Positions 1-64,000 of a stretch of DNA of 64,000 nucleotides are shown here, piece after piece; position 1 is the first letter of the stretch, and every line of letters starts with the position of its first letter. The stretch lies in NCBI RefSeq assembly GCF_024347535.1, contig NZ_AP025497.1:1488001-1552000 (forward strand), given 5' to 3'. Source of the DNA: Vibrio kanaloae (GTDB lineage Bacteria; Pseudomonadota; Gammaproteobacteria; Enterobacterales; Vibrionaceae). The position numbers and the translations under genes are program-made. Below the pieces are notes generated by a model. That model did not search any database and was not told the DNA's origin. It saw only the letters and a program-made list of their open reading frames with translations.

Positions 1-1
1 T

Positions 2-385
2 AAGCTGGCTTGGATATTCATCAAAGACGGCAAGTTGTTGATGGTGAGATCAAAAGGCAAAGAACTGTTCTACCTACCGGGTGGTAAGCGTGAAGCTGGC
101 GAAAGTGACGAGCAAGCACTGGTTCGCGAAATCAAAGAAGAGATCTCAGTCGATTTAGTGCCAGATTCCATCAAATACGTTGAGACCTTTACAGGCCAAG
201 CTGATGGCAAAGCGGAAGGCGTATCGGTGCAATTGACTTGTTATCTTGCTGATTATACTGGCGAACTGTCTCCAGATGCCGAAATCGAAGAGCTTAAGTT
301 TGTGGATAGCAACGACAGAGCGGTATGTTCGTTGGCAGCACTGGTTGCGCTTGATTGGTTAGAAGCGAACCAGTATTTGGCTTAA
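2..385 (+). CDS. Nudix hydrolase, 5' end outside window
   Basis: The reading frame is open from base 2, so the protein starts upstream of the window; the ATG at 35 is probably internal because the preceding residues (LAWIFIKDGKLL) fit a Nudix first strand. A complete Nudix box GX5EX7REXXEE follows (counting from that Met: G17, E23, R31, E32, E35, E36), the Mg-binding site of nucleoside diphosphate-X hydrolases. Substrate cannot be told; the family cleans up oxidised or non-canonical nucleotides and related pyrophosphates. Confidence 0.85.
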   Translation, partial: KLAWIFIKDGKLLMVRSKGKELFYLPGGKREAGESDEQALVREIKEEISVDLVPDSIKYVETFTGQADGKAEGVSVQLTCYLADYTGELSPDAEIEELKFVDSNDRAVCSLAALVALDWLEANQYLA

Positions 386-438
386 GATTTTAGCCGTTAT
401 TAGCCGATATTGAAGATTGATCTTCAAAAGATCATCGT

Positions 439-873
439 TTACGAATAGCTTGAAGGGCGGCTGTCTTTCATCAACAGGTCGAGTTTCCTTTGAGCTTTCT
501 TCGTGTCTTGTAAATCCACCACCTCAATCATTTCACACTCATCTCGTACCATCTCGTTAATTAGGCTTGGGTAGTGTCGGCAATCTTCTGGTCGGTCTAA
601 GTAAATGCTACATGTGTACTTGGCTTGAGCCTTGGTGTCTTTCGTCGGAACTAGCTCCAGAAAAGGGCAGCGAGTTAAACGTTCACCAGATTCAGGGTCG
701 AACCAGATCTCGCTTCCACGAACATACTCAAAGATGTCTGGGTTGAACAACTCCCACAAATCAATCTCTTCTTGCGTTGCGGCAAGGTCACCATCTCCGT
801 ATTTGATACAGCATTTCCCGCATTGATTACAATTTTTCATTAGTGACTTCATTGGTTGGTGAGCTTTTATCAT
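439..873 (-). CDS. YkgJ-type cysteine-cluster protein
   Basis: 144 aa with an N-terminal CxxCxxCC cluster (NCNQCGKCC, near residues 15-22) and later single cysteines in TRCPF and in the YTCSIYLDRPEDCRHYP segment, the pattern of the YkgJ / UPF0153 zinc- or iron-cluster family of unknown function. No clear Shine-Dalgarno decides between Met codons at 873, 852 and 840; the conserved part starts at about 840. It converges with the Nudix gene to its left. Confidence 0.75.
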   Translation of the reverse strand: MIKAHQPMKSLMKNCNQCGKCCIKYGDGDLAATQEEIDLWELFNPDIFEYVRGSEIWFDPESGERLTRCPFLELVPTKDTKAQAKYTCSIYLDRPEDCRHYPSLINEMVRDECEMIEVVDLQDTKKAQRKLDLLMKDSRPSSYS

Positions 874-1049
874 TTTACCACTGATAGGCGTGGCACGTTG
901 ACTTTGTTGTTCATGGTTAAACCGTTACGGGGCGGGAACATGGAATAGCGGCACTTAAAATCAACTTATCTATGCACCACCACTCCAATCAAAGCTGTAA
1001 ACAGTGATACAATTTGCGCCTCTCACGTTATTCAAGCAAAGGCATCAAA

Positions 1050-1211
1050 ATGAGAACCGTATACACCACCGAAGGCAACATCAAAGCAAAGAAACAAAAA
1101 GAGGCTTACCCAAAGCTCGCTTTATGTGACAAGTGCGTTGGTGATTATGTGGTTATCGAGCAAGGTGAACGAACTTACAAGCCTTGTGCTAAATGTGGTG
1201 CCGACGATTAA
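1050..1211 (+). CDS. Small zinc-ribbon protein
   Basis: 53 aa with two CxxC pairs (LCDKC and PCAKC), expected to bind one zinc. Start chosen at ATG 1050 because AAAGG lies 7 bases upstream; an upstream in-frame ATG at 1014 lacks this. Its stop overlaps the start of rsuA (TAATG, one shared base), so the two are probably translationally coupled. Role unknown; the link to an rRNA-modification gene suggests an RNA- or ribosome-related job (inference). Confidence 0.65.
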   Translation: MRTVYTTEGNIKAKKQKEAYPKLALCDKCVGDYVVIEQGERTYKPCAKCGADD

Positions 1212-1909
1212 TGCGTCTTGATAAATACCTATGTAAAAGCACAGACCTAACCAAGCCTGAAGCGATTGAACGTATCCATAATGGCGAGGTGTACGTAAAC
1301 AGTGAAACAATCACCAATGAATCTGCTCAGGTTCATGAAAGCAACACCATCTTGTTGAATGGCACGCCGCTTAAGTTACGGGAATTTCGATACTTTTTAA
1401 TGCACAAACCTGCGGGCACTATCTGTTCCAATATCGACGAAGTTTATCCTTCACTGTTCAACTACATCGAGATAGACAAAGCATCAGAACTCCACATCGC
1501 AGGACGCTTAGATGCTGACACCACAGGCTTAGTCTTGATTACCGATGATGGGCGATGGTCATTCAACATCACGCTGCCAACCAAGTCATGTAAGAAAGTC
1601 TACCGTGTGACATTGTCACGAGATATCAAAGACGATGTCGCTGACAAGTTCAAAGCGGGCATTCAATTGCAAGGCGAGCAAAAACCGATGCGTCCGGCAG
1701 AGCTCGAAGTGATTACCAGTAAAGAAGTGCTGTTGACCATTACAGAAGGTAAGTTTCATCAAGTAAAACGAATGTTTGCTGCGGTCGGGAATCGAGTTGT
1801 TGGCCTACACCGTGAACAGATTGGTGATGTTCGTTTAGATGTTGAAGCAGGCCAGTGGCGTTATTTAACTAAAGCCGAAGTCGACTCATTTCAACAAGAC
1901 TCTGAATAA
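1211..1909 (+). CDS. rsuA: 16S rRNA pseudouridine(516) synthase RsuA
   Basis: 232 aa, the size of E. coli RsuA. An S4-like RNA-binding segment (MRLDKYLCKST...) at residues 1-60 is followed by the catalytic loop GRLDADTTGL with its essential Asp near residue 103, and the KVYRVTL and FHQVKRMF motifs of the RsuA/RluB/E/F family. RsuA isomerises U516 of 16S rRNA during small-subunit assembly. The start at 1211 overlaps the upstream stop codon. RsuA is preferred over RluE/F from overall length and the IAGRLDADTTGLVLITDDG block. Confidence 0.8.
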   Translation: MRLDKYLCKSTDLTKPEAIERIHNGEVYVNSETITNESAQVHESNTILLNGTPLKLREFRYFLMHKPAGTICSNIDEVYPSLFNYIEIDKASELHIAGRLDADTTGLVLITDDGRWSFNITLPTKSCKKVYRVTLSRDIKDDVADKFKAGIQLQGEQKPMRPAELEVITSKEVLLTITEGKFHQVKRMFAAVGNRVVGLHREQIGDVRLDVEAGQWRYLTKAEVDSFQQDSE

Positions 1910-1974
1910 ACGCTGTAACCACTTAAAGCGTTAAGCGTGTCAGCACTGGAATATCAACACTATAAGGATGTAGG

Positions 1975-2418
1975 ATGGAAAACCTCAAAGTCTCAGAAAT
2001 TAAGTCTTTCGTACCCGCGAAAGACTTCGATTTATCCAAGCGTTTTTACCAGTCAATCGGCTTCGAAGTGATGTCTGAATTTACAGATGTATTCATCGGC
2101 GACAACGTGATGATTGCACCTAACGTGACCATCGCAACTGGCACGCATCCCATCAGCCCAGAACTCAGGCTAAAAGCAGCGCAGTTCAATGTTCCCGTTC
2201 GTATTGGCAACAACGTATGGCTTGACGCGCACACCGTCGTACTTCCCGGTGTCACCATTGGTGAAAACTCAGTAATAGGCGCAGGCAGCATCGTTACCAA
2301 AAACATCCCAGCCAATGTCGTCGCAGTCGGTAACCCATGCCGTGTGGTACGCGAAATCAACGAACGCGACCGAGAGTATTACCACAAAGATCGTCGCATT
2401 CCAGATGAACTAAAGTAA
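1975..2418 (+). CDS. Chimeric ORF: VOC N-terminus joined to maltose-acetyltransferase C-terminus
   Basis: 147 aa. Residues 1-36 (IKSFVPAKDFDLSKRFYQSI is typical) match the first strand-helix of a glyoxalase/VOC protein. From about residue 40 (IGDNVMIAPNV) the protein is the C-terminal left-handed beta-helix of a maltose/galactoside O-acetyltransferase, including TGTHPI with its catalytic His, hexapeptide repeats and the AVGNPCRVVR end. A natural Maa is about 185 aa and lacks a VOC start, so this looks like an in-frame deletion product of two neighbouring genes. It has a good upstream AAGGATG and may be expressed, but the acceptor-binding N-terminus of Maa is missing; probably non-functional. 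Confidence 0.75.
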   Translation: MENLKVSEIKSFVPAKDFDLSKRFYQSIGFEVMSEFTDVFIGDNVMIAPNVTIATGTHPISPELRLKAAQFNVPVRIGNNVWLDAHTVVLPGVTIGENSVIGAGSIVTKNIPANVVAVGNPCRVVREINERDREYYHKDRRIPDELK

Positions 2419-2499
2419 GCGATTTTTCGCATAACTGAAATTAGCCGTGACATATGCCATTGTTAAACAATGGCTTAGTTGCATATTGCTTGCCTATCT

Positions 2500-2580
2500 T
2501 AGAAACTAGAAAGAATTATTCTGGATTTAAATACGGAATTTTTCTGTTTGATAGCTGTAATGTCTTAGTGTTTATACAGG
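2500..2580. repeat. Dispersed ~80-bp element, copy 1
   Basis: Aligns with 21,079-21,160. Shared blocks include AAACTAGA, ATTCTG, ATTTAAAT, GAAT and ATAGCTGT in the same order and spacing, then TTAG(G)TGTTTAT. This copy has lost most of the palindrome kept in the other copy. Nature unknown. Confidence 0.55.
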
Positions 2581-2682
2581 GTTAGGTAAAGAACGAGAAC
2601 TCGGATTTATAGCCTGTGTACGTTCGCAGGCTTTCTTAACCATTTGCTAGAGTGACATTTCAATGAGCATGGAGGTCTTATA

Positions 2683-2817
2683 ATGGGTACTGTAATCGGT
2701 TTGGTGATTCTAGTTGCTATAGATTGGTATCTTGTCCGTAAAACAGGGCTTCATATTCATAAATGGATCTCTAAAAAGTATGCCGCGTATCTGTTGGAGA
2801 AGGGAAACAAAAAATAG
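2683..2817 (+). CDS. Small membrane-anchored protein, 44 aa
   Basis: ATG 2683 preceded by GGAGGT at 2671-2676, a strong ribosome binding site with ideal spacing. The product begins with a hydrophobic segment (VIGLVILVAIDWYLV) followed by a basic tail (HKWISKKYAAYLLEKGNKK), as in small inner-membrane proteins. Not recognised. Confidence 0.55.
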   Translation: MGTVIGLVILVAIDWYLVRKTGLHIHKWISKKYAAYLLEKGNKK

Positions 2818-2894
2818 CCTTTCTTATTAAGCCATCGGTATAAAAAGCGTTATCTGCTATTCATTTTACACACATTGCAAAGATTGGAGGATTC

Positions 2895-3308
2895 ATGAAA
2901 GGTAAAGGGAAATGCCTATGTGGCTCGGTTGAGTTGGAAGTAGAGTACGCCAGTAATGAATTGGGGGCTTGTCATTGTAGTATGTGTAGAAATTGGTCTG
3001 GCGGTCCGATGTTAGTCATTGATTGCTCTGATTCCGTCAAAATATCAGGTGAATCAAATGTAGTGAGATATAAGTCATCATATTGGGCTGAGAGGGGGTT
3101 CTGCGGTAAATGTGGTACTCACTTGTTTTACTTTTTGGTGCCAAATAATCAGTATCACCTTCCTGTCGGTTTATTGATGTCTGGGGATGACTACAAATTA
3201 ACTCATCAGATATTCATTGATGAAAAGCCCGATTACTACGAATTTAAAAATGAAACGCACAATATGACTGGCGCAGAAGTATTTGCCCACTTTGAAAGTG
3301 GAGAGTAA
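2895..3308 (+). CDS. GFA-family (Mss4-like) zinc protein
   Basis: 137 aa with the GFA (glutathione-dependent formaldehyde-activating) zinc ligands: CLCGSVE near residue 7, GACHCSMCRNW near 27-33 and GFCGKCGTHLFY near 70. The family binds structural and catalytic zinc and is mostly of unknown substrate. A closely similar paralogue is carried in an array cassette at 37,250. RBS GGAGG at 2886-2890. The decayed attC just downstream suggests this too was once a cassette gene. Confidence 0.8.
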   Translation: MKGKGKCLCGSVELEVEYASNELGACHCSMCRNWSGGPMLVIDCSDSVKISGESNVVRYKSSYWAERGFCGKCGTHLFYFLVPNNQYHLPVGLLMSGDDYKLTHQIFIDEKPDYYEFKNETHNMTGAEVFAHFESGE

Positions 3309-3382
3309 TAACTGGGTTTACGGTGCGACGGTTTAGGTTTGGTGGTTCGTCGTTGCTCAGCGTGAACTTATTTCCGTTGGGC
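3306..3382 (+). repeat. Decayed attC remnant
   Basis: Right after the GFA gene the sequence TAATAAC (R''-like) runs into GGGTTTACGGTGCGACGGTTTAGG...GTCGTTGCTCA, which matches the middle and right half of class L attC (GTGTTTACGGCACAATGGTTTAGG...GCGTTGCTCA). The left arm is deleted; GTTGGGC at 3376 could be the old R'. Confidence 0.5.
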
Positions 3383-3416
3383 AATGTACGATTCGTGATC
3401 AGATAAAAAGAGAATT

Positions 3417-4262
3417 ATGAAAATAACGACACTGGTTGATAACTCTCGACTGGATAATCGAAAAGATTTAGCCGTTGAGCGCGGGCTATCACTGCATATT
3501 GAAACCGAGAAGCTAAAGATCTTATTCGATATGGGAAGTGGCGATACGTTTTGTCAAAATGCACCATTACTGGGTGTTGATATCAAGGATGTAGACCTCG
3601 CCGTCATATCACACAGACATCATGATCATTGTAATGGTACCGCTGATTTTGTTGCTCATAACTCTAAAGCCAAAGTGTTTCTGAAAAATTGCGAACAGAA
3701 AAGCTATCACTTCCGGGCTTTCGGTTTCAAAAGTGATGTCGGGATCAACACGGACTTGCTAGAAAACAGCAACGAGCGGTTAGTCTTCGTCAATCGTACG
3801 ACTGAAATCGCTCCCAATGTCTTTGCTATTACTGATATTAGCGCGAAACACGAACAACCTAAGGGCAATAAATACCTTTATACACAGTCGGAAAATCGAC
3901 GGGAGCGTGACTCATTTGATCATGAATTACTGTTAGTGATTAAAGAGCCGGGCGGTTTAGTTATATTTACCGGTTGTGCGCATAGTGGCGTTCTTAATAT
4001 GGTCGATACAGCGGTTACTCTGTTCCCAGGAGAGAGAATAAAAGCGGTTGTCGGGGGCTTCCATCTAGTGGGGTTACCATTGTTTAATAGTATTGGTGGC
4101 ACAAAGCAAGACATTAGAGAGCTTGGATTGACGTTGTCTCAATACCCCATTGATAAACTGTATACAGGGCACTGTACAGGCAAGAAAGCTTATGGCCTGT
4201 TGAAAGAAGTATTAGGCGAGCGTCTGGAAGCAATTCCAACAGGTAAGTGTATTAATGTATAG
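3417..4262 (+). CDS. MBL-fold metallo-hydrolase
   Basis: 281 aa metallo-beta-lactamase fold with the metal-binding signature SHRHHDHCNG near residues 65-72, a later GCAHSG and GGFHL histidine, and a final TGHCTG. This subfamily (full-length, with CAHSG) resembles the dihydropterin-ribofuranosyl-aminobenzene phosphate synthase-like and arylsulfatase-like MBL proteins; substrate unknown. Starts immediately after AGAGAATT; solitary gene. Confidence 0.8.
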   Translation: MKITTLVDNSRLDNRKDLAVERGLSLHIETEKLKILFDMGSGDTFCQNAPLLGVDIKDVDLAVISHRHHDHCNGTADFVAHNSKAKVFLKNCEQKSYHFRAFGFKSDVGINTDLLENSNERLVFVNRTTEIAPNVFAITDISAKHEQPKGNKYLYTQSENRRERDSFDHELLLVIKEPGGLVIFTGCAHSGVLNMVDTAVTLFPGERIKAVVGGFHLVGLPLFNSIGGTKQDIRELGLTLSQYPIDKLYTGHCTGKKAYGLLKEVLGERLEAIPTGKCINV

Positions 4263-4318
4263 CGTTGGTAAAACCTTAGCTGTTCGTTTGTCTTTTGGTA
4301 AGAATTAAGGAGTTTTAA

Positions 4319-4732
4319 GTGAGTCAGGAAGTAAGAGTAGGTGTAGCTGCGGTTATTCTGCGTAAAGGACGAGTACTGCTTGGAGAACGAATTGGTTCTC
4401 ACGGAGCTTATACGTGGGCTACGCCGGGCGGACACCTTGAATGGGGCGAAAGCATTGAAGAGTGTGCCAAACGTGAAATACTCGAAGAGACTGGCTTGGT
4501 AGTTAGTGCATTTGAAAAGCTATCTTTTACCAATGATATTTTTGAGAAAGAGAACAAGCACTACATAACGTTGTTTGTTGTTGCTTCTGATGCTACCGGC
4601 GAACCACAAGTAACAGAGCCTGATAAATGTAAGCAATGGAAATGGTTTAAGTTAGATGAATTACCTAAGCCATTGTTTCTTCCTCTGACGAATTTGCTTA
4701 ACGATCCGGTCATCCTTGGGAAGCTAGCTTAG
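4319..4732 (+). CDS. Nudix hydrolase, MutT/NTP pyrophosphohydrolase type
   Basis: 137 aa from GTG 4319 with AAGGAG at 4306-4311. Contains a full Nudix box starting PGGHLEWGES and ending REILEETG. GHLEWGES resembles the MTH1/NUDT15-like and CTP pyrophosphohydrolase group, so sanitising nucleotide triphosphates is likely. C-terminal WKWFKLDELP is the usual end of the domain. Confidence 0.8.
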   Translation: MSQEVRVGVAAVILRKGRVLLGERIGSHGAYTWATPGGHLEWGESIEECAKREILEETGLVVSAFEKLSFTNDIFEKENKHYITLFVVASDATGEPQVTEPDKCKQWKWFKLDELPKPLFLPLTNLLNDPVILGKLA

Positions 4733-4860
4733 CCAAACAGATTCTTCTCACATTTATAATTGTATGACGAAAGGGTAAATCATGACCTTGTGGTTTGATT
4801 CCAAATACTGGTCTTTGCTCGTCATTATTGGATGGACTGAATGTATTAACTAATTACTAA

Positions 4861-4895
4861 GGTTGCATTGCTCACGCCCCAGTAATGCGTTATAC
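4861..4895 (+). repeat. Decayed attC right end
   Basis: TGCATTGCTCACGCCCC..TAATGCG-TTATAC is close to the right arm of intact sites (GCGTTGCTCACACCTTAATGCGGCGTTATAC). It ends in GTTATAC at 4889-4895, a valid R' core, so the following DUF2000 gene would be the next cassette. The left arm cannot be found upstream. Confidence 0.5.
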
Positions 4896-4929
4896 AAATA
4901 CTGTAAATAAGAATGAATGAGGGTATGTA

Positions 4930-5361
4930 GTGAGCCATTTACCAGAAGAAAGCCAAAAACGATTCATAGCGGTTTTAAGCAAAAAGATGGATTTAGGAAG
5001 AACACTGAACGTGCTAGGGCACTTGAGCGTTGGCCTATCTAATCAATTAGTAAGTGACGAGACTTGCTACGTTGACTATGAAGACTTGGATGGCAATGTT
5101 CACCCAAACCTATCTCACTATCCTTTCATCGTGCTTAAAGCAGACAACTCAAATAAGCTTAGAAAAGTGCGCGAAGAAGCCTTCAGCCGCGGTATTAAAT
5201 TTACTGACTTTACGAGCTCAATGATCGAAGGTGGTTCTGTTGAGCAGCAGCAACGAACCAAAGAAACCAAAGAAGAAGATCTTGAGTATCTAGGTGTATG
5301 CCTGTTTGGTGACACGGAAATCCTACGTGAGTTTACAAAGAAGTTTAGCTTGTATAAGTAA
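4930..5361 (+). CDS. DUF2000 family protein
   Basis: 143 aa from GTG 4930, with GAGGG at 4919-4923 as a ribosome site. HLSVGLSNQ, HYPFIVLKAD and the DFTSSMIEGG block fit DUF2000, a small alpha/beta family related to peptidyl-tRNA hydrolase-like folds and of unknown role. Upstream lies a decayed attC end with GTTATAC; at the gene's end TTGTATAA(GT)AAC is nearly the complement of the predicted cassette start GTTATACAA, as expected of a fossil cassette. Confidence 0.7.
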   Translation: MSHLPEESQKRFIAVLSKKMDLGRTLNVLGHLSVGLSNQLVSDETCYVDYEDLDGNVHPNLSHYPFIVLKADNSNKLRKVREEAFSRGIKFTDFTSSMIEGGSVEQQQRTKETKEEDLEYLGVCLFGDTEILREFTKKFSLYK

Positions 5362-5458
5362 CTACAATGCTCAACAGTTTTACGAAAAGTTGGGCTGGTT
5401 TCCTCGAGATGAAGTTCGATTGTACTCGTTTAATAGCTCGGATAATCGTAACGTTTAG
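5360..5458 (+). pseudogene. C-terminal fragment of a GNAT acetyltransferase
   Basis: The frame beginning at 5360 encodes N-YNAQQFYEKLGW followed by about 20 residues and a stop. This is the standard last helix and strand of GNAT proteins ('...A..FYeKlGF'). No start or acetyl-CoA-binding part precedes it; the fragment abuts the DUF2000 stop codon, so an insertion or deletion removed the rest. Confidence 0.6.
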
Positions 5459-5547
5459 CCTTATAAGTTCGCGTTGGCTGAGCTTGAGTTTGTAACAGAT
5501 TCGCGCGTATCCACCCAATATCAAAACAATCCTTGGAGTACTTAGAA

Positions 5548-5904
5548 ATGTTGTTTTCTAGTCTGTCTAAACCATTGGTTCATGGCTCCGAGTTATGTTC
5601 AGAACTGCTCAATTTCTTGACCGAGAATAAGAGTGATTTCGAAGAAAAGCTAATCCCTGATCTGTCATACATCGATGATATGGCACATGTGGTGAACGGT
5701 ATTAAAATCAAAGACGTTCTACACATCAGTAGCAATCAATACCGACTTCAATATTCGTTTGATTGGGAGTTGTTTCTAGGATGTTCAGATAGGAACGAAA
5801 CTGGCGTAGAGAATGGAAGTGTTCTATTCACACTTGAAGATGATAACGTTCTTAATATCAACTTCCCAAACTACGGTTCTCGAGACACTAGCGATGAGCT
5901 TTAA
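5548..5904 (+). CDS. Hypothetical protein, 118 aa
   Basis: ATG 5548 is preferred over the in-frame TTG at 5533 because TTGGAG at 5533-5538 then serves as ribosome site. The protein is acidic and soluble, with no motif I recognise; the middle (YRLQYSFDWELFLGCSD) suggests beta structure. It sits among solitary accessory genes. Confidence 0.55.
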   Translation: MLFSSLSKPLVHGSELCSELLNFLTENKSDFEEKLIPDLSYIDDMAHVVNGIKIKDVLHISSNQYRLQYSFDWELFLGCSDRNETGVENGSVLFTLEDDNVLNINFPNYGSRDTSDEL

Positions 5905-5940
5905 GCTATTTTACCTGGGTGTTATACAAAAGGAAGGACA

Positions 5941-6411
5941 ATGATAACTATCGAAAGGCTTGAAGAGTCTCATGTGGCGTTAGTTCAGGGCATCCAATTA
6001 GCCGATGAACAGGTTAAGTTTGCAGGAACAGCTGCAGAGTTTTTATTAGACGGCAGTGAAACGACGCACTTGCACGTGATTAAGTTTGATAACGATGTGG
6101 TGGGTTTCTTTAAGCTTGATATCGCTTACGCAGAGCATTACGAATTCTGCCCTGAAGGAAGCATTGGCTTAAGAGCTTTTGTGCTTGATAAAAACCAGCA
6201 AGGTAAAGGTTTAGGAACTGGCACGGTCAAAGCTTTGTTTCCATATTTAAAAGCGAATTACTCAGCGTATGAGTTGATTTACTTAACCGTGAATTGCAAA
6301 AATCCCGCAGCATTCAACTGTTATAAGAAAGGCGGCTTCGAAGATACTAATGAACAGTATCTAGGTGGCGCAGCAGGCCCGCAATTTATTATGCGTGGGC
6401 GAATTGCTTAG
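5941..6411 (+). CDS. GNAT family N-acetyltransferase
   Basis: 156 aa. The acetyl-CoA pyrophosphate-binding segment is QGKGLGTGTVKAL near residues 88-100, after LRAFVLDKNQ, and the C-terminal NPAAFNCYKKGGFEDT is the usual GNAT end. RBS AAGGAAGG at 5930-5937. Substrate unknown. GTTATAC at 5921 resembles an R' core but no attC arm precedes it. Confidence 0.8.
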   Translation: MITIERLEESHVALVQGIQLADEQVKFAGTAAEFLLDGSETTHLHVIKFDNDVVGFFKLDIAYAEHYEFCPEGSIGLRAFVLDKNQQGKGLGTGTVKALFPYLKANYSAYELIYLTVNCKNPAAFNCYKKGGFEDTNEQYLGGAAGPQFIMRGRIA

Positions 6412-6453
6412 TAACATGAAACAAGTTTTCACTAAGCAAAAAAAAGGTATGTT

Positions 6454-6870
6454 ATGAAACAGAATATTGTCCACATTGCACTAGTGGTAAAAGACTACGA
6501 TGAAGCGCTTGATTTCTATGTAAATAAGCTTAAGTTTGATCTCATTGAAGACACGTATCTACCAGAAGAAGATAAGCGCTGGGTTGTTGTTGCTCCACCA
6601 AATTCAACCGGTGTGAGCCTGTTACTTGCTAGAGCTTCCAAGCCAGAGCAACTTGATTTCATCGGCAACCAAGCTGGTGGACGCGTATTCCTATTCTTAA
6701 ACACCGATGACTTCTGGCGTGATTACGAACGCATGACATCTTTGGGCATTAACTTTGTCCGAGAGCCTAAAGAGCAAGGTTACGGTACCGTTGCTGTGTT
6801 TGAAGATCTTTACGGTAACTTGTGGGATCTGCTTCAGTTAAACCCTGAACACCCTATGGCTAACAGGTAG
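6454..6870 (+). CDS. VOC/glyoxalase family protein
   Basis: 138 aa with two beta-alpha-beta-beta-beta repeats: VHIALVVKDYDEALDFYV at residues 5-22 and the C-terminal FEDLYGNLWDLLQL. The His and Glu/Asp positions fit metal-dependent VOC enzymes (extradiol dioxygenase or glyoxalase type). Substrate unknown. RBS AAAAAAGG just upstream. Confidence 0.8.
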   Translation: MKQNIVHIALVVKDYDEALDFYVNKLKFDLIEDTYLPEEDKRWVVVAPPNSTGVSLLLARASKPEQLDFIGNQAGGRVFLFLNTDDFWRDYERMTSLGINFVREPKEQGYGTVAVFEDLYGNLWDLLQLNPEHPMANR

Positions 6871-6922
6871 AAAAGCTTAGCCCACAGCCTTAATTCTAGT
6901 CACACGGATTGGCAGGAGCGAC

Positions 6923-7342
6923 ATGGAAGTCACAAGGCATCAACCCAAGTATTTAACTGCCTTACAGGCGATCTATCTAGAATCAAGACAGAACACCTTT
7001 CATTGGGCTGATACCAACGCTTTTAAGTTATCCGATTTCGAATTCGATACAGAAGGTGAAGAAATATGGGTGGCTGTTTCTGGCAACAAGGTTTTAGGTT
7101 TTGCCTCTATTTGGAAACCTGAAAGTTTCATCCATCACCTCTATGTTTGCCCGCGAACGCTACGTTCTGGAGTCGGCTCTGCTTTACTAAATACCTGCAA
7201 ACAACATTACTCTGATCTGACATTGAAGTGTCTGACTGCTAATGAAAACGCCATTGGCTTTTATCAGTCGCAAGGCTTTGTTATCTCATCCATAAAAGGA
7301 GAGGGATTAGAGCGTTATCATTTAATGACTTACCAAGTTTAG
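6923..7342 (+). CDS. GNAT family N-acetyltransferase
   Basis: 139 aa. HHLYVCPRTLRSGVGSALL contains the acetyl-CoA loop (R-S-G-V-G-S), and NENAIGFYQSQGF is the C-terminal GNAT signature. RBS CAGGAG at 6912-6917. Substrate unknown. Confidence 0.8.
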   Translation: MEVTRHQPKYLTALQAIYLESRQNTFHWADTNAFKLSDFEFDTEGEEIWVAVSGNKVLGFASIWKPESFIHHLYVCPRTLRSGVGSALLNTCKQHYSDLTLKCLTANENAIGFYQSQGFVISSIKGEGLERYHLMTYQV

Positions 7343-7367
7343 TAATAATAAGCTTAGTAATAACAAT

Positions 7368-7484
7368 CATGGCAATCACAAGCTGACGTTATTGTTTAGA
7401 GGTGACCATAATGTTCCCGGTTTTTATGTCGACAGTGATTACGAATACCAGTGTGAGAAATGTGGGACTAAGTCGTGGCACTGA
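7368..7484 (+). pseudogene. Zinc-ribbon gene remnant
   Basis: A frame without a usable ATG encodes HGNHKLTLLFRGDHN then a tail with CEKCGTKSWH and a stop, like the end of a small zinc-ribbon protein. Only TTG 7392 could start it. More likely a 5'-truncated remnant. Confidence 0.35.
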
Positions 7485-7665
7485 TCGTATGTTTAGCTTT
7501 TGAAACAATTCCTACCTAAACTGATGATAATAAGACGCATTAGAAAAGTGATCCTCTCTGCAAACTGAGAATGGAAACGCGTCTATACTGACATGGGTTA
7601 CGTCGCTGATTTTAGAAGTGGCGCTATGAATGTAAGTTTGATTAGGTTAAACCTCAGAGGTGACG

Positions 7666-8136
7666 ATGAAAAAATTACTACCACTATGCGCCATTTTACT
7701 CTCGGCATCATTTTCAGCTGCGGCTTCTGATGGTTTGATTAAATACCAAAGTAATTACTCAGTGAAAGAGACTGCTGACCGCTTTGAAGAAATCGCCAAG
7801 AGCAAAGGTTTGACCTTGTTTGCGAGAATCGACCATCAGAAAAATGCGAGTAAGGCCGATCTTGAATTGAGACCAACGGAAGTCATCATCTTTGGTAACC
7901 CGAAAGTAGGGACACCATTAATGCAATGCGCTCAAGAAGTCGCGATAGATTTACCGCAGAAGGTGTTAGTCACTGAAGACTCTAACAAGAAAGTATGGTT
8001 GTCTTACAACGATCCTAATTACTTGGTAGAGCGTCACGCGATCAATGGATGTGACGAGGTAGTTAAGAAAGTATCGGGTGTACTAAGCAAGCTGTCGGAA
8101 GCGACAGTGGCGAAAAAGAAAGCGAAAGCTAAATAA
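7666..8136 (+). CDS. Secreted DUF302 protein
   Basis: 156 aa. Residues 1-22 form a signal peptide (MKKLLPLCAILLSASFSAAA, cleavage near AAA-SD), so the product is periplasmic. The mature part carries the DUF302 core: FEEIAKSKGLTLFARIDH, IFGNPKVGTPLMQ and a terminal YLVERH. DUF302 proteins are small dimeric beta-alpha folds of unknown role. ATG 7666 is chosen over GTG 7660 because AGAGG lies at 7656-7660 and the signal peptide begins there. Confidence 0.8.
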   Translation: MKKLLPLCAILLSASFSAAASDGLIKYQSNYSVKETADRFEEIAKSKGLTLFARIDHQKNASKADLELRPTEVIIFGNPKVGTPLMQCAQEVAIDLPQKVLVTEDSNKKVWLSYNDPNYLVERHAINGCDEVVKKVSGVLSKLSEATVAKKKAKAK

Positions 8137-8338
8137 CCAAGACCAATCAGCACTCATTAAGACTATTCATGGGTGCGACATGACGATGATATAGCCTCCC
8201 AATCATTGTTTGGTTACATTGACAACTAAGCAACAATATATAAAAGTAGTGTTATGAAATTGAATTTAGCGTCATCAAACCAACGAATTATCATCATTCC
8301 ATAGGAATGGTGGGATTGTTGATGCGCTTTGTTTATCG

Positions 8339-8363
8339 AACCCACCCGTAAGGTGGGTTTTTT
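8339..8363 (+). terminator. Rho-independent terminator
   Basis: AACCCACC-CGTAA-GGTGGGTT followed by TTTT. It lies between the DUF302 gene and the kinase gene, about 40 bases before the kinase start. Confidence 0.75.
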
Positions 8364-8403
8364 GTCGCTGTCTTATGGGTTTTATCTGAATAGAGGAAGT
8401 CAT

Positions 8404-8919
8404 ATGAAAAAGATCGCGGTTTTTGGCAAGCCTGGGAGTGGAAAGTCCACAATCAGCAAAGCGTTAGCACTCGCTACAGGCATAGAGCTTCACCAGTTGG
8501 ACTCGATTGTTTATAAGGCCAACGGAGAGTTTGTTGAGCGTGAAGTGTTCGAGCAGGCTCATGAGAGCATACTTAGTTCAGAAAGCTGGATCATCGATGG
8601 ATTTGGCCCATTAGGTTCATTCAACACACGTTTAGAAGCCGCTGATACCTTGGTTTATATCGACCTTCCTTATCCAATTAGCTACTGGTTCGTCACCAAG
8701 CGAATGCTCAAAGGGTTGTTCGTTAAACCTGAAGGCTGGCCTGATGGAAGTTCAGTTATAAAAGGTACGATACAAAGTTATAAGACACTAAAACTGTGTC
8801 CTAAATTTTGGAATGACGACTTTAGAGCGCAGTTAGAATTGCGCGCTAAAGAGAAAGAGGTTCACATAATCAGAAGCGTGAGTGAATTGAATAATTTTGT
8901 TCGTCAACATGTCACTTAA
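8404..8919 (+). CDS. Adenylate-kinase-like P-loop protein
   Basis: 171 aa. Walker A GKPGSGKST at residues 7-15, then LHQLDSIVYK and SESWIIDGFG, the layout of the FlaR / topology-modulation group of small nucleoside- or shikimate-kinase-like proteins. ATG 8404 follows GAGGAAG at 8394-8400; the longer frame from 8329 runs through the terminator and is rejected. Substrate unknown. Confidence 0.75.
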   Translation: MKKIAVFGKPGSGKSTISKALALATGIELHQLDSIVYKANGEFVEREVFEQAHESILSSESWIIDGFGPLGSFNTRLEAADTLVYIDLPYPISYWFVTKRMLKGLFVKPEGWPDGSSVIKGTIQSYKTLKLCPKFWNDDFRAQLELRAKEKEVHIIRSVSELNNFVRQHVT

Positions 8920-9033
8920 CATGTATTGTTTTACCTTGCTATAAACGTTTTTATTTACTCATAACTTCATGAAAATATTTAGATTTAACTCAACATGTGG
9001 CATATTTTACATATGTTTGGTTTATACAAATAA

Positions 9034-9062
9034 AAACGGGAAGGCCTCGATGATCTTCCCGT
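9034..9062. terminator. Bidirectional terminator hairpin
   Basis: AACGGGAAG and CTTCCCGTT form a 9-bp perfect stem with an 11-base loop, between the kinase gene (+) and the convergent SEC-C gene (-). Confidence 0.65.
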
Positions 9063-9110
9063 TAAGTATTACTTAACTCAGCGTGCTATTGGCAGTTTGA
9101 ATAAGAAGCC

Positions 9111-9443
9111 TTATGCACAACACTTCTTGTATTTATTACCGCTACCGCAAGAACATGGGTCGTTACGGTTAGGCGTCTTTTCAAATGTCATTGTTTTTGG
9201 CTTGTTTAGCAGAATATCAAGCTCAAGCGTATTTTCTTCTTTCTCTGCGTTTACTGTTACGTTAACAAAGATAGTTTGTTCGGCTGCTAGCGCTTCAACT
9301 TCTGCTTTACGTGCTTCAGTTTGAACCGTTGCGACGATTGGAGATTCTTCAGTACCCGCTTTTACATCGCGGTTTACGTTGTAGCCAGCAAGAACGTGGT
9401 TCTGTCTTGTTTCAATACGGCCTTTGAAAAATAGTTTCGACAT
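9111..9443 (-). CDS. SEC-C motif protein (PBPRA1643-like)
   Basis: 110 aa. The C-terminus NRNDPCSCGSGNKYKKCC is a textbook SEC-C zinc motif, as in the tail of SecA. The first part (MSKLFFKGRIETRQNHV) matches the small Vibrionaceae SWIM/SEC-C family named after PBPRA1643. Function unknown; the motif commonly mediates ribosome or protein contacts. Confidence 0.8.
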   Translation of the reverse strand: MSKLFFKGRIETRQNHVLAGYNVNRDVKAGTEESPIVATVQTEARKAEVEALAAEQTIFVNVTVNAEKEENTLELDILLNKPKTMTFEKTPNRNDPCSCGSGNKYKKCCA

Positions 9444-9664
9444 TGGGTACTCAGTAAAATGTTGAATGGCGCTATTTTTAATGGTGATAGCGCAATGGAG
9501 CGGCGATTATACGCATATATTCAAATTGATAAAGCAGTGATGTGGCTGAAGCTTGTTTAGCTTAATCCAAAAGCAAACCGAATTTTTCCAGACCCGTTGA
9601 AGGGATAGTGTAGCGCTCGTAGAGGATTCAGATTGTGTTAAAACATAAATGTAAGGAGGTTATT

Positions 9665-10396
9665 TTGAAAAAGGTAGTTATTGTAACAGGCGGGAGCAGA
9701 GGTATTGGTGCTGCGACGTCTAAGTTGTTGGCCAGCAAGGGTTATGCCGTATGTGTTAACTTCATACACAATGAGTCGCGAGCTGAAGGTCTAGTGAACG
9801 AGATTCGCGAACAGGGCGGAACCGCGATTAGTGTACGTGCGGATGTCTCTGTTGAATCGGACGTGAAATCCTTATTTGAAATTGCTCGTAATAAATTAGG
9901 CTCAGTGACTCACTTGGTCAATAATGCCGGGATCTTGTTTACCCAATCTGCGTTGGTTGATATTGAATTTGACCGCTTTGAGAAAGTGATGAAATCGAAT
10001 GTGTCCAGCTGTTTCTTGTGTAGCAAAGCTTTCATTAAACAAGCCCCAGATGGTGGTTCGATAGTCAACGTTTCTTCCGCGGCCTCTAGAACGGGCGCAC
10101 CATTTGAATATGTGGATTATGCAGCATCGAAAGGCGCTATGGATTCGCTCACCAAAGGTTTATCGCTTGAATTGGCTTCCCGAAATATTCGAGTGAATGG
10201 CGTTAGACCGGGATGCATTTATACTGAAATGCACGCTGATGGTGGAGAGCCAGGGAGAGTGGATAGATTGGCATCACAGCTTCCACTTCAACGTGGTGGT
10301 ACACCAGAAGAAGTCGCTAATTCGATAGCATGGTTATTGTCTGATGAAGCTTCTTATGTAACAGGCTCGTTTATAGATATTGCAGGTGGTCGATAG
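9665..10396 (+). CDS. Short-chain dehydrogenase/reductase
   Basis: 243 aa from TTG 9665, with a strong AAGGAGG at 9653-9659. Rossmann motif VTGGSRGIGAA (residues 6-16), LVNNAGI, catalytic Ser in VNVSSAAS, YxxxK as YAASK, and PGCIYTEM; the end YVTGSFIDIAGGR is classical-SDR. NADP preference is suggested by the Arg after GGS. Substrate unknown. Confidence 0.85.
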   Translation: MKKVVIVTGGSRGIGAATSKLLASKGYAVCVNFIHNESRAEGLVNEIREQGGTAISVRADVSVESDVKSLFEIARNKLGSVTHLVNNAGILFTQSALVDIEFDRFEKVMKSNVSSCFLCSKAFIKQAPDGGSIVNVSSAASRTGAPFEYVDYAASKGAMDSLTKGLSLELASRNIRVNGVRPGCIYTEMHADGGEPGRVDRLASQLPLQRGGTPEEVANSIAWLLSDEASYVTGSFIDIAGGR

Positions 10397-10530
10397 AGCC
10401 TTGAAAGCAGGTCGCTAGATTGAGAAATAACAACCTAAAAAATTAGAATATGGTCAAGTAGTTGAAAATTTTGTGGTTAACTTATTGTTTATAAGAACAT
10501 AGTATAAGGATGAGTCGCATTGGGGGGCTT

Positions 10531-10782
10531 ATGATTAGTTGCAACGATTACGATTATATTGAGATTGTGTGTATGCACCGATACCCAATCAAGTTAACGC
10601 TGAAGTCTGGCGAACAGATTGAATGTGTTGGGTTAGATACCCAGCGCAATGACAGCCGTGAAGAGTGCATTAAAGTCAGTATTCAAGGTGTAGAACAACT
10701 TGTCGTACTCACAGACCTTTCCACACTAGAAGTTTGTGTCGACAACCCTCATTTTAAGCAGATTTCATTCAAAACGTCATAG
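10531..10782 (+). CDS. rof: Rho-binding antiterminator Rof
   Basis: 83 aa. MISCNDYDYIEIVCMHRYPIK is the characteristic start of Rof (YaeO), which binds the Rho primary RNA site and blocks termination. ATG 10531 is chosen because the family begins at MISCNDYD; the in-frame ATG at 10510 adds an atypical leader. The next small gene follows 8 bases after the stop. Confidence 0.8.
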   Translation: MISCNDYDYIEIVCMHRYPIKLTLKSGEQIECVGLDTQRNDSREECIKVSIQGVEQLVVLTDLSTLEVCVDNPHFKQISFKTS

Positions 10783-10790
10783 GCTTTCAA

Positions 10791-11024
10791 ATGAATAACA
10801 CCATAGAACAATGCTATTGCACCGCATGCCGAGAAGATACACAACACGTTGTGGTGTTGGTCAGAAAGACGAGTGCGTTTGCAGACAAACCTAACCAAAA
10901 GCGAAGCGAGTTTTGGGCAGGCGTGATAAAAGGTTGGTTCCTCGGCCCGTTTATCGCGTCAATGGATGAGTTTTCTCGTCATCTTGTCTGTGAAAAGTGT
11001 GGCCATAAAGAGATACAAGATTAG
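10791..11024 (+). CDS. Small protein with two CxxC pairs
   Basis: 77 aa with CYCTAC near the N-terminus and LVCEKCGHK at the C-terminus, so probably one zinc site, and a hydrophobic middle (FWAGVIKGWFLGPFIASM) that may associate with membrane. It follows rof by 8 bases, likely in the same transcript. Not recognised. Confidence 0.6.
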   Translation: MNNTIEQCYCTACREDTQHVVVLVRKTSAFADKPNQKRSEFWAGVIKGWFLGPFIASMDEFSRHLVCEKCGHKEIQD

Positions 11025-11082
11025 TTAAGATTATTTAAAAATTTAGTAGAGTTACGCGTCGATTGGCTTAGGAATAAAACGA

Positions 11083-11532
11083 ATGAAAGTAGAAATGATT
11101 GAAGCCGTGAAGGCGTATGGTTTTTCAGTAAGAACCACCAATACCGATGAGATGGACCCAGCAACAGCCAAGATAGGGCAATTGTGGCAGGGCTTTTTTG
11201 ACCAAGCATTTCCGAAATTAACACCGGATTCAAAAGTGTATGGCGTTTACACTAACTACGAGTCTGACTTTACGGGCGAATTTGATGTTATCGCGTGTAC
11301 TAATGCACTTACGGATCAGAATTTAGATGCGCTTGTAGAAACCGAAATAGAGGCGGGTAAGTACTTAACGTTTTCTGCTGAAGGTGAATTACCACAAGCT
11401 GTGATCGATCTATGGGGTGAAGTGTGGGCGTATTTCAACGCTGCTGACTGCCCACATGTGAGAACTTACACGACAGATTTCGAATTCTACAAAGGTGAAA
11501 CTGAAGTCGAGATTTCGATAGCGATCAAGTGA
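11083..11532 (+). CDS. GyrI-like effector-binding protein
   Basis: 149 aa. The pattern IGQLWQGFFDQAFPKL, then VYGVYTNYESDFTGEFDV, then YLTFSAEGELPQAVIDLWGEVW matches stand-alone AraC effector-binding / GyrI-like domains, which bind small hydrophobic ligands or DNA gyrase. No DNA-binding domain is attached. Ligand unknown. Confidence 0.7.
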   Translation: MKVEMIEAVKAYGFSVRTTNTDEMDPATAKIGQLWQGFFDQAFPKLTPDSKVYGVYTNYESDFTGEFDVIACTNALTDQNLDALVETEIEAGKYLTFSAEGELPQAVIDLWGEVWAYFNAADCPHVRTYTTDFEFYKGETEVEISIAIK

Positions 11533-11548
11533 TTGGTTTAAAGAGTAC

Positions 11549-11599
11549 AAAGGCTTAACTTAGACTGTGATGTCTAATCAAGAGATGGGTTAAGCCTTT
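11549..11599. terminator. Nested hairpin, probable terminator
   Basis: AAAGGCTTAAC at 11,549 pairs perfectly with GTTAAGCCTTT at 11,589, and an inner hairpin TTAGAC/GTCTAA sits at 11,560-11,577. It lies between two convergent genes; the flanking A and T bases suit a bidirectional terminator. Confidence 0.5.
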
Positions 11600-11723
11600 G
11601 AATATCTGTTCATTACAAAGAAGATACAGTGTCACGTAACTACTTTAATACCTAGGAATTATCTATTCCAGAGTTCCCCAAGATCACCCCAGATACACTT
11701 AAGTCACCCAAAATTCTCTTAAG

Positions 11724-12395
11724 TCATCCAAAAAGACAATCTTGCTTGGTTTCATTCCACAAAGGGTATTGCTTCATGACTTGGGTGTAGAGCTTACTTT
11801 CGAGATGCGATCTTAACCAACGTCCTACGTTTTGGTATTCCGATTTCACAAACCACTTCTTTTCGACTCGCACAAACTGACTGACAAAAGGCATCACAGC
11901 AAAATCGGCCAAGCTTGGGGTTTCTCCAAAAAAGTAGGGCTGATCGGTGAGTCGCGCTTCTAACTGACTAATGAAGGTTTCGCAGGCTTGTCGGCGTTGT
12001 TCAACATCGATGTTTCGGTAACGAACCGATGCACGATACTTTTCTAAGTGACCAATAAATTCTTCATCGCTGGTTTTAATGAGCTGTTGAACTTGTTCGC
12101 TAAGCGCTGGATTGCTTGAACGTAGAAGATCTTGAGGATCGTTTTGTTGAAGTGCCCAGTTCATCACATCTAAGCTCTGTTCAATGACTTGACCATTGCG
12201 TAACACCAATACAGGCACTGTTCCTTTTGGCGAACTGGCCAATAGTTCGCTAGGCTTGTCTTTGGTAACGATTTCTCGAAGTAACACTTTTTGCTGTGAT
12301 AGTGCGATGCCCATTCGTCCGCGCATTGCATAAGGGCAACGACGCAAAGAATAAAGGATAGGTAGATCGGATTCGTTCGGCATTATTGAGGTCAT
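11724..12395 (-). CDS. Glutathione S-transferase family protein
   Basis: 223 aa. Thioredoxin-fold N-terminus with LRRCPYAMRGRM (a CPYA-type active-site cysteine near residue 20) and the cis-Pro block GTVPVLVL, then an all-alpha C-terminal domain with YFFGETPSLADFAVMPF, the conserved GST N-capping region. A redox or conjugating role is likely. Divergent from the U32 gene with 92 bases between. Confidence 0.8.
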   Translation of the reverse strand: MTSIMPNESDLPILYSLRRCPYAMRGRMGIALSQQKVLLREIVTKDKPSELLASSPKGTVPVLVLRNGQVIEQSLDVMNWALQQNDPQDLLRSSNPALSEQVQQLIKTSDEEFIGHLEKYRASVRYRNIDVEQRRQACETFISQLEARLTDQPYFFGETPSLADFAVMPFVSQFVRVEKKWFVKSEYQNVGRWLRSHLESKLYTQVMKQYPLWNETKQDCLFG

Positions 12396-12487
12396 TTAGT
12401 TTGAAAAGTGTTGTACGGTGGTAAAGAGATCGTGATGTGGGTAGAATACGCGGCTTAAAAATTATAAGTAAGTGAGCGACTTCAAAA

Positions 12488-14743
12488 ATGAGCAGAAAAA
12501 TTGAGTTATTAGCCCCAGGTGGCGATGTAGAAGCGATAAAAGCCGCCATCGTAGCGGGTGCTAATGCAGTTTATTGTGGTTTAGACACATTCAACGCTCG
12601 TAACAGAGCTTCTAACCTATCGTTAGACGAATTGAATGGTGTGATTCGCCTTGCTCATGAATACGGCTGTGAAGTGTTCCTGACTCTTAACGTTGTGCTA
12701 CTGGAGCATGAGACTAAGAGCATCACCAAACTGCTGAACCAGCTTGTGAACACCAAAGTGGACGGCATCATTGTTCAAGACTTGGGTTTATTCAACCTGG
12801 TTAAGAAGCATTTCCCATCATTAGACGTTCACGCGTCGACTCAGTTAACTACGCACAACGAAGGCCAGATTAAGTTCTTGTCTAAGATTGGCGCGACACG
12901 CGTTAACTTGTCTCGTGAGTTGAACCTGCCTGAAATCAAGATGCTGACGGAAGTGGCACACGATCACGACGTACTAACCGAAGTGTTCGTACACGGCGCT
13001 CTGTGTATCGCATTCTCTGGTCAATGTTACTCAAGCTCAGTAAGTGTGGGTAACTCAGGTAACCGTGGTCGTTGTAGCCAAGCGTGTCGTGATGAATACG
13101 AAATCACCAACGCGGGCAACAAGTTCCCACTCAACCTGAAAGATAACTCAGCTTACTACGACCTACCTGAATTGGTTGACGCGAAAGTCGACTCACTGAA
13201 AGTAGAAGGCCGTATTAAAGGCGCACACTACGTTTACACTGTGGTAGACACATGGCGTAAACAGATTGATAGCTTTGTAGAAAGTGGTTTGTTGATCGAA
13301 GACGATTCGAACCTGCACAAAGTATTCAACCGTGATTTCACCAACTCTTTCCTAAAGGGCAACCTAACAAAAGACATGTTCATCGATAACCCGCGCGACA
13401 ACAGTATGAACTACGCTGTTGAGAAAGCGACGGAGCAGAACAACGAAATCTCAGTCGTACAAATTCAAGAAGTGACCAACGAACTTCACCAGGCGAAAGA
13501 CGTTCTTGGTAACGAAATGCGTGACAAGATCGAGTTCCTTGATATTCGTAAGACACCAGTAGCCCTGTCGTTCAGTGCAAAAGTGGGTCAACCATTTACG
13601 GTGACTGTGAACACGCCAAAAGAGAACTTTACCCTTCAATCTAAATCGCTATTGAAAGCGGTTGAAGAGAAGGCGATCACTCAAGAGCTACTTGAGAAGC
13701 GATTCAAAAACGTGAAGAGTGCAGTTCACACACTAGAAAGCCACAATTTCAGTGAAGTGGATGCAGGTTTGTTGATTCCTTTAAAAGAAGTTTCAGACCT
13801 GAAAGATGAGATCGACTTCATTCTGAACGGCTCTGTGGAAGTGATTAAGCACGTTGAAGTGCCAGCACTGCCTCAACACCCTAAAGTGAACGAGAAGCCG
13901 ACGATGTCGATGCTTATCGCCGATGTAGAAGACTTACACCTGTGTGACGTGACTGACGCGGATGTTTACTTCAAACTTCCAGAAAGCTTCAAGAAGCGTT
14001 GTAACAAGTACATCGATATCTTGGCATCAAACCCACGTTTGATTCCTTGGTTCCCAGCGGTATTGATCGGTAAAGATTACGACGAAGCGGTTCGTATTCT
14101 TGAAGAGATTAAGCCAGCTCGCATCGTAACCAACAACACGGGTATTGCTTACAAAGCTTATGAGATGGGCATTGAGTGGGTTGCAGGCCCGTTTATGAAC
14201 ACAACCAACTCTCACGCACTGGTTACTCTGAGAGAAGAGCTGAACTGTGCCGGCGCATTCATTTCGAACGAGATTAACAAAGGTCAGATTCGTCATATTC
14301 GCCGCCCAGAGAACTTCAAACTGTTCTACAGCATTTACCACCCAATCTTGATGATGACCAGCCGTCAGTGTTTCTTCCAAAGAACGGTGGGTTGTAACAA
14401 GCCAAGCATTGAAGCGGGTTGTATGTTGAAGTGTGAGAAAGCAACCACGATTACCAACGTGAAAGGCATCTCTTTCGCGGTTGATAAACAGAAGGGTGGC
14501 TACCCAAGCATTTACAACCACGAGCAGTTCTTGAACCATGACGCAGTGACTGATTTCTCTGGTCTGTTCGACGAGTTCTTCATTGACCTAACCAACATCG
14601 GTGCAGGTTCTAAAGAAGTGAAAGACAAAGTCGAGCTTATTAAGCATTTCGAAGCGCTACTGAACGGCGTTGAAGGTTCACAACAGAACCTAGAGCAGAT
14701 GGTTGAAGTTCGAACTAATGCTCAATACGTTCAAGGTTTATAA
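12488..14743 (+). CDS. rlhA: U32 family protein, RlhA-like (23S rRNA C2501 hydroxylation)
   Basis: 751 aa. N-terminal TIM-barrel U32 block: LLAPGGDVEAIKAAIVAGA, AVYCG, VHASTQ, and the cysteine cluster GQCYSSSVSVGNSGNRGRC...CR that holds an iron-sulfur cluster in RlhA/TrhP/UbiU-V relatives; a second domain carries further cysteines (QCFFQRTVGCNKPSIEAGC). In E. coli RlhA (YdcP) hydroxylates C2501 of 23S rRNA using prephenate. This protein is longer than E. coli RlhA, so the symbol is likely but not certain. Confidence 0.75.
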   Translation: MSRKIELLAPGGDVEAIKAAIVAGANAVYCGLDTFNARNRASNLSLDELNGVIRLAHEYGCEVFLTLNVVLLEHETKSITKLLNQLVNTKVDGIIVQDLGLFNLVKKHFPSLDVHASTQLTTHNEGQIKFLSKIGATRVNLSRELNLPEIKMLTEVAHDHDVLTEVFVHGALCIAFSGQCYSSSVSVGNSGNRGRCSQACRDEYEITNAGNKFPLNLKDNSAYYDLPELVDAKVDSLKVEGRIKGAHYVYTVVDTWRKQIDSFVESGLLIEDDSNLHKVFNRDFTNSFLKGNLTKDMFIDNPRDNSMNYAVEKATEQNNEISVVQIQEVTNELHQAKDVLGNEMRDKIEFLDIRKTPVALSFSAKVGQPFTVTVNTPKENFTLQSKSLLKAVEEKAITQELLEKRFKNVKSAVHTLESHNFSEVDAGLLIPLKEVSDLKDEIDFILNGSVEVIKHVEVPALPQHPKVNEKPTMSMLIADVEDLHLCDVTDADVYFKLPESFKKRCNKYIDILASNPRLIPWFPAVLIGKDYDEAVRILEEIKPARIVTNNTGIAYKAYEMGIEWVAGPFMNTTNSHALVTLREELNCAGAFISNEINKGQIRHIRRPENFKLFYSIYHPILMMTSRQCFFQRTVGCNKPSIEAGCMLKCEKATTITNVKGISFAVDKQKGGYPSIYNHEQFLNHDAVTDFSGLFDEFFIDLTNIGAGSKEVKDKVELIKHFEALLNGVEGSQQNLEQMVEVRTNAQYVQGL

Positions 14744-14787
14744 CGCTTAAACGCGTAACTGCTTATAAGCACTCTGAACCAATAAAC

Positions 14788-14816
14788 AAAAGGCCACTCA
14801 ATCGAGTGGCCTTTTT
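14788..14816 (+). terminator. Rho-independent terminator
   Basis: AAAGGCCACTC-AATC-GAGTGGCCTTTTT: an 11-bp perfect stem with a T tract, about 45 bases after the U32 gene. It also works on the other strand for the convergent thioesterase gene. Confidence 0.9.
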
Positions 14817-14858
14817 AATGTCTGAAACTTTCTGAGTCTTTCTCAATCAGCGAATACG

Positions 14859-15323
14859 TTATTCCGTCACCGCTTCTTGTTTGAAGCATGGGCTTTTCAA
14901 CGTGTTCATCTTTTCGATTTCATTGGTCAAGCGCAGCGAGAGCAGGGCTTTTTGGTTCGAAGCAAAATCAAACATCACGATAGTCGCAGTACCAACGGTC
15001 GTCACTTTCTGCTGAGCCTTACTGACAATGGTGTATTCCATAGTGAACCGATCATCTTGAATGTCGGTAACACGTGAGCCAACCATCAAGGTATCCGGAT
15101 ACGTGACTGGGCGGAAATACTTACAGTAAGTGTCACCAAGAACAGGGCCAACTTTGGTAATCGCCATCTCTTCCATCAACTCAACGTGCTTGAAAAAATC
15201 TAAGCGAGCGGTTTCGAAATAGCGAAAATACACCGCGTTGTTAACGTGATTAAGTGCATCCATTTCTCCCCAAGCGACAGGTATTTCTGTTACTACCGGG
15301 TAGTCAGACAATAATTCTTCCAT
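14859..15323 (-). CDS. Acyl-CoA thioesterase, hot-dog fold
   Basis: 154 aa. WGEMDALNHVNNAVYFRYFE near residues 19-38 is the 4HBT/YbgC-like active-site segment with the catalytic Asp, followed by the hot-dog strands (VTYPDTLMVGSRVTDI). Hydrolyses acyl-CoA thioesters; chain specificity unknown. About 200 bases separate it from the ABC exporter gene on the same strand. Confidence 0.8.
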   Translation of the reverse strand: MEELLSDYPVVTEIPVAWGEMDALNHVNNAVYFRYFETARLDFFKHVELMEEMAITKVGPVLGDTYCKYFRPVTYPDTLMVGSRVTDIQDDRFTMEYTIVSKAQQKVTTVGTATIVMFDFASNQKALLSLRLTNEIEKMNTLKSPCFKQEAVTE

Positions 15324-15521
15324 GCGAACCCTCTTATTGTTATCTGTGTAATTAATGTTATCTGGGTAATTAACGTTATCTGCTTATTCTTCAGCGGGAT
15401 AAGTTGTTATTGGAATAAAAATCCTACCGCCAAATTAACAAAACCGCAACATGTGTGATTCAAGTTTTTGAAGCTTGAAACCACACAATGTCAGTGACTT
15501 AGTTGCACATCCACTTAATGA

Positions 15522-17345
15522 TTACGCACTAAGGTGTTTGAATTGCAGCTCAACCAAGCGTTGGTACAATTCGCAGCTATTGATGAGAGACTGGTGGTCG
15601 CCGATGTCTACTAGCTGTCCTTTATCGAGCACTGCAATCTGGTCGGCGTGTTTAATTGTTGATAATCGATGAGCGATAATGATCGTCGTTCTGCCACGCA
15701 TCAACTCTTCTAACGCTTGTTGTACGTGATGCTCACTTTCACTGTCTAGCGCGCTGGTTGCTTCGTCCAACAATAGAATATTCGGATCTTTCAAGATGGC
15801 ACGTGCGATGGCAATACGTTGTCTCTGTCCGCCAGAAAGCCTTACACCGCGTTCACCAAGAAAGCTATTGTAGCCATAAGGCAGGTTTTGAATGAACTCG
15901 TGTGCGTGCGCTTTCTTCGCTGCTTCGATAACTTGCTCGTCTGTTGCCTGCGGGTTGCCGTAGCGAATATTATGGAACACATCGTTGCTGAACAGAGCAG
16001 GTTGCTGCGGCACCAATGCCATCTGCTTTCTTAGCTCGTTAGGATCAAACTGATTCAGTTCAATACCGCCTAAGGTGACTTTACCCACTTGTGGGTCGTA
16101 AAAACGTTGCAGCAGTTCGAACAGGGTAGTTTTACCCGCGCCAGACGGGCCAACCAATGCCAACACTTTGCCTTCATGGGCAGTGAGCGTGAGGTTGCTT
16201 GTTGCGGGTTGGTCCGGTCTTGATGGGTAACAGAAAGTCACATCATCAAATGCGACTTCTGGCGTTACGTTAGCAAGCGAAGTTGGATTCGCAACTGGCG
16301 CAACAATATGGCTTTCAACTTGTAGGATCTCGATTAAGCGCTCGGTCGCACCTGCCGCCCGTTGCAGTTCGCCCATCACTTCTGAAATCGTACCTAATGA
16401 TGAAGCAACCATGATTGCGTAGAACACAAACGCGGCTAGATCGCCCGCCGACATGGTGCCGTTGATAACATCACTGCCACCAACCCAAAGCATGCCTGCG
16501 ATAGCACTGAATACAATCACGATAACACCAGAGATAAGAATCGCGCGCTGTTTTACACGCTGACGACCAATCTCATAAGCCTTTTCCACTTCTACCTCGA
16601 ATGACGCTTTCTCTTGTTCTTCTCGGCTGTAGCTTTGCACGGTTTTAATGTGCTCAATCGCTTCACCTGCGTAAGAACCGACATCAGACATCGAATCTTG
16701 GCTTTGACGAGACAAGGCTCTCACACGACGCCCGTACACAAGAATCGGAATCAAGATAAATGGCACCGAGGCCAATACAATCAACGTCAGCTTAATATTG
16801 GTCGCAAACAGCATGATGATCGCACCAATACACATCAACGCGCTGCGCATCGCCATAGAGAACGACGAACCTATGATGCTTTGAAGCAGAGTGGTGTCCG
16901 TTGTGATGCGCGACATGATGTCGCCACTGCCATTGGTCTCGAAGTAACTCGGATGCAGTGTCACGACATGATTGAAAACCGATAAGCGAATGTCTGCACT
17001 CACGCGTTCCCCAACAGAAGAAACCAAATAGAAGCGGAAGAAAGTACCAATCGAGATCAACACGACCACGACCATGATGAACTGGATTGCGCTGCCTAAA
17101 TCTGAGAGTGATTGTTGGCTAAAACCTTGGTCGATGAGAAGACGAATACCGTGTCCGACTGAAAGGGTTAAGCTCGCCGTGAAGACCAACGCGATCAACG
17201 CAGCAATAACACGACCTTTATAAGGCTGAATGAATTTACTCAGCTCAAACAAAATACTGAGGCTTTTTTTCTCAGGTTTGGCATCGGGATTCTTTTGAGT
17301 CTGTCGCTGGTTTGAGTCGAGCGTAGAAGAGACATCGTTTTGCAT
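15522..17345 (-). CDS. ABC exporter, fused permease-ATPase
   Basis: 607 aa, an ABCB/MsbA-type half-transporter that works as an inner-membrane homodimer. Residues 40-330 hold six membrane segments (first FIQPYKGRVIAALIALVF). The ATPase domain has Walker A GPSGAGKTT near residue 402, the signature LSGGQRQRIAIARAI, Walker B ILLLDEATSALD and switch His in IIAHRLST. Expected to export lipids or hydrophobic compounds; whether a drug exporter or lipid flippase cannot be decided. Confidence 0.85.
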   Translation of the reverse strand: MQNDVSSTLDSNQRQTQKNPDAKPEKKSLSILFELSKFIQPYKGRVIAALIALVFTASLTLSVGHGIRLLIDQGFSQQSLSDLGSAIQFIMVVVVLISIGTFFRFYLVSSVGERVSADIRLSVFNHVVTLHPSYFETNGSGDIMSRITTDTTLLQSIIGSSFSMAMRSALMCIGAIIMLFATNIKLTLIVLASVPFILIPILVYGRRVRALSRQSQDSMSDVGSYAGEAIEHIKTVQSYSREEQEKASFEVEVEKAYEIGRQRVKQRAILISGVIVIVFSAIAGMLWVGGSDVINGTMSAGDLAAFVFYAIMVASSLGTISEVMGELQRAAGATERLIEILQVESHIVAPVANPTSLANVTPEVAFDDVTFCYPSRPDQPATSNLTLTAHEGKVLALVGPSGAGKTTLFELLQRFYDPQVGKVTLGGIELNQFDPNELRKQMALVPQQPALFSNDVFHNIRYGNPQATDEQVIEAAKKAHAHEFIQNLPYGYNSFLGERGVRLSGGQRQRIAIARAILKDPNILLLDEATSALDSESEHHVQQALEELMRGRTTIIIAHRLSTIKHADQIAVLDKGQLVDIGDHQSLINSCELYQRLVELQFKHLSA

Positions 17346-17907
17346 ATGACTGCCTTAATGTGTTGTCGCTTTAAAAATAGATGGCTTGTTGCTTATGACT
17401 AATTGCTTATGGTTTATGACTTATTGCCTGTACTGCGCGTTGTTCGCTGGAAAGTCATTGTTGTTGAGAATAGAACCCATTAAAGCATTTATTGCGCTGT
17501 GACGCTCCCCAGGAAACTCAATTTCCAATATTTCCTCACCACTAAGTGAATAATTCAAAACGACCTTAAAGGAAAACTAAGCATTTTGATCCAGCCAGTG
17601 TGATAGGAAAGATGGGTGTTTAACCCTAATTTTTATGCAAGTAAATTAGCGTTAATAGGAGAGTGCGCTCATAAGTTAGCAATCGAGTGATGATTTATAA
17701 ATTGACAGTAAAACGTTTGCTATTTATCTCGATATTAACTTTATCAATGGCTTGCAACTTTTAGTTGTAAGACCAGTTATAGCGACTGTTTTTTACGCAA
17801 TATTTGTTACAAAAATTCAACAAAGTAGTTTTTTATACATTTTTCTTGCATAAAACCTCGGATTGAATAGAATAACCAGTAAATGACAATCAATGCAGTA
17901 TTGTGGC
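17346..17907. other. Intergenic region between divergent genes
   Basis: 562 bases upstream of both the ABC exporter and artP. It holds a short imperfect repeat of GCTTATG/TTATGACTTATTGC at about 17,390-17,430 and a T-rich stretch at 17,790-17,850. Promoters for both genes must lie here but no -35/-10 pair is convincing. No ORF worth calling. Confidence 0.5.
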
Positions 17908-18636
17908 ATGAGTATTCAAGTAAAGAGCATCAACAAATCATACGGTGATACCCAAGTTCTTCATGACATCAGTTTCGACTGTGAGAGTGGCGAAACCTTG
18001 GTATTGCTTGGCCCAAGCGGCGCGGGCAAGAGTTCATTACTGCGTGTATTGAACCTGCTTGAAATCGCGGACAACGGCGAATTAGACATTGCGAACGAGC
18101 AATTCGATTTTTCAAGCCAAATCCAAGAGAAGCAGGGGCTTAAACTTCGTCGTAAAGTCGGCATGGTGTTCCAGCAATACAACTTATGGCCACACATGAC
18201 GGTGATGGAAAACTTGATTGAAGCACCAACCAAAGTTGGGGGGGGGGATAAGCAAGAAGCGATTAAGCAAGCGCAAGAAGTATTAAAGACACTTCAACTT
18301 GCTGACAAAGCAGACGCTTGGCCACTTCAACTGTCTGGCGGTCAACAACAGCGTGTTGCGATTGCACGTGCGCTGATGATGAAACCGGATGTGTTGTTGT
18401 TTGATGAACCAACAGCGGCGCTTGATCCTGAGATCACCAACCAAGTCGTGAGCATTATTAAAGAATTGAGCGGAACAGGCATTACCCAAGTGGTCGTGAC
18501 GCACGAAGTCGATTTCGCGAAGAAGATTGCTAGCCACGTTCTGTATCTAGAGAAAGGGTACATCGTTGAACACGGCACCAGTGATTCATTCGTTAATCCG
18601 CAGACACCTGAGTTTGCTGAATATTTGACTCATTAA
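17908..18636 (+). CDS. artP: Arginine ABC transporter ATPase ArtP
   Basis: 242 aa, the length of E. coli ArtP, and the start [13 protein letters not shown] matches it, so ATG 17908 is chosen over 17893. Walker [10 protein letters not shown] near residue 36, signature [15 protein letters not shown], Walker [15 protein letters not shown], and switch VVTHEVDFA. It energises arginine uptake through ArtQM. Codons for KVGGGDKQ contain a run of ten G at 18,238-18,247, unusual in a coding sequence. Confidence 0.9.
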
Positions 18637-18756
18637 GTAAGTCACGTATTAAAAGAAAGTTGGCTCATTAGATTTAGCTAAACACAACATCAATTAAAAC
18701 AATCAAATTATAAGAATGGCCACAGGCCTCTATTACACAGTATTCGGAGTAACAAA

Positions 18757-19488
18757 ATGAAAAAGATTCTACTAGCTTCACTTATCGGCCTTGCTTCTTT
18801 CAACGCAGCGGCGCAAGAAGAAATCAAATTCGCAATGGAAGCAACTTACGCACCATTCGAGTACATGGATGAGAACAACCAAATTCAAGGTTTTGACGTA
18901 GACTTAGCAAACGCACTTTGTGAAGAGCTGAAAGCAACGTGTACTTTCCACAACCAAGCATTCGATAGCTTGATCCCTGCACTTAAATTCAAACGTTACG
19001 ATGCGGCTATCTCGGCAATGGACATCACAGAAGCGCGTCTTAAACAAGTGAACTTCTCTAACACTTACTACGATAACTCTGCAGCATTCATCTCTTTCGA
19101 AGGCAAAATAGCAGACCAAGCAGCACTAGGAGGTAAGCGTGTTGGTGTTCAAAACGGTTCGACTCACCAGAGCTTCCTACTTGAGCAAATGACTGGCGTA
19201 ACAGCGGTACCTTACTCAAGCTACCAAGATGCATTCATCGACATGAAGAACGGTCGTATCGACTCTGTATTCGGTGACACAGCCGTTGTAGCAGAATGGT
19301 TCAAGAAAGAAGACAATCTAACTTACGTTGGCGACCAAGTAACAAACCAAGAGTACTTCGGTAACGGCTTCGGTATCGCAATAAACAAGAGCAACCAAGA
19401 ACTTGTAGACCAGCTTAACGTTGCACTTGCTGCAGTGAAAGCGAACGGCGAATACGACAAGATCTTCAACAAGTACTTCGGTAAGTAA
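18757..19488 (+). CDS. artI: Arginine-binding periplasmic protein ArtI/ArtJ-like
   Basis: 243 aa. Signal peptide at residues 1-19 (MKKILLASLIGLASFNAAA), then a type II solute-binding protein: KFAMEATYAPFEYMDENNQI, GFDVDLA, the amino-acid clamp residues in FDSLIPALKFKRYDAAIS and DAVFGD-like SVFGDTAVV. Delivers arginine to ArtQM. Second gene of the operon, followed by artQ after 3 bases. The choice between artI and artJ is by synteny. Confidence 0.85.
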   Translation: MKKILLASLIGLASFNAAAQEEIKFAMEATYAPFEYMDENNQIQGFDVDLANALCEELKATCTFHNQAFDSLIPALKFKRYDAAISAMDITEARLKQVNFSNTYYDNSAAFISFEGKIADQAALGGKRVGVQNGSTHQSFLLEQMTGVTAVPYSSYQDAFIDMKNGRIDSVFGDTAVVAEWFKKEDNLTYVGDQVTNQEYFGNGFGIAINKSNQELVDQLNVALAAVKANGEYDKIFNKYFGK

Positions 19489-19491
19489 TTT

Positions 19492-20178
19492 ATGGAATTA
19501 ACGGGTTACTCTTTAGGGCTCGTCGAAGCAAGCTGGATGACTGTTCAGCTTGCATTCGTAAGCCTATTGGTTGGATTGGTTCTAGCAGTTTTGTTTGCAA
19601 GTGGTGAGATGTCTCGTCGTATTGCAATCAAATGGCCAATGACTGCATTTGTGACGATTGTTCGTGGTTTACCAGAAATTCTGGTCGTACTGTTTATCTA
19701 CTTTGGTTCGACACAAGTTCTGTTCATGATCACTGGCGACTTCATCGAAGTGAGCCCGTTCTTATCTGGTGTTGTTGCACTGTCACTTATCTTTGCTTCT
19801 TACGCTTCACAAACCATCCGTGGTGCTTTGAAAGCAGTAAGCAAAGGGCAAAGAGAAGCAGCAAGCGCGCTTGGCATCTCTCAATCACGTTCATTCTTTC
19901 GTATAGTTTTACCTCAAGCGGTAAGACACGCACTACCAGGGTTAACCAACCAATGGTTAGTGTTGCTGAAAGACACCGCATTAGTATCGCTGATTGGCGT
20001 AACGGATTTGCTGAAACAAGCACAACTAACATCCGCTGCAACGCACGAAGCATTTACTTGGTACGCGACAGCAGCTGCAATCTACTTGGTCATCACTTTA
20101 ATCACACAAAGATTGGTAAAAGTGATTGATGGTAAGTTCTCTATTCAAGGTTTGGGTAACAAAGGGGCAATGGCATGA
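19492..20178 (+). CDS. artQ: Arginine ABC transporter permease ArtQ
   Basis: 228 aa amino-acid-type permease of the HisM family with five hydrophobic segments; the cytoplasmic EAA loop is [22 protein letters not shown] at about residues 123-144. Overlaps artM by four bases (ATGA), so the two are translationally coupled. Forms the channel with ArtM. Confidence 0.85.
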
Positions 20179-20843
20179 ATCAACAATACCTCTCTCAATT
20201 GCTTGAAGGCTTAGCGACCAGTCTTCAACTCACAGGTGCTTCATTGCTGGTTGGTTGTATCTTGTCACTGCTGATGACGGTAACGCTAATCCTAAGAATA
20301 CCGGCGATTCACTGGTTAACACGTGGCATCATTACGCTGTTCACCGGCACACCATTATTAGTTCAGATCTTCTTGGTGTATTACGGCCCGGGTCAGTTCG
20401 ACTGGATTCGTGAAAGCTTCATGTGGACTTGGTTAAGCCAACCTTGGTTCTGTGCAATGTTAGCATTAGCTTTGAACACCGCGGCATACAGCACGCTACT
20501 GTTCAGAGGTGCATTCAACGCCATTCCAGCAGGGCAGTGGGAAGCATGTCGCGCTCTCGGCATGGACAAAATCGCAACGCTGAAAGTGTTACTGCCATAC
20601 GCTCTACGCCGCGCTGTTCCAGCTTACTCGAACGAAGTGATTCTAGTTTTCAAAGGCACGTCACTGGCAAGCACCATCACCATCATGGATTTGATGGGCT
20701 ACGCTCAGCGTATCAACGGCCAAACTTACGACACACTCACCGTGTTCGGTATTGCTGGCGTATTCTACCTAGCAGTAAACGGCATACTAACGTTGATCTT
20801 CCGTCAGGTAGAGAAGAAAGCCCTAGCATTCGAAGCGGCGTAA
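20175..20843 (+). CDS. artM: Arginine ABC transporter permease ArtM
   Basis: 222 aa. EAA loop [21 protein letters not shown] at about residues 119-139, with five predicted membrane helices. Last gene of the artPIQM operon; a hairpin with a T run follows. Confidence 0.85.
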
Positions 20844-20877
20844 GCTAGCCACTCACAAGTTTAACTAACGTATAAAG

Positions 20878-20913
20878 CCTGACATTTATGTTGTATAGAT
20901 GGCAGGTTTTTTT
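20878..20913 (+). terminator. Terminator of the art operon
   Basis: CCTGACAT and ATGGCAGG pair with one mismatch around a 13-base loop, followed by seven T. Confidence 0.6.
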
Positions 20914-21136
20914 GTGTTTAGGATTAGCACATCGAAGCGCTGTAATTATGTACAGTTTGATGATGTTACTGGCACAATCATACTATATGGAAAGTTTCTG
21001 CATTTTGTGACGTACTCAACTTTACCTAGTTTTAAGCTACTGAAATTAATTGACTAATAGTGGTATGCTTTCGAGTATATGAAACTAGACCGAATCATTC
21101 TGTATTTAAATGCAGAATAATTCGGTCTAATAGCTG
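20914..21136. other. Junction between the art operon and the cassette array
   Basis: About 220 bases. Apart from the inverted-repeat element at 21,079 nothing is recognised. There is no intI gene or fragment and no attC left arm here. Confidence 0.6.
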
Positions 21137-21160
21137 TTAGGTGTTTATCAGTTATCTGAA
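21079..21160. repeat. Dispersed ~80-bp element, copy 2, with 17-bp inverted repeat
   Basis: TAGACCGAATCATTCTG (21,086) is repeated in inverted form at 21,112-21,128 with one mismatch, around a TATTTAAATG loop. It ends 8 bases before the first cassette boundary GTTAGGTG (21,136). The same block, decayed, occurs at 2,500. It may be an attI relic or an unrelated dispersed repeat that happens to sit at the array edge. Confidence 0.6.
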
Positions 21161-21213
21161 CTAAAACTCGAGTTTGAACGTAAAAATTGCCATTTCGAAG
21201 TAGGTAGTTTGAT

Positions 21214-21465
21214 ATGGAATTGACCTCAGAAGTCGAGTCAAGAATTATAGAAATGGCGTGGGAAGATCGCACACCATTTGAAGCGATAGAGCTTCAATTT
21301 GGTTTGAATGAATCAGAAGTTATTCGGTTTATGCGTAGTCGGCTCAAATCAAATAGTTTTAAATTATGGCGTAAACGAGTATCCGGTCGCAATACAAAGC
21401 ATATGAAGCTACGTAGCCCAGATATTACTAAAGGTTACTGTCCAACTCAGTATAAGCACCGGTAA
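21214..21465 (+). CDS. TIGR03643 family protein (cassette 1)
   Basis: 83 aa. IIEMAWEDRTPFEAIELQFG and WRKRVSGRNTKH are the fixed blocks of TIGR03643, a small helix-turn-helix-like family of unknown function usually found as a stand-alone chromosomal gene. Here the extended boundaries match (GTTAGGTGT at the start, ACACCTAAC at the end), so it behaves as the first cassette of the array. Confidence 0.8.
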   Translation: MELTSEVESRIIEMAWEDRTPFEAIELQFGLNESEVIRFMRSRLKSNSFKLWRKRVSGRNTKHMKLRSPDITKGYCPTQYKHR

Positions 21466-21474
21466 TCGCTTCAC

Positions 21475-21602
21475 ACCTAACAAAGCGTTTAAGACAGATT
21501 CCCAACGCATGGCATTTTTCATTCCATCGTTGGGTTTTGTGTTTAAGGTGGTATGGTTAGGTTTCGTGGTGGCGTTGCTCACTACTTAACGCGGCGTTAG
21601 AA
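21475..21602 (+). repeat. attC1 (class L)
   Basis: R'' ACCTAAC, R' GTTAGAA. Closes the TIGR03643 cassette. Central stem CATTCCATCGTTGGG. Confidence 0.95.
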
Positions 21603-21614
21603 AAAGGAGTAAAT

Positions 21615-22517
21615 ATGCAATTTCCGGGAGAGGCTTTAGTCATTCGATTGTGGGATTCCGTAGAAAAATTATCTATTGGTGCTTTAAACCCGTACCAGCA
21701 AAAGCGTTTGGAAAACCAAAGAAGAAGTTCTGAGATCTCAGAATTACTGCATGAGAATAAATTAGCTGAAATCAGCTCTGATCTAGAGCTTTTAAGAAAT
21801 AATCCTGATATTCCTGATAGTGTAAGTAGCACATTAGCAGCTGTTGCTGAGAAAAGAAATCGGGAAGAAAAAAATGTCATATCGTCAATAGCTTATGCTC
21901 AAGCGTCTTTAGAAGATGGTGGAGCGACGGGTCGAGAAGGAGCAATTGATACGGACTGGATGAATCGTTGGTACGATTATGCTTCACGAGTAACAAATGA
22001 TGATCTTCAACAATTGTGGGGGAAAATATTAGCAGGTGAAGTTCGGAAAGAAAACTCGGTCTCATATAGGTTAATGGATTTTATAGATAAACTCACCTCT
22101 ACTGAAATAGATGAAATATCGTTGATATTGTCAATGGTGGAAACTAGTAATCTAATTTTGTTTCGTGGTGAGAAGCATGTTGAAAAGTTCTTTGAACAGA
22201 ATGGTATTGACTCTAATTGCATTCAAAAATACACAGATCTTGGGGTATTAGGCTCCTCAACAACTGGTATTGTGAATGTCACTACTAACTTAGACTTTAC
22301 AAAGTTCAATTATTTTACATTCAACTATGCAGGCTGCTCCTTTCAGTTGTCCTTAAAACAAGAACAAAATGAAAGTAAATCGATTAGGTATTATTCACTG
22401 GGTACTATGGGACAATCCCTAATGCATTTATCAAATTATACTTTTAATCAGTCTTACTTAGACTCACTATCAAAAGACTTGTTAGAAGAAAATATTGTTT
22501 CAACACAGTGCTCATAA
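21615..22517 (+). CDS. DUF2806-like protein (cassette 2)
   Basis: 300 aa. The layout matches DUF2806: an N-terminal MQFPGEALVIRLWDSVEKLS, a helical middle, then the conserved DWMNRWYDYASRVTNDDLQQLWGKILAGE-type segment near residues 113-142 (also seen in DUF2806 and related Abi-like proteins). Soluble, no catalytic motif visible. RBS AAAAGGAG at 21,602-21,609. A phage-defence role is possible only by analogy. Confidence 0.65.
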   Translation: MQFPGEALVIRLWDSVEKLSIGALNPYQQKRLENQRRSSEISELLHENKLAEISSDLELLRNNPDIPDSVSSTLAAVAEKRNREEKNVISSIAYAQASLEDGGATGREGAIDTDWMNRWYDYASRVTNDDLQQLWGKILAGEVRKENSVSYRLMDFIDKLTSTEIDEISLILSMVETSNLILFRGEKHVEKFFEQNGIDSNCIQKYTDLGVLGSSTTGIVNVTTNLDFTKFNYFTFNYAGCSFQLSLKQEQNESKSIRYYSLGTMGQSLMHLSNYTFNQSYLDSLSKDLLEENIVSTQCS

Positions 22518-22522
22518 ATTGT

Positions 22523-22650
22523 TTCTAACAAAACGTTTAAGACAGATTCCCAACGCATGGCATTTTCAGTGTTAATGGTTGGGTTTTGTGTTTAAGGTGG
22601 TAACGTTAAGTTCAGTGGTGCGTTGCTCACTACTTAACGTGGCGTTATAC
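22523..22650 (+). repeat. attC2 (class L)
   Basis: R'' TTCTAAC, R' GTTATAC. The arms read AAAACGTTTAAG and CTTAACGTGGCG, a compensated-looking variant. Confidence 0.9.
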
Positions 22651-23147
22651 GCTATATGAAGAAAGCCTAAAAATTCAGGTCAAAAATTGCAATTTTCAGC
22701 ATTGGGTTCTGGTCTTTGGGCGTCGTGATTTCCCAGTTTCAATTCTCGTTTTCTCCGGTCCGTGGCTGAGTTTTGGCCTACCGTTTATCGGTGGTTTTCT
22801 TCTTTGGTGCTGATTTTTCAGGGTCATTCTAGGCGGCGTTTTTTGCTGAAACTCAGCTCTGTGAGTTTGTCTTTCTAAAAGCCGATTTACTCGCCGAAAG
22901 GGCGCTTTCTCTGGTGTGGTGAGGTTACGTGGTTTCAGTGAGTTTGTGGAAAGTCCTCATTGTGAAATTGTCTTTCCAAAAAGTGCTTTTTGGTGTTGCA
23001 GGTCCGCTTTCTGCGGCGCGGTTTGCTCCAAGTGGTTTCAGTGGCAAGTCGCGGTAAGTCTAAGCCTGACGTAAGTGCATCAAAGCACATAAAAATCATG
23101 GCTTCAAAGTAGGGCTTGGCATAAAATCTTGGCTTAAACGTTCATGC
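22645..23147 (+). other. Gene-poor cassette, family B copy 1 (cassette 3)
   Basis: About 500 bases bounded by GTTATACGC and GCGTATAAC, with no sense ORF. It shares blocks with 23,902-24,391 (GTGGTTTCAGTG, GAAAGTCC-CATTGTGA, TTTCCAAAA, GCTTTTTGGTGTTG). The minus strand has open stretches, e.g. one encoding VNRLLERQTHRAEFQQKT that parallels family B copy 2. Confidence 0.75.
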
Positions 23148-23274
23148 GTATAACAAAGCGTTCAAGAGGGATTTGGCACGCGTGGCATTTTTAGTATGCG
23201 TTGGGTTCAGTGTTTATGGCGCTGTGCGGTAGCTTTTGTATTGCGTGCCGGCACCCCTTAACGCGGCGTTATGC
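23148..23274 (+). repeat. attC3 (class K)
   Basis: R'' GTATAAC, R' GTTATGC, with the TTTGGCACGCG / CGTGCCGGCACC inner arms. Confidence 0.9.
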
Positions 23275-23289
23275 GTAGATGGAGGAAAC

Positions 23290-23778
23290 ATGGAAAATCA
23301 GGGAAAGCTGTTCTTCTTTTGTGGCAAGATGGGGTCAGGCAAATCGACTAAATCTAAGGTTGTGGCTGCTGAAAATAATGCAGTCCTAATTTCAGAAGAC
23401 GATTGGTTGTCGGCTCATTATCCTTCACAAATTCAAACATTTGACGACTACATTAAGTACTCTAATCTCATTAAGCCTTTCGTTAAAAGCCATGTTCAAA
23501 GTTTGTTGAATGTTGGGGTTAACGTTGTCATGGATTTTCCAGCAAATACTATTAAGCAAAGAGCTTGGTTCGTATCACTGTGTGTCGAAGTAGGTAGTGA
23601 GCATGAGCTTTGGTATTTAGACTTAACAGATGAGCAATGTTTATCCCAAATTGCTAAGCGCCGAGTAGAACAACCTGACAGAGCTATGTTTGACACAGAG
23701 GCTGTATTTCATCATGTGACTCAGTATTTTGAAGCTCCAGCAGCGAGTGAAAAACTCAGTCTGGTACGTGTGGGGTAA
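23290..23778 (+). CDS. P-loop kinase, zeta-toxin/Cpt-like (cassette 4)
   Basis: 162 aa from ATG 23290 (GGAGG at 23,281-23,285). Walker A CGKMGSGKSTKSK near residues 11-23, then LISEDDWLSAHYP with a DD substrate site, and a lid-like RRVEQPDR. This is the ATP-binding family of small kinases related to zeta toxin, chloramphenicol phosphotransferase and gluconate kinase. No antitoxin gene accompanies it. Substrate unknown. Confidence 0.75.
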   Translation: MENQGKLFFFCGKMGSGKSTKSKVVAAENNAVLISEDDWLSAHYPSQIQTFDDYIKYSNLIKPFVKSHVQSLLNVGVNVVMDFPANTIKQRAWFVSLCVEVGSEHELWYLDLTDEQCLSQIAKRRVEQPDRAMFDTEAVFHHVTQYFEAPAASEKLSLVRVG

Positions 23779-23781
23779 TAC

Positions 23782-23907
23782 GCATAACAAAGCGTTTAAG
23801 GCAGATTCGCAACGCTCGGCACTTTCGGTTTGAATCTGCTTTAGTGTTTACGGCACAATGGTCAGGCTAAGTGGTGGCGTTGCTCACTACTTAACGCGGC
23901 GTTAGTT
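23782..23907 (+). repeat. attC4 (class L)
   Basis: R'' GCATAAC, R' GTTAGTT. Ten-base match between cassette ends: GTTATGCGTA and TACGCATAAC. Confidence 0.9.
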
Positions 23908-24391
23908 TGCAAGAGGAAAAACGCAGCTATATCGCAAGATCTAGTGGTAAAAGCTCAAAGTTTAAGTTGTCGTATTGGTTTTCAATTTTAGTGTTAACTA
24001 GCGTGGTGAAAATCAAAAATTGGCATCGTTTCAACGGTTGATTTGTTCTTTGGTGCGGTGACTTTGGGGTTAACTGAGTCGAAGTTTTTTGCTGAAACTC
24101 CGCTCGTTGAGTTTGTTGGTACAAAAGCCGATTTACTCGCTGAAATGGCGTTTTCTCTGGTGTGGTAAGTTCATGTGGTTTCAGTGGCTTTGTTGAAAGT
24201 CCGCATTGTGAGATTGGTTTTCCAAAAGCGCTTTTTGGTGTTGTGAGTTCTTTTTCTGCGGCGTTGTTTGTTCCACGTGGTTTCATTGAGTAGCCGCTTT
24301 GAGACTAAGCCTGACTTAATTGAATCAAAACATATAAAGTTTATTGTTTGCAAAGTTTAAAGTGACTTAAAATCAACGCTTTGGGTTTGCA
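23902..24391 (+). other. Gene-poor cassette, family B copy 2 (cassette 5)
   Basis: About 490 bases, no sense ORF. A 119-codon frame is open on the minus strand (24,286 to 23,927) whose residues VNRLLYQQTQRAEFQQKT parallel copy 1, so a minus-strand gene cannot be excluded. Its boundary bases (GTTAGTTTGCAA) are like those of family A although the interior is different. Confidence 0.7.
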
Positions 24392-24517
24392 AACTAACAA
24401 ACTGCTCAAGAGGGATTCGCAACGCGTGGCATTTTTACTATGCGTTGGTTTTAGTGATTAAGGTGGTTTGCGGCGGCTTTGGTATTGCGTTGCTCACCCC
24501 TTAGCAGGGCGTTATGG
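24392..24517 (+). repeat. attC5 (class T)
   Basis: R'' AACTAAC, R' GTTATGG; arms CTGCTCAAGAGG and CCCCTTAGCAGGGCG. Confidence 0.9.
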
Positions 24518-24556
24518 CTCACACGATATTCAACGTTTGGCTGTCTAGAGGGAATT

Positions 24557-25060
24557 ATGGGATTCAAATTTCGAAAGCGTATAAAAATCGCACCAGGGCT
24601 TCACGTTAACGTTAGTAAAAGTGGTGTTAGCACCTCAATCGGAAAGCCAGGTGCTACGGTAAATATTGGCAAAAAGGGTGTGAAAGCAACGGTAGGAATT
24701 CCCGGTTCTGGCCTTTCATATAGTCAGAATTTAACGGGTAGCGGTAATCCGAAGGAAGTCTCGTCAAACACTGGTAAAGGTAGTTCTTTGCTAGGTAAAA
24801 CGTTGCTAACCATTGTAGCTTTCTTATTAATTGCCAACTTTTTTGGTTCTCCTCCTGAATCAGTTACCTTGTTTAGTACGGTTGAAGTTAAAAGTTTACG
24901 TGTAAGAGCTGAACCAACGACTAACTCAAAGGTAGTCAATCAAGTGGTCGCTGGGGACAAGGTTGAGGTTATTCAAACAAGTGGTGGTTGGGTGTTTATT
25001 AAAGGTAATGGGGTTAAAGGTTGGGTTGTCGCAGAGTACCTTTCAAGTCCAGAGCCATAA
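24557..25060 (+). CDS. DUF4236 and SH3b domain protein (cassette 6)
   Basis: 167 aa from ATG 24557 (GAGGGAA upstream). Residues 1-55 are DUF4236: FRKRIKIAPGLHVNVSKSG, then glycine-rich beta repeats ending GIPGSGLSYS. A membrane helix follows (LLTIVAFLLIANFFG, near 90), and residues 107-165 form a bacterial SH3-like domain (LRVRAEPTTNSKVV ... GWVVAEYL), probably periplasmic. Role unknown. Confidence 0.8.
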   Translation: MGFKFRKRIKIAPGLHVNVSKSGVSTSIGKPGATVNIGKKGVKATVGIPGSGLSYSQNLTGSGNPKEVSSNTGKGSSLLGKTLLTIVAFLLIANFFGSPPESVTLFSTVEVKSLRVRAEPTTNSKVVNQVVAGDKVEVIQTSGGWVFIKGNGVKGWVVAEYLSSPEP

Positions 25061-25182
25061 CAAAGCGTTTAAGACGGATTCCCAACGCTTGGCATTCTCA
25101 GTTTGATTCAGCTTTAGTGTTTACGGCACAATGGTTTAGGTAGGGTGGTCTGCGTTGCTCACCACTTAACGCGGCGTTATGT
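25055..25182 (+). repeat. attC6 (class L)
   Basis: R'' CCATAAC, R' GTTATGT. Overlaps the stop of the DUF4236 gene. Confidence 0.9.
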
Positions 25183-25196
25183 TCTAGGAGATGTAC

Positions 25197-25778
25197 ATGG
25201 ATAATACTAGAGAATTTTGGCTTAAAGAACTTGAGCAAGCAAAACAGTCCGGGAATCAACAGCAAGTTGATAACTACAATTATCTTTTGTCGACGTACAC
25301 TGATTCGTATTTTGATAACCTTACGCAATTTTTCGACAAATTACCTAATGATGGTGACTTGATGCTGCTCGTTCTGAAAGGTCATTTATTGGTTGAGCAG
25401 CAAATTCGTAGCTATGTAAACAATCACTTCCCAAATCAAAAGGCACTCAAAGGAGTGTTTAAAGAAACATCTACAGTGATCAGCCTCGGTCGTGCGTACT
25501 GTGATGATAACTGTGAAGAGACGATGCAATTGTGGGATTGTTTTGCGAAGTTGAACAATATTCGAAATCATATGGCACACAATATCGACCATACTGGTTT
25601 AGAGCACAAAATAGAGGACTTCCTAGTCAAGTCTGAAAAATTTGTGTCTTTTTTACCAAATAGCGACAGTGTTTTCGATCGAATGCACAGCGCTATCAAT
25701 GCTATTTACCAAAAAGCATTATATCTTGCGACAGTACAAGAAAAGCAATATCAACACTTCGTTGAGTCACGAACATAA
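25197..25778 (+). CDS. HEPN-motif protein (cassette 7)
   Basis: 193 aa; ATG 25197 lies 6 bases after AGGAG, better than ATG 25191. All-helical, with LKGHLLVEQQIRSYV near residue 60 and NNIRNHMAHNID near 124, which holds the Rx4H motif with Asn after Arg typical of HEPN ribonucleases. The partner nucleotidyltransferase (MNT) is absent. RNase activity is inference; HEPN proteins act in toxin, abortive-infection and tRNA-cleaving systems. Confidence 0.65.
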   Translation: MDNTREFWLKELEQAKQSGNQQQVDNYNYLLSTYTDSYFDNLTQFFDKLPNDGDLMLLVLKGHLLVEQQIRSYVNNHFPNQKALKGVFKETSTVISLGRAYCDDNCEETMQLWDCFAKLNNIRNHMAHNIDHTGLEHKIEDFLVKSEKFVSFLPNSDSVFDRMHSAINAIYQKALYLATVQEKQYQHFVESRT

Positions 25779-25893
25779 CAAACTGTTCAAGAGGGATTCA
25801 CAACGCGTGGCATTTTCACTATGCGTTGGTTTTAGTTATTAAGGTGGTATGCGGAAGCGTTAGTATTGCGTTGCTCACCCCTTAACAGGGCGT
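25773..25893 (+). repeat. attC7 (class T)
   Basis: R'' ACATAAC, R' GTTAGTT. The right arm CCCCTTAACAGGGCG is close to the sequence into which the 45-56 kb element inserted. Confidence 0.9.
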
Positions 25894-26293
25894 TAGTTTG
25901 CAAAGGGCAGAGAGGCGTTTATAGTCTAAGAGCTTTGTTCTGCGTTCTAGCTATTCACCTGTTATTTCCCAAAGACTTTTTCATCGAAATAGGCATCTCG
26001 CGTAGCCAGTTTTTCGGCTAATTGGCTTCCGTGTCATTCAATTCTTCCGTGTTAGTAAGGTTCATTTCTCAATATTCTTGCACGCTGCTTCTTTGGTTTT
26101 GAACGTTAAGCGGGAACATTGAAAGATGGTATTTGTGGCTGTCGGCATCTACGAAAGTCTTCTTAGCCAAGTGCGTTTTGTTGGTTGGGTTTAAATTCTG
26201 AGCTGCCCGTTTTACTTTTGCGTTCAAAGCCATTAGTTTTACAGCTAATTCAGCACTTTGGCGCTAAACCTTTGGCTTCATCGCGGTGGCAAA
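25888..26293 (+). repeat. Family A cassette, copy 1 (cassette 8)
   Basis: Starts GTTTGCAAAGGGCAGAG and ends GGTGGCAAAC. No + strand gene. The minus strand keeps a frame containing KVKRAAQNLNPTNKTHLAKK. Closed by class G attC8. Confidence 0.85.
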
Positions 26294-26416
26294 CTAACAA
26301 AGCGCTTAAGGCAGACTCGCAACGCGTGGCATTTTTAGTATGCGTTGATTTATGTGTTTAAGGTGTTATGCAGTGACTTCGTATTACGTTGCTCACTACT
26401 TAGCTTAGCGTTATAA
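26292..26416 (+). repeat. attC8 (class G)
   Basis: R'' AACTAAC, R' GTTATAA; central stem TTTTTAGTATGCGTTGATTT shared with most class G sites. Confidence 0.9.
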
Positions 26417-26440
26417 GGCTCGAAGACAAAAGGAATTTAC

Positions 26441-26935
26441 GTGGAAATCAGAGTAGGGAAGCTAAGCGATGTCGCAGCCATCACCGATATCTTTAACTTT
26501 TACATAGAGCATACTAACGCTCGTTTTGAAGAGCAGGCATTTACGCAAGAAAACCGTCTAAATTGGTTCTCTCAATTCTCATGTAATAGTAAGCATCAAC
26601 TTTTCGTTGCTATCGAAAGTGGGGAGTTGCTAGGTTTCGCATGTTCCCAGCCTTATAGGGACATTTCAGCATTTGAGGATACAGCCGAAGTTACTGTGTA
26701 CCTTGCTTTAAGAGCAAAAGGTAAAGGTGTTGGTTCAAAACTATATTCTAAGTTGTTCTCATCAATTTCTGGTTACGGAGTCCACAGGGTGTTGTCAGGT
26801 ATCGCATTACCTAATGATGCTTCAGTTGCCTTACACAAACGTTTTGGTTTTAGAGAAATTGGCGTATTCAATGAATATGCAAAGAAAAATGGTGAGTACA
26901 TTAGTTCGGTTTGGTTGGAAAAGGCGCTTAACTAA
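26441..26935 (+). CDS. GNAT acetyltransferase, phosphinothricin (Pat) type (cassette 9)
   Basis: 164 aa from GTG 26441 with AAAAGG upstream. VGKLSDVAAITDIFNFYIEHTN at the start and TAEVTVYLALRAKGKGVGSKLY (acetyl-CoA loop near residues 90-97) resemble bacterial Pat/YncA N-acetyltransferases acting on amino-acid analogues such as methionine sulfoximine. Substrate by family only. Confidence 0.75.
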   Translation: MEIRVGKLSDVAAITDIFNFYIEHTNARFEEQAFTQENRLNWFSQFSCNSKHQLFVAIESGELLGFACSQPYRDISAFEDTAEVTVYLALRAKGKGVGSKLYSKLFSSISGYGVHRVLSGIALPNDASVALHKRFGFREIGVFNEYAKKNGEYISSVWLEKALN

Positions 26936-26944
26936 AAGTCCGCC

Positions 26945-27071
26945 TTATAACAAAGCGTTTAAGACAGATTCCCAACGCTCGGCATTTTCGGTTTGCTTTG
27001 AATTTAGTGTTTACGGCACAATGGTTTAGGTCAGGTGGTGGCGTTGCTCACTACTTAACGCGGCGTTATGT
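26945..27071 (+). repeat. attC9 (class L)
   Basis: R'' TTATAAC, R' GTTATGT. Cassette ends match over ten bases (GTTATAAGGC). Confidence 0.9.
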
Positions 27072-27084
27072 GCTCGGAGGAAAT

Positions 27085-27531
27085 ATGGAAATTCAGAAGG
27101 TTCTAAAAACGGATTTAGACGCAGTAACAAGGCTTGTTTCAGAGGTCTCCGCCAAGGATGTACTTCCATTGCTTAATGAACAAGGAAAACAAGAGTATAA
27201 GGACAGAGTATTACCTGACCTAGCGTCTACTCTTGATGATGAGAAGTTTTCATCAATTAAGGCTGTATCGGGTGGGGAAGTTCTAGGTTTTGCCGCTTTG
27301 CGTGGTGGAAATTATCTAACCCATTTGTTTGTTGCAAATTCACAGCAGGGTTCAGGCTTAGGTCGTACTTTATTGAATCATTTGCTTGATCAGACAGACG
27401 CTCGTGAAGTTAGCCTACGTTCATCGGTGAATGCTGTTGGTTTTTACAATCGTAATGGTTTCGTAGCAACAGGTGAAGAAGCCGAGTTCAACGGAATTAG
27501 GTTCGTACCCATGTCTTTAGTACGCACATAA
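27085..27531 (+). CDS. GNAT acetyltransferase (cassette 10)
   Basis: 148 aa from ATG 27085 with CGGAGGAAA before it; the longer frame from 26,998 runs through attC9 and is not used. HLFVANSQQGSGLGRTLLNHLL carries the acetyl-CoA loop (QQGSGLG), and VNAVGFYNRNGF is the C-terminal signature. Substrate unknown. Confidence 0.8.
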   Translation: MEIQKVLKTDLDAVTRLVSEVSAKDVLPLLNEQGKQEYKDRVLPDLASTLDDEKFSSIKAVSGGEVLGFAALRGGNYLTHLFVANSQQGSGLGRTLLNHLLDQTDAREVSLRSSVNAVGFYNRNGFVATGEEAEFNGIRFVPMSLVRT

Positions 27532-27622
27532 CAAAGCATTTAAGAGTGATTCGCAACGCTTGGCGTTTTCGCTTCGCTCAAGTATAGCCAAGTGTCGCTC
27601 ACACCTTAATGCGGCGTTAGTT
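27526..27622 (+). repeat. attC10 (class S)
   Basis: 97-bp site; R'' ACATAAC, R' GTTAGTT; hairpin top TTTCGCTTCGCTCAAG. Confidence 0.9.
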
Positions 27623-28017
27623 TGCAAAGGGCAGAAAAACGTTTATGGTCTAAAAGCCTTGTTCTGCGTTCTAGCTATTCACCTGTTATTTCCCAAAGAC
27701 TTTTCATCGAAATAGGCATCTCGCGTAGCCCGTTTTTCGGTTAATTGGCTTTCGTGTTATTCAATTCTTTCGTGTTAGTAAGGTTCACTTCTCAACGTTC
27801 TTGCGCGCTGCTTCTTTGGTTTTGAAAGTTAAGCAGGAACATTGAAAGATGGTATTTGTGGCTGTCGGCATCTACGAAAGTCTTCTTAGCCAAGTGCGTT
27901 TTGTTGGTTGGGTTTAAATTCTGATCTGTCCGTTTTACTTTTGTGTTCAAAGCCATTAGTTTTAGAGCTAATTCAGCACCTTGGCGCTAAACCTTTAGTT
28001 TCATCGCGGTGGCAAAC
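27617..28017 (+). repeat. Family A cassette, copy 2 (cassette 11)
   Basis: Full-length copy. Minus-strand frame intact with small changes (ALNTKVKRTDQNLNPTNKT). Closed by a class G2 site. Confidence 0.85.
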
Positions 28018-28140
28018 TAACAAAACGCTTAAGACGGACTAACAAACGTTTGGCATTTTTAGTTCGGTTTAGTTGCGTGTTTAAGGTGTTTTAATTGAGT
28101 GAAGTGGCACGTTTGTTAGCCACTTAGCTTAGCGTTAGGC
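28015..28140 (+). repeat. attC11 (class G2)
   Basis: R'' AACTAAC, R' GTTAGGC; inner arms ACTAACAAACGTTTGGC and GTTTGTTAGCC. Confidence 0.9.
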
Positions 28141-28152
28141 ATTTGGAGAAAT

Positions 28153-28569
28153 ATGGATTATCTATCTTTAGCTGTTGGATTTTTGGTGGGGACTTTAACA
28201 GGTGCTTCAGGTACTTATTTTGGAAATAAATATACTGATATTCGCCATAGGCAAGAGCAAAATAAATCTGAACGTGAAATGTGGTTAACCCTTGAAAGTA
28301 AGTACCCCAACTTAATTGCTGAGATGAAAGAAGACTTTTCCAATCCCAAAAATTCGTCTATTAGAAAGTTTGCAATTAAATCTAGTAAAACGACTCTAAA
28401 CGTCGGTGAGCGTTGCTTTGAATACCACACTGATAAACACATTGATATATTTTCTTCGGTAGATTACTTGAAAGATTTAGGTCTTGTCGAAGAGCTTTCT
28501 GTTCAAGGCTGTCCCATGTACCGCTATAAAGAAAGGTTTGCAGAGTACCTAATTGGAAAAAATGCCTAA
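28153..28569 (+). CDS. Membrane-anchored hypothetical protein (cassette 12)
   Basis: 138 aa. One N-terminal helix with glycines (LAVGFLVGTLTGASGTYFG, residues 5-23), then a basic linker DIRHRQEQNKSER and a soluble domain that reads like a small winged-helix or ligand domain (DYLKDLGLVEEL...MYRYKERFAEYLI). Not recognised. RBS TTGGAG at 28,144. Confidence 0.65.
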   Translation: MDYLSLAVGFLVGTLTGASGTYFGNKYTDIRHRQEQNKSEREMWLTLESKYPNLIAEMKEDFSNPKNSSIRKFAIKSSKTTLNVGERCFEYHTDKHIDIFSSVDYLKDLGLVEELSVQGCPMYRYKERFAEYLIGKNA

Positions 28570-28688
28570 CAAAGCGCTTAAGTCAGATTCGCAACACGTG
28601 GCATTTTTAGTATGCGTTGATTTATGTGTTTAAGGTGTTATGCAGTGACTTCGTATTGCGTTGCTCACTACTTAGCTTAGCGTTATGT
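28564..28688 (+). repeat. attC12 (class G)
   Basis: R'' GCCTAAC, R' GTTATGT. A class G site on a gene cassette rather than on family A. Confidence 0.9.
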
Positions 28689-28702
28689 GCAAGGAGGGTT
28701 TT

Positions 28703-29131
28703 ATGTTCAACTTCTTTAAGAAAAAGAAGACAGGCTTGGATGTCGTAATTCATAATCTAACTGTGATGGGATATGACATTCTTCCGTATGGTATTGCTGT
28801 TGCTAAAGCAGAATTAGCCAGCGGTTATCGTCCCGCAGAAGTAGCATCTCATATTGCGTTTACTACTATGGCTCGTGATATCCATGAAGCTGGAGATGAT
28901 TTCCTGAAAATCAGTGCAATTTATCCCCATGGTATGGCACTGCTCGATGTCCTAAAAAGCTGTAAGGATGACAATCTAATGAATCCTACTCAGTGGGAAA
29001 ATGACTCTACAGCTGTGTATCGCATAATTACGATTGATGATCAGCAGTTAGAATGGATCGGAAATATTTTAAATGATCCTGTCGCTGGTAAAGAACGTTT
29101 GGCAAGTAGCAGAATCGACTATCAGGAATAA
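28703..29131 (+). CDS. Hypothetical protein (cassette 13)
   Basis: 142 aa from ATG 28703 with AAGGAGG at 28,691-28,697. It begins MFNFFKKKKTG, common in small cytosolic proteins expressed with membrane partners, followed by helical segments (AVAKAELASGYRPAEVASHI, HEAGDDFLKISAIYPHG). No known domain. Confidence 0.6.
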   Translation: MFNFFKKKKTGLDVVIHNLTVMGYDILPYGIAVAKAELASGYRPAEVASHIAFTTMARDIHEAGDDFLKISAIYPHGMALLDVLKSCKDDNLMNPTQWENDSTAVYRIITIDDQQLEWIGNILNDPVAGKERLASSRIDYQE

Positions 29132-29136
29132 AAAGC

Positions 29137-29265
29137 ACATAACAATCAATTTAAGAGGGATTCACAACGCTTGGCATTTTTGCTTCTACTTCAAATTTAG
29201 TGTTTATGGCACAATGCTTTAGGTGTGGATGGTAGCGTTGTTCACCCCTTAATTGGGCGTTATGT
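29137..29265 (+). repeat. attC13 (class N)
   Basis: R'' ACATAAC, R' GTTATGT; arms CAATTTAAGAGGG and CCCCTTAATTGGGCG. Confidence 0.9.
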
Positions 29266-29296
29266 CACAAGCGCAGGCTAGGAATAAGGAAGTATC

Positions 29297-29956
29297 ATGA
29301 ATAAGAAATTGGCACAAAGGTTTAATGAGCTAAAAGATCAATTGGACACTATTGAGCATACTAAACAACGCGTAAATGGCGCAATGGGAGGCAGCACAGA
29401 TAAAATTGATTCGGAACTATTTACTAGTTGGAAAGTAAAAGTAAGGAACTTGCTTGTCACTGCGTGTGGAGAAAAATCTCAGCATTTCCAGGCGTTTACT
29501 GCGGGTGAAAAGAAAATCTACTCTATGGAATCTGAGTACTCTATCAAGAAGAGACTCGGTGCTATTTTTGATGCAGCCAAAGAAGATTTTGAAGGTGGGT
29601 ATTTGAACTCACTTAAGCAGCTTGTCCAAGCTGAAGTTTTTGACAGTGAGTTGGAGCAAGCTGAAGAGCTTCTTAGAAGCGGGTATAAATTGGCATCAGC
29701 CGTAATTGCTGGTGTGGTATTAGAAACTGCTCTGAGGGATTTGTGCTCAGACAATAATATACCTCATGGGAAGCTCGATACAATGAACTCACAGCTAGCA
29801 AAGCAAGGGCTATATAACAAGCTTCAACAAAAGCGAATTACTGCAATTGCTGATATTCGCAATAGTGCCGCACATGGAAAACCGGAGCTGTTTTCAGAAA
29901 CAGATGTAGAAAACATGATTCGAGATATCGAAGGTTTTTTACTCAACCATATGTAA
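29297..29956 (+). CDS. HEPN/DUF4145-like protein (cassette 14)
   Basis: 219 aa, helical. The second half SGYKLASAVIAGVVLETALRDLC, then ITAIADIRNSAAHGKPE near residues 186-202, is the DUF4145/HEPN layout, with RNSAAH being the Rx4H ribonuclease motif with Asn next to Arg. The first half is coiled-coil-like (RFNELKDQLDTIEHTKQRV). RBS AAGGAAG. Role unknown; RNase activity inferred from the motif. Confidence 0.65.
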   Translation: MNKKLAQRFNELKDQLDTIEHTKQRVNGAMGGSTDKIDSELFTSWKVKVRNLLVTACGEKSQHFQAFTAGEKKIYSMESEYSIKKRLGAIFDAAKEDFEGGYLNSLKQLVQAEVFDSELEQAEELLRSGYKLASAVIAGVVLETALRDLCSDNNIPHGKLDTMNSQLAKQGLYNKLQQKRITAIADIRNSAAHGKPELFSETDVENMIRDIEGFLLNHM

Positions 29957-30052
29957 CATAACAAAGCATTTAAGAGTGATTCGCAACGCTTGGCAGTTTC
30001 GCTTCGCTCAAGTATAGCCAAGCGCCGCTCACACCTTAATGCGGCGTTATGC
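29956..30052 (+). repeat. attC14 (class S)
   Basis: R'' ACATAAC overlaps the last base of the HEPN stop codon; R' GTTATGC. Confidence 0.9.
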
Positions 30053-30078
30053 GTAATCGATGGACTACGGAGTATTAG

Positions 30079-30624
30079 ATGGAAGTAGTAGAAGCGGAAA
30101 AATCGGATTTAGATTCATTCTTTGCGTATCTTGAAAATCAGCTGTCTGAAAATGGTAATGGAGAAGTTCCTCTTTTCCAGCCAATGTCCAGAGAGCAAAG
30201 TGAAATTCCAGAAGCAACAAAAGATAAGTTTATCCAAGGCTTTTCCCATCACTTTGGCGATTTAGGTTGGAGAAAGCTCTGGGTTGTAAAAGACACCTCT
30301 GGAAGTATCAAAGGTCACATTGATCTTCGCCACCACGGTGATGATAGCCGTTCTCATCGAGTTCTACTTGGTATGGGCGTAGATGTTTCCTGCCGGAAGC
30401 AAGGTATTGGTCAACGACTTATTGATGCGGTTATAAATTTCTGCCAAGAAAAAGCCGAAATTGACTGGCTTGATCTTTGTGTACTATCAGAGAATTTCCC
30501 AGCAAAGAACCTCTACCTAAAAGCAGGGTTCGATGTTGTTGGAGAGTTCAAAGATCAATATAGAATCGACGGTTTGTCAGTCTCGGAAACTGCAATGACA
30601 AAGTACGTCAAAAATTACGCATAA
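30079..30624 (+). CDS. GNAT acetyltransferase (cassette 15)
   Basis: 181 aa. LLGMGVDVSCRKQGIGQRLIDAVI contains the acetyl-CoA loop (RKQGIG) near residues 107-113; LSENFPAKNLYLKAGFDVVG is the C-terminal GNAT block, of the RimI/YhhY-like type. RBS CGGAG upstream. Substrate unknown. Confidence 0.8.
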   Translation: MEVVEAEKSDLDSFFAYLENQLSENGNGEVPLFQPMSREQSEIPEATKDKFIQGFSHHFGDLGWRKLWVVKDTSGSIKGHIDLRHHGDDSRSHRVLLGMGVDVSCRKQGIGQRLIDAVINFCQEKAEIDWLDLCVLSENFPAKNLYLKAGFDVVGEFKDQYRIDGLSVSETAMTKYVKNYA

Positions 30625-30715
30625 CAAAGCATTTAAGAGTGATTCGCAACGCTTGGCAGTTTCGCTTCGCTCAAGTATAGCCAAGCGTCGCTCACACCTT
30701 AATGCGGCGTTATAC
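30619..30715 (+). repeat. attC15 (class S)
   Basis: R'' GCATAAC, R' GTTATAC. Nearly identical to attC14. Confidence 0.9.
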
Positions 30716-30730
30716 ATTTCGGAGGTTTCG

Positions 30731-31588
30731 GTGGCTAAAAGAACATCCATTCCCAAAAGGGTCAAAGAGATATTAAGAGAAGAAGTTGGCTTTGGTTGCC
30801 CCGTGAGAGATTGTGGTAACCCATACTTGGAATATCATCATTTCGATCCTCCAGTTCATATCAAGCCCCACAACGACCCCCAAGGTATGATTGCACTATG
30901 TGCTCAGCATCATAAAAAGGCAGATGGTAATGCTTATACAACTGAGCAGTTGCATGAGTTTAAAAAGAATCGTGTTCACTCTAAGCAAGTAAAAGGTAAT
31001 CTTGATTGGCTGCGCCGAGATTTATTGTCGATCGTTGGGGGTAACCTTTACTACGAAACACCTGTTCCAGTTCAAATTGATGGGCACAATTTGGTGTCAT
31101 TTTCACGAGATGCAAGTGGCTTTCAGAGATTAAGCATTAACATGCTTAGTTTAAGAGCTGAAGAGCGGCTAATCATAGACGAGAACTCTTGGGAGAATAT
31201 TGGTAATCCAGTCGACCTGCGTTCACCTCCTCAAGGCAAGGAATTAGAAGTCAGCTACAACAATGGTGACTATTTATATCTGCGATTCTCAGAAATTGAA
31301 AATGAAGAGCAGCTGAAATCGAAATATGGTGTTTCGTACAGTTTTGACTTTAAATTCCCAATTACAGCTGTGGAAATTAACTTTGCTATTGGTGAAACTA
31401 ACATAGACTTTTCCTCCTCTGGAACTAGCGTAATGGGTAATAGCATCACAAGTGGTGTAATGGCTTATTGTAGTGTAGGTTTTTGTATTAAAACGGAAAT
31501 TGATTGGCAACAAAACCCTAAATGGAAACTAGAGCAAAGGTATGAAACTCGCCAAGACAACGTCATTAAAGTAGCATTTGGGAAATAA
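30731..31588 (+). CDS. HNH endonuclease-like protein (cassette 16)
   Basis: 285 aa from GTG 30731 (CGGAGG at 30,720-30,725); the apparent earlier start lies in attC15. N-terminal HNH/zinc block: CPVRDCGNPYLEYHHFDPP, then MIALCAQHHKKADG, so Cys pair, HH, and the final HH of the beta-beta-alpha metal nuclease. The remaining 180 residues are beta-rich and unrecognised, perhaps a target-binding domain. A nuclease role is inferred from the motif; defence is possible. Confidence 0.7.
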   Translation: MAKRTSIPKRVKEILREEVGFGCPVRDCGNPYLEYHHFDPPVHIKPHNDPQGMIALCAQHHKKADGNAYTTEQLHEFKKNRVHSKQVKGNLDWLRRDLLSIVGGNLYYETPVPVQIDGHNLVSFSRDASGFQRLSINMLSLRAEERLIIDENSWENIGNPVDLRSPPQGKELEVSYNNGDYLYLRFSEIENEEQLKSKYGVSYSFDFKFPITAVEINFAIGETNIDFSSSGTSVMGNSITSGVMAYCSVGFCIKTEIDWQQNPKWKLEQRYETRQDNVIKVAFGK

Positions 31589-31590
31589 AT

Positions 31591-31719
31591 GTATAACAAA
31601 GCGTTTAAGACAGATTCCCAACGCTTGGCATTTTTCATTCCTTCGTTGGGTTTTGTGTTTACGTGGCAATGGTTTAGGTTAGGTGGTAGCGTTGCTCACT
31701 ACTTAACGCGGCGTTAGTT
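31591..31719 (+). repeat. attC16 (class L)
   Basis: R'' GTATAAC, R' GTTAGTT; cassette ends match over 11 bases (GTTATACATTT). Confidence 0.9.
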
Positions 31720-32115
31720 TGCAAAGGGAAGAAAAGCATTTATGGTCTAAAAGCTTTGTTCTACGCTCTAGCTATTCACCTGTTATTCCCCAAAGACTTT
31801 TCATCGAAATAGGCATCTCGCGTAGCCCGTTTTTCGGTTAATTGGCTTTTGTGTTATTCAATCCTTTCGTGTTAGTAAGGTTCATTTATCAATGTTCTTG
31901 CGCGCTGCTTCTTTGGTTTTGAAAGTTAAGCGGGAACATTTAAAGATGGGTATTTGTGGTTGTCGGCATCTACGAAAGTCTCCTTAGCCCAGTTTGTTTT
32001 GTTGGTTGGGTTTAAATTCTGAGCTGTCCGTTTTACTTTTGCGTTCAAAGCCAGTAGTTTCATAACCAATTCAGCACCTTGGCGCCAAACCTTTGGTTTC
32101 ATCGTGGTGGCAAAC
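31714..32115 (+). repeat. Family A cassette, copy 3 (cassette 17)
   Basis: Full length, with one extra G in the middle (AAGATGGGTATTTG) that shifts the minus-strand frame after about residue 38. Several substitutions (CCCAGTTTG for CCAAGTGCG). Confidence 0.85.
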
Positions 32116-32237
32116 TAACAAAGCGCTTAAGGCAGACTCGCAACGCATGGCATTTTTAGTATGCGTTGATTCATGTGTTTAAGGTGTTATGCGGTGGCTT
32201 CGTATTACGTTGCTCACTACTTAGCTTAGCGTTATGT
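32113..32237 (+). repeat. attC17 (class G)
   Basis: R'' AACTAAC, R' GTTATGT. Confidence 0.9.
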
Positions 32238-32320
32238 GCTTTCAAGGTTCAAGGTAAGTGCGAGTAGTCTGAATAGATTCTATCCAACACATTTTTAATA
32301 TCAGCGGACAAGGAAGCGTA

Positions 32321-32566
32321 ATGACTATAGATGACACATTTTGGCTAGCAGCCAAGAGGAAGGGGTTTGTTCGGTTCATAGTTGAAACAGGTTTACCATT
32401 TAGTCTAATCATGTTTATTGCAACTGGAGTCATTTACGATCAATTTGGTGATGGCTTTCTAAATTTGAACGTATTGAAACATTTGGTTGTTTGGCTAGTC
32501 GGTGGCGTATTTTTTGGTATTTACCAGTGGTATAACTTAAAACGGCGAGCGTCCGGACAGGTCTGA
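32321..32566 (+). CDS. Small two-helix membrane protein (cassette 18)
   Basis: 81 aa with two hydrophobic helices (FSLIMFIATGVIYD and LVVWLVGGVFFGIYQW) and a basic tail KRRASGQV, so probably a hairpin in the inner membrane. RBS AAGGA at 32,310. About 80 bases precede the gene in its cassette, longer than usual, and could hold a promoter. Confidence 0.65.
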   Translation: MTIDDTFWLAAKRKGFVRFIVETGLPFSLIMFIATGVIYDQFGDGFLNLNVLKHLVVWLVGGVFFGIYQWYNLKRRASGQV

Positions 32567-32596
32567 AATAGGTAAACACGTACTTGGGTGGTACGC

Positions 32597-32723
32597 ACAT
32601 AACAAAGCGTTTAAGACGGATTCACAACGCTTGGCATTTTTGGTTTGAACTAGCTTTAGTGTTTACGGCACAATGGTTTAGGTTTGGTGGTCGCGTTGTT
32701 CACCACTTAACGCGGCGTTAGTT
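32597..32723 (+). repeat. attC18 (class L)
   Basis: R'' ACATAAC, R' GTTAGTT. Confidence 0.9.
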
Positions 32724-33118
32724 TGCAAAGGGCAGAAAAGCGTTTGTGGTCTAAAAGCCTTGTTCTGCGTTCTAGCTATTCACCTGTTATTTCCCAAAGA
32801 CTTTTCATCGAAATAGGCATCTCGCGTAGCCCGTTTTTCGGTTAATTGGCGGTCGTGTTATTCATTTCTTCCGTGTTTGTAAGGTTCATTTTTCCATGTT
32901 CTAGCGCGCTTCTTCTTTGGTTTTGAAAGTTAAGCGGGAACATTGAAAGATGGTATTTGTGGCCGTCGGCATCTACGAAAGTCTTCTTAGCCAAGTGCGT
33001 TTTGTTAGTTGGCTTTAAATTATGAGCTGCCCGTTTTACTTTTGCATTCAAAGCCAGTAGTTTCACTACTAATTCAGCACCTTGGCGCTAAACCTCTGGT
33101 TTCATCGTGGTGGCAAAC
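32718..33118 (+). repeat. Family A cassette, copy 4 (cassette 19)
   Basis: Full length. Here the minus-strand frame is longest, 74 codons from GTG 33066 to 32842, because the usual stop is changed (ALEHGKMNLTNTEE). Confidence 0.85.
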
Positions 33119-33241
33119 TAACAAAGCGCTTAAGACGGACTAACAAACGTTGGGCATTTTTAGCTTGGTTTAATTTTGTGTTTAAGGTGTTTTAATTGAG
33201 TGAAGTGGTAGGTTTGTTAGCCACTTAGCTTGGCGTTATGT
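33116..33241 (+). repeat. attC19 (class G2)
   Basis: R'' AACTAAC, R' GTTATGT; the right arm is CTTAGCTTGGCG. Confidence 0.9.
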
Positions 33242-33254
33242 GCATGGAGGCATA

Positions 33255-33833
33255 ATGAACATAGGTATATACATTTACGATCAAGCTGAAGTTCTTGATT
33301 TCTCAGGTCCATTTGAAGTTTTCAGTACAGCTAAGCGGCTTGGTGCTGATAGTTTGAACGTATTTCTAGTTTCAGAAAGTTCTGAGCCTGTTGTTGCTCG
33401 TGGTGGCTTTAAAGTTTTGCCGGATTATTCCCTCCAGGATCATCCACCAATAGACTTACTGGTTGTTGTGGGTGGGGTACACACTGGCGAAATGTGTAAA
33501 CCGAATATCATGGATTGGTTAGCTTTGATAGTTCCTAATACATCCGAAGTTGCATCAGTTTGTACTGGTGTTTTTCTTTTAGCTCAAGCTGGTTTAATCA
33601 ATAATTTAACAGTGACCACCCATTGGGAAGATATTCCCGATTTAGCTACTCAGTTTCCAAACTTGAATGTTGTTAGTAACCAACGGTGGGTGACTTCAGG
33701 AAAACTAACCACTTCTGGTGGTATCTCTGCGGGTATCGACATGAGTTTACATATCGTGTCAAAGCACTACGGTAAGAAGTTTGCCGATTTAGTGGCAAGG
33801 CAAATGGAGTACAACTGGCAAGAATGCACATAA
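33255..33833 (+). CDS. DJ-1/PfpI family protein (cassette 20)
   Basis: 192 aa from ATG 33255 (GGAGG at 33,246-33,250). MNIGIYIYDQAEVLDFSGPFEVFS opens a class I glutamine-amidotransferase-like fold; the nucleophile elbow is SVCTGVFLLAQAG with Cys near residue 102, and TTHW supplies the usual His. This is the GATase-like domain of AraC-type regulators or isonitrile hydratase (InhA-like), here without a DNA-binding domain. Confidence 0.8.
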   Translation: MNIGIYIYDQAEVLDFSGPFEVFSTAKRLGADSLNVFLVSESSEPVVARGGFKVLPDYSLQDHPPIDLLVVVGGVHTGEMCKPNIMDWLALIVPNTSEVASVCTGVFLLAQAGLINNLTVTTHWEDIPDLATQFPNLNVVSNQRWVTSGKLTTSGGISAGIDMSLHIVSKHYGKKFADLVARQMEYNWQECT

Positions 33834-33952
33834 CAAGCAATTTAAGCAGACTGTCAACGCTTGGCATTTCCAGCACGGTTTAGCTTCAGTGATTTAGGTG
33901 GTAAATTTGAGTGTATTGGTAGCGTTGTCAGCTACTTAATTGGGCGTTATGT
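33828..33952 (+). repeat. attC20 (class N)
   Basis: R'' ACATAAC, R' GTTATGT; cassette ends match over ten bases (GTTATGTGCA). Confidence 0.9.
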
Positions 33953-33979
33953 TTTTCTCGATATAAGCAGAGTATTGGA

Positions 33980-34279
33980 ATGGATAAAAAAGTAGAGTTA
34001 GCTCTAGAAGCTATAAAAGCCTCTCGCGGTACGGAGTTGGGGGAATACGGGATCGATTTGTTTGTATCTCATCATTTAGATGAACTCCCTGCAGCAGTAT
34101 GGCTAGAAATTTTAGGCAAAGAAAATCCAAGCTTTGACGACATTTTGTCTGCACTGGTAGTCGCTTACGTGGAAGACGACGTCTGTGATTTTACGTTGCC
34201 CAATGATGTCACAAATTACTTAATAAGCGTTTCATTTGATGAAAATGGTCAAGTTGTTGATATTTCGATGGAAAGCTGA
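33980..34279 (+). CDS. Hypothetical acidic protein (cassette 21)
   Basis: 99 aa, acidic and soluble. ELGEYGIDLFVSHHLDELPAAVW, SFDDILSALVV and VSFDENGQVVDISMES suggest a small alpha/beta immunity-like fold of the kind seen in contact-inhibition immunity proteins; that is only an impression. No recognised domain. Confidence 0.55.
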   Translation: MDKKVELALEAIKASRGTELGEYGIDLFVSHHLDELPAAVWLEILGKENPSFDDILSALVVAYVEDDVCDFTLPNDVTNYLISVSFDENGQVVDISMES

Positions 34280-34287
34280 GAATACAA

Positions 34288-34413
34288 ACATAACAAACTG
34301 TTCAAGAGTGATTCGCAACGCGTGGCATTTTTATTATGCGTTGGTTTTGGTGTTTAAGGTGGTATGCGGGAGCTTCGGTATTGCGTCGCTCACACCTTAA
34401 CAGGGCGTTATAC
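34288..34413 (+). repeat. attC21 (class T)
   Basis: R'' ACATAAC, R' GTTATAC. Its right arm CACACCTTAACAGGGCG is the best intact match to the attachment core of the 45-56 kb element. Confidence 0.9.
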
Positions 34414-34427
34414 CTATTGAGGAAAAT

Positions 34428-35009
34428 ATGTTGAAATTTCAAAGAGTCATGGAAGATTTGGAGCAGTTCGGGATCAAGAATGATCTTGCTCAATCTGATA
34501 AATCAAAGAAGTACCTGAATATCACAAAAGACACAGGTGAGTTTCTCTCTGTGCTTGTCAAATCAACGGGCGCGCGCAGGATCTTGGAAATTGGCACATC
34601 TAACGGATATTCGACAATTTGGTTAGCATCGGCACTTCCCAATGATGGTAAGGTTTACACCATTGAAGTAAACCCTCAGAAAATCGTGGAAGCCTCACTA
34701 AACTTCAGTCAAACGCATACAAGCTCGAAGATTATTCAGCTTGTCGGAGACGTTACAGAAGTTCTATCTGATGTGCCTGAAAGTGTGGATTTCATCTTCC
34801 TCGATGCTGACAGAAAAACCTATGTATCGTTAGCGGACGATCTATTAAATCTTCTGAGGACAGGTGGCTTACTGGTATGTGACAATGCAACTTCTCATGC
34901 AGATGAGCTTGCAGAATTTATATCATGGGTAAACTCTCAGCAAAACCTCAGTGTTTCGCTAGTGCCAGTCGGAAAAGGTGAATTGCTGGTTTATAAAGGT
35001 GAAAAATAG
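34428..35009 (+). CDS. SAM-dependent O-methyltransferase (cassette 22)
   Basis: 193 aa. SAM motif I ILEIGTSNGYSTIWLA near residues 51-66, acidic residue in YTIEVNP, DFIFLDADR (metal-binding D) and LLVCDNATSH, the layout of the class I catechol/caffeoyl-CoA O-methyltransferase family (OMT_3). Substrate unknown. RBS GAGGAAA. Confidence 0.8.
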   Translation: MLKFQRVMEDLEQFGIKNDLAQSDKSKKYLNITKDTGEFLSVLVKSTGARRILEIGTSNGYSTIWLASALPNDGKVYTIEVNPQKIVEASLNFSQTHTSSKIIQLVGDVTEVLSDVPESVDFIFLDADRKTYVSLADDLLNLLRTGGLLVCDNATSHADELAEFISWVNSQQNLSVSLVPVGKGELLVYKGEK

Positions 35010-35137
35010 GTATAACAAAGCGTTCAAGAGGGATTCCCAACGCTCGGCATTTTGGGTTTGATTCAGCTTTAGTGATTACGGCACAATGATTCAGGTTGGG
35101 TGGTCTGCGTTGCTCACCCCTTAACGCGGCGTTATAC
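35010..35137 (+). repeat. attC22 (class L)
   Basis: R'' GTATAAC, R' GTTATAC; cassette ends match over 12 bases. Confidence 0.9.
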
Positions 35138-35165
35138 AACATTCAGAATGAGGAGTACCAATCTT

Positions 35166-36113
35166 ATGGCGAAGCCAGGGGATGATCTTGAAAAAATAGT
35201 GGAGTTAATAGAAAGATCTATTTCTCCATCTTCAGTTATTCGTCAGAATGTGTTGTTGCCAGTGTTGAATTCGCCAACAGGAAGAACTAGGCAATGTGAC
35301 GTTGTCATTGAGAGTAGCCCTGAATTTCGTTGTAACTTAACAATAGTTGAGGTTCAAGACCGTAAGTCGCCAGTTAATATTGCTACCTTTAACGATTGGT
35401 TAACGAAGTTAGATGATGTCGGCGCTAACAGCTTAATTTGTATTTCGCGGAAAGAATTCCCAGAAAGTGTAAAGGAAGTAGCAAGGTTTCAAGGCAATAG
35501 GGTTCTTCTGGTTAACCTAAAAGAAGAAACTCCAGATACACTTCCACTGAACTTTTTGTCCTTTTATGTGGCATATGAAAACGTCAGTATTACCGGTATA
35601 GATGCTTTGAGTTGTTGCGTCGAGAAGGGCAATGCTGATTTAGCATTACTAGACTCTCAAATCATGCACTCAAATGAAAAAATATGGTCTACAGACAAAG
35701 TATCAAACATGTCTATAGTCGAATTACTATCTCCTTTAATCAAGGAGTTACATTATGACGCAAAAGGAATAGTAAAAGACGTGGCTTCTTTTACGTTTCA
35801 AAACGACAGACGCTTGGTTCTATATTGCAACATGAATGGCGAATATATCCGGGTTGGTTTAAATGTGGTTGTTCAATATGCTTACGATAATCACCTTCTT
35901 CCCATGACGGTATCTAGCTATGAACAAATTGATCACGGAGTATTGGCTTGGGTTTTCGAAATAGATCATGAAACAAGCCATGGCAAAATAAAAACTAAAG
36001 TCCCTGTCATTAAGCATGGTGACAATGCGTATGAAATGCTGGATGTTATCAACTCTACTGGTTTCAACTCTCAGGTGACAATAAGAAGTCTAGAGCAAAA
36101 ACCTGTTGTATAA
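35166..36113 (+). CDS. Putative PD-(D/E)xK nuclease-like protein (cassette 23)
   Basis: 315 aa from ATG 35166; the frame upstream lies in attC22. Residues 40-70 read RQCDVVIES...LTIVEVQDRKSPVN, i.e. an Asp followed by an E-x-Q/D strand and basic residues, the usual core of restriction-endonuclease-like folds (R..DV.I...IE.K.R), and FNDWLTKLDDVGANSLICIS fits the following helix-strand. Lys is replaced by Gln in ExQ, seen in some active families. C-terminal 200 aa not recognised. Function inferred. Confidence 0.55.
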   Translation: MAKPGDDLEKIVELIERSISPSSVIRQNVLLPVLNSPTGRTRQCDVVIESSPEFRCNLTIVEVQDRKSPVNIATFNDWLTKLDDVGANSLICISRKEFPESVKEVARFQGNRVLLVNLKEETPDTLPLNFLSFYVAYENVSITGIDALSCCVEKGNADLALLDSQIMHSNEKIWSTDKVSNMSIVELLSPLIKELHYDAKGIVKDVASFTFQNDRRLVLYCNMNGEYIRVGLNVVVQYAYDNHLLPMTVSSYEQIDHGVLAWVFEIDHETSHGKIKTKVPVIKHGDNAYEMLDVINSTGFNSQVTIRSLEQKPVV

Positions 36114-36204
36114 CAAAGCATTTAAGAGTGATTCGCAACGCTTGGCGCTTTCGCTTCGCTCAAGTATAGCCAAGCGCCGCTCACACCTTAATGCGGCGTT
36201 AGTT
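36108..36204 (+). repeat. attC23 (class S)
   Basis: R'' GTATAAC overlaps the gene stop; R' GTTAGTT. Confidence 0.9.
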
Positions 36205-36598
36205 TGCAAAGGGCAGAAAAGCGTTGATGGTCTAAAAGCCTTGTTCTGCGCTCTAGCTATTCACCTGTTACTTCCCAAAGATTTATCATCGAAATAGGCA
36301 TCTCGTGTAGCCCGTTTTTCGGTTAATTGGCTTTCGTATTATTCAATTCTGTCGTGTTAGTAAGGTTCATTTCTCAATATTCTTGCGCGCTGCTTCTTTG
36401 GTTTTGAAAGTTAAGTGTGAGAATTGAACATTGCATTTGTGGCTGTCGGCATCTACGAAAGTCTTCTTGGCCAAGTGCATTTTGTTGGTTGGGTTTAAAT
36501 TCTGAGCTACCCGTTTTACTTTTGGGTTTAAAGCCAGTAGTTTCATAGCTAATTCAGCACCTTGGCGCTAAACCTTTGGCTTCATCACGGTAGCAAAC
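36199..36598 (+). repeat. Family A cassette, copy 5 (cassette 24)
   Basis: Full length; carries the alternative middle block GTGTGAGAATTGAACATTGCATTTGTGG. The minus-strand frame starts ATGAAACTACTGGC and changes phase after about residue 36. Confidence 0.85.
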
Positions 36599-36720
36599 TA
36601 ACAAAGCGCTTAAGGCAGACTCGCAACGCGTGGCATTTTTAGTATGCGTTGATTTATGTGTTTAAGGTGTTATGCAGTGACTTTGTATTACGTTGCTCAC
36701 TACTTAGCTTAGCGTTATGT
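36596..36720 (+). repeat. attC24 (class G)
   Basis: R'' AACTAAC, R' GTTATGT. Confidence 0.9.
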
Positions 36721-36735
36721 ATATCGGGAGTTTAA

Positions 36736-37095
36736 ATGTTAGTTTGGGATGAAATAGATATATTGACAGTCCTAGAGGTTATTCCTGAGCAAGAGGTAGA
36801 TGGAATCTGGCATAAATACACTGTAGAAAAAGGGGGTATACAGCTTTCTATTACGGTGTATCAATATGATGGCGACGTGCGATTTGAACTTATCAATTGT
36901 CACAATCAATCTACTCTATTTTCAATGGGACTAATCGGTTGTGAGGGCGTAATCAGGAAATTGGATTCAACGGGTGAGTACCTAGAGTTTGCTCCTGCGA
37001 AAAGTTTTGGCAGTAGGTACGATGGAATATCACCAATTCCTTATGGAGTAAGGGTATCCGTGAATCCAAATATTAATATCTCACTATACGGTTGA
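36736..37095 (+). CDS. Hypothetical protein (cassette 25)
   Basis: 119 aa, no helix-rich or membrane segment; mostly beta (GIQLSITVYQYDGDVRFELI). No recognised domain. Cassette ends match over 12 bases (GTTATGTATATC), so the unit is intact. RBS GGGAG. Confidence 0.6.
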   Translation: MLVWDEIDILTVLEVIPEQEVDGIWHKYTVEKGGIQLSITVYQYDGDVRFELINCHNQSTLFSMGLIGCEGVIRKLDSTGEYLEFAPAKSFGSRYDGISPIPYGVRVSVNPNINISLYG

Positions 37096-37098
37096 TAT

Positions 37099-37223
37099 AC
37101 ATAACAAAGCGCTTAAGGCAGATTCGCAACGCGTGGCATTTTTAGTATGCGTTGATTTATGTGTTTAAGGTGTTATGCGGTGGCTTCGTATTGCGTTGCT
37201 CACTACTTAGCTTAGCGTTATAT
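37099..37223 (+). repeat. attC25 (class G)
   Basis: R'' ACATAAC, R' GTTATAT. Confidence 0.9.
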
Positions 37224-37249
37224 GTTTTCATCAATTTAGGAGTAATTTA

Positions 37250-37666
37250 ATGTCTTACGCAGAGATTAGCTGTCTATGTGGTTCTGTAAAAATCACAGCA
37301 GAAAGCATCAACCCTAACTTCACAGTTTGTCATTGTCAGTCATGTCGAACTTGGGGTGGTGCACCATTTTTCGCAGTTAAATGTGGAACTCAAGTGAAAA
37401 TCGAGGGTGAGAACAACGTTAAAATGTACAAGTCATCCTCTTGGGCTTCTCGTGGTTTCTGCACGGAGTGTGGAACTCATTTGTTTTACAAGTTCAAAGA
37501 AACAGGTGAATACAACATGCCAGTAGGCTTATTTCCAAACTTAGAAGGTTTGAAAATGGACATGCAATACTTTAGCGACATGCGCCCGAGCTATTACTGC
37601 TTTGCCAACGAGACTAAGGAAATGACTACAGAAGAAATCATGGCTTACTTTGCGGATAAGGTGTAA
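37250..37666 (+). CDS. GFA-family zinc protein (cassette 26)
   Basis: 138 aa. Zinc ligands in CLCGSVK, TVCHCQSCRTW and GFCTECGTHLFY, in the same order as the gene at 2895; also shared are SSxWAxRGFC and MPVGL/LPVGL. The two are clear paralogues, one in the live array and one beside a decayed attC. RBS TTAGGAG. Confidence 0.8.
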   Translation: MSYAEISCLCGSVKITAESINPNFTVCHCQSCRTWGGAPFFAVKCGTQVKIEGENNVKMYKSSSWASRGFCTECGTHLFYKFKETGEYNMPVGLFPNLEGLKMDMQYFSDMRPSYYCFANETKEMTTEEIMAYFADKV

Positions 37667-37672
37667 CCAAAC

Positions 37673-37797
37673 ATATAACAAAGCGCTTAAGACAGATTCG
37701 CAACGCGTGGCATTTTTAGTATGCGTTGATTTATGTGTTTAAGGTGTTATGCGGTGGCTTCGTATTGCGTTGCTCACTACTTAGCTTAGCGTTAGTT
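37673..37797 (+). repeat. attC26 (class G)
   Basis: R'' ATATAAC, R' GTTAGTT. Confidence 0.9.
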
Positions 37798-38191
37798 TGC
37801 AAAGGGCAGAAAAGCGTTTGTGGTCTAAAAGCTTTGTTCTACGCTCTAGCTATTCACCTGTTATTCCCCAAAGACTTTTCATCGAAATAGGCATCTCGCG
37901 TAGCCCGTTTTTCGGTTAATTGGCTTTCGTGTTATTCAATTCTTTCGTGTTAGTAAGGTTCATTTCTCAATGTTCTTGCGCGCTGCTTCTTTGGCTTTGA
38001 AAGTTAAGTGTGAACATTGAGAATTGCATGTGTGGCTGTCGGCATCTACGAAAGTCTTCTTAGCCAAGTGCGTTTTGTTGGTTGGGTTTAAATTCTGAGC
38101 TGCCCGTTTTACTTTTGGGTTTAAAGCCAGTAGTTTCATAGCTAATTCAGCATCTTGGCGCTAAACCTTTGGCTTCATCGCGGTAGCAAAC
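37792..38191 (+). repeat. Family A cassette, copy 6 (cassette 27)
   Basis: Full length, with the GTGTGAACATTGAGAATTGC middle variant. Confidence 0.85.
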
Positions 38192-38313
38192 TAACAAAGC
38201 GCTTAAGACAGACTCGCAACGCGTGGCATTTTTAGTATGCGTTGATTTTAGTGTTTAAGGTGTTATGCGGTGGCTTCGTATTGCGTTGCTCACTACTTAG
38301 CTTAGCGTTAGTT
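38189..38313 (+). repeat. attC27 (class G)
   Basis: R'' AACTAAC, R' GTTAGTT. Confidence 0.9.
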
Positions 38314-38396
38314 GCCACTCAGTTTTCAAGCAAAGGAGTAGACTGATTACTCCCAATGATTAAAATAAAATTTACTGTCAGTTGTTAGGTATAAAA

Positions 38397-39866
38397 ATGA
38401 AAAGTATAAATATACTATCTCTCGTTCAAGCGCACTCAGCACTTGAACCGACAGAATATGTCTCATACATCCAGCACTACGGAGTAGACATAAAGAATAA
38501 TGAGGTTGAAGACCTTCGGTACCTAGCATCAAATATGTACGAGGTCTTACCTTTTATTAACATATTCAATGATTTCTATGTTGGATACAAAATCCAGCAT
38601 ATCAGTAAAGAGTTTGACTTGTTGAGGTTTGGTAGTAACTACATAATCAATATAGAGTTGAAAAATATTAGTGACGAACTAAAAATCAAGAAACAGCTAA
38701 AAAGAAATAAATACTACCTAAGTCACATCAATAGAGTTGTTCATAATTTTACCTATGTCGTTCAAACCAACCAACTTTATAAGTTGGATGGAAACGAAGA
38801 ATTGGAGTTGGTGAGTTTCAACTTGTTAACTCAATTGCTGACTAACCAGAACTTATTAGCGCTTGATAACCCAGATTCGCTGTTTAACCCATCTGATTAC
38901 TTAGTTTCGCCATTTAATTCCACAGATAAATTTATTAATAACCAATACTTTCTGACTAATCAACAAGAAGATATTAAAGATCAAGTCATTAGCAAGATCA
39001 GTAATGGTTCAAGGGCGTTTATTTCTATCAATGGTGGTCCGGGGACCGGAAAAACTCTTCTGACTTACGATATTATCAAACATGCAAAAAATACTCATAA
39101 CACTCTGATTGTGCATTGTGGGCAACTGAACCACGGGCACATGAAACTAATCCAAAAGGGGTGGAATATCATCCCTATTAAGAGTTTAACAAGTTATAAT
39201 TTATCTGCTGTAGACTTGGTTGTAGTTGACGAAACTCAAAGAATATATGCAAGGCAGTTGGAGCAGTTAGTTACAGATTCAAACAGTCACAATATATCTT
39301 GTATATTCTCTTATGATAAACAACAAACTCTATCATCAAGGGAGCGTTTAGCTGATATTGAGACGAAAATAAATGGAATTAACGGTATTGTTAAGTTTAA
39401 ACTTTCAGAAAAAATTAGAACTAATAAGGAAATAGCTAGTTTTATAAAGGTTTTATTTAACAGTAGACGAACAGATGTTAAATTCAATAACTGTGGGAAT
39501 ATCGACTTTGATTACTTTACAGACTTGCCAACAGTAAAAAACTATATTCAATTAATTAGTAACGACGGTTGGGAAGTTTTAAAATTAACCCCTTCGCTAT
39601 ACGATACAGAGCATCACGAATCGTATGCTAATGCTGAAAGTAAAACCTCTCATACAGTTATCGGTCAAGAGTTTGATAATGTCGCAGTTGTGATCGATGA
39701 GTTTTTCTCTTATGACACTAATGGTATGTTGGTCTATCGTTCAAGAACATATTATGACTCAGTCAAAATGTTGTTCCAAAATATTACACGTACTCGAAAG
39801 AGACTAAAATTAGTCATAATTGCTAATAAGCAGGTCTTGAATAGGTGTCTGTCAATTTTAAAGTAA
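38397..39866 (+). CDS. DUF2075 / Schlafen-type P-loop helicase-like protein (cassette 28)
   Basis: 489 aa. Residues 1-195 are an unrecognised N-terminal domain (with NIELKNISDELKIKKQLKRNK, possibly nuclease-like: IELK). Then Walker A NGGPGTGKTLLTYDI near 214-228, Walker B LVVVDETQRI near 273, SEKIRTN and a final IGQEFDNVAVVID and FQNITRTRKRL (arginine-finger region), the order seen in DUF2075 superfamily 1 helicases. Such proteins occur in defence loci. ATG 38397 is preferred over 38382 (TTG). It is the longest gene in a cassette here. Confidence 0.7.
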   Translation: MKSINILSLVQAHSALEPTEYVSYIQHYGVDIKNNEVEDLRYLASNMYEVLPFINIFNDFYVGYKIQHISKEFDLLRFGSNYIINIELKNISDELKIKKQLKRNKYYLSHINRVVHNFTYVVQTNQLYKLDGNEELELVSFNLLTQLLTNQNLLALDNPDSLFNPSDYLVSPFNSTDKFINNQYFLTNQQEDIKDQVISKISNGSRAFISINGGPGTGKTLLTYDIIKHAKNTHNTLIVHCGQLNHGHMKLIQKGWNIIPIKSLTSYNLSAVDLVVVDETQRIYARQLEQLVTDSNSHNISCIFSYDKQQTLSSRERLADIETKINGINGIVKFKLSEKIRTNKEIASFIKVLFNSRRTDVKFNNCGNIDFDYFTDLPTVKNYIQLISNDGWEVLKLTPSLYDTEHHESYANAESKTSHTVIGQEFDNVAVVIDEFFSYDTNGMLVYRSRTYYDSVKMLFQNITRTRKRLKLVIIANKQVLNRCLSILK

Positions 39867-39877
39867 AGTGTACAGGC

Positions 39878-39974
39878 AACTAACAAAGCATTTAAGAGTG
39901 ATTCGCAACGCTTGGCAGTTTCGCTTCGCTCAAGTATAGCCAAGCGTCGCTCACACCTTAATGCGGCGTTAGTT
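39878..39974 (+). repeat. attC28 (class S)
   Basis: R'' AACTAAC, R' GTTAGTT; cassette ends match over ten bases (GTTAGTTGCC). Confidence 0.9.
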
Positions 39975-40369
39975 TGCAAAGGGCAGAAAAGCGTTTGTGG
40001 TCTAAAAGCCTTGTTCTGCGTTCTAGCTATTCACCTGTTATTTCCCAAAGACTTTTCATTGAAATAGGCATCTCGCGTAGCCCGTTTTTCGGCTAATTGG
40101 CTTCCGTGTCATTCAATGCTTCCGTGTTAGTAAGGTTCATTTCTCAATATTCTTGCACGCTGCTTCTTTGGTTTTGAAAGTTAAGCGGGAACATTGAAAG
40201 ATGGTATTTTTGGCTGTCGGCATCTACGAAAGTCTTCTTAGCCAAGTGCGTTTTGTTGGTTGAGTTTAAATTCTGAGCTGTCCGTTTTACTTTTGGGTTT
40301 AAAGCCAGTAGTTTCATGGCTAATTCAGCACCTTGGCGCTAAACCTTTGGCTTCACCACGGTAGCAAAC
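39969..40369 (+). repeat. Family A cassette, copy 7 (cassette 29)
   Basis: Full length, with AAGATGGTATTTTTGG middle variant. Confidence 0.85.
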
Positions 40370-40491
40370 TAACAAAGCGCTTAAGGCAGACTCGCAACGC
40401 GTGGCATTTTTAGTATGCGTTGATTTATGTGTTTAAGGTGCTGTGCGGTGACTTCGTATTACGTTGCTCACTACTTAGCTTAGCGTTAGGA
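40367..40491 (+). repeat. attC29 (class G)
   Basis: R'' AACTAAC, R' GTTAGGA. Confidence 0.9.
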
Positions 40492-40514
40492 CTCACTATG
40501 ACAACGAGAGATAT

Positions 40515-41369
40515 ATGATTAATAAACTAGTTAAGGCTATTCGGGCTTCATGTAACTTCTCTATTGATGGGGAAGTTGAACTGTTCAGAAAGACTGCAAT
40601 TGAGCTTACCAATCACTTGCCAGCTATATTTATTGATGAAACCCACGGTGGCAATGTATGTAATGTGGAGTTTGACTCAATTAAAAATACGATTGAGACG
40701 TGTGAGATTTCCGATCTATTGATTGTGGTTGTTGACAATAAAAGAAAGTGTGCAAGAGCTACATTTTGGCAGGCTAAACAAGAGAAGAAGTCAAAGTGGG
40801 TTTCTCAATACGCAGGCAACACAGACGGGTCATTTGACTTTAAAGCTCAGTTTAACCAGTGGGAGTTGTTGAGCTATCGACCAGAAGTCCGCCCTACACC
40901 AAATTTCTCACCACCTAAAGACATCTTAGCTAGTCCATTTTCACCTTCTATTGGTTCATTTGGCGTTTTTTATGAAAAAAACAACCTACTTGAACTTAAC
41001 TATAGTGTTGCAGAGATGGTTTCTTCAACGTCATTTAATCCAGCAAGTTCAAGGTTTACTATCAATGAGAAATTAAGCCAATATTTTGCTTGGGAAAATG
41101 AAGTGCTAGTTCGAAAAGACCTAGAGTCATTTTTAACAGCTTTGATTAACTTTCAGATCGGTTCTTTGATCATACCACAGCATAGTTCACATCAATGGTT
41201 AATCAGTTATGTTCAAAAGCAAATGAGTAGTTCGAAAAATATTCGTTACTCGAATTCAGCATTTAATCCCAACTTAGCTTTATTTAAAGGTGTACCTAAA
41301 GTTGATATCGACGATTCAAATGGTGGACTATCAATATTGGTAATTGATGTGACCGAGCTTGAGTCCTAA
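40515..41369 (+). CDS. Hypothetical protein, nuclease-like N-terminus possible (cassette 30)
   Basis: 284 aa. Residues 45-95 (GNVCNVEFDSIKNTIETCEISDLLIVVVDNK...ATFWQAKQEKK) place an E.SDLL strand before a Q-A-K strand, which could be a degenerate PD-(D/E)xK fold as in some restriction proteins; the rest is unrecognised. Function not assigned. GAGAG precedes the ATG. Confidence 0.5.
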   Translation: MINKLVKAIRASCNFSIDGEVELFRKTAIELTNHLPAIFIDETHGGNVCNVEFDSIKNTIETCEISDLLIVVVDNKRKCARATFWQAKQEKKSKWVSQYAGNTDGSFDFKAQFNQWELLSYRPEVRPTPNFSPPKDILASPFSPSIGSFGVFYEKNNLLELNYSVAEMVSSTSFNPASSRFTINEKLSQYFAWENEVLVRKDLESFLTALINFQIGSLIIPQHSSHQWLISYVQKQMSSSKNIRYSNSAFNPNLALFKGVPKVDIDDSNGGLSILVIDVTELES

Positions 41370-41489
41370 CAAACTGCTCAAGAGGGATTCGCAACGCGTG
41401 GCATTTTTACTGTGCGTTGAATTTAGTGATTAAGGTGGTTTGCGGCGGCTTCGGTATTGCGTTGCTCACCCCTTAGCAGGGCGTTAAAT
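41364..41489 (+). repeat. attC30 (class T)
   Basis: R'' TCCTAAC, R' GTTAAAT. Confidence 0.9.
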
Positions 41490-41503
41490 TAATTCGAGGG
41501 AAT

Positions 41504-42028
41504 ATGACAAAACTAGAAGTCTTTGCGACCATATTGGCAGTGATCGCTTTATTGGTATCGATGGCTCTTAAATACTTTAGTTGGGGTCTATTGATATCAC
41601 TTTGCGTGTTTATCTACGCATTTTACAAGTTACTTGAATCAAATCTTAATCGCCTAGAAAAAGGTATAGCTCTCATCTTGTTTGGAATATTTTGGAGTGA
41701 GTTTTTTATAAAAATCATGTTTTATGACAAGCCATATGCTGCGGAATACTCTCAAGACATTTTAGATAAATTGCTAATATTCAAGAATTTGGCTATCTAT
41801 GCGTGTGCTGGGGCGGGTGGTAGTATTATTGCGAACCACTCAGAGCAGTTTTCAAAGGAGAAGGGAGAGGTTATTTGCTCATGTAAAGGTAATCAATCTT
41901 CTCTTGAAACACTAATAGAGTCACTAGATGCTAATAATAAAAAACTATTAAAATACACTAAAATATTAACACTTTGTCTAATCGCGCTCGTTATCGCATT
42001 TGGGTATTTTTACGCAAAATTAATTTAA
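41504..42028 (+). CDS. Integral membrane protein (cassette 31)
   Basis: 174 aa with four hydrophobic helices: residues 5-24 (VFATILAVIALLVSMALKYF), 28-46, 54-72 and a C-terminal ILTLCLIALVIAFGYFYA. The region between helices 3 and 4 is soluble with SSLETLIESLDANNKKLLKY. Not recognised. RBS GAGGGAA. Confidence 0.65.
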   Translation: MTKLEVFATILAVIALLVSMALKYFSWGLLISLCVFIYAFYKLLESNLNRLEKGIALILFGIFWSEFFIKIMFYDKPYAAEYSQDILDKLLIFKNLAIYACAGAGGSIIANHSEQFSKEKGEVICSCKGNQSSLETLIESLDANNKKLLKYTKILTLCLIALVIAFGYFYAKLI

Positions 42029-42150
42029 CAAGGCGTTTAAGGCGGATTCCCAACGCTCGGCATTTTCAGTTTGATTCAGCTTAAGTGATTACGGCACAAT
42101 GGGTTAAGTGTGGTGGTCTGCGTTGCTCACCACTTAACGCGGCGTTAGGT
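42023..42150 (+). repeat. attC31 (class L)
   Basis: R'' ATTTAAC, R' GTTAGGT; cassette ends match over 12 bases (GTTAAATTAATT). Confidence 0.9.
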
Positions 42151-42575
42151 TGCAAAGGGCAGAAAAGCGTTTGTGGTCTAAAAGTCTTGATCTACGTTCT
42201 AGCTATTCACCTGTTCGTTTTTCAACCTCACGAACTTTCCGGTGGCACTGTATGGGAAACGTTTGTGGTTGGGTTGTCACTTACTGGTTCTAACATTGTT
42301 GCTAGTTCTTTGGTGCGTTTTCTTTTTCTTGGAAGCTAATTTGTTAACAAATGGTTTGATCACACTTGGTTGTCAGGTTGGTCGAACGAATCCTTTGTCA
42401 GTTAAAGTGCTTCAAACCGTGGTTGTTTGTGGTATGTCGCTTCTTCGCCAAGTGCGTTTTTTTGGTTGGGTTTAAATTCTGAACCGTCCGTTTTACTTTT
42501 GCGTTTAAAGCCAGTAGTTTTGTAGCTAATTCAGTACCTTGGCGCTAAACCTCTGGCTTCATCGCGGTGGCAAAC
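42145..42575 (+). repeat. Family A cassette, copy 8, recombinant (cassette 32)
   Basis: First ~70 bases and last ~150 bases are family A; about 200 bases in between (from CTGTTCGTTTTTCAACC to TGTGGTATGTCGC) are replaced by unrelated sequence. Its start is GTTAGGTTGC whereas its end predicts GTTAGTTTGC. Confidence 0.8.
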
Positions 42576-42698
42576 TAACAAAGCGCTTAAGGCGGACTAA
42601 CAAACGCTCGGCATTTTTGGTTCGGTTTAGTTTTGTGATAAAGGTGCTCAAATTGGGTTAGGTGGCAGGTTTGTTAGCCACTTAGCTTAGCGTTAGTT
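42573..42698 (+). repeat. attC32 (class G2)
   Basis: R'' AACTAAC, R' GTTAGTT. Confidence 0.9.
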
Positions 42699-43092
42699 TG
42701 CAAAGGGCAGAAAAGCGTTGATGGTCTAAAAGCCTTGTTCTACGTTCTAGCTATACACCTGTTATTTCCCAAAGACTCTTCATCGAAATAGGCATCTCGC
42801 GTAGCCAGTTTTTCGGTTAATTGGCTTTCGTGTCATTCAATCCTTTCGTGTTAGTAAGGTTCATTTTTCCATGTTCTTGCGTGCTGCTTCTTTGGTTTTG
42901 AAAGTTAAGTGTGAACATTGAGAATTGCATTTGTGGTTGTCGGTATCTACGAAAGTCTTCTTAGCCAAGTTTGTTTTGTTGGTTGAGTTTAAATTCTGAG
43001 CTGTCCGTTTTACTTTTGTATTCAAAGCCAGTAGTTTCATAGCTAATTCAGCACCTTGGCGCTAATCCTTTGGCTTCATCGCGGTGGCAAAC
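42693..43092 (+). repeat. Family A cassette, copy 9 (cassette 33)
   Basis: Full length, directly follows copy 8, so two family A cassettes are in tandem. Confidence 0.85.
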
Positions 43093-43206
43093 TAACAAAG
43101 CGCTTAAGACGGACTAACAAACGTTCGGCATTTTTGGTTCGGTTTCGTTGCGCGTTTAAGGTGTTCAAATTGAGTTGGGTGGCAGGTTTGTTAGCCACTT
43201 AGCTTA
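43090..43206 (+). repeat. attC33 (class G2), right core site deleted
   Basis: The left arm and stems are normal but the end reads GCCACTTAGCTTACAAAGG. The next cassette predicts its own start as GTTAGCTTAC, so about 11 bases between TTAGC repeats were lost, including the GTT cleavage site. Confidence 0.85.
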
Positions 43207-43219
43207 CAAAGGGGTATCA

Positions 43220-43771
43220 ATGAAACCTGAAATAATAGAAGAGCATACTGGCTTAGTGAAATTCTATGACCAATGTGATTGGGCGTGGCAAATACACATT
43301 TTGATGAAAACGTATTGTAATACCGAAGAGCTTATTGGATGGTGTTCACTAGACACATACTTTGGTGTCATTTTAAAAGAATATGCAGTACTTCAAATTG
43401 CGAAACTACATGACAACGCTGAGACTAGAAGTAACAAAAATCATTCATTACTTTTTTATTGCAAAAAGTACGGCATCGAACGTGAGTCGATTGTGCAAGA
43501 CTTCTTAAGTGACTTTGAACCATTCTATAAAGGAATGCAGAAAGCGAGAAATAAAATAATTGCTCACTGCGATTTAAAGCAAATTCAAAATGACAACATC
43601 ATAGGTGGTTATACTCCGGGGACTGACTTAGAGTATTTTCGTCGTCTGCATGAAATCATACAAAGGTTGTATCACGCAGCAGGGATTGGCGCTCCCCCTG
43701 AGTGGTCTGAAATGATACATAGAGAGTCGGATGAGCTTGTAAATACGCTCAGTAAGCTAACAAAGCGTTAA
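43220..43771 (+). CDS. AbiU2-like HEPN protein (cassette 34)
   Basis: 183 aa from ATG 43220 (AAAGGGG upstream). QKARNKIIAHCDLKQ near residues 116-130 holds an R-N-x4-H HEPN motif, and the surrounding helices (VILKEYAVLQIAKLHDNAETRSNKNHSLL) match the AbiU2 C-terminal HEPN domain known from an abortive-infection protein. Because the preceding attC has lost its core site, this gene and family A copy 9 now form one fused cassette. Confidence 0.7.
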   Translation: MKPEIIEEHTGLVKFYDQCDWAWQIHILMKTYCNTEELIGWCSLDTYFGVILKEYAVLQIAKLHDNAETRSNKNHSLLFYCKKYGIERESIVQDFLSDFEPFYKGMQKARNKIIAHCDLKQIQNDNIIGGYTPGTDLEYFRRLHEIIQRLYHAAGIGAPPEWSEMIHRESDELVNTLSKLTKR

Positions 43772-43881
43772 AGAGGGATTTGGCACGCGTGGCATTTTTA
43801 TTATGCGTTGGGTTCAGTGTTTATGGTGCATTGCAGAGGCTTGTGTATTACGTGCCTGCACCCCTTAACGCGGCGTTAGTT
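43755..43881 (+). repeat. attC34 (class K)
   Basis: R'' AGCTAAC, R' GTTAGTT. The HEPN gene's stop codon lies inside its left arm. Confidence 0.9.
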
Positions 43882-44275
43882 TGCAAAGGGCAGAAAGCGT
43901 TTGTGGTCTAAAAGCCTTGTTCTGCGTTCTAGCTATTCACCTGTTACTTCCCAAAGACTTTTCATCGAAATAGGCATCTCGCGTAGCCAGTTTTTCGGTT
44001 AATTGGTTTCCGTGTCATTCAACTCTTTCGTGTTAGTAAGGTTCATTTTTCAATGTTCTTGCGCGCTGCTTCTTTGGTTTTGAAAGTTAAGTGTGAGCAT
44101 TGAAAGATGGTATTTGTGGCTGTCGGCATCTACGAAAGTCTTCTTAGCCAAGTGCGTTTTGTTGGTTGGGTTTAAATTCTGAGCGGCCCGTTTTACTTTT
44201 ACGTTTAAAGCCAGTAGTTTTGTAGCCAATTCAGCACCTTGGCGCTAAGCCTTTGGCTTCATCGCGGTGGCAAAC
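43876..44275 (+). repeat. Family A cassette, copy 10 (cassette 35)
   Basis: Full length, with a hybrid middle (GTGTGAGCATTGAAAGATGG) joining both middle variants. Confidence 0.85.
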
Positions 44276-44397
44276 TAACAAAGCGCTTAAGGCAGACTCG
44301 CAACGCGTGGCATTTTTAGTATGCGTTGATTTATGTGTTTAAGGTGCTGTGCGGTGACTTCGTATTACGTTGCTCACTACTTAGCTTAGCGTTAAGT
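44273..44397 (+). repeat. attC35 (class G)
   Basis: R'' AACTAAC, R' GTTAAGT. Confidence 0.9.
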
Positions 44398-44417
44398 TTA
44401 TAAGAGGAAATTTAATA

Positions 44418-44756
44418 ATGGCACGAGATTTTGAACTGAAGTTTGTAGATCGAGAATTAGCAAACGAGTTAAGAAACTTGAAAATTGATGACCTTCAAGT
44501 TGGTCAAAGAATCAACTTTACCGACTGTGCAGACCCGGAGGTAATGGCTACATCAAATCAAGTGCTAACCTTTATTGTTACTTCAGGCAGTTCTGTCGCT
44601 TTGAGTCTGTTTTCTGCTTGGCTCTATGACAAGCTTAAGGGTAAAAAATCGAACGATAGTATTAAGATTAACGGTATAGAAGTATCCGGAAACAGCAATA
44701 ACCTCAAAATAGAAATTCATAACCACATCAATGGTGCCGAACAGGCTGAAAAATAA
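44418..44756 (+). CDS. Small membrane-associated protein (cassette 36)
   Basis: 112 aa with one hydrophobic helix near residues 50-70 (VLTFIVTSGSSVALSLFSAWLYD) and a C-terminal strand-rich part (IKINGIEVSGNSNNLKIEIHN). Not recognised. RBS GAGGAAA. Confidence 0.6.
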   Translation: MARDFELKFVDRELANELRNLKIDDLQVGQRINFTDCADPEVMATSNQVLTFIVTSGSSVALSLFSAWLYDKLKGKKSNDSIKINGIEVSGNSNNLKIEIHNHINGAEQAEK

Positions 44757-44884
44757 ACTTAACAAAGCGTTTAAGACGGATTCCCAACGCTTGGCATTTT
44801 TGGTTTGCTTCAGCTTAAGTGTTTACGGCACAATACTTTAAGTGTGGTGGTCTGCGTTGCTCACCACTTAACGCGGCGTTAGCC
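44757..44884 (+). repeat. attC36 (class L)
   Basis: R'' ACTTAAC, R' GTTAGCC. Confidence 0.9.
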
Positions 44885-44900
44885 CCCAAGGAGTAATATT

Positions 44901-45392
44901 TTGGCAATTACGGAAATACTAAGAGAGTTTAGTTCAGAGATTATTGCTTCTTGTGCGTTGGTGTTTACTGCTTGGCAGTTTTCTATTCAACGGAAGCACA
45001 ATAGGGTTTCAGTAACCCCTCATCTGTTCAGTTTTAGAGATCGCAAGCGCAATGTCGACTCAGCTACTATTACTGTTTCTCTTATGAACAATGGACTAGG
45101 GCCTGCTTTTATACACAAGTTTGAAGTGTATTTGGACGGTAAGGTATCAGATTCTGATGCAGCGGTTAAAGCGGTCTTTGGTGAGCCTGATGGTCACTTT
45201 AAGTACACAGTTCTAGGTGATGACTTTGCACTTGCTCCAGGGCAGGAAGTAGTTTTGATTACAGTCCCTTTCCCTATAGAAACTGGTTCTGATATTAAGG
45301 AAATGGAACGGGAACTTGATCGCTTGGAGGTTGTAATCACTTATAAGTCGGCATACGGAACTAAGTACGTTCTGGGCGGAAATGAGGGCTAA
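44901..45392 (+). CDS. Membrane-anchored hypothetical protein (cassette 37)
   Basis: 163 aa from TTG 44901 with AAGGAG at 44,888-44,893. N-terminal helix (EIIASCALVFTAWQFSI), then a beta-sandwich-like domain (ITVSLMNNGLGPAFIHKFEVYLDG) also seen in many membrane-tethered phage or plasmid proteins. The gene at 51,749 in the integrase element has the same layout (helix, QRK, NxGLGxAxxxxV). Function unknown. Confidence 0.65.
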   Translation: MAITEILREFSSEIIASCALVFTAWQFSIQRKHNRVSVTPHLFSFRDRKRNVDSATITVSLMNNGLGPAFIHKFEVYLDGKVSDSDAAVKAVFGEPDGHFKYTVLGDDFALAPGQEVVLITVPFPIETGSDIKEMERELDRLEVVITYKSAYGTKYVLGGNEG

Positions 45393-45502
45393 CAATCTGT
45401 TTAAGAGTGATTCGCAACGCTTGGCATTTTTGCTATGCGTTGCATTTAGTGTTTAAGGTGGTATGCGGAAGCATCGGTATTGCGTTGCTCACACCTTAAC
45501 AG
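45387..45502 (+). repeat. attC37, left part (class T, split by element)
   Basis: R'' GGCTAAC and both stems are present up to CACCTTAACAG (45,492-45,502); then the integrase element begins. The missing end GGCG-GTTATGT is found at 56,559-56,568. Confidence 0.9.
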
Positions 45503-45634
45503 TGCGATTCGGTAATGTAACGCAATGAACGGCTATGAACTAAAATGATAAATTAACCGAATAAATACAGTAAGATAGCTATGATTGGTTGGTTCATGGT
45601 TGTTCTCTATAATGCCTCAAGTTGCAATTTTTCT

Positions 45635-45651
45635 GCTACATATTTGCTACA
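45635..45651 (+). repeat. Candidate integrase arm-type site, left
   Basis: GCTACATATTTGCTACA, just before the integrase start codon; differs in one base from the right-end copy. Overlap with the int promoter region could give autoregulation. Confidence 0.6.
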
Positions 45652-45665
45652 CTAAGGATTGTGTC

Positions 45666-46844
45666 ATGGCATTAAAGCAGAAGATCACCAACAGCTCTAT
45701 CAAGAATCTCACCATTGAAGATAAGCGCCTGAACGATACCGAAGTCAGCGGTTTTCATGCGCGTATCTCCCCAAAAGGAACGGTGAAGTATTACCTGTAC
45801 TATCGAATTAACGGCAAGCAGCGAAACTATTTCTTAGGGGCGGCTAATTCATTAACACCCGCTCAAGCTAGAGACTTAGCCAAAGAGAAATCAGGACAAG
45901 TCGCCAGTGGGGAAGACGTACAAGAAAGTCGTCACGAAGCTAAGAAATTAGAAGCCCGTGAGGGACTGACGTTAACCCGTTTTCTTGACGAACATTACCA
46001 AGACTATTTGATGGCTTTGAACCCTCGAACGGCTAACCAGTCGTTTAATTCAATTAAGAATACGTTTGCTCACCTAGGAGAAAAACGCCTCACCGATATT
46101 ACCGCTCGTGACATTCAAGAGTGGTACACCCTCAAACGGAAACAAGGGCGAGCGCCCGCAACAATGAGCCGAACCTTTATGTCGTTCAAAGCGGCACTCA
46201 CCAGAGCGGTTGAGTGGGAACTACTAGACTCTCACTCACTGGATAAAGTGAAACTGGTCACTGAGGATAATACTCGCGTTCGTTATCTTTCTAGTGAAGA
46301 AGAAAGCGCCTTACTTATTGCCCTTGACGAACGTAACGACAGGCTAAGAGCGTCTGGCAGTGAAAAGTTATACTCAGACTTTGTTAAGCCGCTTGTAATT
46401 ACTGCTATAAACACTGGTGCACGTAAAAGTGAGCTACTGAGCTTATCTTGGGAAGATGTGTCGTTTGAGAATCGTTATCTGACCGTTAAAGCTGAAAATG
46501 CCAAGTCTAAGAAAACAAGGCGTATACCGCTTAATGACACCGTGTTTAACCTTCTTAGTCAGTGGCGAGCGCAAAACCCCAATCAAATTTACGTGTTTAC
46601 CCCTAATCACCGAGACTCTGCACCTCTGATTCAATACCCTTGGCAGTGCCTACTGAAAGCGGCGGATATCTCTAATTTCCGGTTTCACGATTTGCGCCAC
46701 CACTTTGCGAGTAAACTTGTGACGAATGGTGTGGATTTGAATACAGTTCGTGAGCTGTTAGGACATTCTGATTTGAAGATGACCCTTAGATACGCGCATT
46801 TAGCGCCAGAGCATAAAGCCGCAGCTGTGAACCTCATCGGATAG
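45666..46844 (+). CDS. int: Tyrosine integrase, P4/Bordet-Seal type
   Basis: 392 aa from ATG 45666 (AAGGA 7 bases upstream). N-terminal DUF4102-like arm-binding domain (FHARISPKGTVKYYLYYRINGK), SAM-like core-binding domain, then the catalytic domain with Arg in TGARKSELL (about residue 252), HDLRH (about 342) with Arg, LLGHSD, and nucleophile Tyr in TLRYAHL (about 376). It should integrate and, with AlpA, excise the element at attC. Confidence 0.9.
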   Translation: MALKQKITNSSIKNLTIEDKRLNDTEVSGFHARISPKGTVKYYLYYRINGKQRNYFLGAANSLTPAQARDLAKEKSGQVASGEDVQESRHEAKKLEAREGLTLTRFLDEHYQDYLMALNPRTANQSFNSIKNTFAHLGEKRLTDITARDIQEWYTLKRKQGRAPATMSRTFMSFKAALTRAVEWELLDSHSLDKVKLVTEDNTRVRYLSSEEESALLIALDERNDRLRASGSEKLYSDFVKPLVITAINTGARKSELLSLSWEDVSFENRYLTVKAENAKSKKTRRIPLNDTVFNLLSQWRAQNPNQIYVFTPNHRDSAPLIQYPWQCLLKAADISNFRFHDLRHHFASKLVTNGVDLNTVRELLGHSDLKMTLRYAHLAPEHKAAAVNLIG

Positions 46845-46920
46845 TGAGTGCGTTGTGATGTGTTGCCAGCATCAAATTAGTAAGCTAACGATTTACTAGG
46901 TTACGAGCACTGATTTATAG

Positions 46921-47874
46921 ATGGACGATAACAGGGATTACATACACTTAAACGAACTGGAAAAGTTAACGTTACTCACTGAGGAACAAGTGTTTGATGC
47001 GGTTGAGCGTGGTGTGTTTAGGCTTCACGCTAAAATTGACTGTCCAGATGCGGCGGCAGTCGATAGCCATAACGTATTGCTCTATAGCTTGCATGTACGG
47101 GGCTTTATTGAGTTAACCCAAAAGCAATCTCTACAGGTTTTAGTGGGTAAAAGCCAGTTAACACGGTTTGAAGCTGTACCAACACTGGCTTACTCCAAAC
47201 CGAGACTCATTAAACAGGCTTTCCCGAATGCGGTTAAAGGTCAGTTTAATGGCATCCACGAACAGCGTTTAAGCTCCAAGAATATAGCTTTCATCGTGCC
47301 AAAACTGGCAGCGGTGTTTCCAGAGCAAGAAAGCATGATGCAGATTGCTAAAGACAAAACCAGTCAGGGGCAGGTATCAAGCCTCGGTGGGCTATTGTCG
47401 GCATTCACTGAAATCATCAGTGAAAGTACCAAGCAATTATCGTCCATACCTATAGGCTTACAAGCCAGTGATATCAGGCTTTGCACAAATAATTTAAGCC
47501 AGAGCTTTAACCGAACATGGCAAGAGTTAAGCCGTCACGATAGCCGGCTACCTAACCACATTAAGCCAGTAACCAATCCTTCGCCAAGCCAATCAGGGCA
47601 GGGCTTGAAGCCACAAATAGAAACCAACCCCGTTAAAATGATTCAGCATCGAATACTCACTCTTTATCCTCAAGCCAAAGCAAGAGAGGTTTGGAACCTG
47701 ATCCGTGAAGATGTGAGAGAAGAACGCTACCGGTTTGATGTGGATGTGATTGTTGATGGGATAGACCACGAAAGGTTATACATCAGTAAACAAATGAACA
47801 ATGCTAATGAGGGTATGACCTTTAAACGCTTCCAAAACTTACTGTCAGAAGTGAGAAGAGCCCTGCGAGAATAA
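46921..47874 (+). CDS. Hypothetical element protein
   Basis: 317 aa, not recognised. N-terminus YIHLNELEKLTLLTEEQVFDAVERG looks like a helix-turn-helix, and the C-terminal third (KMIQHRILTLYPQAKAREVWNLI) is helical with basic residues. Position between int and the AlpA-like gene suggests a replication or regulation role (inference). Confidence 0.55.
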   Translation: MDDNRDYIHLNELEKLTLLTEEQVFDAVERGVFRLHAKIDCPDAAAVDSHNVLLYSLHVRGFIELTQKQSLQVLVGKSQLTRFEAVPTLAYSKPRLIKQAFPNAVKGQFNGIHEQRLSSKNIAFIVPKLAAVFPEQESMMQIAKDKTSQGQVSSLGGLLSAFTEIISESTKQLSSIPIGLQASDIRLCTNNLSQSFNRTWQELSRHDSRLPNHIKPVTNPSPSQSGQGLKPQIETNPVKMIQHRILTLYPQAKAREVWNLIREDVREERYRFDVDVIVDGIDHERLYISKQMNNANEGMTFKRFQNLLSEVRRALRE

Positions 47875-47962
47875 ATGCTCCCGCCAATCCTCCCGTCTTT
47901 CTTCCCGTGAATGATTTCAAGGTTTTCATAGTACCTCCACGAACAATGAAGGTACTTAAAGT

Positions 47963-48205
47963 ATGGAAAACCAAGAACAAAACAAACGCGCTTACACAGA
48001 GCAAGAAACTTCGACTTACATCGGCATGAGCCGTTCATTCCTACGTCAAGCTCGCATGGAAGGGCAACGCAAAAACAGAACGGACGCACCACCTTTCATT
48101 AAGATTGGTCGCGCGGTTCGTTATCTTAAAGAAGATTTAGACCGCTGGCTAGACAATCACACTAAGCGAGACCACCTATCACAGGAGGAGTGCTTCCATG
48201 CTTAA
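47963..48205 (+). CDS. AlpA-like helix-turn-helix protein
   Basis: 80 aa. AYTEQETSTYIGMSRSFLRQAR followed by PPFIKIGRAVRYLKEDLDRWL is the MerR-like winged helix of AlpA/excisionase proteins, which control integrase and excision in P4-like elements. Overlaps the next gene by 8 bases, so they are co-translated. Confidence 0.85.
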   Translation: MENQEQNKRAYTEQETSTYIGMSRSFLRQARMEGQRKNRTDAPPFIKIGRAVRYLKEDLDRWLDNHTKRDHLSQEECFHA

Positions 48206-49439
48206 AGAGCCAGAGTTCCCTCATGTGAAATACACCGAGTCCGGTAAAACCATCGTGCTGAATACGGCTGATAACTTAAAGGCGTTACTCAAGAGTTCAG
48301 GCTATGAAGCCAAGCTCAATAAGATGACCCTAGAGCCTGATATTTTCAAAGGTAAGGAGTGCATGGGCTCACCCGATACGGTGAGAAGTGAACTGATTTC
48401 AGTGGCGTCTATCCATTCATTACCTAAACCCGCCATTGATGACCATTTTAACGCTGTCGCTCTCGAAAATAGCTATCATCCTATTAAGGGTTGGTTATCC
48501 GGTGAGTGGGACGGACAGCCAAGAGTTGACGCGGTGTTAGACTGTTTAGGGGCTAAGAATCCACAGCTGGCTAGAATCGTATTGCTACACTGGTTAGTGG
48601 GCTGTGTAGCATGTTTGCTTGTGCCTAATTTTAAATCAAAGCTCGTTCCTGTGCTGCAAGGCGAACAGTCGTTTAAGAAGACAGCTTTCGTTGAGCGTAT
48701 TGCTAACGTGATGCCAAGTGCCTTCTTAGAAGGGGCAGAGCTAAACCCTGATAACAAAGACAGCGTCTTATCGGTGATTCGTTCTTGGATAGTTGAACTA
48801 GGGGAGTTAGAGCGTTCTACCAAAAACTGCCAAGGCGCACTCAAAGCGTTCGTTACTCGTGCTCAAGATACCGTTCGTCCTCCTTATGCGAGAAGTGATA
48901 TCAAGAAGTCACGACAAACGAACCTGATTGCTACGGTAAACGGCACAGATTTCTTAAAAGATGAAACGGGCAACTCACGTTACGCGGTCATTGAACTGGT
49001 GGCTGAAACCAATATGGACAAGCTTAATGAATTGCTAGGTTGGGATTATAAAGTAACGGGTGAGCTGACACTGGCAGAGTCGGAGAAACTGCGCCAATTC
49101 TGGTTAGAAGTGAAACATCTATTCTTAGTACAAAAGCACCCTTGGATGCTTTCGTCTGACGCTCAAGCCTTGGTATCAAAAGAATCGGCTAAGTACGTGG
49201 ATAAAGGCACTTGGTACAACATGCTCAATGACCAACTAGAAACCTGTCATGGCAAGGCTAGGGAGTGGCTCACGACTAAACAAATCTGTGACTTATTCAA
49301 AGTTGATGCATCTAAAGGTAACGTGGTTGGCAAAGCCTTAAACCAACTACACAAAGAAGAAAAGCTAGATAAGAAAATGCTTAATGGTTCAAATCAATAC
49401 TGTTTTCCTACCGTCATTCCCCATACTTCATTTCTGTAA
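48198..49439 (+). CDS. VirE-like replication ATPase
   Basis: 413 aa. The VirE (PF05272) block is clear: GWLSGEWDGQPRVDAVLDCLG, VLQGEQSFKKTAFVERI (Walker A variant GEQSFKKT near residue 158), AELNPDNKDSVLSVIRSWIVELGEL (Walker B-like), and TNLIATVNGTDFLKDETGNSRY (sensor). These are SF3-like helicases of phage satellites and islands. No primase domain is attached. RBS AGGAGG at 48,184. Confidence 0.8.
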   Translation: MLKEPEFPHVKYTESGKTIVLNTADNLKALLKSSGYEAKLNKMTLEPDIFKGKECMGSPDTVRSELISVASIHSLPKPAIDDHFNAVALENSYHPIKGWLSGEWDGQPRVDAVLDCLGAKNPQLARIVLLHWLVGCVACLLVPNFKSKLVPVLQGEQSFKKTAFVERIANVMPSAFLEGAELNPDNKDSVLSVIRSWIVELGELERSTKNCQGALKAFVTRAQDTVRPPYARSDIKKSRQTNLIATVNGTDFLKDETGNSRYAVIELVAETNMDKLNELLGWDYKVTGELTLAESEKLRQFWLEVKHLFLVQKHPWMLSSDAQALVSKESAKYVDKGTWYNMLNDQLETCHGKAREWLTTKQICDLFKVDASKGNVVGKALNQLHKEEKLDKKMLNGSNQYCFPTVIPHTSFL

Positions 49440-49454
49440 GTTGCGATTTCTACC

Positions 49455-49512
49455 CCACTTACTCCACTTGAACCTCAATTAGGTGGGGTAAGTGGGGTAA
49501 CTTTCGGAACAT
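49455..49512 (+). repeat. Inverted/direct GTGGGGTAA repeats, candidate origin
   Basis: TACCCCACTTACTCCACTT is followed by AAGTGGGGTAAC-like units in inverted orientation. The segment 49,480-49,512 (TAGGTGGGGTAAGTGGGG...) is repeated with 3 mismatches at 50,715-50,747, on the other side of the CoiA-like gene. Iterons next to a VirE-like gene suggest a replication origin (inference). Confidence 0.5.
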
Positions 49513-49658
49513 CTATAAATCAAAACCCACTGAAAGACTGAAATTTGAGGAAACTCATCGCAAGTTACTCATTAACTGAAGGTATTCAGATCATCGTCAC
49601 TGTTATCTTTGATATGAAATGAAAATATTAATATGTAGTCAGTTGTATTGAGGTATAG

Positions 49659-50717
49659 ATGCTAATTCCGTTTGGTATGAAAGATAATAAACTGTTCGAT
49701 GTCAGTGAAGTGGCTAAAGGTCAAGCGTGTGGTTGTATTTGTCCTAGTTGCAAGCAACCTCTGAGAGCTAACAAGGGTGATCCAGAAAAGAAAATGCATC
49801 ATTTCTCACATGATCCGAAGTCCCAAAAAGAAGGTGAGAAGCGCAAAGATTGTGAGTATTCATTCTTTGTGGCGGCTCGACTTCTAATTAAGCAGCGATT
49901 AGAACAAATGGAAACCATTGATCTTCTATTACCAGATGGATTATCACATATTTCACAGCGAGATATTGTCGGTGAAAATCATACGAGTACTCGCTATTAC
50001 GCCAAAGCTAAAACCCTAACGCTATGTAATATCGAAATTGAAAAGAGCTGCATAGGTGGGGAGCTCGATATCGTCGGTTATTGTGGTAAACATCCTATAG
50101 GATTGCACTTTTCTTATGATGGGCGGTTGCCCCTTGATTCTGCGGCGAATGATTCTGATGATGCAATCCTTGAAATAGACCTTTCTGAGTTGTTAGAGCT
50201 CTATCGAGAACTCAAACTTGAAGAGGGGGTGACATTTATCGATGTTGTTTTGGATTATGTTCTAAATAGCGGGGAGAGGTTGTGGGTTAATCACCCAAGA
50301 AAAAGGTTAGAGGAAACGAAAGCAAAATCGCAACTAGAGCAATTTATTGAAGAGTTGAATTGCTGGTTGTTTAGGAAGGATGAAGACGATAACGACATTA
50401 TTGAACAGTATTATGGGCAAGGTGGGCATTATTGCCACAGTTGTAAACGAGCTTGGCTAGATGAGCATTCTTTACCTAAATGCCCTGAATGTTCCCGTAG
50501 TGGTCGAACGTTTGGACGTAGAGCTGAGATCAAAACATTGAGGGATTTGAATACATTGCGAGATAAGCAAATCTGCCTCAAGTGTTTCACCTGTCGAACG
50601 GATGAGTTTGAAGATATTTGTACGGAATGTTATTCGAGGTATCAAAAGTATGAAGTGAAATCCGCAAAAAGGATTGTCCAAGAAATTGTTCGAAATATTG
50701 TTGGTGAACATTATTAG
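49659..50717 (+). CDS. CoiA-like zinc/nuclease protein
   Basis: 352 aa. N-terminus resembles CoiA: CGCICPSCKQPLRANKGDPEKKMHHFSH (zinc ribbon plus HHFSH), then a central region where GELDIVGYC could be the PD-(D/E)xK Asp. The C-terminal third has three more CxxC pairs (CHSCKRAW...CPECSR, CLKCFTC, CTECY). CoiA-type proteins are nuclease-like; role here unknown. The gene is bracketed by 33-bp direct repeats, so it may be a separately acquired cargo. Confidence 0.6.
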   Translation: MLIPFGMKDNKLFDVSEVAKGQACGCICPSCKQPLRANKGDPEKKMHHFSHDPKSQKEGEKRKDCEYSFFVAARLLIKQRLEQMETIDLLLPDGLSHISQRDIVGENHTSTRYYAKAKTLTLCNIEIEKSCIGGELDIVGYCGKHPIGLHFSYDGRLPLDSAANDSDDAILEIDLSELLELYRELKLEEGVTFIDVVLDYVLNSGERLWVNHPRKRLEETKAKSQLEQFIEELNCWLFRKDEDDNDIIEQYYGQGGHYCHSCKRAWLDEHSLPKCPECSRSGRTFGRRAEIKTLRDLNTLRDKQICLKCFTCRTDEFEDICTECYSRYQKYEVKSAKRIVQEIVRNIVGEHY

Positions 50718-50747
50718 GTGGAGTAAGTGGGGGAACTTTTGGAACAT
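50715..50747 (+). repeat. Right copy of the 33-bp direct repeat
   Basis: 30 of 33 bases match 49,480-49,512. Its first three bases are the stop codon of the CoiA-like gene. Confidence 0.7.
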
Positions 50748-51124
50748 TCACCAACTTGGATCTCTACGAATAATTGTACTTTTAAAGTAATAACTTCCAT
50801 TGCTAGCACGAAAATGCCCCAAAGTTTCTTATACCTTTTACTCATTCGCATCCTGTTCATGGGCTTTTGACCTACTAAAACTTATCCATTCTTCTAATGC
50901 TGTTAGTTGTGAATCCCCGTGTTGTATCACGGGGGTAAATTCGACCTATCTATCAGCACTCACTCAACTTTGCACTAACTCTTCAACATTGAGCTATACG
51001 GCATAACGCATTATTTTTGATTAAGTCCTCTAATTAAAGATGGTAAGCGTCTGTTTATAAAAAATAATTTCAAGTAAAATCATCGCAATCAATAGCTAAA
51101 AATTGGCTTGCGTCGACATAATAG
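50748..51124. other. Non-coding stretch in the element
   Basis: About 380 bases without a convincing ORF. A palindrome AATCCCCGTG..CACGGGGGT lies near 50,910-50,935 (CCCCGTGTTGTATCACGGGG) and could be a terminator. Confidence 0.45.
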
Positions 51125-51172
51125 ATTAGTTTGGTTGGTCGCACTGCTAGTTACTTAACATGCCATTTATTC
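51125..51172 (+). repeat. Decayed attC right half
   Basis: TTTGGTTGGTCGCACTGCTAG then TTACTTAACATGCC resembles the right half of class L sites (GGTTTGGTGGTCGCGTTGTTCACCACTTAACGCGGC). The R' core is not recognisable. Confidence 0.4.
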
Positions 51173-51185
51173 AAGAGGTCGATTA

Positions 51186-51647
51186 ATGGAAATGATACAA
51201 GAAATTCTTGCTTTACCTGTAATTATTCAAGGGGCTCTTGGCTCTGCACTGTTTGCTCTTTGCACTTGGTTACTAAGGTTTGCCTTTAATAACATCACTA
51301 TTGTATTTTCAAAGTTCAATAATGAATTAAAGATAGAACAAAAGAATGCTGAACTGGTTGGTTTGTATTATGAACAAAGTGGCCGCGGTACAGACTCATC
51401 TGTGTTTCTTGTTTGGTGCATATTTCACGGGCTAGCGCATATATCTCAAGCCGCTATTTGGTTAGTTTTGGGCCAGATGTTTGGAGAAGTAATATATAGT
51501 TTTGTATATGTGGGATATCTGGGCGCCCTCTATTACTTGTACCGAGCAGGGAAAGTACTTCCAACGAAAAATAACGAATATACACCTGACGAAATTGACC
51601 AAAAAATCAATGAGCTTGAAAAAGAATTAGATCCTGAAAATATCTAA
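51186..51647 (+). CDS. Membrane protein, possible fossil cassette gene
   Basis: 153 aa with an N-terminal hydrophobic helix (VIIQGALGSALFALCTWLLRFAF) and two more (FLVWCIFHGLAHISQAAIWLVLG, YSFVYVGYLGALYYLY). Acidic C-terminus. Not recognised. Decayed attC-like sequences flank it on both sides. Confidence 0.6.
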   Translation: MEMIQEILALPVIIQGALGSALFALCTWLLRFAFNNITIVFSKFNNELKIEQKNAELVGLYYEQSGRGTDSSVFLVWCIFHGLAHISQAAIWLVLGQMFGEVIYSFVYVGYLGALYYLYRAGKVLPTKNNEYTPDEIDQKINELEKELDPENI

Positions 51648-51654
51648 TAAGACA

Positions 51655-51724
51655 TTAAACCAACACCTCACGCTTGGTAATTTTTCCTAACAGAAGTCTA
51701 TGCTAAGGTTTGGTGCGGTTAGTT
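51655..51724 (+). repeat. Decayed attC
   Basis: TAATAAGACATTAA...ACGCTTGGTAATTTTT and AAGGTTTGGTGCGGTTAGTT keep the spacing of a class L site (TAACAAAGCGTTTAA...ACGCTTGGCATTTTT and R' GTTAGTT), with many changes. Confidence 0.4.
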
Positions 51725-51748
51725 TTGAATTATGTGTAAGAGGGGGAG

Positions 51749-52486
51749 ATGAGTTCTATGCAAATTTCTGAATGGATATCAGTAGGTTCGAGTGTAGGAA
51801 CATTAGTAGCGGCATTAGTTGCTTTAGTTTCATTATTTGAATTGAAGCGACAAAGAAAATCCAGCTACAAACCAGATATCGCAGTTTTATCGAGTCATTT
51901 TGTAATTGAGCATAATAACACCTCTAGAAACTTACCCTGTTTTTGGTCTGACCCTACTCAAGAAGGCAGTGGGTTTAGGACTTTAAGAATAGTGAATGTA
52001 GGTTTGGGTGTAGCAAAAGATCTTAAAGTTTCTTGGAACTTGGATGTAAACAAACTGTTTGGACAAGTAGTTAAATCTTATCCGAAAGATATACCAACCG
52101 AAAAAAAACTAGTTCTTGATGGTGAAGAAGTTTTTATTAAACTTGATAATTTATCGATTTTGTTACCATTAACTTCATCCCCTGAGAATGAACCCGCCTA
52201 TTTGGTCCCAAGCTCCGTTTCTACTGAGGGGCATTTGATTAATATTCCGTCATCGTACGAGGCTTTGATTTCGGTTTGGGTTTCCAATATGGAGACGCAA
52301 CGAACTGATTGGGACTTTAGTGACATTGAACCTTTGGAGTTACGGCTATCATTTTCTGATCTCGGAACAAAAATACATACCCAAAAAGTTACTTTGAGAC
52401 CAAGACTTAATAACTGTGTGAGAAACACTGAAAGTGATGGTTTTACGGACTTTAGGTTAGAGTTCTCATTTGGAACTTACACGTAG
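51749..52486 (+). CDS. Membrane-anchored hypothetical, possible fossil cassette gene
   Basis: 245 aa. N-terminal helix (SVGSSVGTLVAALVALVSLFELKRQRK), then a beta-rich domain with LRIVNVGLGVAKDLKVSWNL. This layout repeats that of the cassette gene at 44,901 (helix, QRK, NNGLGPAFIHKFEV), suggesting related origin. A decayed attC follows. Confidence 0.6.
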   Translation: MSSMQISEWISVGSSVGTLVAALVALVSLFELKRQRKSSYKPDIAVLSSHFVIEHNNTSRNLPCFWSDPTQEGSGFRTLRIVNVGLGVAKDLKVSWNLDVNKLFGQVVKSYPKDIPTEKKLVLDGEEVFIKLDNLSILLPLTSSPENEPAYLVPSSVSTEGHLINIPSSYEALISVWVSNMETQRTDWDFSDIEPLELRLSFSDLGTKIHTQKVTLRPRLNNCVRNTESDGFTDFRLEFSFGTYT

Positions 52487-52560
52487 CAGACTGTTTTATA
52501 TTGAAGCCCAATGAGTGGTACTTTCATTCCATTATTGGGTTCCTTTAGTTATAGCACTAG
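52487..52560 (+). repeat. Decayed attC
   Basis: CCCAATGAGTGGTACTTTCATTCCATTATTGGGTT aligns with the centre of attC1 and attC40 (CCCAACGCATGGCATTTTTCATTCCATCGTTGGGTT); CTGTTT to its left and TTTAGTTATAG to its right fit the outer arm. The most convincing fossil site in the element. Confidence 0.6.
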
Positions 52561-52581
52561 GGCTTATATTGTCATTAAATA

Positions 52582-52930
52582 TCAAACATTAAGCCATATG
52601 CTTGCTATCGCTCTAGCGAGTCCTAACAAATGCGTTGATGTCTTAATTTCTAGTTCTGATTGAATCCCGAGTAGCGCAATCCCTGCCAATATTTGTTGCG
52701 GCATTACCACTTGGCCAATTGGTAGATCCATCTTGTCGTACAACAGTTTGAACTGCACCTACTCTTCACTAATGCTAAGCTTGCGACCTTTGGCCCTTAT
52801 CATTAGTCTTTTGCACTCGGGCGGGATTAGATTTCCTTCATCCTAGCCGGTGACTCTTCTCACGGTTTTAAAACACAGTTCAGCGACCTCGTCATGTGGC
52901 ACTCTAACTCTCGAAAAATGCAATTTTCCT
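52582..52930 (-). pseudogene. Decayed gene with two in-frame TAG codons
   Basis: Read from about 52,930 leftwards one frame gives RVRVPHDEVAELCFKTVRRVTG, TAG, DEGNLIPPECKRLMIRAKG...ISEE, TAG, then FKLLYDKMDLPIGQVVMP...LLGIQSELEIKTS to a TGA at 52,582. The amphipathic, protein-like composition suggests a dead gene of ~115 codons, family not recognised. Confidence 0.5.
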
Positions 52931-53017
52931 TATAAAAAGTTATTTATGAATCGCTAATGTTACAATTCCTGAAGCACATTTATGTCCAGAGGCTTCATAG
53001 GCCTGAAGTTTTACTCG

Positions 53018-53041
53018 TGGCACTTTTCTCAAAAAGTGCCA
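53018..53041. terminator. Perfect hairpin
   Basis: TGGCACTTTT-CTCA-AAAAGTGCCA, a 10-bp stem, in the non-coding part of the element; possible terminator of the upstream small genes. Confidence 0.5.
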
Positions 53042-53703
53042 GCTAACTCAGATCTGCCCCGAAGTTTGTTATGACTCACATCTGTACATGGAAACTTGAA
53101 GGGAAATATCTTAGTTTTTCTAACATTCAGATACGACAAGAGCCACTAGAAGTGGCTCTGTTACGCGCTACCTGCGGTCAATACTCGATGAGCGGAAGAG
53201 AACAGGGCTATTTGAATTCATCTGTCTACGAGTGGAGCCGAAGCCACGTTTCTCATAGCAAGCATCAGTAGTATATGCTTGTAACCTGTTGAGTTCAAAT
53301 TTAGCTGAACATACTGGCAAGCTTATGCCCCAAAACAAGTTTAAGTACTGGAAAACCATCATAAGATTGATGTGGCCAACAAGCTGTTGGACAAACTCCA
53401 ACCCCAATTTTGCAAGAGCCTATTGCAAAAATCACTCTAAAGCACTTCTGCCACCAAACGTTTTAGAGACCATTCCTTTGCTCGGAATTCATCGTGGTCG
53501 ATCGAATCCTCAACTGTGTGGCTGGTTATTGCGAAAATCGCAGCTAATGATCGTTATCTCGTCTCCTATTCCATCAAAAGTAAAGTTTGTGATCTATCAA
53601 GTAGACCAAATAATTTTAATGCTACAAAGTGCTTATCGTGATAGGTGATTTATTTGAGTGTTTTATAAGTAACCACCTGAAATATTTAACTTAAGGACAG
53701 AGC
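53042..53703. other. Stretch without a confident gene
   Basis: 660 bases. Short frames on both strands (53,289-53,648 on +, 53,168-53,407 on -) have skewed composition and no ribosome site, so I call none. The helicase promoter must lie at the right end. Confidence 0.45.
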
Positions 53704-56247
53704 ATGCCAATTAATTTCGAAAAGCGTTCATCTAGTAAGGGGACGGAAAAGAAAACTCATCCACGTGAAATCTACGACGCACTAGATCGACATGCTAATA
53801 AAGGTCCTCTTCGAGTTCCTGTCCAAAGTACAGTCTTGGATAATTGGTTTGATAACTACAAAGATCAGCGCGATGTGATAATCAAATTACCAACTGGCGA
53901 AGGAAAAACTCTTATCGGTTTACTAATACTACAGTCCAAGATTAACCAAAAAAAAGGGGCAAGTCTCTATATATGTCCCAACAAATACTTAGCCGATCAA
54001 GTTCGTATACAAGCAGATGAATTTGGTATTCAGCATTGCGCAATCAATGAGAATGGTCTGCCTGAGGACTTTATAAATGGTGAAAAGATACTCATCACAC
54101 ATGCTCAAATGGTTTTTAATGGTCGGAGTTCGAACTTCGGTATAGGACTGGATTCAGTTGATGTTGAAAACTTCCTTTTAGATGATGCACACAGCTGTAT
54201 CGAAATAATAAAAACAGGAAGTAAGTTCAAAATACCGCGTTCATCTGAATGTTTTAATGAGCTACTTCATTTGTTTGGGGAGGAGTTAAAAAAGCAAGGA
54301 GCGGGTACCTATGCGGATATTTGCAATGAGTCTAAAAGCGCAATCCTTGCCGTGCCATATTGGGATTGGGAAGGAAAACAAGATGAAGTTGTTCAAATCC
54401 TCTCAAAATACAATAAGAATATGGACAAATCAGTATGGTTTGTCTGGAACCTTTTAAAAGACAACTTAAAACATTGCTCTGCTGTTTTTTCAGGTAAAGG
54501 AATTGAAATATCTCCTAGATTATTGCCGATGGATATGTTTGGTTCATTCTTCAACGCGTCTCATCGTGTTTTCATGTCAGCAACAATATCAAACGATTCA
54601 TTTTTTATACGCGATCTTGGTTTAACTAAAGAGGTAATAGAAAACCCATTAACTTTTGAAAAGACATGGTCAGGTGAAAAAATGGTACTGATTCCTTCAC
54701 TAATTGATGGGAGTTTAACCAGAGAAAATATTGTAAACTGGGTCGGAAAGTGGAGGAATACTCAATACGGTGTTGTTGCTATAGCCCCTAGTAATTGGCA
54801 TACAAAAATTTGGGATAGCCTTGGCGCAACAACAGTAGATGCAGAAAACCTATTAACTGAAGTAGATAAGCTAAAGCAAGGTCAATTTCCGAATCCAGTC
54901 GTTATGGCGGCGAAGTATGATGGTATTGATTTACCAGATAACATGTGCCGTGTTCTTGTCATTGATTCGTTGCCCATAACTGAAACTATAACTGAAAAAT
55001 ACATTGAAAGTTGCATACCAAATAGTACGTTTACCCAAATAAAAACAGCTCAAACAATTGAGCAAGGGTTAGGTCGTGCAGTAAGAGGAGAAAAAGACTA
55101 TTGCATAATCCTACTCCTAGGTAACGATTTAGTTAAACAAATCAGATATAAAGGGTCTCGACCGTACCTTTCACCACAAACAAGGAAGCAAATTGATATT
55201 GGTTTAGAGCTAGCAAAGTATGCTCGAGAGGATAAGGATGATTCGCAAACCTATACTCAAATGCTTACTTCCGTCATCAACCAAGGCTTAGGACGAGATG
55301 AGTCTTGGAAACAATTCTATATTGATAGTATGAATTCGATTGATGTAGATGAATGTAGAGTGACATCGGGTAGCGATGAAATGCTAATTCTAGAGCGTAA
55401 GGCAGAGTGTTTTCACGCTGAAGGAAAACATGATAAAGCTATAAATACTATTCAAAGTCTATTAGATAACCGCTCAATCAATCTATCCCAAGAAGAGCGG
55501 GGTTGGTACCTACAAGAAATGTCTAGATATTTATATGCTCAAAATCGTGTCGAGGGTATGGCGATGCAAGTGAACGCTCATCGAACTAACAAACGCTTGT
55601 TCTTGCCACCAGATGGGTACCAATTTACAAAGATTGACCTTAAAGCACATGAAAGAATTTCGAATATTAAAAGCTTTATAGGTCAATACGATGACTTCGA
55701 AGACTTTCTTGTTTACATGGATGACGTGTTCTCGCGCCTTGTTTTTGGAGTTAAAGCAGAACGATTTGAAAGTGCGATTGACGAATTGGGAAGGTTTCTC
55801 GGTTTTAATACCGAACGCCCTGATGCTAACTGGAAGTCGGGACCTGACAACTTGTGGGCAATTAAGAGCGGTGAGTACCTATTTATAGAATGTAAAAGTG
55901 AAGTTAAATTGACTCGTTCTGAAATATTAAAAGAAGAAACAGGACAATTTAACAACAATATTGCTTGGTTTAAGCGCTTCTATCCAGGAGCTAACGTGAT
56001 TTACTCAATGATTATTCCGACAAAGAAAGTTAAATCAAACACTGGTTTCAACGAGTCAGTTGTGGTTCTTAGGGAGCGTGGGCTGAAATCCTTAGTCTCC
56101 AATGCAAGAGCATTTGTTTTAAGCTTTAAAAGTAGTGATCTCAGAAGCTTATCTGACACCGTTATTCATCAATCGATACATCAGTATAAATTAGACGCAG
56201 ATGAACTAGTTGATAACTATTTTGAACAAACACTATTAGTCCATTGA
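53704..56247 (+). CDS. Superfamily 2 helicase with C-terminal nuclease-like domain
   Basis: 847 aa. Q-like N-terminus, Walker A KLPTGEGKTL (residues 61-70), motif Ia YICPNKYLADQV, Ib LITHAQMVF, Walker B LLDDAH (158-163; DDAH instead of DEAH), motif III MSATIS and motif VI IEQGLGRAVRG (about 455-465). Residues 500-650 are a helical linker. Near 713-732, GPDNLW...YLFIECKSE forms D-(x)n-ExK of a restriction-endonuclease-like fold. Alone at the element's right end, the usual cargo place; probably a one-gene anti-phage or DNA-processing system (inference). RBS AAGGACAG. Confidence 0.7.
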   Translation: MPINFEKRSSSKGTEKKTHPREIYDALDRHANKGPLRVPVQSTVLDNWFDNYKDQRDVIIKLPTGEGKTLIGLLILQSKINQKKGASLYICPNKYLADQVRIQADEFGIQHCAINENGLPEDFINGEKILITHAQMVFNGRSSNFGIGLDSVDVENFLLDDAHSCIEIIKTGSKFKIPRSSECFNELLHLFGEELKKQGAGTYADICNESKSAILAVPYWDWEGKQDEVVQILSKYNKNMDKSVWFVWNLLKDNLKHCSAVFSGKGIEISPRLLPMDMFGSFFNASHRVFMSATISNDSFFIRDLGLTKEVIENPLTFEKTWSGEKMVLIPSLIDGSLTRENIVNWVGKWRNTQYGVVAIAPSNWHTKIWDSLGATTVDAENLLTEVDKLKQGQFPNPVVMAAKYDGIDLPDNMCRVLVIDSLPITETITEKYIESCIPNSTFTQIKTAQTIEQGLGRAVRGEKDYCIILLLGNDLVKQIRYKGSRPYLSPQTRKQIDIGLELAKYAREDKDDSQTYTQMLTSVINQGLGRDESWKQFYIDSMNSIDVDECRVTSGSDEMLILERKAECFHAEGKHDKAINTIQSLLDNRSINLSQEERGWYLQEMSRYLYAQNRVEGMAMQVNAHRTNKRLFLPPDGYQFTKIDLKAHERISNIKSFIGQYDDFEDFLVYMDDVFSRLVFGVKAERFESAIDELGRFLGFNTERPDANWKSGPDNLWAIKSGEYLFIECKSEVKLTRSEILKEETGQFNNNIAWFKRFYPGANVIYSMIIPTKKVKSNTGFNESVVVLRERGLKSLVSNARAFVLSFKSSDLRSLSDTVIHQSIHQYKLDADELVDNYFEQTLLVH

Positions 56248-56261
56248 TATAATGATTTAAT

Positions 56262-56297
56262 TTGATAGTGCTGATTTTAATTGAACAGCACTATCAA
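56262..56297 (+). terminator. Hairpin after helicase gene
   Basis: TTGATAGTGCTG and CAGCACTATCAA form a perfect 12-bp stem 15 bases after the stop; no long T run. Confidence 0.6.
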
Positions 56298-56459
56298 AAC
56301 CGAGCAAGACGCTTGGCTTTATAGATTGTAAGGAACTAGGTTTTGATCAAATCTAGTTTATCTGAACTTAATCGTTTAGAACTTATACCCTAAATGATTT
56401 CTGTCCAGAAACGTGTTAGAAAGAGCTTGTTTTTGGTTGTAAGAATGCAAAATTATAAA

Positions 56460-56476
56460 GCTACACATTTGCTACA
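56460..56476 (+). repeat. Candidate integrase arm-type site, right
   Basis: GCTACACATTTGCTACA, 16 of 17 bases as at 45,635, about 70 bases inside the right junction. Confidence 0.6.
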
Positions 56477-56547
56477 TGTATTATATTTTAAAGTTGAGTT
56501 TTAGTTTTAAGTTGTTGATATAGAAGGTATTGGTGTGTTGTTTATTT

Positions 56548-56568
56548 CACCTTAACAGGGCGTTATGT
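56548..56568 (+). repeat. attC37, right end after the element
   Basis: CACCTTAACAGGGCG then R' GTTATGT. Joined to 45,387-45,502 it gives a complete class T site. Confidence 0.85.
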
Positions 56569-56582
56569 GAATAGGGAAAATC

Positions 56583-56990
56583 ATGACATTACGAGTAGTT
56601 CCAGAATTGTATTGTTTCGATATAAATGTAAGTAAGGCTTTTTTCACAGATATTCTTGGTTTTGCCATCAAATACGAAAGGCCAGAAGAACTGTTTGTAT
56701 ATTTAACACTCGACGGTGTAGATTTAATGTTAGAAGGTTTATCTAGTCAAAACCGTAAGTGGATCACTGGTAATCCAGAATTCCCGTTGGGTTGTGGTGT
56801 GAACTTTCAGTGGGACGTTAATGATATTGAACGCTTATATTGTGAAGTTTGCTCGAAATCTAATGAGTCAATTTATCTAGCGCTCGAATCTAAATCGTAT
56901 GAATGTGGTAATAAGTCCGTCGTTCAAAAGCAGTTTATCGTGCAATCACCAGACGGGTACTTGTTTAGGTTCTGTCAGAACGTCTGTTGA
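56583..56990 (+). CDS. VOC/glyoxalase-bleomycin resistance-like protein (cassette 38)
   Basis: 135 aa. VPELYCFDINVSKAFFTDILGFAIKYERPEE opens a VOC fold of the bleomycin-resistance type, with VDLMLEGL and a C-terminal QSPDGYLFRFC. Usually a dimeric drug-binding or metal-dependent enzyme. The cassette's ends match over ten bases (GTTATGTGAA), so it was not damaged by the neighbouring element. Confidence 0.75.
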   Translation: MTLRVVPELYCFDINVSKAFFTDILGFAIKYERPEELFVYLTLDGVDLMLEGLSSQNRKWITGNPEFPLGCGVNFQWDVNDIERLYCEVCSKSNESIYLALESKSYECGNKSVVQKQFIVQSPDGYLFRFCQNVC

Positions 56991-56998
56991 CAATCTTC

Positions 56999-57128
56999 AC
57001 ATAACAAAGCATTTAAGAGGGATTCACAACGCTTGGCAGTTTTGGTTCAAAGTTCAGCTTAAGTGTTTATGGCACAATGGTTTAGTTTGGGTGGTTTGCG
57101 TTGTTCACCCCTTAATGCGGCGTTATGA
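56999..57128 (+). repeat. attC38 (class L)
   Basis: R'' ACATAAC, R' GTTATGA; the right arm is CCCCTTAATGCGGCG. Confidence 0.9.
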
Positions 57129-57133
57129 GGCGT

Positions 57134-57580
57134 ATGGATATTCAACTAATAAAAATAGAAAGTGATGAGTTTGAAAGTCTGTTTTCAGTTGTGAAACAAG
57201 GACTTTATTCGCATGTTGATGCCGTCTTTGGTTGGTGTAATGAGTTTCAGGTCAATCGCTTAAAAAGTGACTATGAGCCTCATTGGTTTCACTGGGTTTG
57301 TCTCAATAACACGCGAGTTGGAATGCTGTGCTTCAAGCCATACGACAATGCCATTCATGTACATTTACTCATTATATTTCCAGAATTTCAAAATCAACAA
57401 TTGGGCAAAAGGGTCATGAATATGGTTCACGACATAGCGCGAGAGCAAGAGCGTAGTCAAGTAACCTTATCAAGCTTTACTAGAAATGAGTCAGCGGTAA
57501 GTTTTTACAAATCTCTTGGCTATAAGGTGACTGAAAGCGATGAAAACTTCCTTTCTTTGTCGCTTCAACTTGCCTCATAA
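57134..57580 (+). CDS. GNAT acetyltransferase (cassette 39)
   Basis: 148 aa from ATG 57134; an in-frame ATG at 57125 lies inside the R' core and cannot be excluded. VHLLIIFPEFQNQQLGKRVMNMV carries the acetyl-CoA loop (QNQQLGK), and RNESAVSFYKSLGYKV is the C-terminal GNAT block. Substrate unknown. Confidence 0.75.
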   Translation: MDIQLIKIESDEFESLFSVVKQGLYSHVDAVFGWCNEFQVNRLKSDYEPHWFHWVCLNNTRVGMLCFKPYDNAIHVHLLIIFPEFQNQQLGKRVMNMVHDIAREQERSQVTLSSFTRNESAVSFYKSLGYKVTESDENFLSLSLQLAS

Positions 57581-57701
57581 CAAGCGTTTAAGACAGATTC
57601 GCAACGCTCGGAATTTTCAGCTCAAGTTGAATTTTGTGTTTACGGTGCAATGGGTTAGGCTGGGTGGCAGGCGTCGCTCACTACTTAACGCGGCGTTAGC
57701 T
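57575..57701 (+). repeat. attC39 (class L)
   Basis: R'' TCATAAC, R' GTTAGCT. Confidence 0.9.
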
Positions 57702-57723
57702 ATTCTCAATAAACAGGTGGAAT

Positions 57724-58530
57724 ATGATTTTTGATTTTTCGGAGCTTAGTGACTCAAATTTAGATTACATAGATAAGATTGTTGATCGCTATAAAGAAGT
57801 CATCGTTCCTTTTTACACAAATAACCTTGAAAAAGGTCGAGATTTCAACGGTTTTGGTTCAGGTTTTGTTGTCAAACACCTAGGTAGCTATTTTGTAGTT
57901 ACAGCAGAACATGTTATGTCAGATGCTAAAAGGTATGGAATGTCAGCTATCGCATTTGGTGAGCGAAAAATGATCCTCGAACATATTGCGGTTGTATTTA
58001 ATAAAAAAAGAGATGTAGCGGCATTCTGTATAGACAAATGGATGAAAAGTGAGGGAATTAAAGATTTACCTCATACCACCCTTTATGATGATTCTAGCTT
58101 TGAATCAGTCAATGAGAATCCTTTCTTTCTTTTAATGGGGTACCCTGGAACAAAAAATCGAGTACGTGATTTCCGTAAAGGGCTAAACCCGCATTTATTC
58201 AGTATCACAGCAGAACAAATTTCCGCACCTAATAAGTTGAAAACAAACGTAGAATCACCACTTTATTATGAATTCCATCCCAAAAAATTAATCGATAGTT
58301 TCAGTAAAAAATTTGGCAGCCCACCTGATTTATATGGTATGAGCGGTGGTCCCGCATTTGAGCTGCAAGCGAGACGTCCTATGCTGATGCAATCCGACAC
58401 CAAAATCGAGTTTTCTCTTTGCTTACGTGGAGTGTTAGTCGAATGGCATAAGTCTCACAAATGCATTTTGTCGTCTACAAAAGACGTAGTAGAAGTGCTA
58501 TTGGAAATGAGCCTAGAAAAAGAAAGCTAA
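57724..58530 (+). CDS. Trypsin-like serine protease domain protein (cassette 40)
   Basis: 268 aa. GSGFVVKHLGSYFVVTAEHVM (catalytic His near residue 58), KKRDVAAFCI (Asp near 98) and LYGMSGGPAFEL (Ser near 217) give a complete chymotrypsin-fold triad. No signal peptide, so it is cytosolic. Stand-alone trypsin-like domains of this kind occur as effectors or regulators in bacterial defence systems; the substrate is unknown. Stop lies in the attC arm. Confidence 0.75.
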   Translation: MIFDFSELSDSNLDYIDKIVDRYKEVIVPFYTNNLEKGRDFNGFGSGFVVKHLGSYFVVTAEHVMSDAKRYGMSAIAFGERKMILEHIAVVFNKKRDVAAFCIDKWMKSEGIKDLPHTTLYDDSSFESVNENPFFLLMGYPGTKNRVRDFRKGLNPHLFSITAEQISAPNKLKTNVESPLYYEFHPKKLIDSFSKKFGSPPDLYGMSGGPAFELQARRPMLMQSDTKIEFSLCLRGVLVEWHKSHKCILSSTKDVVEVLLEMSLEKES

Positions 58531-58652
58531 CAAAGCATTTAAGAGTGATTCCCAACGCTTGGCATTTCTCATTCCATCGTTGGGTTTTGTGTTTACGGTG
58601 GTATGGTTTAGTTATATGGAAGCGTTGCTCACACCTTAATGCGGCGTTATGT
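58525..58652 (+). repeat. attC40 (class L)
   Basis: R'' AGCTAAC, R' GTTATGT; centre TTTCTCATTCCATCGTTGGG, as in attC1. Confidence 0.9.
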
Positions 58653-58674
58653 GCACACCCATTTTAAAATAGAT

Positions 58675-59154
58675 TCATGTTGTCTGAGCCCTTACAGTTT
58701 GCCAGAAATGAATCCCTAAAAGCACTGATGGTGTAGCCGTTAATAAGGTAATTAAACCAGCGTCCCAAGGCGAGAAAGTGATCAGTAGAATCTGAAGAAA
58801 CAGAAAAAATATAAAGACAATTGGCAATAGTAAGTATGTAAGTGTCATACCAAGAGCCTTTGAAATGTCATCAAGCGTATTAGCATCGTAAAAGAGTTTC
58901 AAAAGGTATGCTAAACCACTAAGAACTAACCAGAATACAGAGTAGACGATAAAGTGGTCATCATACTTTTTAGCCATTTCTACTTTATATTGTTCAAACA
59001 CGCCAAGTGCCGATAAACTCCAAATGACGAAAATTAGCTTGATACAATTTAATGTGATATTTGACTGTCGAAGTCTAAGAACTAACTCTTGTAACATAGG
59101 CCTGTAATACTTTGAAATAATGTCAATTATCCTATAAATATGTGCATATAACAA
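58675..59154 (-). CDS. Membrane protein in reverse orientation (cassette 41)
   Basis: 159 aa (or 140 aa from Met 59,097) with four hydrophobic helices (CIKLIFVIWSLSALGVF, FIVYSVFWLVLSGLAYLLKL, LGMTLTYLLLPIVFIFFLFLQILLITF, GLITLLTATPSVLLGI). The only cassette gene read against the array. The 159-aa start lies inside attC41, so the shorter form is more likely. It must have its own promoter. Not recognised. Confidence 0.6.
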   Translation of the reverse strand: MLYAHIYRIIDIISKYYRPMLQELVLRLRQSNITLNCIKLIFVIWSLSALGVFEQYKVEMAKKYDDHFIVYSVFWLVLSGLAYLLKLFYDANTLDDISKALGMTLTYLLLPIVFIFFLFLQILLITFSPWDAGLITLLTATPSVLLGIHFWQTVRAQTT

Positions 59155-59274
59155 AGCGTTTAAGGCAGATTCCCAACGCTTGGCGTTTGCATTCTAAGTT
59201 GGGTTAAGTGTTTACGGTATAAAGGTTTAGGTTAGGTGGTTTAGCGTTGCTCACTACTTAACGCGGCGTTATGT
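59146..59274 (+). repeat. attC41 (class L)
   Basis: R'' ATATAAC, R' GTTATGT. R'' differs from the cassette start (GTTATGTGCACA) at one position, so a point change has occurred. Confidence 0.9.
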
Positions 59275-59298
59275 TTAATTTGAATGTGAAGGTGTTAA

Positions 59299-59499
59299 AT
59301 GGAAGAAATATTCCTAATTGCAGCAATAGTATCTGCGTTAAATCTTCTTCATGCTATTGTATATAAATCTATTTTCTTTGCTGGCGGATGGATTGATTAT
59401 CATGAAAATAGGTCTCATTTTTGGGCAGGATTTTTCACATTTCTTCTTTTCGTATTCTTTTATGGTGGTTTTTATTTCTTCATCTTTCCAGAAGTTTAA
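59299..59499 (+). CDS. Small membrane protein, 66 aa (cassette 42)
   Basis: Two hydrophobic stretches (FLIAAIVSALNLLHAIVY and GFFTFLLFVFFYGGFYFFIF) with HENRSH between, forming a membrane hairpin. RBS AAGG at 59,289. Could be a hole-forming or regulatory peptide; not recognised. Confidence 0.6.
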   Translation: MEEIFLIAAIVSALNLLHAIVYKSIFFAGGWIDYHENRSHFWAGFFTFLLFVFFYGGFYFFIFPEV

Positions 59500-59554
59500 T
59501 GGTGTTTGTTTGAGGCATGGCGAACCCAGATATTCTTTTGATACACGACTAAAA

Positions 59555-59682
59555 ACATAACAAAGCATTTAAGACGGATTCCCAACGCTTGGCATTTTCG
59601 GTTTGATTCAGCATTAGTGTTTACGGCACAATGGTTTAGGTAGGGTGGCCTGCGTTGCTCACCACTTAATGCGGCGTTATGT
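59555..59682 (+). repeat. attC42 (class L)
   Basis: R'' ACATAAC, R' GTTATGT. Confidence 0.9.
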
Positions 59683-59698
59683 TCTAGGGAGAAATCAA

Positions 59699-60070
59699 GT
59701 GGTTGAACGAGTTACTTACGAAAGCTTACCTCAAATCGCAGGGCCTTATGTCCATGCAACAAAGCACAACAAAACACTTTATATATCAGGGCTTACAGCT
59801 TACGGTACTGATGCTCAAGTTCTTAGTTTGACAGAACAGGCCAAAGAGATTCTCGATCAAATTTCAACGGTTCTCAAAGCGGAAGGCTGTGCAAAAAACA
59901 ACTTAGTAAAGCTAACCATTTTTGTTCGTGATATATCTAAGTTAGCTAGTATCCGAGAGCTACTATTTCATTTCTATGACGGCCATTTGCCAGCTTGTTC
60001 TCTGGTTGAAGTTTCTAAGCTCATTCATCCGGACTTACAAATTGAAATTGAGGCAGTAGTAGCGCTTTGA
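59699..60070 (+). CDS. RidA/YjgF family protein (cassette 43)
   Basis: 123 aa from GTG 59699 (AGGGAGAAA just upstream); earlier codons lie in attC42. QIAGPYVHATKHNKTLYISG, LKAEGCAKNNLVKLTIFVRD and a C-terminal LPACSLVEVSKLIHPDLQIEIEAV with the family positions, though the catalytic Arg of 'PaRt' is replaced (PACS), so deaminase activity on 2-aminoacrylate is doubtful. Confidence 0.75.
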   Translation: MVERVTYESLPQIAGPYVHATKHNKTLYISGLTAYGTDAQVLSLTEQAKEILDQISTVLKAEGCAKNNLVKLTIFVRDISKLASIRELLFHFYDGHLPACSLVEVSKLIHPDLQIEIEAVVAL

Positions 60071-60076
60071 GTGCGA

Positions 60077-60087
60077 ACATAACAAAG
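60077..60087 (+). repeat. attC43, left end before the IS
   Basis: ACATAACAAAG: R'' plus the first bases of the left arm. The site continues at 61,272. Confidence 0.9.
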
Positions 60088-60105
60088 AGACTATGGCGTC
60101 AATAG

Positions 60106-61062
60106 TTAATTTTTGGCGCTACCTTTATCCCACATTACGCCGTCTCTTATCATTGAATTAAGTATTACAACCATCTTTCTCATGCAGGCAACGATTGCGA
60201 CTTTTTTTGGTTTACCTGCCGCGAGTAATCGTTCATAAGTAGCCTTAAAAACGGGGTTACATTGGATGGCAGACATCATTGCCATATACATAACGGTTCT
60301 AACTTGAGGTCGACCTCCTTTTATCATCCGTTTGCCTTTAAAGCGTCCACTTTCTCTTGTTATAGGTGCTACGCCAATGAGAGAAGAAGCTTGCTTGTTA
60401 GTAATAAAACCGAGTTCGGGTACATTGCTAATTAAGGAGGCGGCTAGGACTTTTCCAACGCCTGGCATGCTTTGAAGAATGGTGCTCTTAGCTTGGTACT
60501 CAGGACTGCTCTCAATCAGTTTTGCTATCTTTGCCTCTACTTTTTCAAGCTGATTTTTTAGAGCGGTCAGAATCGGGGTAATGGTCGATGAGATATTTTT
60601 AGGTAATATTTGTAGTCGGTTTCTTTCCATGGTTTGCATGGTGAGTAGTTGGTTCCGCCTCGTGACTAAGTCACTCATAAGGCGTATGTTTTCACTTTTT
60701 AGCTTAGTCAGTTCGGGTTGAACTCTTTCGGCATAATGTGCGATGAGCGCGGCATCTAAGCGGTCATTCTTAGCACGTTGCCCAATAGCCTCAGCAAACC
60801 TTTTAATACGTAGTGGGTTGGCAACAACATAAGGTAATTTGGCTTTGTCACATGCGAGTATGAACGGCATTTCTAATCGACCTGTAGCTTCAATTACGAC
60901 GCGTTGAGGTTTGTGTTTCTTAATGGTTTTGATGGCATCGCTGATGCCTTTATCGGTATTTGGTACGGTGAAATAAATGTCGAGTGGACGGATATAGATG
61001 TCTAATTGTGACTTACCAGTATCAACGCCAACATTAATGTTTTGAAGTGTGTTTGTATTCAT
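60106..61062 (-). CDS. IS110-family recombinase (DEDD transposase)
   Basis: 318 aa. N-terminal RuvC-like domain with acidic residues in NVGVDTGKSQLD (Asp near 13), VVIEATG (Glu near 60) and KNDRLDAALIAHYA (Asp pair near 98 and 101). Coiled-coil 150-190, then the Tnp C-terminal domain SMPGVGKVLAASLIS...SSLIGVAPITRESGRFKGKR with the catalytic Ser in RESG. Such enzymes recombine DNA guided by a bridge RNA from their own non-coding end. Confidence 0.9.
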   Translation of the reverse strand: MNTNTLQNINVGVDTGKSQLDIYIRPLDIYFTVPNTDKGISDAIKTIKKHKPQRVVIEATGRLEMPFILACDKAKLPYVVANPLRIKRFAEAIGQRAKNDRLDAALIAHYAERVQPELTKLKSENIRLMSDLVTRRNQLLTMQTMERNRLQILPKNISSTITPILTALKNQLEKVEAKIAKLIESSPEYQAKSTILQSMPGVGKVLAASLISNVPELGFITNKQASSLIGVAPITRESGRFKGKRMIKGGRPQVRTVMYMAMMSAIQCNPVFKATYERLLAAGKPKKVAIVACMRKMVVILNSMIRDGVMWDKGSAKN

Positions 61063-61095
61063 AATAAGCTAACTCTTGCTTGCAAATGCGGGCTC

Positions 61096-61238
61096 GAGAC
61101 CCAGAAGACTATTCGAGTGTGGTGCTTGGAGTTCTATCTGACGTTCGTACTTGTTATCGGTCTCTCAATAGAGGAGCCGTCGTTTAATCGAACTATCAGA
61201 TAGAAGAACTTTAGTTGCAGCTAAAGTCTGGGTCTCAC
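61096..61238 (-). ncRNA. Candidate bridge RNA of the IS110-group element
   Basis: Folded by eye, minus strand. Outer stem GAGACCCAGA/TCTGGGTCTC; 5' hairpin ACTTTAG/CTAAAGT; then a stem 61,132-61,141/61,196-61,205 enclosing GTTCG/CGAAC, an internal loop and hairpin 61,159-61,178. Loop arms are TTAAACG (opposite 61,181-61,187) and ATAACAA (opposite 61,151-61,157), equal to the two target halves. A further segment, AGACTAT at 61,106-61,112, equals the IS end at 60,088-60,094 and would be a donor guide. Confidence 0.7.
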
Positions 61239-61271
61239 CTTACCCGATTGGAGTGCTTATTATCCATACAA

Positions 61272-61388
61272 AGCGTTTAAGAGGGATTTGGCACGCGTGG
61301 CACTTTCAGTTTGCGTTGAGTTTGGTGTTTAAGGTGCTTTGCAGAACTTATGTATTGCGTGCCTGCACCCCTTAACGCGGCGTTATGT
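61272..61388 (+). repeat. attC43, right part after the IS (class K)
   Basis: AG core, CGTTTAAGAGGGATTTGGCACGCG and R' GTTATGT. Together with 60,077-60,085 it is a complete site. Confidence 0.9.
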
Positions 61389-61416
61389 GCCAGTTCGGAA
61401 AATGGAGAAATAATCT

Positions 61417-61758
61417 ATGGAAAAGTGGTTGATAGATGTGAGTGAAGCGTTGGATGAAGCACTGCATGCTATTTCTTCTGGCGAAATTCCGAAGGAAAAT
61501 ATGTATCAACTAGCATCAATTTTTTACTCTAAACGAAATCATATGAACAATGATGCGTTGTTTGAAATGATGAACAACGAAATTGATGAACAAGTTAAAA
61601 CAGATTGGTCATTCGATTCTAATTCGAAAAAACAGTACAAGTTTCATTTTGTATCGTCTTATCTGCTTTGTTTTGTAGTCGCAGGTAAAATTGATGAGTT
61701 CTTCTACGATCAAATCATGGAATATGTGAATGAAAACTTGGACTTATTTGAAGACTAG
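61417..61758 (+). CDS. Hypothetical helical protein (cassette 44)
   Basis: 113 aa, acidic, all-helical (LIDVSEALDEALHAISSGEIPKENMYQLASIFYSKRNHM, then DEFFYDQIMEYVNENLDLF). No recognised domain. Cassette ends match over ten bases (GTTATGTGCC). Confidence 0.6.
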   Translation: MEKWLIDVSEALDEALHAISSGEIPKENMYQLASIFYSKRNHMNNDALFEMMNNEIDEQVKTDWSFDSNSKKQYKFHFVSSYLLCFVVAGKIDEFFYDQIMEYVNENLDLFED

Positions 61759-61774
61759 TTCACGTAAATCAGGC

Positions 61775-61901
61775 ACATAACAAAGCGTTTAAGACAGATT
61801 CGCAACGCTCGGCGTTCTCGATTTGCTTTGAATTTAGAGTTTACGGCACAATAGGTTAGGTTTAGTGATAGCGTTGCTCACTACTTAACGCGGCGTTAGT
61901 T
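61775..61901 (+). repeat. attC44 (class L)
   Basis: R'' ACATAAC, R' GTTAGTT. Confidence 0.9.
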
Positions 61902-62296
61902 TGCAAAGGGCAGAAAAACGTTTATGGTCTAAAAGCCTTGTTCTGCGTTCTAGCTATTCACCTGTTATTTCCCAAAGACTTTTCATCGAAATAGGCATCT
62001 CGCGTAGCCAGTTTTTCGGTTAATTGGCTTTCGTGTTATTCATTTCTTCCGTGTTAGTAAGGTTCATTTCTCAATATTCTTGCACGCTGCTTCTTTGGTT
62101 TTGAACGTTAAGCGGGAACATTGAAAGATGGTATTTGTGGCCGTCGGCATCTACGAAAGTCTTCTTAGCCAAGTGCGTTTTGTTGGTTGGGTTTAAATTC
62201 TGAGCTGCCCGTTTTACTTTTGCGTTTAAAACCATTAGTTTCATAGCTAATTCAGCACCTTGGCGCTAAACCTTTGGCTTCATCGCGGTGGCAAAC
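61896..62296 (+). repeat. Family A cassette, copy 11 (cassette 45)
   Basis: Full length. Clean minus-strand frame of 57 codons, ATG 62244 to stop 62071, containing KVKRAAQNLNPTNKTHLAKK and HKYHLSMFPLN. Confidence 0.85.
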
Positions 62297-62418
62297 TAAC
62301 AAAGCGCTTAAGGCAGATTCGCAACGCGTAGCATTTTTAGTATGCGTTGATTTATGCGTTTAAGGTGTTATGCGGTGGCTTCGTATTACGTTGCTCACTA
62401 CTTAGCTTAGCGTTAGTT
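62294..62418 (+). repeat. attC45 (class G)
   Basis: R'' AACTAAC, R' GTTAGTT; the left stem has GCGTAGC where others have GCGTGGC. Confidence 0.9.
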
Positions 62419-62812
62419 TGCAAAGGGCAGAAAAGCATTTATGGTCTAAAAGCTTTGTTCTGCGTTCTAGCTATTCACCTGTTATTTCCCAAAGACTTTT
62501 CATCGAAATAGGTATCTCGCGTAGCCCGTTTTTCGGTTAATTGGCTGTCGTGTTATTCAATCCTTTCGTGTTAGTAAGGTTCATTTCTCAATGTTCTTGC
62601 GCGCTGCTTCTTTGGTTTTGAAAGTTAAGTGTGAGCATTGAACATTGCATTTGTGGCTGTCGGCATCTATGAAAGTCTTCTTAGCCAAGTGCGTTTTGTT
62701 AGTTGGGTTTAAATTCTGATCTGCCCGTTTTACTTTTGCGTTCAAAGCCATTAGTTTTATAGCTAATTCAGCACCTTGGCGCTAAGACTTTGGCTTCATC
62801 GTGGTGGCAAAC
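62413..62812 (+). repeat. Family A cassette, copy 12 (cassette 46)
   Basis: Full length, in tandem with copy 11 but with the GTGTGAGCATTGAACATTGC middle variant, so the pair did not arise by a very recent duplication. Confidence 0.85.
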
Positions 62813-62934
62813 TAACAAAGCGCTTAAGACAGATTCGCAACGCGTGGCATTTTTAGTATGCGTTGATTTTAGTGTTTAAGGTGTTATGCGTTGGCTTCGT
62901 ATTATGTTGCTCACTACTTAGCTTAGCGTTAGTT
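62810..62934 (+). repeat. attC46 (class G)
   Basis: R'' AACTAAC, R' GTTAGTT. Confidence 0.9.
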
Positions 62935-62947
62935 GGCAGGGGGGAAC

Positions 62948-63505
62948 ATGTTAGAACATCAACTGGAAAAGTTAATTAGAAATACTCCTGAGCTAATGGA
63001 AACTGCACAAGCATGTATTGACGTTGGATTACCTGATTACTTTATTGCTGGAGGTTCAGTCACACAACTGATTTGGAACTCACTATCAGGTGAAAGACCA
63101 CTCAAGAATGTTAAGGACTTCGATATTGTTTACTTCGATATCGCTAGTACATCTAATGAAGAAAGCTACAGCAGTCGAATTAACAGTATCGTAAATCATA
63201 AAGTCCCAATTGATGTGGTAAACCAAGCACGTGTTCATGAATGGTACCCTCATAGATTTGGCCAAACTATACCTGCATATACAAAAGTAGAGCATGGCAT
63301 TGATTCTTGGTTATCTGCATTTGCGATCGGATTTAGGTTAAATTCAAACGGTACAATGCGTATTTACTCGCCTTATGGGCTAACTGATGCATTCAATAAA
63401 CGGGTAAAGCCAAATCCCATTGCAATGACGCGCGAAAGCTACAACCAAATGGTCGATGGCTATCGTAAGCGTTGGCCTGACATTACAGTGGAGCCTTGGG
63501 AATAG
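62948..63505 (+). CDS. Nucleotidyltransferase family protein, NTP_transf_6/DUF925 (cassette 47)
   Basis: 185 aa from ATG 62948 (GGGG at 62,940). FIAGGSVTQLIWNSLSGERP, then VKDFDIVYFD (the DxD of the pol-beta-like fold near residue 60), VVNQARVHEWYPHRFG and YSPYGLTDAFNKRVKPNP are the fixed blocks of PF06042. Transfers nucleotides to an unknown acceptor. Confidence 0.8.
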   Translation: MLEHQLEKLIRNTPELMETAQACIDVGLPDYFIAGGSVTQLIWNSLSGERPLKNVKDFDIVYFDIASTSNEESYSSRINSIVNHKVPIDVVNQARVHEWYPHRFGQTIPAYTKVEHGIDSWLSAFAIGFRLNSNGTMRIYSPYGLTDAFNKRVKPNPIAMTRESYNQMVDGYRKRWPDITVEPWE

Positions 63506-63507
63506 CC

Positions 63508-63634
63508 AACTAACAAGGCGTTTAAGACGGATTCCCAACGCTTGGCATTTTTGGTTTGATTCAGCTTTAGTGTTTACGGCACAATGGTTTAGGTCGGGTG
63601 GTAGCGTTGCTCACCACTTAACGCGGCGTTAAAT
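63508..63634 (+). repeat. attC47 (class L)
   Basis: R'' AACTAAC, R' GTTAAAT; last site in the window. Confidence 0.9.
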
Positions 63635-63661
63635 GCACGTGCGTTCTAATAGGATTTACGG

Positions 63662-64000
63662 ATGAATCGAAATATAGAATTTAGAACTAATTTATGGCAT
63701 TGGAAAATGGTGTTGTCCATGGTGACAAGCTATGTGGTTTTCACATTTATTTTCAATTGGTTCTACGAAACTGAATTTCAATTATGGTCAGTTCTAGTCG
63801 CAGTGACGAGTATGGTGGTTGTGTATTCAGTTTTAGCCTTGTTTAAGAAGAGTCATTTGTCAGTTGTGGGAAATGATGTTTTCCTCCGAGGACTCAAGGC
63901 TGAGTTGATGGCTAAGAAAGGTATGTTTGGGCATCAATATATTCAAATTACCTCAAATACAGAAACGGGCTACCATCGGCTTAAAGTTACCAAGAATCAG
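63662..64000 (+). CDS. Membrane protein, 3' end outside window (cassette 48)
   Basis: ATG 63662 opens a frame of at least 113 codons. Two hydrophobic helices (MVLSMVTSYVVFTFIFNWFY and LWSVLVAVTSMVVVYSVLAL) precede a soluble part with VVGNDVFLRGLKAELM. No domain recognised. RBS AGGATTTACGG. Confidence 0.6.
   Translation, partial: MNRNIEFRTNLWHWKMVLSMVTSYVVFTFIFNWFYETEFQLWSVLVAVTSMVVVYSVLALFKKSHLSVVGNDVFLRGLKAELMAKKGMFGHQYIQITSNTETGYHRLKVTKNQ

Follow-up and report, generated by a model that had tools for sequence, protein, structure and literature searches.

A putatively RNA-guided IS110-type insertion sequence in an integron attC site of Vibrio kanaloae

The element and its insertion site

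Near the end of the window, i.e. the whole stretch of 64,000 nucleotides of Vibrio kanaloae DNA that was analysed, an insertion sequence lies inside the attC site of an integron cassette. The following features define the locus, with the basis of each annotation in parentheses:

60079..60086, plus strand: R'' end of attC (ATAACAAA), left of the element (the same cassette has an intact attC in L156)
60087..61271, minus strand: IS110-type insertion sequence, 1185 bp (boundaries from 66 copies; own-genome copies 0-1 base apart)
60087..60105, minus strand: right end (RE), ...TTGACGCCATAGTCTC, carrying the left donor ATAGTCT (copy comparison)
60097..60102, minus strand: TTGACG, -35-like half of a predicted circle-junction promoter (sequence)
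60106..61062, minus strand: transposase, 318 aa, PF01548 and PF02371 (domain matches, homology)
61063..61271, minus strand: left end and noncoding leader, 209 bp (copy comparison)
61259..61264, minus strand: GATAAT, -10-like half of the predicted circle-junction promoter (sequence)
61272..61388, plus strand: remainder of the split attC, from L'' to R', followed by the next cassette (intact attC in L156)

The transposase frame of 318 aa is intact and combines a DEDD RuvC-like domain (PF01548) with PF02371 and its conserved serine. D14, E58, D100, D103 and S238 are residues that we take to be candidates for the catalytic site. Two solved homologues, IS621 (E 8e-32) and ISCro4, were found by sequence, and the protein passes the NCBIfam model 'IS110 family RNA-guided transposase'; one database lists a 94% relative under the name ISCps7. 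At E <= 1e-90 the transposase is present in 52 of 227 genomes of the same genus, the window's own counted, and 16 of the 28 plasmid records with a match belong to Vibrio.

Read in the direction of the transposase, the copies follow the order left target, TTGTATGG...CCATAGTCTC, TTGTTA. Noncoding sequence flanking the transposase gene amounts to 209 bp upstream versus 19 bp downstream, and a pattern search located 5-bp subterminal repeats (CCATA/TATGG) in 57/66 copies, altered or unseen in the other 9. The right junction reads TTGTTA in 59/62 copies, in 55/58 when only the 62 same-genus copies of the 66 are considered, and in 9/10 right ends from stretches fetched later. The bases before the breakpoint are variable (CT, GT, GC, TA, CC), so that the CT core of the original prediction fits the copy in the window and not the set. 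Since TTGT is common to target and element while the bases preceding it vary, the crossover probably falls within this block shared by target and donor, although the exact position of strand exchange is a prediction. The copy in the window carries an extra T (A on the plus strand; 60079-60089) at its right junction, compared with the direct TTGTTA of 59/62 copies, which may reflect slippage or a different crossover register. Odd right targets were also seen in L068, L091 and L177; the last of these, from Enterovibrio, has a guide (TTCATGGC) matching its left flank at 7/8 positions, a right flank reading TTGCATGG and a right guide that is still TAACAA.

Insertion into attC, as originally noted, is borne out by an empty site: in L156, from another genome, an intact and closely similar attC (ATAACAAAGCGTTTAAG...) follows the same cassette. 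Close relatives of the interrupted attC are likewise intact in other genomes. Across copies, a first test for attC arms based on local alignment did not separate flanks from controls (5/65 above the 95% level of the controls), probably because the controls often lay in the same cassette arrays. A stricter R' arm pattern took its place and matched 36/65 left flanks, compared with 5% in shuffles. Among the flanks without a strict R' arm, several look attC-like by eye and others are possibly truncated attC or other sites, so insertion is not always demonstrably into attC on the strict pattern. In L078, an attC arm is not visible, yet the flank TTGAACGCG fits the guide TTGAACGC, as would be expected of a guided insertion at a site other than attC.

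The genome of the window holds three full-length copies in different attC sites, spread over both of its contigs, as well as fragment(s) of the element. The full copies show 0 or 1 difference over 1185 bases and the element has therefore probably moved recently. All three are located at TTAAACGCT; in the window, 13 of 46 left-arm sites start with TTAAACG, which gives such an agreement a chance of about 2 in 100. The left-arm pattern occurs at 46 sites within the window, and the genome as a whole has 42 TTAAAC-type plus 37 TTAAAT-type matches (counts that include chance sites); these numbers agree with the suggestion of dozens of targets per genome as a potential, of which only three full copies and the fragments are realised. 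Short C-terminal fragments were considered as non-autonomous elements and rejected, as those in G077 (3 stretches) are contig ends; among the 11 fragment stretches fetched, three have a left end and seven a right end only.

The leader RNA and its guides

The leader is predicted to encode a bridge RNA with three guide segments:

61086..61245, minus strand: predicted bridge RNA, conserved core, 160 nt (alignment, fold, covariance model)
61106..61112, minus strand: left donor guide (ATAGTCT) (co-varies with the right end of the element in 61/62 copies)
61150..61158, minus strand: right target guide (GATAACAAG), complementary to the attC core side (TAACAA in 66/66)
61179..61188, minus strand: left target guide (ATTAAACGAC), same sense as the left target TTAAACGCT (co-variation tests)

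Rfam yielded no match within the window. The leader of L063, which is identical to that of the window, has a minimum free energy of -55.3 kcal/mol, which corresponds to a z score of -4.78 relative to 200 shuffled sequences. An alignment of the leader cores (44 distinct sequences, 160 columns, mean column identity 90%; L049 left out) supports a consensus fold of 40 pairs, 12 of which show compensatory changes on both sides. In this fold, 98.2% of the paired cells are compatible with pairing, versus 93.7% after shuffling and 22.6-44.4% when the partners are slid. Of 295 genomes sampled from the order, a covariance model of the RNA finds matches in 31, which represent 10 of 99 genera. The predicted architecture comprises a closing stem, a side hairpin, a target-loop stem and an apical hairpin. 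One internal loop carries the left guide (columns 58-67) on one side and the right guide (columns 88-96) on the other, and the donor guide (columns 134-140) is situated in an unpaired strand of a multiloop. Such a position of the donor guide is described for many IS1111 elements in the accessible text of PMC11208160, where left and right guides and core are also defined, and the RNA of the present element thus mixes features. Expression of the leader RNA and its binding to the transposase are predicted.

The original prediction had placed CGTTTAA (61181-61187) and TTGTTAT (61151-61157) on the two sides of an internal loop, and these coordinates are correct; its identification of AGACTAT (61106-61112) with the right end of the element is confirmed as well. 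The proposed fold with an internal loop is upheld by the folding energy and the 40 consensus pairs, but the structure is larger than the stem-loop then suggested, and its conservation in homologous leaders, on which the proposal had been made to depend, is evident from the 44 sequences and the 12 pairs with compensatory changes.

TAACAA is constant in the right guide of all 66 copies. As right guide and right target are both nearly fixed, this half alone cannot prove guiding. Five types of donor guide (TAGTCT, TAGTCG, TACTCG, TAGCCC, CAGTCA) are found and match the end of the element in 61/62 copies. Mismatched types of donor guide and right end were observed in L056, L122 and L125, which may be hybrids, as if two elements had recombined. 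A search for a right donor guide gave no convincing candidate by eye, and the search pattern caught only three copies. The last base of the right guide is linked to the last base of the element in 61/62 copies, a link that may reflect ancestry only.

When excised as a circle, the element would have its right end joined to its left, thereby creating a promoter, TTGACG-17-GATAAT, which would drive leader and transposase. A sigma-70-like arrangement of this kind results from joining the ends in 50/61 copies. The promoter score of the circle junction reaches at least 10 of 12 in 52/61 copies, the maximum of integrated left junctions is 9.5, and 2/1200 single-base shuffles of the integrated junction (rather than of the circle junction) reach a score of 10. 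For RNA and transposase, strong transcription is therefore predicted from the circle and weak transcription from the integrated element, with promoter activity deduced from the junction sequence. A promoter of such a kind at the circle junction is described for ISEc21 in the portion of PMC11187229 consulted.

Co-variation of left guide and left target

The variable left half of the target allows for a test of guiding. The base set comprises 66 copies, 62 of them from the same genus, of which 65 enter the left-guide tests (L058 is without a left flank). For each copy, matches between left guide and left target were summed over 8 positions, and the total was compared with 20000 permutations. Repeated stretches of one copy and L100 in its entirety (both split hits) were excluded before the counts, as were nine copies with an unrecognisable left end (L035, L046, L047, L048, L054, L061, L096, L098, L101). 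The base set scores 404/520 versus 365.7 +/- 6.4 in permutations, and 29 further copies, which except for L128 come from other genera, score 168/232 versus 133.3 +/- 5.3, with 0/20000 permutations reaching the observed value in either case. The same holds for all 94 copies together (572/752 versus 482.7 +/- 8.8; 0/20000). When only the 34 copies with non-standard left guides are considered, the score of 192/272 (versus 148.3 +/- 6.3) lies above all 20000 permutations. The copies are related and permutations overstate their independence somewhat; this effect is lessened by drawing one copy per distinct guide (n=31), which over 300 draws gives a mean of 172/248 with a mean z of 6.2 and a lowest z of 4.4. 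Finally, a hold-out of 13 copies, scored by the same rule, reaches 82/104 versus 57.5 +/- 4.6 (0/20000). For this hold-out, the search for left ends was 30 bases wider than the earlier one, and 12 duplicate rows as well as 9 entries without a usable left end or with spurious pattern matches were removed.

Per copy (n=94), the match is at least 6/8 in 66 copies and at most 4/8 in ten (L049, L050, L089, L092, L094, L102, L117, L132, L133, L149). Strong single matches at 8/8 include L126 TATCCTTA, L148 TGAATGCC, L145 TAAATTGC and L184 ACATTGCT; the left guide of L184 differs from that of the window at 7 of 8 positions and its left target is likewise changed. Three copies of one genome (L060, L215, L216) have left flanks ending in TTGAAGCTT, all with the changed left guide TTGAAGCT. 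At the variable C/T base, guide equals target in 37/50 copies, versus 21.9 +/- 3.3 expected from the site pool of each host (16 of the 66 copies were not scorable). Left guides occur in 31 distinct versions that tend to follow the sites used, and the right half is near-constant on the attC core side. These data modify the original expectation that all copies lie at ATAACAAAGCGTTTAA, as only the TAACAA half is near-invariant and the left half of the target varies. The expectation that related copies sit at sites matching the loop arms is supported by the co-variation across copies, genera and hold-out, with the ten copies at 4/8 or fewer falling outside it. The central proposal, an IS110 element that is guided by RNA and programmed for the left attC arm, is sustained by the conserved fold and by the co-variation of left guide and target, hold-out included.

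The best explanation is an IS110-type insertion sequence that is active, or was until recently, and is targeted by the RNA of its own leader. We consider this very probable, given the defined boundaries, the insertion into attC, the conserved fold, the co-variation of guides with target and with donor and the near-identical copies at three sites, from which RNA binding and transposition are deduced. The DEDD/Ser transposase would recombine two DNAs within the common TTGT, and the element would enter attC in one orientation, splitting R'' from L'', with attC function presumably lost while it is present. Alternatively, the transposase itself could recognise attC, by sequence or as a hairpin, with the loop segments being a by-product of shared ancestry or chance. 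attC sites are hairpins, which is compatible with such recognition, and the near-constant right target and right guide form a pair that cannot separate guiding from recognition by protein. Nevertheless, this explanation is very improbable: left guides that differ at up to 7/8 positions (L184) match likewise changed targets, also with one copy per guide and in the hold-out, the loop belongs to a covarying fold, and the donor guide tracks the end of the element as well.

In two species outside the genus (L123, L126), the guide TATCCTTA matches a hairpin-like target unlike the usual attC, reading GTTCAAC...CCTATCCYTA and then TTGTTGAAC (L123) or TTTGTTAG (L126). The site does not recur in the genomes of these two species. 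That it might belong to another type of attC, present as a repeated family, was not supported: 6 genomes gave a single exact match, which falls within a long frame resembling a membrane protein, and only 5 loose ones at 3 mismatches.

Relation to known systems and implications

The founding papers on IS1111 elements in attC sites are reportedly those of Tetu and Holmes 2008 and Post and Hall 2009. The IS1111 elements ISKpn4, ISPst6, ISPa25 and ISPa21 share with the present element a DEDD transposase and insertion into integron attC sites (PMC11187229, PMC11616780; for ISPa21, PMC11616780), and for ISKpn4, ISPst6 and, by prediction, ISPa25 the consulted sections describe a noncoding RNA matching both strands of one attC end, as here. 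Same target kind and same transposase superfamily could suggest membership in this known group. We regard it as very unlikely, as the RNA region lies upstream of the transposase gene and not downstream, the subterminal repeats (CCATA/TATGG) are 5 bp long instead of the 7-17 bp of IS1111 elements, and the left, bottom-strand guide is located 5' of the right, top-strand guide, as in ISEc21 and IS621 and in reverse of the order in ISKpn4, whose RNA is downstream of its transposase gene. A few IS1111 elements with an upstream region are mentioned in the available text of PMC11187229. The experimentally RNA-guided IS110-type elements IS621 and ISEc21 resemble the present one in their upstream RNA and left-target guide preceding the right-target guide, and the transposase of IS621 is homologous (PMC11208160, PMC11187229, as far as covered). 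Differences remain: ISEc21 targets an IS3-family gene instead of attC; and where IS621 shows a CT core and an internal loop for the donor, the present element has a shared TTGT block and a donor guide in a multiloop strand. Subterminal repeats are short in both, but those of the IS110 type are given as 2-3 bp in the relevant part of PMC11208160, placing the 5 bp found here between the IS110 and IS1111 groups. By these comparisons the element agrees with the settled features of the IS110 type and departs from three that define IS1111, a distinction of layout and not of transposase comparison.

An IS110-type element directed at attC was not encountered in the literature searched, consisting of listings and the beginnings of abstracts, with subscription papers and ISfinder outside this scope, nor was one noted in the parts of PMC1382264, PMC11551772, PMC11023631 and PMC4572688 that were covered. 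The portion consulted of a Shewanella survey (PMC9229058) reports no insertion sequence interrupting attC sites. In the literature covered, attC-aimed guide RNAs belong to IS1111-type elements, in contrast to the IS110-type layout found here, and an earlier description may exist. RNA-guided insertion into attC is thus indicated for IS110-type elements besides the known IS1111 elements. Three named elements, ISMex17, ISKpn42 and ISEc32 (38-39% identity), are among the matches listed (60 of 3466 plasmid records); in ISMex17 (CAGTCG) and ISKpn42 (ACAGTTG), a segment upstream of the transposase gene recurs downstream of it, as judged by eye.

That the element is cassette-borne or a dead remnant, moved by the integrase as part of a cassette and not by its own transposase, would accord with three full-length copies in attC sites of the arrays of one genome but is scarcely credible, as it lies inside attC with a known empty site, its 318-aa frame is intact, near-identical copies adjoin different cassettes and some copies (L078) have no visible attC arm, yet a matching guide.

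For the RNA-guided IS110-type element, circle excision would restore attC exactly, and insertion could therefore be a reversible cassette lock. It is tentatively hypothesized that a whole IS110 lineage, spread over several genera, has specialised in parasitising integrons by means of a split guide, in which the half facing R'' is frozen and the other half drifts along with the local L'' box, and with insertion as such a lock; this proposal seems plausible to us, if slightly on the doubtful side. If it is true, altering the R'' core side would as a rule cost the hosts their cassette exchange. With 31 distinct left guides and the sites that these have chosen, a natural test of base-pairing rules is available without engineering, and the contrast of a fixed with a changing half allows guide evolution to be tested directly. 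Such elements could also block or tag the cassettes of large chromosomal integrons, or fuse them.

A very large array is found on contig C1 of G060 (about 1.20-1.34 Mb), a genome with 65 TTAAAC-type and 138 TTAAAT-type matches that contains three copies, two of them intact and one broken (L100); its guide is of the TTAAAT type, and so are all three left flanks. Elsewhere in the window, two similar small frames on the minus strand (62071-62244 and 62581-62751; NAKVKRAxQNLNPTNKTHLAKKTF) are apparently paralogues.
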